Below, one piece after another: positions 1-28,256 of a DNA stretch of 28,256 nucleotides; position 1 is the first letter of the stretch, and each line of letters starts with the position of its first letter. A program made the translations under genes and the position numbers. A model generated the notes under the pieces. The model saw nothing but the letters and a program-made list of their open reading frames with translations. It did not search any database and was not told the DNA's origin. The DNA is taken from IMG/VR virus record IMGVR_UViG_3300037065_000017, positions 1 through 28,256 of that record; one strand, written 5' to 3'. The stretch is from a virus.

Positions 1-134
1 TACGTGCTCTCGTCACGAACTTCGGCGGCGCGAACGTCACGCCGCTGGCGTGGAACGGTACCGTGTGGGTCGCTGGTTCGAATGTGTCGGCTGGGACGAG
101 TCCTTACGGTGTCGCAATCACAAGGATCAGGTAA
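1..134 (+). CDS. C-terminal end of a virion (probably tail) protein, partial
   Basis: Open from the left edge in the frame that begins at base 3, ending at TAA 132-134, so only about 43 C-terminal residues are visible. They read as a beta-rich, Gly/Asn/Thr/Val-rich segment (for example NFGGANVTPLAWNGTVWVAG) ending in AITRIR. This composition is usual for C-terminal repeats of phage tail or fibre proteins, but no family can be named from so little. A ribosome site (AAAGG) for the next gene follows immediately. The fragment shows that structural genes lie to the left of the window, and therefore that the lysis genes follow the tail genes. Confidence 0.6.
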   Translation, partial: RALVTNFGGANVTPLAWNGTVWVAGSNVSAGTSPYGVAITRIR

Positions 135-152
135 CAAAGGGAAAGGTGCACA

Positions 153-539
153 ATGAAAACTATCACAACGCCAATTCAGAACCCGATGGACGTTCCCCGC
201 CTTACAAAATTCGAGGTTGTCGACGTCACGGAGAATGACAACGCAACTCCGCCGTCGATGACAATCTCAGTAATGGTTTATGGCCCTGGGAACTTGCCCT
301 ACGGTGGCGACATCACGCTCATCGCGTACGATTCCCTTGCTAGCACATGCCTCAAGCTCAATCCGTTGCAGCAGGGCTATGGCGATCTACTGATGGTATT
401 TGGACAGGTCGTCGCTAACGCCTATACGACACTGTCGACCGCCTACAACGCCAATGTCGCCAATGCGACTAAGCGCAAAAGGTGCCTGGCTGTCGAGGCG
501 TTGCTCGCGAGCACGTTGCTGAGTGCCGAGTTCGCCTAA
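153..539 (+). CDS. hypothetical protein, 128 aa
   Basis: ATG start with AAAGGTG five bases upstream, 18 bases after the partial tail gene. The product has a beta-like N-terminal half (residues 20-60, alternating hydrophobic residues with Thr/Val) and an Ala/Leu-rich helical C-terminal half that ends in LLASTLLSAEFA. There is no signal peptide, membrane segment or cysteine motif. I do not recognise the family. Its place between a tail protein and the lysis genes would suit a virion-associated or tail-completion role, but that is inference from position only. Confidence 0.7.
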   Translation: MKTITTPIQNPMDVPRLTKFEVVDVTENDNATPPSMTISVMVYGPGNLPYGGDITLIAYDSLASTCLKLNPLQQGYGDLLMVFGQVVANAYTTLSTAYNANVANATKRKRCLAVEALLASTLLSAEFA

Positions 540-598
540 GCGCCACCGACCACGGAGCAGCACGTGAGCCCCACCCGCCACCCCACGAAGGACACCCC

Positions 599-640
599 AT
601 GAGCGACCCCAAAGACCTGAGCGACACCGGCAAGGAGTAG
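599..640 (+). other. 13-residue mini-ORF (possible leader peptide)
   Basis: In the 107-base gap between two genes lies an ATG preceded by GAAGGA at good spacing. It encodes MSDPKDLSDTGKE and stops at TAG 638-640. The last codons (AAGGAG, TAG) form the ribosome site of the next gene, so translating this short frame would bring ribosomes onto that start. It may be a coupling leader or chance; no homology can be judged at this length. Confidence 0.3.
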
Positions 641-646
641 GACACA

Positions 647-1147
647 ATGGAGACCGCACTACACGCACTCGCTACCAACCCCACCGCGGGGGCGATCCTT
701 GCCGTCGTCTTCGCCCTGCTGGCCGCAACCATCGGCGTGCTGGCGTGGGCGCTCAAGCGCCTCGTGGACGCGGCCATCAAGCAGCAGGACAAGTTCTCAG
801 ACTTCATGGACGCGCTGACCAAGTCACTGAGCGCCATCGGGATGAACTGTCAGGCCTGCCGCTCGGATTCGGTGGCCACCATTCGCGACCTTGAGGGGGA
901 ACTAAAGGCGGAAGTCCAGCACGTCGTGTGGGCCGCGCATGACAAGGCCAAGCTCGAAACAGCGCAGGCCATCGATCACTCGGTGGAAAAGCTCGAAGAG
1001 TCCATCACGGGAACTGCGAATTCGATTCGCGCGAGCAACAAGGAATTGGTCCAGGCAATCGAGAACCAACTCTTGCAGGCGCGAGTGGAGGAACTCAGCC
1101 GCCCCCACAATGTTGGAGGCGGAACGCCAAGGCCAGTACGGGGATGA
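647..1147 (+). CDS. membrane-anchored coiled-coil protein, holin-like candidate
   Basis: 166 aa; ATG nine bases after AAGGAG. Residues 14-38 form one strongly hydrophobic segment (Ala/Ile/Val/Leu with a Trp), followed by a basic residue cluster and a long amphipathic helical region (about 95-150, heptad-like Leu/Ile/Ala spacing with Glu/Lys). A short CQAC sits near residue 70. The architecture is an N-in or N-out membrane anchor with a long cytoplasmic or periplasmic coiled coil. In a phage lysis region such proteins are often holin, antiholin or spanin-like, but the sequence does not decide which. The stop overlaps the next ATG (ATGA), indicating translational coupling. Confidence 0.7.
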   Translation: METALHALATNPTAGAILAVVFALLAATIGVLAWALKRLVDAAIKQQDKFSDFMDALTKSLSAIGMNCQACRSDSVATIRDLEGELKAEVQHVVWAAHDKAKLETAQAIDHSVEKLEESITGTANSIRASNKELVQAIENQLLQARVEELSRPHNVGGGTPRPVRG

Positions 1148-1407
1148 GTGCATACGTCGACATTGGCCATGGGGTGAGCATCGAGATTCGCCATGTTGCT
1201 GGCGAGGCGAATCCGGCCGGCGTGGCATACAAGCACCCGAACGGCAAGGGCGGAGAGTGCGAAGGGTGGGCTCCATTCAAAGAGCACAATCCCGAAAAGG
1301 GATGGGACGTGCAGAGTCTTGATCCGCTTACCATTTCGCCGTCGCTGCTCTGCCGCCTCTGCGGGCACCATGGCTTTATTCGCGAAGGAAAGTGGGTGCT
1401 AGCATGA
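1144..1407 (+). CDS. small zinc-ribbon-like protein, DUF6527-like
   Basis: 87 aa, started by the ATGA overlap with the upstream gene. The C-terminal third contains LTISPSLLCRLCGHHGFI followed by a Gly-Lys-Trp turn. This closely resembles the pattern I associate with the DUF6527 group of small phage and bacterial proteins (a 'PSLxCxxCGxHGFIxxGxW' end). The CxxCGxH could bind one metal ion together with upstream His or Cys residues. The function of the family is unknown. Its presence inside a row of membrane proteins is unexplained. The family assignment is from memory of the motif and was not searched. Confidence 0.65.
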   Translation: MSAYVDIGHGVSIEIRHVAGEANPAGVAYKHPNGKGGECEGWAPFKEHNPEKGWDVQSLDPLTISPSLLCRLCGHHGFIREGKWVLA

Positions 1408-1715
1408 ACGCACTCGTCATCCTCCCGCTCTGGCAGGTACTCCTCGGAGCCCTCGGCATCGCCGCCACGGTTGGCTTTCCCAGTGCTCTACTGGGCGCCC
1501 GCTACGGCGCGAAGCTGGCGATCGAGATGTGTTCGAAGCAGCAGGGTTGCGCAATGCGGGTCACGGAGGAGAGAAAACAGACCACGCAGGATTTGGAAGC
1601 TCAACTTGCGGCGCTGCATCTGGCGCATCCTGAACTGAAGGAAGCCCGCGAGGCGATGAACAGGGTACTGGCGGACACCGGGGAGAACCCGGCAATCCCG
1701 GAGTCGAAGCCATGA
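1404..1715 (+). CDS. small membrane protein of the lysis region
   Basis: 103 aa from the ATG at 1404, chosen because it overlaps the previous stop as ATGA; a GTG 12 bases upstream is the less likely alternative. Residues 3-30 are hydrophobic (LWQVLLGALGIAATVGFPSA) and are followed by a soluble, charged, helical tail with Leu/Ala repeats and two cysteines near residue 45. The topology (N-terminal anchor, helical tail) resembles an inner-membrane spanin or an accessory holin, but no i-spanin signature is certain. It is coupled by ATGA to the following 26-residue gene. Confidence 0.65.
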   Translation: MNALVILPLWQVLLGALGIAATVGFPSALLGARYGAKLAIEMCSKQQGCAMRVTEERKQTTQDLEAQLAALHLAHPELKEAREAMNRVLADTGENPAIPESKP

Positions 1716-1792
1716 GCGCCATCGACGCGACGGCCGGAGCCGTGGTCATTCTGTTTGTGCTGACGGTGTGGTACATTTTGCGAAAGGGGTAA
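1712..1792 (+). CDS. 26-residue single-span membrane peptide
   Basis: A very small frame, MSAIDATAGAVVILFVLTVW then YILRKG, whose ATG overlaps the preceding stop (ATGA) and which ends just before the ribosome site of the next gene. Residues 8-22 are hydrophobic, and the C-terminus is positively charged (RKG), as expected for a one-span membrane peptide with its basic end in the cytoplasm. The coupled start, membrane-like composition and location among membrane genes argue for a real product. It could modulate holin timing; that is inference. Confidence 0.55.
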   Translation: MSAIDATAGAVVILFVLTVWYILRKG

Positions 1793-1796
1793 TTCG

Positions 1797-2177
1797 ATGA
1801 AAAAGCTACTAGCGCAAATCGTGTCCGTCTTGTGGCCGCCGACGAAGGCCAAGCTACATCGTCTGGTGTCCATCGCGGGCACGCTGCTCACGCTGGCGGT
1901 GTGCGTGTGGGCATGGCTGGTCAATAAGCACGTGCTGACCAGCACTCAAGCCCTGGGCGTGAGCCTCGGCGCGCTTACGGTGTGGGCGTCGAGCTGGCGC
2001 TCCGTCATCGCGCCCAAGGCTGACAAGATGATCGATGGGCTCGACATACCGGACGGCTCCACGGTCACTCGGACCGAGACGGCCACGGCAACGAAGACCA
2101 CGACGGTCACGCCAGCAAGCGAGGACACCATTCGGCCATTCACTCCCGAGAAACCTCCCATCGACCCAACAGCCTGA
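1797..2177 (+). CDS. two-span membrane protein, holin candidate
   Basis: 126 aa. An AAAGGGG ribosome site lies about 10 bases before the ATG. There is a short basic N-terminus, then two hydrophobic segments (about residues 24-42, including LLTLAVCVWAWLV, and 50-66), joined by a short polar loop. A Thr-rich, low-complexity tail follows (many Thr-Ala-Thr steps) and ends in PPIDPTA. Size and two-helix topology fit a class II-type holin. Known holins vary widely in sequence, so this is a candidate by topology and by its place in front of the cell-wall enzymes. The Thr/Lys tail may be a cytoplasmic regulatory extension. Confidence 0.6.
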   Translation: MKKLLAQIVSVLWPPTKAKLHRLVSIAGTLLTLAVCVWAWLVNKHVLTSTQALGVSLGALTVWASSWRSVIAPKADKMIDGLDIPDGSTVTRTETATATKTTTVTPASEDTIRPFTPEKPPIDPTA

Positions 2178-2189
2178 TGAAAGGACCAC

Positions 2190-2573
2190 ATGAAATCCGC
2201 ACTGTTCATTCTCGCATTTCTCTTTGCCTCGTTCGGCGCCGCCTGCAAGACCACGCCGACCTCACCCGATTCGTTCTACCAGGCCGTCGTCACCTGCACC
2301 GAGGCCAACGTGGCAAACCCACAGGCCGAGGCTGCGGTGGTCCAGTGTCTGACTGACGTCGTGGCGGGCGCCTACGTCGGGTGTCTGGCAGGGCTCGTTG
2401 CGTCCGGCACGTGGACCGTTGACGAGGTGGCTTGCCTGGTGCGCGCCTACGCGACCAGCGCAGCGGTCAAGGTCAACAACGGGACTGCAACAACCGCTGA
2501 TTCTACAGCCCTGGCAAACGCCAATGCTTGGATTCGTGCCGAGCAAGTGAAGTACCGTCGCGCGGCTCCGTAA
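2190..2573 (+). CDS. exported, lipoprotein-like protein
   Basis: 127 aa; GAAAGGA lies upstream of the ATG. A signal sequence is visible: Lys2, a hydrophobic core (ALFILAFLFASFG) and then AAC at residue 19, which could be a lipobox cysteine although the usual Leu at -3 is replaced by Gly. The mature part has four further cysteines (about residues 36, 53, 64 and 81) that could pair in the periplasm, and is otherwise Ala/Val-rich and helical. In a Gram-negative lysis cassette it could be an outer-membrane spanin-like or superinfection-exclusion lipoprotein. Neither role is demonstrated. Confidence 0.65.
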   Translation: MKSALFILAFLFASFGAACKTTPTSPDSFYQAVVTCTEANVANPQAEAAVVQCLTDVVAGAYVGCLAGLVASGTWTVDEVACLVRAYATSAAVKVNNGTATTADSTALANANAWIRAEQVKYRRAAP

Positions 2574-2586
2574 CCGAAAGGTCAAC

Positions 2587-3333
2587 ATGTTCCACCCTGT
2601 GACCAGAATCCCTCTCCCGCTCGGGCTCGTTGGCGGAAAGCCAGAGCATCCCGCTACCAAGCTGAAGCTCGCCGACTTCAGTCCTCCGCCGTCCCCCGCC
2701 GCCTATCCGGCAGCCGTGGACATCACGCTTGGGCTGCCAACGGACACCGCCGACCTGGGCAACATCGAGAATAGGGATTGCGGGCTTGCGGGGCCTGGTC
2801 ACAACATCATTTGGATGGACGACATGGCGTACAGGCCGGGGCGCGTGTCGACCGACGGCATACTCGACGCCTGGCACGCCGTCAACGGTGGGACCGACGA
2901 GGGTGTAACCGCCGACGGCGTGCTGGCCTACTGGCGCGACGTCGGCATCTGCGGGTGCAAGCTCGCGGCTTCCCTCGTGGTCGACTACAACAACCGCGAA
3001 GCCATGATCGCGGCGTGCTTCCTGATGGGAGGCGTGCACTGCATGTTCACCCTGCCCAAGTGCGTGCAGGGTATGCTTCTGTGGGACGCGCCGGCCGGAG
3101 ACGACGGGGGAGCATGGGGAGGGCACTGGGTGTGGGCGTTCGCGGCTGGACCGGACGGTCTCCTGGTCAACTCGTGGGGGCAATGGATCGTGGTCACCTG
3201 GGCCTTCGTGGAGCGGTACGCCTTCGACGCCAGGGCTGCTATCAGCCAGGACGACCTTGACGATGACGGCATTGCCTTCTCGGGTCTCAACATGGATGGC
3301 CTGCGCGCTGCCATTGCGAGGCTTGGGGCGTGA
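2587..3333 (+). CDS. papain-fold (C1-like) cysteine peptidase-like protein
   Basis: 248 aa; GAAAGG before the ATG. The three landmarks of a papain-like site occur in order: a cysteine in NRDCGLAG (C65), a histidine in GGHWVWAF (H180) and an Asn in LLVNSWGQ (N195, the classical NSWG of papain enzymes). Between them are a D-G-V-L-x-Y-W helix and a hydrophobic GGVHCMF strand. I recall this arrangement from a widespread phage and bacterial family of about 250 residues with GGHA...TWG motifs. The Cys lacks the usual QGxCGSCW surroundings, so catalysis is uncertain. Located next to the endolysin, it may act on peptidoglycan peptides or on virion proteins. The stop overlaps the GTG of the resolvase gene. 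Confidence 0.7.
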   Translation: MFHPVTRIPLPLGLVGGKPEHPATKLKLADFSPPPSPAAYPAAVDITLGLPTDTADLGNIENRDCGLAGPGHNIIWMDDMAYRPGRVSTDGILDAWHAVNGGTDEGVTADGVLAYWRDVGICGCKLAASLVVDYNNREAMIAACFLMGGVHCMFTLPKCVQGMLLWDAPAGDDGGAWGGHWVWAFAAGPDGLLVNSWGQWIVVTWAFVERYAFDARAAISQDDLDDDGIAFSGLNMDGLRAAIARLGA

Positions 3334-3725
3334 AGTTCTGGGTTCCTGGACCATTGCCAGGCCAGAACGAGATCGTGGCGGCAGCAAAGGGCAGCGCGGG
3401 CAAGGGATACGCCTATGCTGCCATGAAGAAGGCATGGACGGACAAGGTGGCTTGGTGCGCCAGGGCCGCCAAGCTGCACCAGCGCCCGTTTACCCGAGTG
3501 CGCCTTGAGTTCAACTGGATCGAGCCCAAGAACGCAAACGGTGCCCAGCGCGATCCCGACAACATTGAAGCTGGACAGAAATTCGTCTGGGATGGCCTCG
3601 TGGTCGCCGGAGTCCTCCCTAATGACACGCGCAAGCAGAACGCCGGGACATCCCACAGTCATGTGGTGGGAGCACTTTCTGGCGTAGAGGTCACCATCAT
3701 CGACGCAAGCCAGGAGGCACCTTGA
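3330..3725 (+). CDS. rusA: RusA-family Holliday junction resolvase
   Basis: 131 aa, started at a GTG that overlaps the previous stop (GTGA). The N-terminus MKFWVPGPLPGQN matches the first strand of RusA proteins. The conserved acidic cluster is present as QRDPDNI (D75, D77), followed by the W-D-G-L helix (D88) and LPNDT (D99), which corresponds to the third catalytic aspartate region. RusA dimers bind four-way DNA junctions and nick them symmetrically. In phages this removes branches before packaging. The gene is unusual in lying inside the lysis cassette, translationally coupled to both neighbours, and far from the annealing and helicase genes on the other strand. Confidence 0.88.
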   Translation: MKFWVPGPLPGQNEIVAAAKGSAGKGYAYAAMKKAWTDKVAWCARAAKLHQRPFTRVRLEFNWIEPKNANGAQRDPDNIEAGQKFVWDGLVVAGVLPNDTRKQNAGTSHSHVVGALSGVEVTIIDASQEAP

Positions 3726-4204
3726 ACGACGACGACATGACACCTACACCTGACCACTTCCCCATCACGGAGTTCACGTGCAAGGGGTTCGTGGCCTCGA
3801 ATGGATACCACCAGGCAGTGCCATACCCGGAAGAGTGGGCAGACCGCCTTCTGGAGCTCAAGGCCATGCTGGAGAAGATCCGCCTTGCCTGCGGCTCCCA
3901 TCCCGTGACGGTGCTCTGCGGATACCGCACCGTCGAGTACAACGCCGAGCTGCGCCGACGAGGCCTACAGGGAGAACGTCACGCCACCGGGGTGGCGCTG
4001 AACAGCCAGCACACGGAAGGCCGGGCGGCGGACATCTGCGTGTTCGGGGTGGATACCCTCGTGCTACTCAAGACAGTGCTCGACCAGCACGAGGCAGGTA
4101 ACCTGCCGGAGCTTGGTGGAGTCGGCTACTACCCAAGCCTCGGGTTTGTCCACGTGGACACCCACAAGCTCCCAGATAGCACGCTCAGACGCTGGAACGG
4201 ATAG
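3722..4204 (+). CDS. M15-family peptidase, probable endolysin
   Basis: 160 aa from the TTG at 3722, which overlaps the previous stop and lies four bases after a perfect AGGAGG; an ATG at 3737 is 19 bases from that site and less likely. Zinc ligands are visible: the HxxGxAxD motif as SQHTEGRAADI (H97, D104) and the C-terminal GFVHVDTH (H144 with D146), with the upstream LCGYRT turn (66-70). These match M15 D-Ala-D-Ala carboxypeptidase or L-Ala-D-Glu endopeptidase folds used by many phages to cut peptidoglycan cross-links. There is no signal peptide, so release should depend on a holin. It is the last rightward gene before the convergent early operon. Confidence 0.85.
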   Translation: MNDDDMTPTPDHFPITEFTCKGFVASNGYHQAVPYPEEWADRLLELKAMLEKIRLACGSHPVTVLCGYRTVEYNAELRRRGLQGERHATGVALNSQHTEGRAADICVFGVDTLVLLKTVLDQHEAGNLPELGGVGYYPSLGFVHVDTHKLPDSTLRRWNG

Positions 4205-4376
4205 GCTGGCCGGCTGCATCTGGCCGATATGCCTGTTGCCCTGGTCGCACTGCTGGTGCGGCTACCGATTCTTCTACGTCCTGGCACAGGCCGCAGGACA
4301 TGCACCCGCATCCGTGGCGCGCAACCTCGGCCTCAAGCCGGGCGGCGATTTCGCGGATGCTGGTTGCAGTCCCCAT
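4185..4376 (-). CDS. hypothetical small protein, last gene of the leftward operon
   Basis: 63 aa. The frame ends within the last 20 bases of the endolysin gene on the other strand, so the two operons converge with overlapping ends. The N-terminal part is an amphipathic helix (SIREIAARLEAEVARH), then a cysteine knot-like CGCMSCGLC that might bind metal. The C-terminus is Pro/Gln/Ala-rich. No good ribosome site is seen in front of the ATG and there is a 47-base gap to the upstream gene, so this call is weaker than its neighbours. Confidence 0.45.
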   Translation of the reverse strand: MGTATSIREIAARLEAEVARHGCGCMSCGLCQDVEESVAAPAVRPGQQAYRPDAAGQPIRSSV

Positions 4377-4423
4377 GTGTCAAAGCATGGTCACAAGGCA
4401 ACTACGTGTCAAGCTGCGCATGG

Positions 4424-4654
4424 TTAGTCCTTGACCAGTCGGAGCCTTGCCAGGTACGTGGCGAACGCCTGAGGGGATAGCCGCTTCTTGCGGGCAGCCG
4501 GGTGCATGGATGGCTTGGGCTCGTGTCCGGTGCGCAGGCCGCGAGCCAGCTTGTCCTGGCACCCACGGCACCTAGTGTCGAAGGTCTTCGTCTCGTTGTG
4601 GCCAAGTCCCTTTCTGCACTGGGCGCACATGCCCTCTTTCGGCCCGATGCTCAT
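4424..4654 (-). CDS. small zinc-finger-like protein
   Basis: 76 aa; the ATG overlaps the stop of the upstream gene (ATGA). Two CxxC pairs, CAQC (residues 10-13) and CRGC (29-32), are spaced 15 residues apart, as in a treble-clef or recruitment zinc finger. The rest is strongly basic (KRLSPQAFATYLARLRL near the end), which suggests nucleic-acid or protein binding. Similar short two-knuckle proteins are common in phage early operons. The specific role is unknown. Confidence 0.65.
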   Translation of the reverse strand: MSIGPKEGMCAQCRKGLGHNETKTFDTRCRGCQDKLARGLRTGHEPKPSMHPAARKKRLSPQAFATYLARLRLVKD

Positions 4655-4851
4655 GGCATCTCCAGGCTAGGCGCCATCTCAGCCCGCAGCTCGGCGTCCA
4701 GCCTCTGGTAGGTGTCGCCTGCGACCTGTAGCGCCGCTCTCTGCTCCACCAGCTCGCGCTCCAGCTTCTGGACTTCGAGGGCGTGGTAGTCGCGCACGGT
4801 GCGGGCGTGGATGGCTGCCTCTTGCTTTCGCCGCAGGTCGCAGGTAGTCAT
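4651..4851 (-). CDS. small coiled-coil protein
   Basis: 66 aa from the ATG at 4851, preceded by AAAGGA at six bases; longer upstream versions of this frame lie inside the preceding gene and are not used. Residues 5-55 form one continuous charged helix with Leu/Ala/Val in heptad-like positions (YHALEVQKLERELVEQ), typical of a short coiled coil. The end (APSLEMP) is non-helical. No family is recognised. It is joined to the downstream gene by ATGA and starts three bases after the upstream stop. Confidence 0.6.
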   Translation of the reverse strand: MTTCDLRRKQEAAIHARTVRDYHALEVQKLERELVEQRAALQVAGDTYQRLDAELRAEMAPSLEMP

Positions 4852-4853
4852 GG

Positions 4854-5042
4854 TCAGTCCTTTGGCACGATGTGGGTGAACGGAACCAGGCCGAGCGTGG
4901 CGCCATCTCCGGCCACCAGCAGGGCCTTGGTACCCGTGGTCTTCTCGAAGGTGAGGCTGTCGAGCTGTTCCGACGTGAAGAGCTTCATGAACTCGGCCCG
5001 CACGTCCGGGCGCAAGGCCACGGGCTTCCCCTTTAGCCGCAC
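4854..5042 (-). CDS. C-terminal part of a possibly split gene
   Basis: 62 aa if the GTG at 5042 is used, but no ribosome site precedes it. The same frame stays open upstream to a TGA at 5121-5123, which is the stop of the preceding gene. The 26 intervening codons look coding (ARLGAELKALKGSGFEAK and onward, mostly G/C third bases). The simplest reading is that this and the gene at 5121-5372 were one gene, interrupted by TGA. The visible part ends with a beta-rich segment (KALLVAGDGATLGLVPFTHI). Its function is unknown. It is either the remnant of a truncated protein, a readthrough extension or an independently started short gene. Confidence 0.45.
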   Translation of the reverse strand: MRLKGKPVALRPDVRAEFMKLFTSEQLDSLTFEKTTGTKALLVAGDGATLGLVPFTHIVPKD

Positions 5043-5120
5043 CTTGACCCGAGTGGCCTGGGTGGTCTTGGCCTCGAAACCAGAGCCCTTGAGCGCCTTC
5101 AGCTCGGCACCAAGGCGAGC

Positions 5121-5372
5121 TCAGGCGTCCTCGAGGTCTGCGATTGCACCAGTGAAGCGCAGGGCCTGCTCTGGTGACAGCGATCGGATGTCCCAGGTCA
5201 GCAGCCTGGTGCAAAACGCCGAGATTCGCGGGAGCAGCAGCCCGTGGGAATCGATGGCCACGTCGAGGGACGGTCGCGGGTCAGGCTTACTCTCAGGATG
5301 CTGACCTTCTCCCGGCGCAGGCACTGGCGGAAGGTCTTCAATTGGCGTGTTTCCTGGTGTCTCTACTCGCAT
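5121..5372 (-). CDS. hypothetical protein, possibly truncated by an in-frame TGA
   Basis: 83 aa from the ATG at 5372, which has an ideal AAGGAG seven bases upstream. The N-terminal 40 residues are Pro/Glu/Gly-rich and probably disordered. From residue 45 (SLDVAIDSHGLLLPRISAF) the chain becomes helical and ends in GAIADLEDA at TGA 5121-5123. Reading through that codon would continue the helix as ARLGAELKALK without any frame change, as discussed for the gene downstream. The start overlaps the end of the HNH-like gene by ten bases. No family is recognised. Confidence 0.6.
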   Translation of the reverse strand: MRVETPGNTPIEDLPPVPAPGEGQHPESKPDPRPSLDVAIDSHGLLLPRISAFCTRLLTWDIRSLSPEQALRFTGAIADLEDA

Positions 5373-5656
5373 TTCATCGCTCCTTGGTCGTTGTTCAGAT
5401 ACTCGGCTCGTCTCTTTGCGGCAACCTCGTCGAGCCACTCTCGAAGTTGGTACTTATCCATTCCTAAAAGCTGGTAGGTCTGCGCCTGCTCGTGGTGCTC
5501 GTGGCATAGGTTCACTGCTCGGTGGTCGTGTGCTCGCCGTGACATGGCCACGTCGTGGCGCGGGTGGTGAGGTGGCCCGGTCTGGTTGTGGCAGCCGGGA
5601 ACAGCGCAGGGAAGCGAGCCGAGCCACAGGATATACTGACGGTCCTCGCCTGCCAC
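5363..5656 (-). CDS. HNH-endonuclease-like protein
   Basis: 97 aa from a GTG at 5656, placed four bases after GGGGAG; the open frame extends further upstream but overlaps the previous gene there. Zinc and active-site landmarks: CAVPGC (residues 16-21), GPPHHPRHD (the HH of an HNH/Ref-like site, about 26-34) and VNLCHEHH (about 48-55), then a Gln/Glu-rich helix. This order of CxxxxC, HH and CxxHH is typical of phage HNH/DUF968-like nucleases acting on DNA during recombination or packaging. A 13-residue mini-ORF (ATG 5699 to TGA 5658) sits directly in front and could affect its expression. Confidence 0.7.
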   Translation of the reverse strand: MAGEDRQYILWLGSLPCAVPGCHNQTGPPHHPRHDVAMSRRAHDHRAVNLCHEHHEQAQTYQLLGMDKYQLREWLDEVAAKRRAEYLNNDQGAMKCE

Positions 5657-5691
5657 GTCACTCCCCGTCCATCCCGCGGCGGATGGTCTCC

Positions 5692-6222
5692 TCAGCCATC
5701 TCCCTTCGTTCCCTGGTCCTGGGGGATGCGGCGCCAGGTCTCGATATTTCCCACGCCCACTTCGTCGGCCGGTAAAAATAGACCGTCCCTCCCATGCACC
5801 TCGAACCCAAATCTGCCGCGCGCACCCGCCAGCTCGATCACTCGCGATACGCGGGTGCGAAACCAATCGTCGCCCTTCCCTATCCTCTCAGGGACAACGT
5901 CGACCGGCTCGCCGACCTTGGGCAGTTCTTTCTCCGGCAGTCCCACTCGCGCCGGCTGGTCCGCCTTGATGATGTCCGCTACGCCATACAGCCCCTTCGC
6001 GACGGCGTCCAGTTGTGCTTTCGCGGACTTGAGTTCCACTTTTGCGGCGTCGAGCTCGGCGCGCAGGTCGGTGATTGTCTTCCTCCCCCTGCCATCGGCG
6101 TAGGTTTCGCACGCATCCAGTGCTGGTGTAGCGCTCTCGGCCTTCGCCTGATTCCGATACCCGCACCGCGGGCAGTGCGACTCGGTAATCGGGTACTCGT
6201 AGCCGCACTTGCACGTCGTCAT
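5692..6222 (-). CDS. zinc-ribbon and coiled-coil protein
   Basis: 176 aa from the ATG at 6222, selected because it overlaps the upstream stop (ATGA); an upstream ATG at 6258 is possible. It has an N-terminal zinc ribbon with CKCGYEYPI followed by CPRCGYRN (cysteines at about 4, 6, 17 and 20). A long helix with Leu/Ala heptads lies at residues 50-95 (DLRAELDAAKVELKSAKAQL). A C-terminal beta-rich domain with GRFGFEVHGRDGLF follows. This may be a DNA- or protein-binding regulator with a dimerising coil. No family name can be assigned. Confidence 0.65.
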   Translation of the reverse strand: MTTCKCGYEYPITESHCPRCGYRNQAKAESATPALDACETYADGRGRKTITDLRAELDAAKVELKSAKAQLDAVAKGLYGVADIIKADQPARVGLPEKELPKVGEPVDVVPERIGKGDDWFRTRVSRVIELAGARGRFGFEVHGRDGLFLPADEVGVGNIETWRRIPQDQGTKGDG

Positions 6223-6440
6223 GGATGCGCAAAATATCTTCTCGCCTTTTCCTCGCATGTCGTCATCACTCCGTTCTGTTCTCTGATTCTACAGTTACAA
6301 TTTCCGACTACAGTGGGCGTCCTTCGTCGCTCGTGCTCTACGGTGACCAGGGCAAGGCGTAGAGCACACAGTGGTGATGCGCCCGCTCCGCGAAACGCCT
6401 GGACAAGCTCCAGCATGCGCTCTCTGTCATCATTTGCCAC
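6219..6440 (-). CDS. hypothetical protein, 73 aa
   Basis: A GTG start at 6440 is used; the upstream gene ends at 6430, giving an 11-base overlap. The N-terminal 35 residues form amphipathic helices (ERMLELVQAFRGAGASPL, then LRLALVTVEHERRR). The C-terminal part has CNC and a single further Cys, and ends MTTCEEKARRYFAHP. There is no clear ribosome site, so the start is uncertain. The region around this gene is visibly richer in A/T than the flanks. I do not recognise the family. Confidence 0.55.
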   Translation of the reverse strand: MANDDRERMLELVQAFRGAGASPLCALRLALVTVEHERRRTPTVVGNCNCRIREQNGVMTTCEEKARRYFAHP

Positions 6441-6684
6441 TGTAGCCCATGTCGATTGCCTGGTGATACATTTGTAGCTTCAATTCGTGCCACATCACAA
6501 GAACTGTTCCTCTGCGTTTGTATCGCCATCGACTCGACTCTTCGGAATCGTCTCGCATCATTTCCCATATGTCCCGGTAGGAAAGCCCAGTGCGGAACTT
6601 GTCGTAGCCAGGTAGGTCGTTTCTTTCGTGCCTATCCGGTTGACGCTCATTACACTTGTTTTCCCAATCTAGTAAGATTGTCAC
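6430..6684 (-). CDS. conserved phage protein with GYDxFRTGL motif, copy 1
   Basis: 84 aa from a GTG at 6684; no ATG is available in frame. The body contains GYDKFRTGL, a Met-Arg-Asp-Asp-Ser loop, then WRYKRRGTVLVMWHELKL. The same order and spacing occur in the protein at 16465-16956 (GYDRFRTGL, then WRQKSRGCVLGLWHSLKM). I recall this pattern from many phage genomes as a short uncharacterised family. It is basic and helical, possibly nucleic-acid binding. Having two copies in one operon, about 10 kb apart, suggests duplication or independent acquisition. Confidence 0.65.
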   Translation of the reverse strand: MTILLDWENKCNERQPDRHERNDLPGYDKFRTGLSYRDIWEMMRDDSEESSRWRYKRRGTVLVMWHELKLQMYHQAIDMGYSGK

Positions 6685-7054
6685 GAATGTCGAGGCGGGC
6701 GGCCTTCTCTATGGCAAGCCATATGTCTTCGCAGCAACCCTCGGAATCAGCCCAAGCAGATAAGTTCTTAAGCGTTATATCCGGCTCGGATTCGGGTTTG
6801 TTTTCGGAGATACCGAGGCACGGTTTGCAACAGCACTCCTCAGAATGTGGCGGATACCTATTAAAATCGCCCTTTTGAGCCGGAAAGGGTAGTTGGCATG
6901 AGCAAGTCTCGCTGCCCCTTTCATGGGGACACTCGCCGGACAGGTGTAACGGATGGGCCGCGCAGTAGACTGGCATTTTAGTTCCTGGGCACGCTTCCAC
7001 CTCAGACATAAACTCGGTCTCGGTTTCCGGTCCTCTGTATTCTGTTTTCACCAC
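6650..7054 (-). CDS. cysteine-rich hypothetical protein
   Basis: 134 aa from GTG 7054 (or GTG 7051, six bases after GAGAGG, equally possible). It contains about a dozen cysteines, including CPHERGSETCSC and EECCCKPC, together with several histidines, so metal binding is likely although no standard zinc pattern is obvious. The C-terminal third is an acidic helix (LSAWADSEGCCEDIWLAIEKA). Codon use is noticeably more A/T-rich than in the operon as a whole. It overlaps the following gene by 35 bases. No family is recognised. Confidence 0.55.
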   Translation of the reverse strand: MVKTEYRGPETETEFMSEVEACPGTKMPVYCAAHPLHLSGECPHERGSETCSCQLPFPAQKGDFNRYPPHSEECCCKPCLGISENKPESEPDITLKNLSAWADSEGCCEDIWLAIEKAARLDIRDNLTRLGKQV

Positions 7055-7103
7055 ACACCTCTCGATTCACTGGTGGTTGTCAACCGGATAAGCATGGTTT
7101 CTT

Positions 7104-7463
7104 TTACCCCACGTGCTTGCCACTCCTGCACCTTCCGCAAGAGCGATGCCCGTCCTTGTCGACGACCTCGGCGACCTTCTCAATACCGCAGTCGTCGCAC
7201 CCTCTCTGATCGCGCTCCATCTTGATGGCCTCTGCCATCATGCGCTCCCACTTGTCCAGCTTATCCCGTGGGTTGGCCTTCGAGTTGCCCAGAATGTACC
7301 CTGCCGTTGCGTCGTTGGCGTCCATCTCAGCGTCGAGGATGGCCCTTGTCGCCGTGGCTGGAGAGTGGCGAAATCCGCCCATTGCTCCGAGGCGAGAATA
7401 AGCCTCAGTCCAGGCCTTCCTTGCCAGTTCCCTGCGCCTGTCTTCAGCGCTCGCCATTGTCAT
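7104..7463 (-). CDS. zinc-ribbon-tailed hypothetical protein
   Basis: 119 aa from the ATG at 7463 (ATG 7457 is an alternative two codons on); the open frame upstream overlaps two other genes and is not used. The N-terminal half is helical and charged (SAEDRRRELARKAWTEAYSR), with GGFRHSP and an Asp/Glu-rich helix. The C-terminus carries a four-cysteine ribbon: CDDC, then about 18 residues on, CGRC, ending in GKHVG. Such C-terminal ribbons often bind DNA or RNA. It is preceded by overlapping small genes of the helicase cluster. Confidence 0.65.
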   Translation of the reverse strand: MTMASAEDRRRELARKAWTEAYSRLGAMGGFRHSPATATRAILDAEMDANDATAGYILGNSKANPRDKLDKWERMMAEAIKMERDQRGCDDCGIEKVAEVVDKDGHRSCGRCRSGKHVG

Positions 7464-7623
7464 TGCTCGCTGGCTTCGCTGGCTTGTCCTCGGGCATGGG
7501 CTGCGCTGGCTTGTCCACCACGGTGGCGCGGCTGCGAGCGATTGCATCGGCCGCGTACCGCTGCTCTTGGAACTGGTAGGCCCACAAGTCGTTGCGCTTC
7601 TCTGCGTCGTATGTATCAGCCAT
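7444..7623 (-). CDS. small hypothetical protein (59 aa) after the helicase
   Basis: Starts at ATG 7623, overlapping the last eight bases of the helicase gene, and stops at TGA 7444-7446, overlapping the next start by about 20 bases. The product begins MADTYDAEKRNDLWAYQFQE, a charged helix, and continues with a Pro/Ala/Lys-rich tail (KPAQPMPEDKPAKPA). The tight overlaps on both sides and the G/C third bases support it. Its role may be as an accessory to the helicase; this is only from position. Confidence 0.55.
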   Translation of the reverse strand: MADTYDAEKRNDLWAYQFQEQRYAADAIARSRATVVDKPAQPMPEDKPAKPASNDNGER

Positions 7624-9331
7624 CTTCTCCTGCCTCTCTTTCTCTGTTCAGGATTCCGTCCACAATGCGCTGGTCTGGTCGTTTGCCGTTGGCCCGCTGA
7701 ATCTCCCACATCAAATCACATGCCTTCTTGTACGACAGGTTGATTGCTGGAATTCCGTATGACTCCAGCTTCTTGGTTTGGTTGTAGTTGGCTAGCCCCT
7801 TCGCCTCCCGCATCTTCAAGTTGCCAATGAGCACTGAAGCCTTCGCCTTGGTGAGCCCTTGGGGAACGTCGACCTTGCGCGATGACAGGTATGCCAGTTG
7901 CGCGTCGCTGGGCACAGCTCCGCCAAAGCGCTCTGACCAGCGGTCTTCTTTGGTCGCGCTCATGTGCATGACATCGAATGGGTTGTACTCGCGCTTGGTG
8001 TAGTTTGCCCTGGCCTGGAGCAGGAGCTTGCGCGCGGCCTCGTTGCGCTTCTTGGCTTCGATGGCTTCGTGGGCCTCGACCAAGGCGTCCCCAGCACGTG
8101 TCCCGGGACGCTCTCTGATGATCTTCTTCGCAGCCTCTATCTCGTCGTCGTCGTACTTGCCGCCCAGGATGTCCACCGCGCTGGCGAGCTGGTGCTTTCC
8201 GCTGTTGCCGGTGAACTCCAGCAGCAGCAGGTCTGTCTTTCCTGGGCACGGGCGCAGGCCACGACCGACTATCTGAGCGTGCAGGCTGCGGCTCTTGGTC
8301 GGGCGCCCCTGTGCGATGCAGGCCACGGGCGGGCAGTCGTATCCTTCCGTGGCAATCCCGCAGTTGGTGAGGTACTGGAAGTCCCCGCGCTCGAATCCAC
8401 CCAGGACTTGCCGGCGCTCGTCGATGGGAGTATTCCCGTTCACGGTGCGAGCGCTGCCAGCCTTCAGCTCATTGAACAGCTCGGCCGACCTGGTGGCGTT
8501 CTCCACGCTGGTGGTGAAGAACAGCGTCTTAAGATCGCCTGACTCTGCAATGGTCGACTTGACCATGTGGGCCACGGCAGCCTCTACCATGGCCGCATCG
8601 AGGTCTCCTTGGTTCAGGTCGCCGGCCGTGGTTCGGCACCCAGCCAAGTCGAGTTCTCCCAGGTAGATTTCTCGAACTCGGATGGGGCACAGGTAGCCGT
8701 CCTTGATGGCGTCGTCGATCTCGTAGACGTAGGCCACCGACTCGAAGACCTGGCCCATGGCCTTCTCGTCGGCCCGGTCAGGCGTCGCCGTCACCCCGAG
8801 CAGCTTGGCAGTCTCGAAGTGGTCGAAGATCCGCTTGTAGCTCGGGCTCGGTCCATGATGCGCTTCGTCGCAGATTACCAGCCCGAAGGTGTCTTTCTTC
8901 CAGCTCGCCAATCTCCCAGGCTGGCTCATCGTCTGCACAGAGCCCACCACGATTCGCTCCAGGCCCGCCCTGGCCTCGGCCTGCTCCAGCCCTACCATTT
9001 CCCCGGTATCGCGCCCCAGGCGTTCGCGCGCTTGCTGTAGCAGCTCGTCCCTGTGCCCAAGAATGAGTACCCTGTTGCTCAGCTCCTTGGCGTAGTCGCG
9101 ATTCGGCCAGTTGTGCGTTATGTGCGAAAATATGGTCGTCTTTCCCGTTCCGGTGGCGGCTACGATCAGGGTACTTCTGTTGTCGCGTAGCTGCACGTGC
9201 ACGCCATCGTTTGCCGCCTGTTGATACGGGCGCATGGTGTGTGTGCTGGTTACGATCCTTGGCGTCTTCTCCTCGGGAACGAACAGTCCAGAGGGAGAGC
9301 GCTCGAATAGTCCTAGCTGCACGTCAGCCAC
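7616..9331 (-). CDS. superfamily 2 DEAH-type DNA helicase
   Basis: 571 aa. Motifs in order: Q-like region MRPYQQAAND, Walker A AATGTGKTT (58-66), motif Ia GHRDELLQQA, DEAH box CDEAHHG (154-160), motif III GVTATPDR (179-186), motif IV FFTTSVENA, motif V NCGIATEGYDCP and motif VI QIVGRGLRP (353-361). This is the layout of the UvrB/RecG-like and phage T5/SSL2-type helicases that translocate on or remodel DNA using ATP. The C-terminal 200 residues are helical and basic with no named domain. GTG at 9331 is used; GTG 9322 is a little better placed after AAAGGG. It lies among the recombination genes and probably acts in replication or end processing. Confidence 0.88.
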   Translation of the reverse strand: MADVQLGLFERSPSGLFVPEEKTPRIVTSTHTMRPYQQAANDGVHVQLRDNRSTLIVAATGTGKTTIFSHITHNWPNRDYAKELSNRVLILGHRDELLQQARERLGRDTGEMVGLEQAEARAGLERIVVGSVQTMSQPGRLASWKKDTFGLVICDEAHHGPSPSYKRIFDHFETAKLLGVTATPDRADEKAMGQVFESVAYVYEIDDAIKDGYLCPIRVREIYLGELDLAGCRTTAGDLNQGDLDAAMVEAAVAHMVKSTIAESGDLKTLFFTTSVENATRSAELFNELKAGSARTVNGNTPIDERRQVLGGFERGDFQYLTNCGIATEGYDCPPVACIAQGRPTKSRSLHAQIVGRGLRPCPGKTDLLLLEFTGNSGKHQLASAVDILGGKYDDDEIEAAKKIIRERPGTRAGDALVEAHEAIEAKKRNEAARKLLLQARANYTKREYNPFDVMHMSATKEDRWSERFGGAVPSDAQLAYLSSRKVDVPQGLTKAKASVLIGNLKMREAKGLANYNQTKKLESYGIPAINLSYKKACDLMWEIQRANGKRPDQRIVDGILNREREAGEDG

Positions 9332-9521
9332 CCTTTCCCATGTCGCGGAATTCCTTGATTTCGTAGTGGTGCCCGCGAAAAATCCGAAACGTGAGGCGTT
9401 CGTAGCAAGGGGAACAGACGATGACGCCGTACATCCTCAGCCTCATCTTGCACTTTCGGCAGAGGTACTCGTCAGTGTTCTGCGGCACCATCGTCTTCGG
9501 ATCGAACACCCTGCGCTCCAT
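9324..9521 (-). CDS. small zinc-ribbon protein
   Basis: 65 aa; overlaps the helicase start by eight bases. It has two CxxC pairs, CRKC (residues 21-24) and CSPC (36-39), spaced by 11 residues, with hydrophobic strands between (RLRMYGVIV), which is a compact rubredoxin-like ribbon. The ends are basic. The tight coupling suggests an accessory partner of the helicase or of another DNA-processing enzyme. The family is not identified. Confidence 0.65.
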   Translation of the reverse strand: MERRVFDPKTMVPQNTDEYLCRKCKMRLRMYGVIVCSPCYERLTFRIFRGHHYEIKEFRDMGKGG

Positions 9522-9524
9522 GAC

Positions 9525-9839
9525 CTATTTGCCTCCGTTCTGGCAAGCGTCGAACAGCACATCCCTGTAAAAGGGTGCCATGTGGTCCTCAAACACGCGC
9601 GTCCTGTCAAGGTATTTGACCAGGTGAGTGCGCCCATCCTCAAACCATTCCCTAGGAATAGCGCCGTTGAATTTCTCGAAGGCTGCCTCAATCTCGGACT
9701 CGGCAGCTCTCCTCTCGTGCTCTTCTTCCTTGCGCCACAGCTCTTCGATCTCCTCCTTCGTGAACTGCTTCACCTTTCCAGGTTGTAGCATCAGTTGGTT
9801 ATCCATCGTGTTAGATGCGCTGCGTATCGGCATGGTCAC
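9525..9839 (-). CDS. hypothetical helical protein, 104 aa
   Basis: GTG at 9839 overlaps the previous stop (GTGA) and is ten bases after AAAGGAA; ATGs at 9833 and 9806 are alternatives. The middle is an acidic/basic amphipathic helix (TKEEIEELWRKEEEHERRAA, about 27-46). After it comes an aromatic-rich C-terminal part (EWFEDGRTHLVKYLD, then MAPFYRDVLFDACQNGGK). No signal, membrane segment or known motif is seen. The composition suits a small soluble DNA-metabolism accessory protein, which is inference. Confidence 0.6.
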   Translation of the reverse strand: MTMPIRSASNTMDNQLMLQPGKVKQFTKEEIEELWRKEEEHERRAAESEIEAAFEKFNGAIPREWFEDGRTHLVKYLDRTRVFEDHMAPFYRDVLFDACQNGGK

Positions 9840-10324
9840 TGCGTCACGTTCCTTTCATACCCAGCCCCTTGGGTCCCATCCCATCCTCTGGTCCGGGGAC
9901 TACGGTACTGCTGGCTATGTGGGGCCGAGCTTGCTGCTACCTGACGCGCCCCTGGGACATTCCGGGCGCGGAGGCTCTGACTTGCTCGTTGTTGGACATG
10001 CCGGGGCCACGCCCATCGCGTGGTCCGAATGCAGCCGATACCCGACGGGCTGGGTGCCCTGAATCTCTCCAGGGAATCGGGTGGTCGCCTTCGCAGGCTG
10101 CACTTGCAGGTTCGGGCCGATGCCCGTCTCGCACTTCGTCTCCCGACGTTGCCGCGTGAACTCGGCGAGGCTTGCGCCCCAACAGCGCCCGAGACGGCGC
10201 CAAAGCAACGAGCGTTGACAGCTCGCTGGAGGCATGGGAGTATGAACCCAGCTTCTTCACACAAGCAGTCTAGAGCGGCCCTCCTTGCTTTGTCAAGGCT
10301 GGGCCGTTCGGCTTTCTGGCTCAT
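9836..10324 (-). CDS. hypothetical protein, reading frame possibly disturbed
   Basis: 162 aa. The ATG at 10324 overlaps the upstream stop (ATGA), and the TGA at 9836-9838 overlaps the next GTG start, so both ends fit the coupled operon. The N-terminal 40 residues look natural (KAERPSLDKARRAALDCLCE). From about residue 55 to 130 the product becomes Arg/Ser/Pro-rich with poorer third-base G/C. A second open frame on the same strand (around 9915-10190) looks more protein-like there, for example GIGPNLQVQPAKATTRFPG. A compensating pair of frameshifts, a sequence error or two overlapping genes could explain this. The function is unknown. Confidence 0.45.
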   Translation of the reverse strand: MSQKAERPSLDKARRAALDCLCEEAGFILPCLQRAVNARCFGAVSGAVGAQASPSSRGNVGRRSARRASARTCKCSLRRRPPDSLERFRAPSPSGIGCIRTTRWAWPRHVQQRASQSLRARNVPGARQVAASSAPHSQQYRSPRTRGWDGTQGAGYERNVTQ

Positions 10325-10644
10325 GGTGTGGCCCATCCCGAGATTCCAACCAGGTCCACCGTCACCGAGTAGGCCATCTCGTCGTCGCTTCCTTGCTCGA
10401 ATGGATCTTGGTAGTCGTCCTCGAAGGGAGACGTAGGCGACGAGTCGTCGCACAGTGCGAGCGCTGCGCGCTTGCGCTCGATGGCCGTGGCCAGCACAGC
10501 CCGCAAGGCTCGCGTCTTCGAGGGTGGGTCGAGCGACTCGCGCAGCCTGGACTGCACCACCAGGATAGTAGCGTCGGCGCGAACCAGCTCGGCGGTAGAG
10601 CAGGGAGGTCCAGCCACGAGCAGGGCAAGGAGGAGAGCGCCCAT
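10321..10644 (-). CDS. exported small protein
   Basis: 107 aa from the ATG at 10644, with GGAGG seven bases upstream, overlapping the ParB-like gene's stop by one base. The N-terminus MGALLLALLVAGPPCSTA is a short hydrophobic signal sequence, with a cleavage or lipid-attachment point near residues 14-18 (P-P-C). The mature part is a charged helix (SKTRALRAVLATAIERKRAA) followed by an acidic tail with many Asp/Glu/Ser. Exported products inside an early DNA-metabolism operon are unexpected; superinfection exclusion or envelope modification is possible but not shown. Confidence 0.6.
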   Translation of the reverse strand: MGALLLALLVAGPPCSTAELVRADATILVVQSRLRESLDPPSKTRALRAVLATAIERKRAALALCDDSSPTSPFEDDYQDPFEQGSDDEMAYSVTVDLVGISGWATP

Positions 10645-11570
10645 CACTTCACCTCCGAGAGTTTGGTCAGTTTACCTTCCACGAATACCACCGCATCCTT
10701 TCCCGTCGCCTTGAGTTCTGGCGGGATGTTCTTCATCTCGTGAACCCGAAGCCACCCTCGCCCACGGCAGGCTAGGCAGCCGTTCTGTAACTTCGAGCAC
10801 TTGCAGTGTGGGCAGATGCTCTGGGGCATGTTGGCGCGAGCGTTGGACGCGGCCTCGTGCAGGTATTCCCTGAGCTGTGGATAGGGAACAAGGTGGCGAG
10901 TGCAATCTCCCTGGAGCTTCACCAGTTGACGGACGATCTCTTCGAGGAACAGCGTCTCACCGTTGGAGTCGGTCTTGACTTCGTCTGGCACCTTCAGGCA
11001 CAGGGTGTTGATGCCCATGGATTCGGAGCACGGCGCGGGCGGCTCGCTGGCCTTGTCGGCTCGGTAGGCAGCGGCGCGTACTGCCGCAGGCGTTTTGCCC
11101 GTGAGCGCTGCCACCTTCAGGACTGCCTTTTTCTTGCCCGATGGTGGCCGGCCCTTGGGAGCCAGCGGCGGCTCTTCCTCCGCGTCGTCGTCGACCTCGG
11201 GAAACGTCTCGGCGGGCGTTGGGTGCTCGATGGCGAGCAAGCGCTTGACTTGGGCGTCGTGGCCACCATGGCGCCTGCGCACGTTCTCGACCAGTGCGAG
11301 GCGTTCCAGCTCCTCGGGTGTGCCCGATACCATGAGCACGTCCAGCTCCTTGATGCCGGCGTTGAGAGCCGCAGAGATGCGGTCTGCGCCGGCAATGAGC
11401 TTGCCCGTCTTGTACTCGACGACAGGGGCACCTGCGGGCTGACCACCTGTGGCCTCGTAGCTGGCGGCCAGCTCCAGAACATGGGGCTGCTTGCGCCTCT
11501 TCTCGATGTCACCGGGGAGGCTCAGCTTGGAGACTGCGACGGTCTTAAATCCGTGACGGGTGATGGTCAT
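10644..11570 (-). CDS. ParB/sulfiredoxin-like domain protein with zinc tail
   Basis: 308 aa; the ATG overlaps the upstream small gene's stop (ATGA). Residues 12-95 fit a ParB N-terminal fold: conserved VSKLSLPG start, then a GKLIAGADRISAALNAG segment (the GxxR nucleotide-site turn) and LALVENVRRRHGG. The middle is an acidic linker and a basic HTH-like region (LTGKTPAAVRAAAYRAD). The C-terminal third has a DnaJ-type ribbon, CPHC then CLAC with Gly-Arg-Gly. Phage proteins with this domain act as CTP-dependent DNA clamps or as nucleases, and often sit beside replication genes. Which activity this one has cannot be read from the sequence. Confidence 0.72.
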   Translation of the reverse strand: MTITRHGFKTVAVSKLSLPGDIEKRRKQPHVLELAASYEATGGQPAGAPVVEYKTGKLIAGADRISAALNAGIKELDVLMVSGTPEELERLALVENVRRRHGGHDAQVKRLLAIEHPTPAETFPEVDDDAEEEPPLAPKGRPPSGKKKAVLKVAALTGKTPAAVRAAAYRADKASEPPAPCSESMGINTLCLKVPDEVKTDSNGETLFLEEIVRQLVKLQGDCTRHLVPYPQLREYLHEAASNARANMPQSICPHCKCSKLQNGCLACRGRGWLRVHEMKNIPPELKATGKDAVVFVEGKLTKLSEVK

Positions 11571-11674
11571 GGTGTGACCTTCACGAGCTTCCCGACGATC
11601 CCGATCTCTCCTGATTTCACGGTGGACCTGTCGCCGCTCACGGTGGACCTGACGATGGATTTATTCGATGCCAT
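11567..11674 (-). CDS. 35-residue small protein
   Basis: A coupled mini-gene between the ATPase and the ParB-like gene: ATG 11674 lies eight bases after GGAGG, and the stop overlaps the next ATG (ATGA). The product is basic and Ser/Thr/Val/Gly-rich, beginning MASNKSIVRSTVSGDRSTVK. Near its middle the DNA carries an AGGTCCACCGTGA repeat, spaced 24 bases apart, that gives two RSTV motifs. The ribosome site and both overlaps support translation. No function can be proposed. Confidence 0.6.
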   Translation of the reverse strand: MASNKSIVRSTVSGDRSTVKSGEIGIVGKLVKVTP

Positions 11675-11676
11675 GG

Positions 11677-12939
11677 TCACACCTCCGAGCTGTAGTTGGC
11701 GACTTCGCCGTCTTCGATGATGATGGCGCCTGGGTCACTGCTGCCCACGCGCTCGACGAGGATTTGCATGTCTTTCTCTCGCGCCACCTGGTGGACTATT
11801 GCCATGCTGCTCTTGTCGAGCAATGAGGCATCCTCCAAGAGCATTGTGCGAAGGTTGGGGTTGAGAGCTGCGCCGATGGCAAGGCTCACCTTCATGCGCT
11901 CGGCCTTGCTCCCCTGCTCGAAGGGCAGGCCGTTCAACGTGACGCCAGCATCAGAGAACCCAAGGCCAGGGATAGGCCAGGGAGCCTTCGCCATCTTCTC
12001 GGCCTTCTCTGCGTCGATGGCTCCGAGCTGGAGGGTGATAAAGCTGTATTGGCGGTCATGCTCCTTGAACTTGGCCACTGCTGCGGCCCGGTCACGCTTG
12101 GCGCGGACTGTGTCGTTGGTGGTTTCGGCGCTGGCGATGGCGGCGACGATGGATTGCGTTTCGATGTCCTTGCACGCTTCGAGCTGGCGACACGCTTCGA
12201 GCTGGAAGGCGTGGTCCTTCGCCTCTTGCTCCAAAGCCTTGTCGAGCGCTGCCCTCGCGTCTCTCACGGCCTGGGCAGACCTTCCGGCATAGTCGCACGC
12301 GGCAACATAGTCAGATCGCACCCTGGCGTTCTTGAGATTGTGCGTGTCTGCGGTCTGCTTGCGCTGCACTAGCTCGGCAACGCTCACCTCTGCATCTGGT
12401 GCGCTCTGCACAGTGGCGGGGAAGACCAAGACGCGCGCCTCTGCATCGTCGCGCACTCGGCCCACCCCCGTTCTTTGCTCGTAGAGCTTGGCCCGCTTGG
12501 CGTCCAACTCGGAGAAGTCCAAGCCCACCAGCCCGCGCAGAATCTTCTGTTGCTCCTCGGGCTTCTTGCTGGCGAACTCCAGCGGGCGGAAGGCAACCTT
12601 GCTGTAGAAAGCGTCAAGGATGGCCTGCGGTGGGCCGTCGCACTTCTTCCCGTCGGCATTGCGCACGACCACGCGTCGGCCCTTGGCGTCGATGACCATC
12701 TCAACCGACAGCTCGCCAAAATCTATGGTGCCGCGGGAAAAATCAGCCCCCCTGTGAATTGGGACATCGGGAGTCTCTTTCGCGCCGCCGCACGCTGCGC
12801 GGACGAACTGAAACAGGCTAGTTTTCCCCTGTTCGTTCTCTCCTCCGATCACTTGAACGTCCTGGGCCGGCTCGATGCGGACAGAGCGCAAGCGCATGAA
12901 GTTGTCGACCTCTATGCTTCGTATCTTGAGCGGGTTCAT
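11677..12939 (-). CDS. SMC/RecF-like ABC ATPase
   Basis: 420 aa from the ATG at 12939, overlapping the ERF stop (ATGA). The N-terminus has the RecF/SbcC pattern: IRSIEVDNFMRLRSVRI, then Walker A GGENEQGKTSLFQ (32-44). A long helical middle (about 130-310) rich in Ala/Gln/Arg/Glu forms an antiparallel coiled coil. The C-terminal lobe has a signature-like segment (QGSKAERMKVSLAIG) and Walker B LRTMLLEDASLLD. This architecture is used by DNA end-binding and repair ATPases. No partner nuclease (SbcD-like) is seen in the window. With ERF next to it, a role in presenting DNA ends for strand annealing is likely. Confidence 0.78.
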   Translation of the reverse strand: MNPLKIRSIEVDNFMRLRSVRIEPAQDVQVIGGENEQGKTSLFQFVRAACGGAKETPDVPIHRGADFSRGTIDFGELSVEMVIDAKGRRVVVRNADGKKCDGPPQAILDAFYSKVAFRPLEFASKKPEEQQKILRGLVGLDFSELDAKRAKLYEQRTGVGRVRDDAEARVLVFPATVQSAPDAEVSVAELVQRKQTADTHNLKNARVRSDYVAACDYAGRSAQAVRDARAALDKALEQEAKDHAFQLEACRQLEACKDIETQSIVAAIASAETTNDTVRAKRDRAAAVAKFKEHDRQYSFITLQLGAIDAEKAEKMAKAPWPIPGLGFSDAGVTLNGLPFEQGSKAERMKVSLAIGAALNPNLRTMLLEDASLLDKSSMAIVHQVAREKDMQILVERVGSSDPGAIIIEDGEVANYSSEV

Positions 12940-13844
12940 GGTGTGGTCTTCTTTCCTTCGTTGGCCCATGCGGGCATATCGTAGGCGTTTTCGGGCATCT
13001 CGCCGTTAGTTGCGGCGGCAATCAGCACGGTGACTTGCTCGGGCTTGAGCTGTGCGAACGCAGACACGGGAACGGGGAGCCGAAGAATACCGTTGGCCCA
13101 GGCGAGCTTGGCAGCCTTCTTGAGGTCAGACGCTTCCTTGGCTGGCAGACCGTCGCAGGAAGAGCCCCACGGCGCGAGCTTGTCTAGGGCAGCGTTCAGC
13201 TCTTTGGCCCCGGCCAGGAAGGTTGCGGGCGGTGCCTTGGGGGCTTCGAGGGCGGCCAGCAATGCGGCCATGTCCTTGGGGAAGATGGTGTCTGGCGTAG
13301 GCACCGGGCGGCCCAAGACCTTCTCGCACCACACACGGATCGCATCGTTGCCGCGAATGTCGGTCTTTGCCAGCGCATCCCAGAGCGGTTGCAGTGGGTC
13401 AGCCACCGGATGCGCGCTATTGCCATCGGCCCCGTTGCCGTCGTCGTCCTCCTCACTGGCAACACCCAGGAGCGGGCCGAGTAGATAGCGGCGAGCGTAG
13501 GTGATGGCGCTCCCGAACGCTTGCCATCCCGCCGAGGGTTGCGGCACGGGTAGCACCGCTGCGAAGAACTGCCCACTCTCGTGCATGAGCTTGACTACGA
13601 TCATGCCATCGCAAACCATGGCAGTGTGGCAAATGCCATTCTCTGACAACGCCTTGCGGGTGGCATCGAGCACACTATCCAGGGTGGCATAGGCGAAGGT
13701 GTACTTCCCCTTGCCGTCCTTAAGGTTGACCTCGACGGTGCGGTTACGGTGGACGGGTAGGAATGAGCCTTGTGCCTTGGCGAGGGCGGCGACGATGGCG
13801 CACGTCTCGGCGCTTTGGGTTGGTGTCGGCTGTTGTTCGTTCAT
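12936..13844 (-). CDS. erf: ERF-family single-strand annealing recombinase
   Basis: 302 aa; ATG 13844 overlaps the upstream stop (ATGA). The N-terminal 135 residues match the ERF core: a Q-G-S-F helix region, KYTFAYATLDSVLDATRKAL, then a GMIVVKL strand and SAITYARRYLLGPLLGVASE followed by an acidic DDD stretch. ERF proteins (phage P22 Erf) bind single-stranded DNA as rings and anneal homologous strands, giving circularisation and recombination-dependent replication. The C-terminal half (about 150-300) is longer than in many relatives and contains Ala/Lys-rich helices plus LPVPVSAFAQLKPEQV. The start of the recombination block is therefore well supported. Confidence 0.85.
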   Translation of the reverse strand: MNEQQPTPTQSAETCAIVAALAKAQGSFLPVHRNRTVEVNLKDGKGKYTFAYATLDSVLDATRKALSENGICHTAMVCDGMIVVKLMHESGQFFAAVLPVPQPSAGWQAFGSAITYARRYLLGPLLGVASEEDDDGNGADGNSAHPVADPLQPLWDALAKTDIRGNDAIRVWCEKVLGRPVPTPDTIFPKDMAALLAALEAPKAPPATFLAGAKELNAALDKLAPWGSSCDGLPAKEASDLKKAAKLAWANGILRLPVPVSAFAQLKPEQVTVLIAAATNGEMPENAYDMPAWANEGKKTTP

Positions 13845-14125
13845 GGCTTGGACTTTCTTGGGTTGGCAATGGTGGAGACGATGGTGAGGGCTTCATGTAG
13901 GGACAGGGTTCCGTTGATGATGTGAGGGCACCAGCGCACGCGGAAGAGTGGGCTATCGAGATGGCACCAGCATATGCCAGAGGCGGCTACTGCTGGCAGG
14001 TCATCGGGCGACACCACGCGAGCTGATTCGGGCGCGCAGTCGGGGCAGAGGGGCAGGCGTTCTCCGTTGTGGTCGTAGATGCCGACAGAGTGGGAAGACA
14101 GGCAGCCGTGGCAGGTTGGGATCAT
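13841..14125 (-). CDS. small zinc-binding protein
   Basis: 94 aa; ATGA overlaps at both ends. Cysteine/histidine pattern: CHGC (residues 5-8), LCPDC (about 27-30), then ICWCHLD (52-56) and RWCPHI. Two metal sites are plausible. The C-terminal helix (LHEALTIVSTIANPRKSKP) is amphipathic and basic. The protein directly precedes ERF in the operon and could be an accessory factor for it. No family name can be assigned. Confidence 0.65.
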   Translation of the reverse strand: MIPTCHGCLSSHSVGIYDHNGERLPLCPDCAPESARVVSPDDLPAVAASGICWCHLDSPLFRVRWCPHIINGTLSLHEALTIVSTIANPRKSKP

Positions 14126-14679
14126 GGTGTGCCGTCCAGTAATTGGATGATGTCGGAGATCTGCGCTTGTCGTTCTGCATCCCAGGCTGCCGCCCAGTCT
14201 TCCGCCCTGTCTGCCGCCCTGTCTGCCGCCCAGTCTGCCGCCCAGGCTGGCGCCCAGTCTGCCGCACTGGCTGCTGCCCTGTCTGCCGCCCTGTCTGCCG
14301 CCCAGGCAGCCAGGGTGGCTGCCTCCCCGGCTGCCTCCCTGGCTGCCTCCCTGGCTGCCTCCCTGGCTGCCGCGAGTTCAGCTTGGGGGATTTTCTCACC
14401 CATCGCGAGCCGGCGCAGGAGCGGGACGACTGCGAGCGAACGCGGGTCAGGCTTGGCGACGCGGGAAAGAGCGCGATCAACCGTGCGAGCAGTCCACTCC
14501 CAAAGCATCGAATCTGGGAGCACGCCTGGGCGAGTGAGCACCCAAATGCGGTCTTCTGGAGGGATGTCACCGCGAGCTACCTGGAGGGCATTGACGCCAA
14601 GAGCAGGCACGAGGTCTGCAATCTCCGCGTCGGTGTAGCAGGCGTCGTGTTTGCGCAGGAATTTACGTGTGATTCGCAT
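14122..14679 (-). CDS. Ala-rich tetrapeptide-repeat protein
   Basis: 185 aa from the ATG at 14679, ten bases after AAAGG; upstream extension is possible but covers another gene's region. The N-terminal domain, about 115 residues, begins MRITRKFLRKHDACYTDAEI and contains WVLTRPGVLPDSML. From about residue 115 the chain consists of Ala-rich four-residue repeats (A-A-R-E, A-A-D-R, A-A-D-W), ending in a short SDIIQLLDG tail. I recall many phage and bacterial proteins with an N-terminal 'FLxxHDAC'-type domain and such Ala/Trp/Arg repeats; their function is uncertain. The stop overlaps the next start (ATGA). Confidence 0.65.
   Translation of the reverse strand: MRITRKFLRKHDACYTDAEIADLVPALGVNALQVARGDIPPEDRIWVLTRPGVLPDSMLWEWTARTVDRALSRVAKPDPRSLAVVPLLRRLAMGEKIPQAELAAAREAAREAAREAAGEAATLAAWAADRAADRAAASAADWAPAWAADWAADRAADRAEDWAAAWDAERQAQISDIIQLLDGTP
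14182..14375. repeat. 12-bp tandem repeats inside the Ala-rich gene
   Basis: On the plus strand the sequence runs as 12-base units of the type CTGTCTGCCGCC with substitutions at fixed positions (GCCCAG, GCCCTG). It then changes, around 14330, to units of the type CTGGCTGCCTCC. Because the unit is a multiple of three, every reading frame stays open across the block. In the gene's frame it gives the Ala-Ala-Asp-Arg/Trp repeats, and in the second half Ala-Ala-Arg-Glu. Confidence 0.85.
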
Positions 14680-14722
14680 TAGAGACCAACCTTTCCCAGC
14701 GTGTCTTGAATTGTGGCCACGG

Positions 14723-15088
14723 CTACAGGTCTTCCTTCCTGAGTGCATAGCCGCCGTCACCTTTGTGCGCGCTGCCCTTGCCGAAACCGTTCGGGAACAG
14801 CACGCGGCCAAGGTTGTAGACGGCCTCAAAGCACATATCCATGCCGCACCCGTGCGACTTGATGCCCATGCGTTCGCGATCTAGCTTGTATCCGCACGCC
14901 TTGGCTACGAGATGCGAGATGCGGAAGATTCGGCCCTTGTCGATGACGTGCAAGGAAATCGTGCGGCTCATGCCACTGCGGCCGACGTGCAGAACTTGGG
15001 TGTAGATAGTCGAGCCAGCGCGCACGTGGTAGTTCTTGCGCAGCGATTCGATAGCCTCGGCGCGTTCGGTCTTTTGTGTGGTCGTCAT
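14723..15088 (-). CDS. conserved phage protein of unknown function (GRSGMSR/GCGMDM family)
   Basis: 121 aa from ATG 15088, five bases after AAGGAG. Recognisable conserved motifs are VGRSGMSRTISLHVI (about 37-51), a lysine/aspartate region, SHGCGMDM (about 82-89), YNLGRVLFPNGFG and a final GGYALRKEDL. This combination is, to my knowledge, a widespread uncharacterised phage protein family. The many conserved Gly, Arg, Cys and Met-Asp positions suggest an enzyme or metal site, but the reaction is unknown. It sits downstream of the hexapeptide-repeat gene and a 36-residue ORF. Confidence 0.75.
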   Translation of the reverse strand: MTTTQKTERAEAIESLRKNYHVRAGSTIYTQVLHVGRSGMSRTISLHVIDKGRIFRISHLVAKACGYKLDRERMGIKSHGCGMDMCFEAVYNLGRVLFPNGFGKGSAHKGDGGYALRKEDL

Positions 15089-15090
15089 GT

Positions 15091-15201
15091 TCACTCCTTG
15101 GGTTGCCCTGGCTCATCAGCGCAGGTAGGGCGGATCCTGCGGACTCGGGCGCGAATGCACGCTGGCACGGCATCTGCCCGAGTTTCGCCTAGCTGGACCA
15201 T
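15091..15201 (-). CDS. 36-residue basic small protein
   Basis: ATG 15201 to TGA 15091-15093 fills the gap between two larger genes. The product, MVQLGETRADAVPACIRARV followed by RRIRPTCADEPGQPKE, is strongly basic in its centre (ARVRRIR) with two cysteines 11 residues apart. The stop codon is embedded in the AAGGAGTGAAC ribosome site of the next gene, a layout also seen elsewhere in this phage. The ribosome site of this ORF itself is weak. A real but very small protein is likely; its function is unknown. Confidence 0.5.
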   Translation of the reverse strand: MVQLGETRADAVPACIRARVRRIRPTCADEPGQPKE

Positions 15202-15219
15202 TCCAGCGCAGCAAATTGT

Positions 15220-15894
15220 CTATTCTTGCAGCAGGCGAACCGTCCCGTGCTTCACGTCACCATCGATCCTCTTCGCCTCTACCAGGAGATCGTCACCGTC
15301 GGCCTTCTTCCATGACGCGATCCCGGCGAAGAGGTGAAAGGCGAATTTCAGTTCGCCATGGCAGCGAATAGAGAGGCCAGCCTTGATGCCCTCGCCAGCC
15401 TCGATGCCCATGCCAGCCTCGATGCCCCAGCCAGCCTCGATGCCCTCGCCAGCCTTGATGCCCATGCCAGCCTCGATGCCCCAGCCAGCCTCGATGCCCA
15501 TGCCAGCCTTGATGCCCTCGCCAGCCTTGATGCCCCAGCCAGCCTCGATGCCCTCGCCAGCCTTGATGCCCATGCCAGCCTCGATGCCCTCGCCAGCCTC
15601 GATGCCCCAGCCAGCCTTGATGCCCTCGCCAGCCTTGATGCCCCAGCCAGCCTTGATGCCCCAGCCAGCCTTGATGCCCTCGCCAGCCTTGATGCCCCAG
15701 CCAGCCTTGATGCCCTCGCCAGCCTTGATGCCCATGCCAGCCTTGATGCCCTCGCCAGCCTTCACGGATCCAGAAACGATCAGCCACTTACTGCCGAGAT
15801 CGATCTCTAGTGATTCCTCAGTCTCGATTGAGCCTATGAATCGGAAGCACCATAATTCATCTACGAGGCCGGGAAAGTCCTTTGTGATCTTCAT
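15220..15894 (-). CDS. hexapeptide-repeat (possible beta-solenoid) protein
   Basis: 224 aa from the ATG at 15894, four bases after the upstream stop; a longer upstream frame exists but covers a secreted-protein gene. An N-terminal cap of about 43 residues (DELWCFRFIGSIETEESLEI and onward) is followed by 22 six-residue repeats, I-[K/E]-A-G-[E/W/M]-G. A C-terminal domain then contains KFAFHLFAGIASWKK and a Val/Asp/Lys-rich end. The period of six with one Ile per unit strongly suggests a beta-helix or beta-roll. The repeats are almost invariant except at two positions. I recall related hexad-repeat proteins in other phages and bacteria, without known function. Confidence 0.72.
   Translation of the reverse strand: MKITKDFPGLVDELWCFRFIGSIETEESLEIDLGSKWLIVSGSVKAGEGIKAGMGIKAGEGIKAGWGIKAGEGIKAGWGIKAGWGIKAGEGIKAGWGIEAGEGIEAGMGIKAGEGIEAGWGIKAGEGIKAGMGIEAGWGIEAGMGIKAGEGIEAGWGIEAGMGIEAGEGIKAGLSIRCHGELKFAFHLFAGIASWKKADGDDLLVEAKRIDGDVKHGTVRLLQE
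15370..15765. repeat. 22 tandem 18-bp units encoding the hexapeptide repeats
   Basis: On the plus strand the unit is GATGCCCnnnGCCAGCCTy, where nnn is CTC, CAT or CCA (codons GAG, ATG or TGG on the coding strand) and y is C or T (GAG or AAG). Ten of the 12 other bases are essentially fixed. Units with the same variable codon are interspersed, not clustered, as E, M, E, W, E, W, W, E, W and so on. The first unit encodes Val instead of Ile and the last ends Leu-Ser. As with the 12-bp block, all frames remain open on both strands. Confidence 0.9.
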
Positions 15895-15898
15895 GGTA

Positions 15899-16180
15899 TT
15901 ACTCGCAGCGGATCGAGAGCTTCCCGAACGCGGCGCAGACGTACAGGGTGGAAGAATCGGCGCACTTGTGGTCTGTCTTGTCGACGCTCGCCGGCCACTC
16001 AGTGGTGACCAAGCGGCCCTTGGCACAAGAGGGGATGCCTGGGAACTTGGGAGCCTTCTTGGCATCGCCAGCAACGGCGGCCGGGAGGTCTTTGCGGGCA
16101 ACGACCTTGCCTTCAGCGTGGGCGAAAGAGGTGGCGAGGGTCAGAGCGAGGATGATGGCTTGTGCAAGTACGAGTTTCAT
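15899..16180 (-). CDS. secreted small cysteine-containing protein
   Basis: 93 aa; AGGAGA lies four bases before the ATG. A textbook signal peptide is seen: MKLVLAQAIILALTLATSFA, with cleavage after AHA (residue 22). The mature part has four cysteines (PSCAKG, HKCADSS, LYVCAAF and SIRCE), which could form two disulfides in the periplasm, and a lysine-rich start. Genes for secreted products are unusual in early phage operons. Candidates are a superinfection-exclusion factor, an envelope-modifying or an inhibitor protein. No family is recognised. Its stop lies five bases before the next gene's start. Confidence 0.7.
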   Translation of the reverse strand: MKLVLAQAIILALTLATSFAHAEGKVVARKDLPAAVAGDAKKAPKFPGIPSCAKGRLVTTEWPASVDKTDHKCADSSTLYVCAAFGKLSIRCE

Positions 16181-16204
16181 TGGGTCTCCTTGGGTGCGTT
16201 GTTG

Positions 16205-16246
16205 GCTACAGAACCTCTGCCACTTCGTGGCATTGTCGTAAATCGT
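16205..16246. repeat. 42-bp direct repeat, copy A
   Basis: Matches 16464-16505 at 40 of 42 positions, 259 bases apart in the same orientation. It contains the small hairpin GCCAC-TTC-GTGGC. On the minus strand copy A reads as the C-terminal peptide HDLRQCHEVAEVL and a stop codon, although it lies after the end of the 62-residue gene and has no start of its own. It looks like the leftover 3' end of a second copy of the gene at 16465-16956. Confidence 0.85.
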
Positions 16247-16249
16247 GTG

Positions 16250-16438
16250 CTACTCCTCGGGGCGGTCTACGTACAGGTAGCCATCGGTGTGGACGTAGCG
16301 GACGCCTTCGAGCCCCGCTGCACGCGCATCCGCCTGGGCCTGCTCGCTGGTGGCGCGAATCTCTCCGTGCTCGACCTCGGCCAGGGTGTCGCCGTCGCTA
16401 GGATTGCACGCTACGTATCCGGTCGCTTGCGTCGTCAT
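16250..16438 (-). CDS. small hypothetical protein, 62 aa
   Basis: The ATG at 16438 is chosen for the GGAGG five bases upstream; ATG 16462 is an in-frame alternative without a ribosome site. The product has a short polar start (TTQATGYVACNPSDGDTLAE), an Ala/Gln helix and a YVHTDGYLYVDRPEE end that looks like a beta hairpin. The gene is bracketed by the two copies of a 42-bp repeat, as if inserted beside a duplicated gene end. Its function is unknown. Confidence 0.6.
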   Translation of the reverse strand: MTTQATGYVACNPSDGDTLAEVEHGEIRATSEQAQADARAAGLEGVRYVHTDGYLYVDRPEE

Positions 16439-16463
16439 GGTGTCCTCCGTGGTGGTTGTCATT

Positions 16464-16505
16464 GCTAAAGAACCTCTGCCACTTCGTGGCATTGGCGTAA
16501 ATCGT
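16464..16505. repeat. 42-bp direct repeat, copy B (inside a gene)
   Basis: The partner of 16205-16246. Here it encodes the last residues of the 163-residue protein (DLRQCHEVAEVL, then TAG). Two mismatches separate the copies; one is silent in this frame (CGC against CGA for Arg), which fits descent from a coding sequence. Confidence 0.85.
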
Positions 16506-16956
16506 AGTCGTCGAGGGCATCGGCAAGCGTCTTGTGGGTGGAGTGGCCGACGGCTCCGAAGTTGTCAAAGCGGCTCGCCTGCCACTGGCCGGCATCTTGG
16601 GTGCTCTCGTGGATGATGACGAAGCAGCCGACGGCGCTATTGGTGTCGACAAGGCGAACGCTGCGGACGTCTCCCGAGGTGACGAAACCGTAAACCGGCT
16701 TTTCGACGAGCTCGTTCCATCCTGTCTGAATCTTGCGAACGCTAGGGCCACCAAGCATCGAGTCCACCGACTGGCCATAGAGAGCCATCTTGAGGGAGTG
16801 CCAGAGCCCGAGAACGCATCCGCGGCTCTTCTGTCGCCAGTCGGAAGGATCGTCAGACTCAACACGGAGCATCTGCGAGACTGTGGCGAAGCAAAGGCCA
16901 GTGCGGAAGCGGTCATAGCCTACAAGGCCGTGACGAGCGCCGTAGGTGGAAGGCAT
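16465..16956 (-). CDS. conserved phage protein with GYDxFRTGL motif, copy 2
   Basis: 163 aa; the ATG overlaps the upstream stop (TAATG). The N-terminal half parallels the protein at 6430-6684: GYDRFRTGL (about 13-21), an acidic SDDPSDW loop and WRQKSRGCVLGLWHSLKM. The C-terminal half (about 80-163) is additional and contains YGFVTSGDVRSVRLVDTNSA, CFVIIHEST and a final helix DDYDLRQCHEVAEVL. The extra domain has alternating strands and helices, suggesting a separate small fold. Function is unknown. The end of this gene is repeated 259 bases further on. Confidence 0.68.
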   Translation of the reverse strand: MPSTYGARHGLVGYDRFRTGLCFATVSQMLRVESDDPSDWRQKSRGCVLGLWHSLKMALYGQSVDSMLGGPSVRKIQTGWNELVEKPVYGFVTSGDVRSVRLVDTNSAVGCFVIIHESTQDAGQWQASRFDNFGAVGHSTHKTLADALDDYDLRQCHEVAEVL

Positions 16957-17165
16957 TAGGACTGCCCCCTGACCGTGTTGCTAGAAGAGTTCAGAGGATT
17001 TCTAGGAGTCCCGCACCACACCTGGAAGGTAACGAACGAACGCGAGCGCTGCGCTTGCTTCTCAGCGTAGGTGAGAGCGTTGGCGATGGAGTCAAAGGAA
17101 CCGGTGAAATGGTCCTTCCCGAGCGCCTCATTGACGACGCGAACCGTGTAGGACGTGGGAAGCAT
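16956..17165 (-). CDS. small hypothetical protein, 69 aa
   Basis: ATG 17165 is preceded by GGAGGTG six bases upstream, and the stop overlaps the next ATG (TAATG). The product starts MLPTSYTVRVVNEALGKDHF, with two beta-like segments, a helix (SIANALTYAEKQAQ), another strand (SFVTFQVWCG) and a polar Asn/Ser tail. The compact alpha/beta layout with a single Cys is consistent with a small soluble protein. I do not recognise it. It is the second gene of the leftward operon and is therefore likely to be expressed very early. Confidence 0.62.
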   Translation of the reverse strand: MLPTSYTVRVVNEALGKDHFTGSFDSIANALTYAEKQAQRSRSFVTFQVWCGTPRNPLNSSSNTVRGQS

Positions 17166-17293
17166 TAGAGCACCTCCAGCATGCGAGCGACGTAGAAGGC
17201 CATCGAGCAGCCCGAGAGCATGAGAGCAATCGCGATTAGAGCCGTCAGCCTGTCTTCCGTCGTTCGCATGGTGATAGGTAATGCAGCCCCCAT
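17165..17293 (-). CDS. 42-residue membrane or lipoprotein-like peptide, first leftward gene
   Basis: ATG 17293 lies five bases after GGGGAG; ATG 17269, eight codons in, is an alternative without a ribosome site. A hydrophobic stretch, LTALIAIALMLSGCSMAFYV, contains LSGC, a good lipobox. Either a small lipoprotein or a one-span membrane peptide would result. The stop overlaps the next start (TAATG). Being the first gene after the control region, it should be among the first products made. A role at the membrane, such as exclusion of other phages, is possible but not shown. Confidence 0.55.
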   Translation of the reverse strand: MGAALPITMRTTEDRLTALIAIALMLSGCSMAFYVARMLEVL

Positions 17294-17335
17294 GCCACTC
17301 CCCTGGACCCCACAAAATGGCGTAAAGCCTAGGGT

Positions 17336-17364
17336 TTCACAGCGTGGAAAGCGCCAACTGACAA
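17336..17364 (-). promoter_or_regulatory. candidate leftward early promoter
   Basis: On the minus strand, TTGTCA (17364-17359; five of six bases of TTGACA) is followed after 17 bases by TGTGAA (17341-17336), a weak -10. The -35 lies inside the perfect dyad at 17359-17373, so a repressor bound there would block it. It is about 45 bases before the first leftward start codon. The weak -10 keeps confidence low. Confidence 0.3.
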
Positions 17365-17373
17365 GGATTGTCA
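17359..17373. promoter_or_regulatory. operator-like dyad 1
   Basis: TGACAAGGATTGTCA is a perfect inverted repeat with six-base arms around GGA. It lies 66 bases upstream of the first leftward gene. Related sites with the same AAGGA core follow at 17437-17447 and 17453-17468. Such repeated dyads usually bind a dimeric repressor. Confidence 0.5.
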
Positions 17374-17607
17374 CCCATGAAAGTGACCAGAAACGGCACG
17401 TTCCGCAAGTGGGCGGAATGACTGGGGAATGCGGATGCAAGGATTGCGAGGCTGGACAAGGAATGTCACCACGTAGGGTGCGCCGAAGAAGGCAAGCCCG
17501 AGCGACGTCAAACCCAGGCCACCGGATAGCAGGCCAGAAGCCACGCCGCCCCGACACGCTACAAGCCCAAGACAGCCCTTCACCACAAGCAGGAGACACC
17601 AGAGCAT
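17371..17607 (-). CDS. possible small membrane protein (doubtful)
   Basis: A minus-strand frame from ATG 17607 gives 78 residues with two or three hydrophobic stretches (MLWCLLLVVKGCLGLVAC; GLGLTSLGLAFFGAPYVVTF) and a basic end. Third-base G/C is only moderate, there is no ribosome site, and the frame covers the operator-like dyads. A plus-strand frame across the same bases is also open. I list it because this 650-base region would otherwise have no gene, but a non-coding control region is at least as likely. Confidence 0.2.
   Translation of the reverse strand: MLWCLLLVVKGCLGLVACRGGVASGLLSGGLGLTSLGLAFFGAPYVVTFLVQPRNPCIRIPQSFRPLAERAVSGHFHG
17437..17468. promoter_or_regulatory. operator-like dyads 2 and 3
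   Basis: GCAAGGATTGC (17437-17447) is a perfect dyad with the same GGA centre. TGGACAAGGAATGTCA (17453-17468) is a near-copy of dyad 1 in which GACA and TGTC arms remain. Their centres are about 19 bases apart, close to two helical turns, as expected for neighbouring repressor dimers. Confidence 0.45.
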
Positions 17608-17649
17608 GATGAGGACAGGGTACAGAGACACAGTACGAGACAAGGTGCA

Positions 17650-17709
17650 TCCGGTCCGGTCCGGTCCGGTGGGCTCCGGTGACCAGGTCAATCCGGTCAG
17701 TTCCGGAGC
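17650..17709. repeat. TCCGG array with nested dyads
   Basis: Seven TCCGG pentamers occur within 60 bases, the first four in direct tandem (TCCGGTCCGGTCCGGTCCGG). Within the array lie the palindrome TGACCAGGTCA (17680-17690) and a seven-base inverted repeat GCTCCGG/CCGGAGC (17673-17679 and 17703-17709). This could be a repressor-binding cluster, a replication origin with short iterons, or an RNA structure. Nothing in the sequence decides among these. Confidence 0.5.
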
Positions 17710-17728
17710 ATGACAGACTGTCCCCACC

Positions 17729-17757
17729 TTATACGAGGCGTAAGTATTGGATATGAT
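17729..17757 (+). promoter_or_regulatory. candidate rightward promoter
   Basis: TATGAT (17752-17757) is five of six bases of the -10 consensus. TTATAC lies 17 bases upstream but is a poor -35. It is just downstream of the TCCGG array and about 200 bases before the helix-turn-helix gene, pointing toward the packaging genes. It would need an activator or be weak. Confidence 0.3.
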
Positions 17758-17884
17758 AGGGATGGCTGGCAATCGGGGACGAATGACTCCGATTGAATGC
17801 TCCTCCTCTGGCGAGCGCTTTTAGCCCCGCTCCAACGCACCAGGCAATTAATCGACAAAGTGTGTAGATATTACGAGTCATGTC

Positions 17885-17942
17885 AATGACGCGCACTCTG
17901 TTAACATACCCCCGCATTTAGAAACAAAACAACCGCGTCATT
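17885..17942. promoter_or_regulatory. 9-bp inverted repeat before the HTH gene
   Basis: AATGACGCG (17885-17893) and CGCGTCATT (17934-17942) are exact inverted copies separated by 40 bases of A/T-rich DNA. The left arm overlaps the smaller dyad GTCAT-GTCA-ATGAC. The right arm ends 18 bases before the HTH start codon, so the product may bind here and control its own gene. Confidence 0.4.
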
Positions 17943-17959
17943 CATGGTATCCTGCCGGG

Positions 17960-18310
17960 ATGCTGGTAGGACTGATAAGGGTGAACTCGGTGGCCAAGGT
18001 GCTCGGCGTCGGCAGAGTGACAGTGCTGCGCTGGCTTCGACAGATGGGCAGGGAGCCGGTCAAGTGCCCAGTACTGGGCATGGCGGACAGGAACGGAACG
18101 GGCATCAACCAGCCTCTCTACGTCTCGATGGTGACTGCTATCAGGCTGGTGGACCTCCTCCTGCATGCCCAGGTGGACAGGGCCGTGCGCAAACGCATGC
18201 GAGCCAGGCTGCGGGAGCAGGGGCGCGCCCAAGAGACAGGCAGCCAAGGCATCAGGAACGGGATAGGGGGTACCGGGTCGGGAGCACCCCCGTCGAATCT
18301 GCCCCTATAG
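17960..18310 (+). CDS. helix-turn-helix DNA-binding protein
   Basis: 116 aa from ATG 17960; no ribosome site is visible, and GTG 17981 or 17990 are alternatives. Residues 11-30, SVAKVLGVGRVTVLRWLRQM minus its flanks, form a classical MerR/excisionase-like HTH (A-K-x-L-G-V-x-x-x-T-V-x-R-W). A middle segment (NQPLYVSMVTAIRLVDLLLH) is helical, then an Arg-rich stretch (RAVRKRMRARLREQ) and a Gly/Ser/Pro tail follow. As the first rightward gene next to the control region it is either the regulator of the early/late switch or a DNA-recognition subunit for packaging. The sequence favours a regulator, but this is inference. Confidence 0.65.
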   Translation: MLVGLIRVNSVAKVLGVGRVTVLRWLRQMGREPVKCPVLGMADRNGTGINQPLYVSMVTAIRLVDLLLHAQVDRAVRKRMRARLREQGRAQETGSQGIRNGIGGTGSGAPPSNLPL

Positions 18311-18373
18311 CCACCTCCGGAACTTTTCCTCTACCAAGTCCTTAGCCGTTCGCGTAGCTTTGGGCTATGGGGG
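18302..18373. promoter_or_regulatory. long-range inverted repeat before the terminase genes
   Basis: CCCCTATAGCC (18302-18312) pairs with GGCTATGGGGG (18363-18373) with a single mismatch, enclosing 50 bases. It spans the stop of the HTH gene and the gap before the small terminase gene. It could be an RNA structure or part of a packaging (pac) site, which in headful phages often lies near the small terminase gene. Confidence 0.3.
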
Positions 18374-18411
18374 TACTTGCAGGGAGGGCGGCGTAGGTGA
18401 TACCATGAGCC

Positions 18412-18771
18412 ATGGCTGAGGAGTTGGCCCTACCCGAGCAGCAGCTTGTCCAGAAGTTTGGACAGCTCGTGGCGAAGTCGGTGGACGTGGTTGCCATCGC
18501 GGATGAGACCTTCAACATTCCTCGCGACCCCGAGACTGGCGGGCTCATTCGGCCACCTGGGATGTCGGATTCCATGTGGAACATCCACTGCGACGCGATG
18601 AAGTCGGCCAGGAACGCTCCGCTCTACATGGTGGAGCACTTCAAGCGCATCGAGACGGCGCAGAAGATTTCAGGGCTCAAGGGCGTGGCGTCTCCGGCGA
18701 TTGCCCAGGCCATCGTGAACGTGTTCGTGCAGAAGAAGTACGAGGACGTCGACGTGGCGGTCAAGGGATGA
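18412..18771 (+). CDS. terS: probable terminase small subunit
   Basis: 119 aa. Helical throughout: an N-terminal helix (PEQQLVQKFGQLVAKSVDVV), a loop with NIPRDPETGGLIRPPGMSDS, and a C-terminal helix (ASPAIAQAIVNVFVQKKYED). It overlaps the large subunit gene as ATGA, the usual order and coupling for TerS-TerL. No standard DNA-binding HTH is obvious, so the assignment rests on position and size. Small terminases form rings that recognise phage DNA and stimulate the large subunit. Confidence 0.55.
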   Translation: MAEELALPEQQLVQKFGQLVAKSVDVVAIADETFNIPRDPETGGLIRPPGMSDSMWNIHCDAMKSARNAPLYMVEHFKRIETAQKISGLKGVASPAIAQAIVNVFVQKKYEDVDVAVKG

Positions 18772-20336
18772 ACCAAGTCGCACTCTACGTGCCCGGGGAC
18801 GTGCAGCGGGAGGCGCACTACTGTGACGCTCGCGAGATTCTGTACGGCGGCACCCAGAACTGTGGAAAGACGTGGTTCCTGCGCTGGGATGTCATCATGA
18901 CCCAGCTCTACGACTGGAACGGGTCACCCGGGGAATTCTCGCGGTACATCTCGGCCATCGAGCGCGGGGAGACCTTCAAGTCACAGGGATGGGCGCTTCA
19001 CCTGCGCCGCACGTACAAGATGCTCACCCAGACCATCGAGCGCTGCCGAGCAATTGCAGAGTACGTGGACCCCGAGGTTCATTGGTCGGCAGAAGACTAC
19101 ATCCTCACGTTCGGATGTGGGTACAAGTGGCAGTTCGGCCACTGCCAGAACGATGATGATTGGCGGCAGTACGACACCAACGAGTACAGCCACATTGCGT
19201 TCGATGAGGCGATTCAGTTCACCGAGAACCAGTACAACCAAATCAGGAACAGGTTGCGCTGTTCAGATACGATACTGAGCGCAAAGAGGCGCGTGGTGCT
19301 GGCCACAAACCCAGATGCTCCGGCCGAGGGCGTGTGGGTCAAGAAGCGATTCGTGGACCCTGCTCCAGAGGGGCGCAAGATGCTCGTCGAGACCATGGAC
19401 ATGACCGATGGGACGGTCGAGAAGCGGCGCCGCATCTTCTTCCCGGCGTTCCTTTCGGACAACCCAGACAAAGCCTCTGCTCGCCAGACCGAGATTGACC
19501 TGCGCTCGCAGCCTCGCCACATCATGGAGGCTCGCCTTTTCGGAAACTGGAACTTCGTAGCTGGCTCGTTCTTCGAGTATGAGTGGATGCCCACTGTCCA
19601 TGTCGTGAAGCCGTTCACTTGCCGGCACGGGAAGACCACTTGCCAGGAATGCGCCTACTCCAACGGCATCCCGAACCACTGGCCACGAGCGAGGGCGATG
19701 GACTGGGGCTACAAGAAGGCTTGCCCAACTCTTTGGTTCGCCAAGAACGAGGACGACGACATCATCTTCTACCGCGAGGTCACCTACAACCACGAGCTGA
19801 AGTCCGAGAAGGACCGCAAGGACGCCCAACTCGTGGCCTTGGCCATCAAGAAGGTTGAGCAGGAGCACGGCGAGTGGGACGAGCGCAGAAAGTGCTCGAA
19901 GCTGACCGGGCCAGCCGACTACCAAATCTGTCAGCGCATGGGCAGCACTGGCCCTACCATCGAAGACTGCATGGCTGCCGAGGGTGTCTACTGGTCGAAG
20001 AGCACCAAGAACAGAGCAGCCTCGACGGCTGAGATGCTTCGCCGCCTCAAGGACGTGCCTTCTCGGCCAGGTGCCCACCCAGCGTTCATGGTGTTCGAGA
20101 ACTGCACCCAGCTCCGGCGCATTATGCCGCTCATCAAGGTGGACCCGAACGAGCCCGAGCTGCCCCTGAAAGACGACAACGGCCACTGGCTCGAAACCGT
20201 GATGTACGCCTGCATGTACTCGCTCTCAAAGGCCGAGAAACGTGATAGTGGTAGAGGGGGCGACGATGACGACGACTACTTTGAAGACGAAAAGAAGCGC
20301 CACGGGACAAGAGCGCTGGGGGGATATGGATCATGA
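18768..20336 (+). CDS. terL: terminase large subunit
   Basis: 522 aa from ATG 18768 (ATGA overlap); a longer frame from 18576 covers the small subunit gene. Walker A GGTQNCGKTW (27-36), Walker B HIAFDEA (142-148) and a coupling-motif-like LATNPDAP (about 178-186). The nuclease domain opens with RAMDWGYKKACPT (D312). The protein cuts concatemeric DNA and pumps it into the head through the portal. Between ATPase and nuclease there is a cysteine/histidine cluster (C285, H287, C292, C295) that is not part of the usual fold. The gene ends in an acidic Asp-rich tail and overlaps the portal start. Confidence 0.93.
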   Translation: MNQVALYVPGDVQREAHYCDAREILYGGTQNCGKTWFLRWDVIMTQLYDWNGSPGEFSRYISAIERGETFKSQGWALHLRRTYKMLTQTIERCRAIAEYVDPEVHWSAEDYILTFGCGYKWQFGHCQNDDDWRQYDTNEYSHIAFDEAIQFTENQYNQIRNRLRCSDTILSAKRRVVLATNPDAPAEGVWVKKRFVDPAPEGRKMLVETMDMTDGTVEKRRRIFFPAFLSDNPDKASARQTEIDLRSQPRHIMEARLFGNWNFVAGSFFEYEWMPTVHVVKPFTCRHGKTTCQECAYSNGIPNHWPRARAMDWGYKKACPTLWFAKNEDDDIIFYREVTYNHELKSEKDRKDAQLVALAIKKVEQEHGEWDERRKCSKLTGPADYQICQRMGSTGPTIEDCMAAEGVYWSKSTKNRAASTAEMLRRLKDVPSRPGAHPAFMVFENCTQLRRIMPLIKVDPNEPELPLKDDNGHWLETVMYACMYSLSKAEKRDSGRGGDDDDDYFEDEKKRHGTRALGGYGS

Positions 20337-22615
20337 AGCCAACTGAAGAGCTACCGCCACAGGATCCGGCCGAAGAACTTGGAGAAGCGGTCCCAGATAA
20401 CGAAGCCGTCGAGCCTGCCCAGACGCAGAACCCAGTCGACCCAGCGCTTGACCTGCCCGACGACGCCGTGAATCTGGTTCCGTTCCTGCTTGAGCAGGCC
20501 AAGGCGGACCCAAAGTACAAGGACTACGTCGAGAAGACGCTTCCCAAGCAAATCGTCGACCACTTCAACGAGGACTGGGAAGCACGCAAGGACTGGATGG
20601 GCAAGCGCAAGGAGCGCCTTGCTCTCTACCTCGGAGACTTGAAGGAAAAGCACGAGCCTTTCCGCAATTGCGCCAACATGCACGTCCCCATCATCTCGTC
20701 GCGCATCCTGCGGCTCGCGTCCAGGGTCTACGCCGAGATTTTCAAGCAGGGCCAGCCCATTTTTTCGGTGCAGGTCAGCTCCAGCGTCGACCAGCAGCGC
20801 GCCGAGTTCCTGACCAAGCACGAAAACTGGCAATTCCGCAGCGAAATCCCTGAGTTCGCGCGCCATGTGTTCCGTGCCCTCGTGGAATTCTTTCGGGATG
20901 GCGATTGCATCTTCGATTCGTATCGAGACCTCGAAAAGAACGTCAATCGGCACGAACACCTGAGCCCGGACGAATTCGTCTACCCCTACACGCGCAAGTC
21001 GGCCGCCGCCGACCTGAGTGACGTGCCAAGGAAGACGAAGGTTCTCTTCCAGTACAAGCGCGACCTGGAAAAGATGCAGTCCATGGGCTTCTACGCCCAG
21101 GTGGACAAGGTTGTCGTCGAGGAAGGCTCCCACGACACCGAGCACGAGCAGGTAATCAAGGACGCCACTGACAAGTACGAGGGCAAGGACCGAAACGAGC
21201 ACATCTCCGATGCTCCCTACTACCTCTTCGAGTATCACGGTTGGTCGAAGCTGCCCGGCCAGGACGAGGAGATGCCCTTTCGGGCCGTGTTGCACCCCAA
21301 GACGATGACGCTCATCGGGCTCTACAGCCGCTACTACGATGACCCGGAGGACTCATCCCGCTTTCAGCAGCAATCTTCCGAGCATGACCAGTACCTAGCT
21401 GCAATTGGCCAGTACCAGACGGCCATGCAGAAGGAGCAAGAGCTTCTCGCACGCATCCAACAGCCAGACGTCGACCAGGAAGAGTCTCGGATGATTGCCC
21501 AGCAGGTTGAGATGGACCGCCCGCAATCCCCAGTTGCCCCACAGTGGATGAAGCACGACGAGACAACGGGAATGCCTATCCCGCCGAACCCGTGCAAACA
21601 GAAGATCATCGAGCGCTTCTCCCACGGGGTGTGCATCGAGAACCCGGATGGCTCCCACGGCATCGGGGTAGGCATGCTACTCGAACCTCACCAGAAGGCA
21701 GCACAGATTCTCCTGAACCAGTTCATCGACCAGGCCACGCTTGCCAATAGCGACCGTGGCATCATCCACGAGAGCCTCAAGCTCGACCCTGGCGTAAAGA
21801 CCATCGACCCTGGCACCTTCGAGCGCGTTCGTGGCGTTCCACCTGACCAACTTGACAAGGCCATCGTTCGCTTCACCTCGCAACCTGCGAACACCCAACT
21901 CCTCACTGGCGTGCAGATGCAGATGAGTGACGCCGATGCCCTTTCCAGCGCTCCAGATGTTCTCTCGGGCGAGAAGGAAGGCGACGAGACATTCCGGGGA
22001 CAGGCGACGCGCGTAGAGCAGGCAGTGCAGCAGCTCACGGTGTACGCGAGTAACTTCCTCATGTGCCTCGACCAGGTGGCCAAGAACAACGCCCTACTGA
22101 ACTTCATGTACGAGAGTGACGAGCACCTGAAGGACGTACTCGACCCTGCCACTCAGCAGATGACCCAGATTCGTATTGGGCGAGACATGTACCGGGGTGG
22201 TTTTGGCATCATCTTCTCGGCAGACCTGAGCTTCTCCAGCCGAGCTAGTCGCATCGCCGAAGCAGACGACGCCCTCGGTATGGTCACCAAGGGGATTCCG
22301 CCCCAGCTCATGACCATGGTGTGTAAGCCACAAATGATGGCAGCCCTCACGCGAAACTGCCTCAAGGCTCGTGGCCTAAATGATCTTGTGGGTCTGGTCT
22401 ACTCAGACCAGGAAATCGAAGACAAAATCAATGCCCAGGCAGCGCCTCCTCCTGGAGCACCTGGAGTACCACCGCCAGGTGGACCGCCTGGACAACCGCC
22501 ACAGATGCCTCATCCGTCAGCACCTACGGGGCAACCAACAGCAACACCTGGGACCGTGCCGCCGCAGTCACGGCAACCCGTCGGAACACCAGCAGTAGCG
22601 GCACAGCATCCGTAA
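20333..22615 (+). CDS. portal protein
   Basis: 760 aa; ATGA overlap with the terminase gene. The N-terminal 60 residues are acidic and Pro-rich. The body has MHVPIISSRILRLASRVYAE (about 120-140), a QVEMDRPQSP loop, and GEKEGDETFRGQATRVEQAV (about 545-565), which resembles the long stem helices of large portals. The last 55 residues are Gly/Pro/Gln-rich (PPPGGPPGQPPQ) and probably disordered. Its length is close to P22 gp1, and it follows TerL directly. Twelve copies would form the DNA entry ring at one capsid vertex. Confidence 0.85.
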   Translation: MKPTEELPPQDPAEELGEAVPDNEAVEPAQTQNPVDPALDLPDDAVNLVPFLLEQAKADPKYKDYVEKTLPKQIVDHFNEDWEARKDWMGKRKERLALYLGDLKEKHEPFRNCANMHVPIISSRILRLASRVYAEIFKQGQPIFSVQVSSSVDQQRAEFLTKHENWQFRSEIPEFARHVFRALVEFFRDGDCIFDSYRDLEKNVNRHEHLSPDEFVYPYTRKSAAADLSDVPRKTKVLFQYKRDLEKMQSMGFYAQVDKVVVEEGSHDTEHEQVIKDATDKYEGKDRNEHISDAPYYLFEYHGWSKLPGQDEEMPFRAVLHPKTMTLIGLYSRYYDDPEDSSRFQQQSSEHDQYLAAIGQYQTAMQKEQELLARIQQPDVDQEESRMIAQQVEMDRPQSPVAPQWMKHDETTGMPIPPNPCKQKIIERFSHGVCIENPDGSHGIGVGMLLEPHQKAAQILLNQFIDQATLANSDRGIIHESLKLDPGVKTIDPGTFERVRGVPPDQLDKAIVRFTSQPANTQLLTGVQMQMSDADALSSAPDVLSGEKEGDETFRGQATRVEQAVQQLTVYASNFLMCLDQVAKNNALLNFMYESDEHLKDVLDPATQQMTQIRIGRDMYRGGFGIIFSADLSFSSRASRIAEADDALGMVTKGIPPQLMTMVCKPQMMAALTRNCLKARGLNDLVGLVYSDQEIEDKINAQAAPPPGAPGVPPPGGPPGQPPQMPHPSAPTGQPTATPGTVPPQSRQPVGTPAVAAQHP

Positions 22616-22630
22616 CCAAGGAGTGAAACC

Positions 22631-22915
22631 ATGGCAGAGATCAGAGAACCAAAGGGGCCTTTGGAGACCGCAGGGCTCACCGTTGAGCAAGTGCAGGAGT
22701 GGCTCGCCAATCCATGCACCATCGCGCTGAAGGCAAGGGTAGCAGAGGCGGTCAAAGCGGCGCAGGTCGGTATCCAATCAAGAGCGGTGGAAGGCATATC
22801 GCTCACGAACGTGCAACTGGGAGACGCGATCCGATTTGCAGTGGCGCGATTCCAAGCCGCTCAGAAGCTCAACCAGATTCTGGAAGGAGCTGACGCCTAT
22901 GCCAGCGACAAGTAA
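22631..22915 (+). CDS. small helical protein next to the portal
   Basis: 94 aa; AAGGAG lies eight bases before the ATG. After a polar start (AEIREPKGPLETAGL), the chain is a series of helices (VQEWLANPCTIALKARVAEA; FAVARFQAAQKLNQILEGAD). Small proteins in this position are common in phage head operons and may be head-completion or scaffold partners. No family is recognised. It overlaps the next gene by 17 bases. Confidence 0.65.
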   Translation: MAEIREPKGPLETAGLTVEQVQEWLANPCTIALKARVAEAVKAAQVGIQSRAVEGISLTNVQLGDAIRFAVARFQAAQKLNQILEGADAYASDK

Positions 22916-23414
22916 GAAGACCAAGAAGCCACGTTCACGCGGAGCCATGAGCGATCTTCTCGGGAAGCGCATGCAGGAATTCGACATCAAGCCATGGCCT
23001 GGCCAGGCCATGTTTGAGAGGGTTGTTGTGTTCCAGGTGCCAGACGAAGAACTTGCCGGCGAGAAGGTCAGCAAGGATTCCATGATCTACAAGCCAGTCA
23101 CGACCCAGCAGTCCGACGAGTACCGCAGCCCGCGTGGTGTGATCGTGTCGGCCGGAATCCAGTCTCTCAAAGTCATGTGCGACCACGGAATGCAGATCGG
23201 TGACATCGTATGGCTGGCCCCACATCTTCCATACCGATTCGTAGTAGGAAAGACAAGCGCTGGACTCGACATCACGGTGTTCTTCCTCAACGTTGGAGAC
23301 ATTGTGCTGGACGAGGATGTTCTTCAACGGGTTGCCGATGGCAAACTGAACTGCTACCTCGACCCAGACTATGGCGACAGAGCCAATCCAACAACCAATG
23401 GCGACGACATCTAG
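22899..23414 (+). CDS. head-region protein with GroES-like pattern
   Basis: 171 aa from ATG 22899, ten bases after AAGGAG; an in-frame ATG at 22836 would overlap the previous gene much more. After a basic tail (KKTKKPRSRG), residues 38-140 carry features of a GroES beta-barrel: ERVVVFQVPDEELAG, a mobile-loop-like polar stretch, SPRGVIVSAG (about 77-86), MQIGDIVWLAP (98-108) and VGDIVLDED (132-140). Real GroES has the same order of RVxV, RGxVxxVG, GDxV and a final DIL/DIV strand. If correct, it may assist folding of the capsid protein with a host GroEL. This comparison is mine and unverified. Confidence 0.55.
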   Translation: MPATSKKTKKPRSRGAMSDLLGKRMQEFDIKPWPGQAMFERVVVFQVPDEELAGEKVSKDSMIYKPVTTQQSDEYRSPRGVIVSAGIQSLKVMCDHGMQIGDIVWLAPHLPYRFVVGKTSAGLDITVFFLNVGDIVLDEDVLQRVADGKLNCYLDPDYGDRANPTTNGDDI

Positions 23415-23423
23415 GAGTGAACC

Positions 23424-24320
23424 ATGAGCAAGCAACGCGAAGATTCAGCGGAAAGTAACGACGACGACCGCGAACCAGTGGAAGGCACAGACGAGCAAAT
23501 CACACCGGAGGTACACACCGACGAAGGTGGCGAGCCGGTGGTGTCTGTCCCGAAGGAGAGCAACCGGCAGCGGCGCAGGCGTGAACAGGCCGAGGATACG
23601 GCAAGGCTGGTCAAGGAGGCAGTGGCCCCGTTCCAGCAGCAGATTCAAACCTTCCAGAGCATGATGCCGATACTCGCCCAGCAGCGCCTGGCGCCAGCCC
23701 AGCAGCAGGCGCCAGCGAATGAGCTGGAGTCGAAGTGGATGTCCAAGCGCGAGCGTATGGGGGAAATCACCCAGCTCATGCGCTCGGCGACCGACACGAC
23801 CCAGCTCGACAAGCTGACGAAGGAGTACCACAAGCTCGACTTCGAGTCGGCAAACCTCGTGGCAGAGTCGCGTGCCCAAGCCGCCCAGGAGCAGTTCGCG
23901 CGCGCGAACCCGCCTGCCCCGCACCCAGTTGCAGAGATGTTCCAGCGCGAGTTCAAGGACATGATGGCTGCCCCACAGCGGGCGCGAGACCTGGCCAAGG
24001 GCATCTTCCTGACCCTCCAGGCAGAAAGCGACGGAACAGTCGATGAAATGGAGCTCCACCGCAAGGCTATGACCCAGGCTGCGGAGCGCCTGGGCATTCG
24101 CAAACCCAAGGCAGGACCGGCCCCATCAGAATCACAGCGTGGTCGTTTCGCCGGTTCCCCGCCATCTTCGCAAGGCTCGCGCGGTGGAACCGGACGCCAG
24201 CTCACCTCCGACGAGAAGAAGATTGCCCGGGCCTGGGGAAGTGGCAGTAACCTCACTCCAGAGCAGGCATACATCGAGTGGCCAAAGTTCGTGGGGAAGG
24301 ACTACTTCGAGGAAAAGTAG
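23424..24320 (+). CDS. probable scaffold protein
   Basis: 298 aa; GGAG six bases before the ATG. No cysteine is present. The N-terminal 50 residues are acidic, and a basic RQRRRREQ segment follows. Most of the rest is Gln/Ala/Arg/Glu-rich helix (VAPFQQQIQTFQSMMPILAQ; QAAQEQFARA). The end is Ser/Gly/Pro-rich with a final EWPKFVGKDYF. Composition, length and place before the capsid gene match phage scaffolds, which shape the procapsid and are then released. No protease signature is seen. The gene is followed by a terminator. Confidence 0.72.
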   Translation: MSKQREDSAESNDDDREPVEGTDEQITPEVHTDEGGEPVVSVPKESNRQRRRREQAEDTARLVKEAVAPFQQQIQTFQSMMPILAQQRLAPAQQQAPANELESKWMSKRERMGEITQLMRSATDTTQLDKLTKEYHKLDFESANLVAESRAQAAQEQFARANPPAPHPVAEMFQREFKDMMAAPQRARDLAKGIFLTLQAESDGTVDEMELHRKAMTQAAERLGIRKPKAGPAPSESQRGRFAGSPPSSQGSRGGTGRQLTSDEKKIARAWGSGSNLTPEQAYIEWPKFVGKDYFEEK

Positions 24321-24343
24321 GACACGAACGCACAGTCGAGACG

Positions 24344-24375
24344 AGGCGCTTCCGAAAGGTGGCGCCTTTTCTTTT
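24344..24375 (+). terminator. rho-independent terminator after the scaffold gene
   Basis: The stem AGGCGC (24344-24349) pairs with GCGCCT (24362-24367) around a 12-base loop, followed by TTTCTTTT (24368-24375). It lies 24 bases after the scaffold stop. Partial readthrough, together with the downstream TTGACA, could set capsid gene expression apart from the packaging genes. Confidence 0.6.
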
Positions 24376-24402
24376 GACAAAAATAGTCACCTAGTTCACC
24401 AT
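24374..24402 (+). promoter_or_regulatory. candidate promoter for capsid genes
   Basis: A perfect TTGACA (24374-24379) directly follows the terminator. The base run 17 positions later, CACCAT, is a weak -10 (three of six). Separate high-level transcription of the capsid genes after a terminator is common in phages, which supports the idea. The -10 is too poor for more confidence. Confidence 0.3.
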
Positions 24403-24416
24403 CATGAAAAGGCTCT

Positions 24417-24507
24417 TTCCCGGCGTTCTCGTCGCGCTGCGCGGAACCGAGCAAGAGACGAGGCTGCTCACTTCCCGGCGTCCCTCGCACGTCGTGCGGA
24501 ATCGAGC
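24417..24507 (+). repeat. tandem imperfect 36-base hairpin elements in a leader
   Basis: Two 36-base copies (24417-24452 and 24472-24507) share the first ten bases TTCCCGGCGT and the last part GCGGAAyCGAGC, 26 of 36 positions in all. Each has a small hairpin at the same place, CGCG-CTG-CGCG in the first and CGCAC-GTC-GTGCG in the second. The stems differ in sequence but are both intact, so pairing is preserved. They lie in the 217-base gap before the next gene. Confidence 0.5.
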
Positions 24508-24537
24508 GTTCAACCCGCGAGGGAGGAGTGAACGCCA

Positions 24538-24963
24538 ATGTCCGACACGAGCACCGAACGAGCAGACCCACGTCCCCGCCCCATCAACCCGGTCCAGAGC
24601 GGCCAGGTGAAGCATGGAACCGAGAACAAGGACCGAGCCTATCGGCTGTCCAACCCACTCGACGAGGTCCAAGGACTTCAGTACGACCTCGATACGGGGT
24701 GGAACAAGATTGACGGGCGCAACGGCAAGGACCGCGAGCGCCTAGTCGGCGGAAGGATCGATGAGAAGAACGGCACGGTTTCTTTCCGTGGCCAGGTACT
24801 TCTCTGGATGTCCAAGGAGGACTGGGATGCTCAAAATGAGATGCGTCGTCAGGCGTTGGTTGGCAACGAGCAACGGCGGAACTCTGGAGTAGGGCTCGAC
24901 GGCCTCACTGATGCCCTCGGTAAGCCCGCTCTGAATTCGACCACTGGACCGAACGCAGCGTAA
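24538..24963 (+). CDS. hypothetical head protein, 141 aa
   Basis: GGGAGG lies about 11 bases before ATG 24538. The N-terminus (STERADPRPRPINPVQSGQV) is polar and Pro-rich. The middle has GLQYDLDTGWNKIDG, then a charged GKDRERLVGGRIDE, a GTVSFRGQVLLWM strand pair and an Arg/Asn-rich helix. It lies directly before the candidate decoration protein. No family is recognised; a structural or head-assembly role is likely from its place. Confidence 0.65.
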   Translation: MSDTSTERADPRPRPINPVQSGQVKHGTENKDRAYRLSNPLDEVQGLQYDLDTGWNKIDGRNGKDRERLVGGRIDEKNGTVSFRGQVLLWMSKEDWDAQNEMRRQALVGNEQRRNSGVGLDGLTDALGKPALNSTTGPNAA

Positions 24964-24980
24964 GCTGGAAAGAAGAAGGC

Positions 24981-25628
24981 ATGACAGTCACGAACCTTTA
25001 CAAGACAGGAGCCAGATGGGTTGGATCGCTCAACTCGCCCGGCCTCAACACTCCACCCATTCAGGAGATTCTGGTAGCGAGCAACAACACGCTTGCCATC
25101 TTCTCTGGCGACTTCATCCAGCAGCTCACGGATGGCACGGTCTATCCCTGCACGCGCGGAGGTGGCACCTACGCTACGCCTACCCATGTTGTGGTGTCAG
25201 TCGCCAACTACCTGGGCAATGACAGTGTGCCGAGGAAGGGCAACTACCTGCCGGCCGCAACCACGTACACGGGCACCGTCTCGAAGGACAACCCGTTCGC
25301 GTCCATCCTGCTCTGCATCCCGGTTCTCGACCAGCTCTTCGCGCTGACCGTTCCGACGGCGGAAGCCACGCGCACGGCTGCCACTGCCAAGATTGGCAAG
25401 TGCATCGACCTCATTGCCAATGCCGGAAGCACGGTCACTGGCGAGAGCGGGCACATCGCCTACAGCCCAACGTCTGACGGCACCTATGGTTGGCAGTCCA
25501 CAACCGGCACGGGGCAACTGCGCCTCCGCGACATCCCGCAAGTCGGACTCTCCGGCATGCAGAACGACCCGACCCAGGCGAACTGGGAAGGTCACTTCAC
25601 CGTCTACGAAATCGGAGGCATCGTTTAA
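24981..25628 (+). CDS. candidate capsid decoration protein
   Basis: 215 aa, preceded by AGAAGG. The product is beta-rich and Thr/Gly/Ser/Val-rich throughout. Features include an N-terminal NTLAIFSGDFIQQLTDGTV, a central NPFASILLCIPVLDQLFALT and a C-terminal GHFTVYEIGGIV. This type of all-beta protein, encoded immediately upstream of the major capsid gene, is often a decoration or cement protein that stabilises the mature shell. The 'dP...vFe'-like motif in NPFASILLCIPVLDQLFALT is reminiscent of that group. No direct family match can be confirmed. Confidence 0.55.
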   Translation: MTVTNLYKTGARWVGSLNSPGLNTPPIQEILVASNNTLAIFSGDFIQQLTDGTVYPCTRGGGTYATPTHVVVSVANYLGNDSVPRKGNYLPAATTYTGTVSKDNPFASILLCIPVLDQLFALTVPTAEATRTAATAKIGKCIDLIANAGSTVTGESGHIAYSPTSDGTYGWQSTTGTGQLRLRDIPQVGLSGMQNDPTQANWEGHFTVYEIGGIV

Positions 25629-25631
25629 GCC

Positions 25632-26567
25632 ATGGCAACCTTCGTCACAGAAAACGCAATCTGGAAGGGTATGAAGAAGACCCTCAGTGGCATCACCACC
25701 GAGGACTTGTCCAAGAACCAGTGCTGCGTGGGCAAGAACAAAATCTGCGCCATCACCACGATGGAGGACGGCTACCAGGACTACATGGAGACGGCGGGAA
25801 CGACCTTCCTCCCGGAGAAGCCGACCGGACAGGCAATGCGTACCGACACCATCATCATCGGCGGCACCAAGCGCATCATGCCGCGCACGATGGCCAAGGA
25901 AGTGCCCATCGCAGAAGAGGCCATGGAGGACTGCAAGTACAAGGAGATTCTGGACGCCTCGAAGCGGCTCCAAGCCTCTGCGTACCACACGCAGGACTAC
26001 GACATCGCATCGATGCCCCTCGGCGCAACCACCATCATCCAGGGCTACGACGGCGTGGTCCTTGCCAGCGCAGCCCACGTCCTCCCCACGGGGCAGCACG
26101 CGAGCAACTGCATCGGCACGGCGGTGGATGCTTCGACCATCCTCACCATGAGCCCGAGCGTACAGGCTCTCTGGATGGCACGTCAGATGGCGGCTGTCAT
26201 GCCAGGACCGAACGGCATTCCCGATGGGAAGAAGCTCAAGCGCATCGTCTGCCCCGAGGCGCAGGTCGAGATGTGGAAGGTCATTCTCGGAACCGAGAAG
26301 TCACCAGGCAACAACTACAATGACATCAACGTCGTTGCGGAATACGGCCTGAGTGTCGTTCCGGTCAAGTGGTTCGACATGAACGGTGCCACCACTCTAT
26401 GGGGCATCATCACCGATGCCGAGGATGGCTTCATGGCTCTCCAGAAGCGCGCCATCCGTGGCAAAATCTGGGTGGACAACTCGTGCGAGGTCGCCCATCA
26501 CGGCGTCAGCTACCGCATGGGTATGGGCGTTCCCAACTGGCGCGCATGGATCAACGGATCCACGTAA
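25632..26567 (+). CDS. probable major capsid protein
   Basis: 311 aa; GGAGG lies 13 bases upstream of the ATG and only three bases separate it from the previous stop. It has an N-terminal helix (NAIWKGMKKTLSGI), an E-loop-like segment (TAGTTFLPEKPTGQAMRTDT), an Ala/Met-rich spine-like helix (SVQALWMARQMAAVMPGP) and a C-terminal beta-rich part with ATTLWGIITDAEDGFMAL. The order, length and position after portal and scaffold match a phage HK97-fold capsid protein. The family is not identifiable by eye. Many copies form the icosahedral shell. Confidence 0.75.
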   Translation: MATFVTENAIWKGMKKTLSGITTEDLSKNQCCVGKNKICAITTMEDGYQDYMETAGTTFLPEKPTGQAMRTDTIIIGGTKRIMPRTMAKEVPIAEEAMEDCKYKEILDASKRLQASAYHTQDYDIASMPLGATTIIQGYDGVVLASAAHVLPTGQHASNCIGTAVDASTILTMSPSVQALWMARQMAAVMPGPNGIPDGKKLKRIVCPEAQVEMWKVILGTEKSPGNNYNDINVVAEYGLSVVPVKWFDMNGATTLWGIITDAEDGFMALQKRAIRGKIWVDNSCEVAHHGVSYRMGMGVPNWRAWINGST

Positions 26568-26579
26568 TAGGAGGACAAC

Positions 26580-27584
26580 ATGCAAGTCACATCATTGCAA
26601 GGGAACGGGCCACGGCCTCCCCAGGCCATCCCGTTCAACGCTCCGGTCGACTTGCTGGGGGCCTATGCGCTCCCGGCCATCGGCAGAGTGTTCATGGTCA
26701 GGGGCGACGGGACCAACGTCACCCAGTACGATGATCAGTACAGCCTCCAGTCGCCCGACCAAACGCGCCGGCTCTACCCGTCCGTGGCGTCAGCCCTGGC
26801 TCTCTGCGTGGCAAGCCGAGGAGATACCATCCTGGTTCTTCCGAACCACACCGAGAATCTGGGCGCTGCCACCACGTCGAGCTGGACGTTCAAGGCTGGC
26901 GTTCGGATCGTCGGACTTGGTCAGGGGAGCGCCATTCCGACGTTCACCATGACCACGGCCACCTCTAAGCTGAACCTGAACGCAGTCAACGTCAGCATCT
27001 CAGGCTGTCGTTTCCTGTGCGCAGGGCCGGCTGGAACGACCGCGCTCACGGTGGCGGCACCATTCACCATGTCGGCTGTGGGATGCTCCCTCATCGGAAA
27101 CGAGTTCGAGGTGGGCATCGACAATGACCAACTCTGCACGACGTTCCTCACGGTTTCGGCCGCGAGGTGCACGTTCAGCTACAACTCGGCGGAATCCCAG
27201 TCGGTGGCATCGACTCCAACGGCCGGAATCGTCATCACGGCGGCGGACAAGTTCCTCTGTGAAGGCAACCGTTGCAAGGCAGCCTTCGCAACCGCTGCAA
27301 CGGGATGGATCACCCATGCCACAACGGCATCGGTGGACATCGTCATTCGGAAGAACTTCTTCTGGCAGTGGCTGGCCATCAGCTCAGGAGGAATCAACCT
27401 CGCCGCCAACCTGGCGACGACTGGCACCATCGAAGACAACTACTTCAAGACCAATCTGACGACGAACGTCCTTCCCATCGTAACGAGTGGCACTGGAGTG
27501 GTCGTCTCGCTGTTCAACAACTACGTCGTGAACGACACTAACCAGACAGGTGTCCTCGTCGGAACCGTCTCAGACGCTTCGTAA
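26580..27584 (+). CDS. right-handed beta-helix-like virion protein
   Basis: 334 aa; GGAGG seven bases before the ATG. The first 60 residues (NGPRPPQAIPFNAPVDLLGA and onward) are Pro/Asn-rich. From about residue 75 the chain shows pectate-lyase-like coils: DTILVLPNHTENLG, KAGVRIVGLGQGSAIPT, LNAVNVSISGCRF and repeated strand-turn units with Asn, Gly, Ser and Thr ladders (TIEDNYFKTNLTTNVLPIV). Such folds in virions act as decoration, spike or receptor-binding modules. Its place directly after the capsid gene makes a head-attached appendage plausible. The gene ends 7 bases before a terminator. Confidence 0.6.
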   Translation: MQVTSLQGNGPRPPQAIPFNAPVDLLGAYALPAIGRVFMVRGDGTNVTQYDDQYSLQSPDQTRRLYPSVASALALCVASRGDTILVLPNHTENLGAATTSSWTFKAGVRIVGLGQGSAIPTFTMTTATSKLNLNAVNVSISGCRFLCAGPAGTTALTVAAPFTMSAVGCSLIGNEFEVGIDNDQLCTTFLTVSAARCTFSYNSAESQSVASTPTAGIVITAADKFLCEGNRCKAAFATAATGWITHATTASVDIVIRKNFFWQWLAISSGGINLAANLATTGTIEDNYFKTNLTTNVLPIVTSGTGVVVSLFNNYVVNDTNQTGVLVGTVSDAS

Positions 27585-27591
27585 CCCTTTG

Positions 27592-27650
27592 GGGCGGGGG
27601 AGTGGGCGAGGACTTCACTCCCCCGAACCCAAGTACCCCGCCCTTCTTTT
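27592..27650 (+). terminator. terminator or attenuator with alternative stems
   Basis: GGGCGGGG (27592-27599) can pair with CCCCGCCC (27636-27643), followed by TTCTTTT. A competing perfect nine-base stem, GGGGGAGTG (27596-27604) with CACTCCCCC (27616-27624), shares bases with the first. The two cannot form fully at once, so this may act as a partial terminator between capsid and adaptor genes. Confidence 0.55.
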
Positions 27651-27652
27651 CC

Positions 27653-27883
27653 ATGGCTCAAGTCACCATAGGTAGGCACTACCAGGGTCCGTTGCACAAC
27701 TACACGGACATGTGCGACTACTGCGGAACCATGTACGAGAGAGACCAGCTTAGGCTTGACGCCGAGAACCTCCTAGACTGCGGCTGCAACGGCGGCCTGA
27801 CCAACATCGAGCTGGCCGAGATTTCCGCCGCCGACGTTGGCGAGATTCAGCCTGTAAAGGCAAAGGTGCGTGAGGGAGCATGA
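27653..27883 (+). CDS. small cysteine-motif protein before the adaptor gene
   Basis: 76 aa from ATG 27653; an in-frame GTG at 27602 lies inside the terminator hairpin and is less likely. Two cysteine pairs, CDYC (about 20-23) and CGC (about 42-44), could bind one zinc ion. The rest is acidic and ends VKAKVREGA. There is no clear ribosome site near the ATG. It is coupled to the next gene by ATGA. No family is recognised. Confidence 0.55.
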   Translation: MAQVTIGRHYQGPLHNYTDMCDYCGTMYERDQLRLDAENLLDCGCNGGLTNIELAEISAADVGEIQPVKAKVREGA

Positions 27884-28256
27884 CCGTCTCAGCGAACCCA
27901 ACCCCAGACTTCCAGCGCGACCAGATTCTGACCGCCGCTATCCGAAAGTGCGGCCTGCTGACGGCTGGCGAGGCGGCCACGCCAGAGCAGATCGCAGATG
28001 CATCCGTTCACTTCAACCTTGCCCTGCAAGACCTACAGAGCGAAGGCGTGGTGTTGCGCTCCATCGAGCGGGCCACGCTGGCCCTCGTCTCGGGGCAGGC
28101 AGAGTACACCCTTCCGACCGATGTCATCGACGTAGAACTCGGACAGGACGACGCCATCGGAACGATCATCAGCTCCGATGGAACCACCGAGACCATCCTT
28201 AAGACCATGTCACGTGGCGAGTGGATGAACATTGCCCAGAAGTCGACCACGACCGG
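27880..28256 (+). CDS. head-tail adaptor-like protein, partial
   Basis: ATG 27880 overlaps the previous stop (ATGA), with GAGGGAG upstream; the frame is open to the right edge, so about 125 residues are seen. After a helix (RDQILTAAIRKCGLLTAGEA), the hallmark segment LALVSGQAEYTLPTDVIDVE appears, which resembles the 'G-Q-x-E-Y-x-L-P-x-D-V-I-x-V' strand of P22 gp4-like and related adaptor proteins. These bind beneath the portal to close the head and start the short tail. Tail genes should therefore continue beyond the window. Confidence 0.72.
   Translation, partial: MTVSANPTPDFQRDQILTAAIRKCGLLTAGEAATPEQIADASVHFNLALQDLQSEGVVLRSIERATLALVSGQAEYTLPTDVIDVELGQDDAIGTIISSDGTTETILKTMSRGEWMNIAQKSTTT

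Follow-up and report, generated by a model that had tools for sequence, protein, structure and literature searches.

A widespread phage hexapeptide-array protein with a small codon alphabet, concerted evolution, and shuffled repeat units

The window analyzed here is a 28,256-nucleotide stretch of viral DNA (positions 1 to 28,256 of IMG/VR virus record IMGVR_UViG_3300037065_000017). It encodes a protein in which an array of hexapeptide units lies between an N-terminal and a C-terminal domain. A first, sequence-only reading had located a hexapeptide-repeat protein at 15370-15765. This interval does span the array, but the coding strand is the minus strand and the real open reading frame is larger, running from 15894 to 15220. 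The features of the locus are as follows.

15220..15894, minus strand: whole gene, 224 amino acids, ATG at 15894 and stop at 15220 (translation), with N-domain, array, and C-domain as in relatives
15766..15894, minus strand: N-terminal domain (MKITKDFPGLV...LIVSGS), the predicted start of the solenoid (AF2 pLDDT of 86-93 over residues 1-40)
15370..15765, minus strand: array of 22 hexapeptide units, [IV]-[KE]-A-G-x-[GS], in in-frame 18-bp repeats (TRF, translation)
15388..15765, minus strand: 21 units with GAG, TGG, or ATG (Glu, Trp, or Met) at x (translation)
15370..15387, minus strand: last unit, IKAGLS, with Leu at x (translation); in relatives as well, the array frequently closes with L, F, or W
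15220..15369, minus strand: C-terminal domain (IRCHGELKFAFHLFAGIASWKK...), a relative of 'LRIFAGLCxWR' (comparison with relatives; AF2 mean pLDDT of 83-92)

Translation bears out the description of 22 near-identical I-K/E-A-G-x-G units varying at two codons, and the TRF score of the array (550-611) is far beyond chance. Among the 22 units, the x codons are GAG (9), TGG (7), ATG (5), and CTC (1); the suggestion that this codon takes only three values thus holds for 21 units and fails for the CTC that caps the last one. The second variable codon is AAG in 14 units and GAG in 8, while the remaining codons are nearly invariant (GCT, 22/22; GGC, 22/22; ATC, 21/22; last GGC, 21/22). GAG, ATG, and TGG are pairwise two bases apart with no intermediate codon present, as had been pointed out. 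This gap is not peculiar to the window phage, since 14 of the 85 arrays with at least three codons also contain no pair of x codons one base apart; in only 13 of the 85 are the x codons connected by single-base steps.

The array is adjoined by a conserved phage gene (14723-15094, minus strand; phrog_12365, E value of 9.4e-25). A second repeat protein is encoded nearby (gene 14122-14697, minus strand). Its 12-bp units at 14181-14373 specify an alanine-rich helical repeat, AADWAADRAADRAA, in which one position is likewise taken by Trp and charged residues, and it has a weak PHROG match (phrog_18326, 2.8e-05). Co-occurrence of the two kinds of adjoining array was discarded as a rule, as it is seen at a few loci only. 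The window phage also encodes an ERF recombinase, a terminase, and a helicase. The array gene appears to lie in the early, non-virion region of the phage genome; helicases, primases, methyltransferases, repressors, and Holliday-junction resolvases are among its neighbors in twelve loci.

The window protein has no Pfam match up to an E value of 1, no acceptable match in NCBIfam, and no significant match in PHROGs, where the best one is weak (E value of 0.053). At E values up to 1, neither this protein nor any of five relatives matches a Pfam model, Hexapep (PF00132) included. The units contain no Cys/His motif of the zinc-finger kind, and Pfam gives no match to one. Because low-complexity filtering masks the array, tblastn with the whole protein returned nothing from phages; with a 91-aa composite of the nonrepetitive parts, the only phage hits were three copies of a single environmental podovirus, and plasmids gave no match. 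The uncharacterized Caudovirales protein A0A6J5SK54 (BFVD/UniProt) is a member of the family (Foldseek E value of 4.5e-10, TM of 0.78, 50% identity); its entry carries no function or analysis, so the family has been deposited but not named. A literature search on the motif and on comparable phage arrays, in which subscription papers were thinly covered, yielded nothing relevant save PRDM9 as an analogy.

A degenerate scan of IMG/VR first returned 72 loci, and a later scan of the same database returned 283 relatives, 80 of which were kept. The GTDB genomes contain 45 loci, including five isolates (Paenibacillus senegalimassiliensis, P. senegalensis, Aquitalea aquatica, Ruminiclostridium cellobioparum, and Pigmentiphaga humi). 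Many unrelated environmental phages encode this hexapeptide-array protein, which is real, widespread, and beyond chance. The layout of N-domain, array, and C-domain is common to all relatives, with at least two domain types: 'MKITKDFPGLV / LRIFAGLCxWR' and 'LKEKxACxxGxxxF..FPEGGEYQ / FGIYAGLRIRLS...AKTKPENLISG'. The N-terminal domain of the window gene recurs in L001, L030, and L028. One 118-kb phage contig (IMGVR_UViG_3300025423_000009) carries two separate arrays of the family (L162 and L177). In three podovirus genomes of equal length (L074, L075, and L076; MW202524, MW202718, and MW202743), the gene has three units only and is apparently frameshifted ahead of the C-domain.

Clustering by flanking sequence gave 118 arrays of at least six units (median, 18 units), of which 116 are canonical. 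In these 116 nonredundant arrays, the alphabet at x is small and phage specific, with a median size of three; when only letters with at least two copies are counted, it mostly comprises two to four codons (mode, three). Across homologues, x takes at least 15 different residues, with two to five in any single array, and the idea that Glu, Met, and Trp alone are allowed by selection is therefore wrong for the family. Within an array, each amino acid at x is written with one codon in 411 of 413 cases. These codons exceed the expectation from flanking codon usage, a rough estimate because usage was taken from all stop-to-stop frames of at least 150 codons: GAG occurs in 75 of 78 arrays versus approximately 37 expected (log10 P of -26), TTG in 17 of 18 versus 3.3, TCG in 31 of 47 versus 10.9, ACG in 9 of 10 versus 2.2, and GGG in 12 of 16 versus 3.8. 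Given this excess, plain codon usage was rejected as the cause of the NNG codons. Where x codons end in a pyrimidine, their third bases match within the array in 27 of 27 pairs (16.6 expected). One codon per residue and locked third bases together indicate that the third base acts as scaffold and that variation is confined to the first two bases of x. The lock may stem from descent from one ancestral codon or from conversion with TGG units, in which an A at this base would give TGA. In L013, L022, and L034, the sixth residue varies as well (Gly/Ser/Asp; Gly/Ser in L022), again with single codons, and L034 has a AAWAAARDAASDAA stretch near position 5730.

Scaffold codons are uniform inside each array and different from array to array. 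Synonymous heterozygosity equals 0.01-0.04 within arrays, in contrast to 0.28-0.71 between them (51 arrays), and this homogeneity within and divergence between arrays indicate concerted evolution. The order of x letters is near random, with same-letter frequencies at lags 1-10 within about 0.03 of shuffles. Simple tandem growth was rejected, as the lag excesses of 0.05-0.1 that simulation predicts at lags 3-5 are not observed. Repeated 3-, 4-, and 5-grams of unit types number 75, 22, and 7, versus 36, 6.7, and 1.2 in shuffles (two- to sixfold), and repeated blocks of at least six units are rare. Neighboring positions are linked (x to the next K/E, z of 13; K/E to its own x, z of 8; x to the next x, z of 7), and this linkage is lost after about two units. 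Local linkage and recurring short blocks with little lag excess form the pattern left by scattered copying of short blocks. As x is linked more strongly to the K/E of the next unit than to its own, breakpoints are not confined to unit borders, which speaks against the rigid 18-bp modules envisaged earlier.

Comparison of unit order in related phages revealed arrays that differ in length, order, or alphabet despite near-identical flanks. L009 and L046, whose flanks are 99.9-100% identical over 8.4 kb, have 23 and 13 units, the ten-unit difference being a deletion that lies between two like blocks of three units. L011 and L039 differ by five units, L153 and L162 by a five-unit insertion, and L019 and L033 by four units plus a CAG/GAG change. 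L081 and L197 (98-99% identity adjoining the array) have wholly different unit orders and different alphabets too; the order is also wholly different between L041 and L172, which we take to be isolates, as their IMG genome identifiers have no metagenome prefix. The earlier preference for shuffling of existing sequence over gradual mutation is thus upheld by block recurrence above shuffles and by block gain, block loss, or whole-array replacement between sister phages. Taken together, concerted evolution plus shuffling is very probable. ERF was ruled out as the required common shuffler: it is found in 3 of the 49 array-bearing records, although the window phage has it.

AF2, run with 25 homologues, predicts the regular solenoid for which a structure prediction had been proposed, with one strand per hexapeptide (residues I-K-A, every six residues). 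The best model has a pLDDT of 78 and the remaining ones 50-62, with one of five above 63. For a type-B relative, a confident helical N-domain is followed by strands, and the C-terminal half is poor. In a three-sided solenoid, the expected coil period corresponds to lag 3. At this lag, K-E pairs are enriched (z of 3.9 and 3.2) and K-K and E-E pairs depleted (z of -3.1 and -4.1), an ordering that is absent at lags 1, 2, and 4. K opposite E at lag 3 fits the predicted beta-solenoid with three hexapeptides per coil. K/E identity is also raised at lag 7 (z of 2.9). Only K/E is ordered at lag 3; x is not, so that a stacked ladder at x is not evident and the proposed Trp/Met/Glu ladder on one face finds no counterpart in the data. 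Judging from the strand pattern, x would be situated on outward turns.

On balance, we lean toward a recombination-shuffled, diversity-selected beta-solenoid of the phage early region that would be PRDM9-array-like in its working. Recombination would keep the minisatellite scaffold uniform and mix its variable codons. Rare changes at codon positions 1-2 would make new letters, and block copying would spread them. In such a solenoid, each coil would comprise three hexapeptides, the I and A of strand I-K/E-A may be packed inside, K would face E on the neighboring coil, and x would point outward on the G-x-G turn. Changes in the pattern of Trp, acidic residues, and small residues may benefit the phage because the protein would contact a varying molecule of the host or of a rival phage. 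This suggests a rapidly changing contact surface, and perhaps the "programmable binding" imagined at the outset; a recognition role for the array is put forward tentatively.

Selected diversity at x is itself probable. Letter homozygosity F equals 0.35 versus 0.475 under neutrality, 90% of arrays fall under the neutral median, and a sign test of evenness gives 2e-15 (89 arrays, infinite-alleles model), a P value that is indicative only, as arrays share ancestry and the borrowed model need not fit intra-array copying. In the window array, the evenness of the three letters is unusual (neutral percentile of 0.03; homozygosity of 0.345 versus 0.553 neutral). These values bear on the most serious alternative, neutral concerted evolution, in which x is tolerant and exposed, a few letters drift, and unequal recombination mixes them with no recognition role. 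Such a process would account for the concerted evolution and shuffling that are both seen, for the missing positional order at x, and for the many residues accepted there across the family. However, the letters are too even for it, and in a simple simulation in which blocks are copied neutrally inside an array, letters are lost, leaving 1.8 of 3. Pro and Ile are virtually missing from x, and Trp, despite its single codon, makes up approximately 30% of x, with TGG in 110 of 116 arrays and missing from six. Without selection, it is difficult to account for a Trp that is nearly universal; even letters and Trp kept in nearly all arrays point to selection for a mixed surface. We therefore regard the neutral explanation as rather unlikely. 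A DNA-mimic reading is not favored, as the arrays carry only a mild net negative charge (median, -0.3 per unit).

Alternatively, the protein could act structurally, as a scaffold or filament comparable to bactofilin or the FapA/MinC solenoids, with array length and the Trp/acid mix tuning stability or packing rather than recognition. The predicted beta-solenoid would suit this role, as would the K/E order at lag 3, as a stability feature. Moreover, the sole Pfam match of a sixth relative (L066) is to the FapA beta-solenoid, albeit weak (E value of 0.0057; 16.7 bits, below the gathering cut-off of 31), and Foldseek matches of the type-B model, themselves insignificant, include chains of bactofilin and MinC (E value of about 3). 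Yet matches to known solenoids are insignificant: against the PDB, Foldseek gave no significant match for the window protein or the type-B model. For the window protein, the weak list was headed by LpxA, LpxD, and GlmU-type helices (E value of 0.1 or worse), and these same helices came up in a second look with VIA-align (Z of 14-17, rmsd of about 11.8), matches that support a common arrangement only. In addition, a scaffold would have no need of phage-specific alphabets or of the whole-array turnover in the sister pairs L081/L197 and L041/L172, which makes this explanation improbable.

The main caveat on all array comparisons is short-read assembly, since most arrays come from metagenomes that were probably sequenced in this way, where long repeats are lost or misjoined. 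Repeat collapse or chimeric joins could then create both unit order and array differences. Many contigs indeed end inside arrays, the rarity of long repeated blocks is what assembly would cause, and the L009/L046 deletion lies between like blocks. Against this, identical arrays were recovered from independent samples (L056-L061; L168-L170; L177/L180/L181; L013/L014) and from two records of one Paenibacillus strain (L015/L079), and L004 equals the window array over all nine units that it holds. The alphabet, codon, and lag-3 signals are, moreover, independent of long-range order. Assembly artefact as a full account is unlikely, and we assign it a very small probability. As some arrays are unchanged across samples, turnover is not constant but episodic.

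Directed mutagenesis of the x codon, by a diversity-generating retroelement or another template-driven mutator, would explain why variation falls on codon positions 1 and 2 of x and position 1 of K/E and leaves nearby synonymous sites fixed, but it is the least credible option: no reverse transcriptase (PF00078) was found in 49 array-bearing records (the window record being a fragment), the alphabets of two to five codons are far from an adenine-derived spread, and the suggested search for a second copy or template array elsewhere in the 28-kb window record found none. Reverse-transcriptase-based mutagenesis is thereby largely refuted.

The preferred reading, a shuffled and diversity-selected solenoid, has its closest counterpart in the PRDM9 zinc-finger minisatellite of animals, in which near-identical coding repeats with varying contact residues undergo concerted evolution, positive selection, unequal exchange, and fast turnover (PMC8925151). 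Similarly, the phage units are homogenized within and diverged between arrays, and their order and number differ between close relatives. However, PRDM9 consists of 84-bp DNA-binding zinc-finger units acting in eukaryotic meiosis, whereas the phage array has 18-bp solenoid units and a putative contact surface. In evolutionary terms, the array is PRDM9-like, but it is not a member of the PRDM9 family, and no sequence relation is claimed. TAL effector repeats are near-identical helical repeats of 34 residues with a known DNA code (RVD). The phage repeats are likewise near identical and vary at one or two residues from a small alphabet, but they are six-residue beta repeats and are not known to follow such a code. 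It is improbable that the array is a full TAL/PRDM9 counterpart, in which each x letter would read one element of a host target that is repeating or polymeric, and recombination of units, with no mutator devoted to the task, would let phages adjust their specificity.

With the left-handed beta-helix hexapeptide proteins LpxA, LpxD, and GlmU, the array shares a six-residue period and, by prediction, three units per coil; it differs in its I-K/E-A-G-x-G motif, the missing Pfam hexapeptide match, and the lack of a transferase domain. As in diversity-generating retroelements, a phage-encoded system would diversify a set of residues, here predicted to be exposed; the array differs in its tiny codon alphabets, in block shuffling in place of adenine mutagenesis, and in the absence of reverse transcriptase from the 49 records. 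Phage tail fibers vary by retroelements, invertases, and recombination. The array may represent a different route to phage diversity, in which a widespread cytoplasmic-type protein combines a codon-level alphabet with a locked scaffold and a shuffled order. With a unit of 18 bp, selection, recombination, and structure can be told apart, and if the x pattern sets binding, the family would amount to a natural repeat code that is compact and already represented by hundreds of sequences.

Some loci depart from the common form. Downstream of the L003 array, a four-residue repeat protein (AVRGAVSDAVGGAV...) is encoded at 6565-8232 on the plus strand of L003. In L112, a beta-proteobacterial MAG contig that may be chimeric, an RRM-like glycine-rich protein is seemingly fused to an array with Tyr, Gly, and Asp at x, whose codons all end in C. 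In the degenerate relatives L049, L092, and L096 (the last from Pigmentiphaga humi), both variable positions take many residues; these are possibly old arrays that are no longer homogenized.
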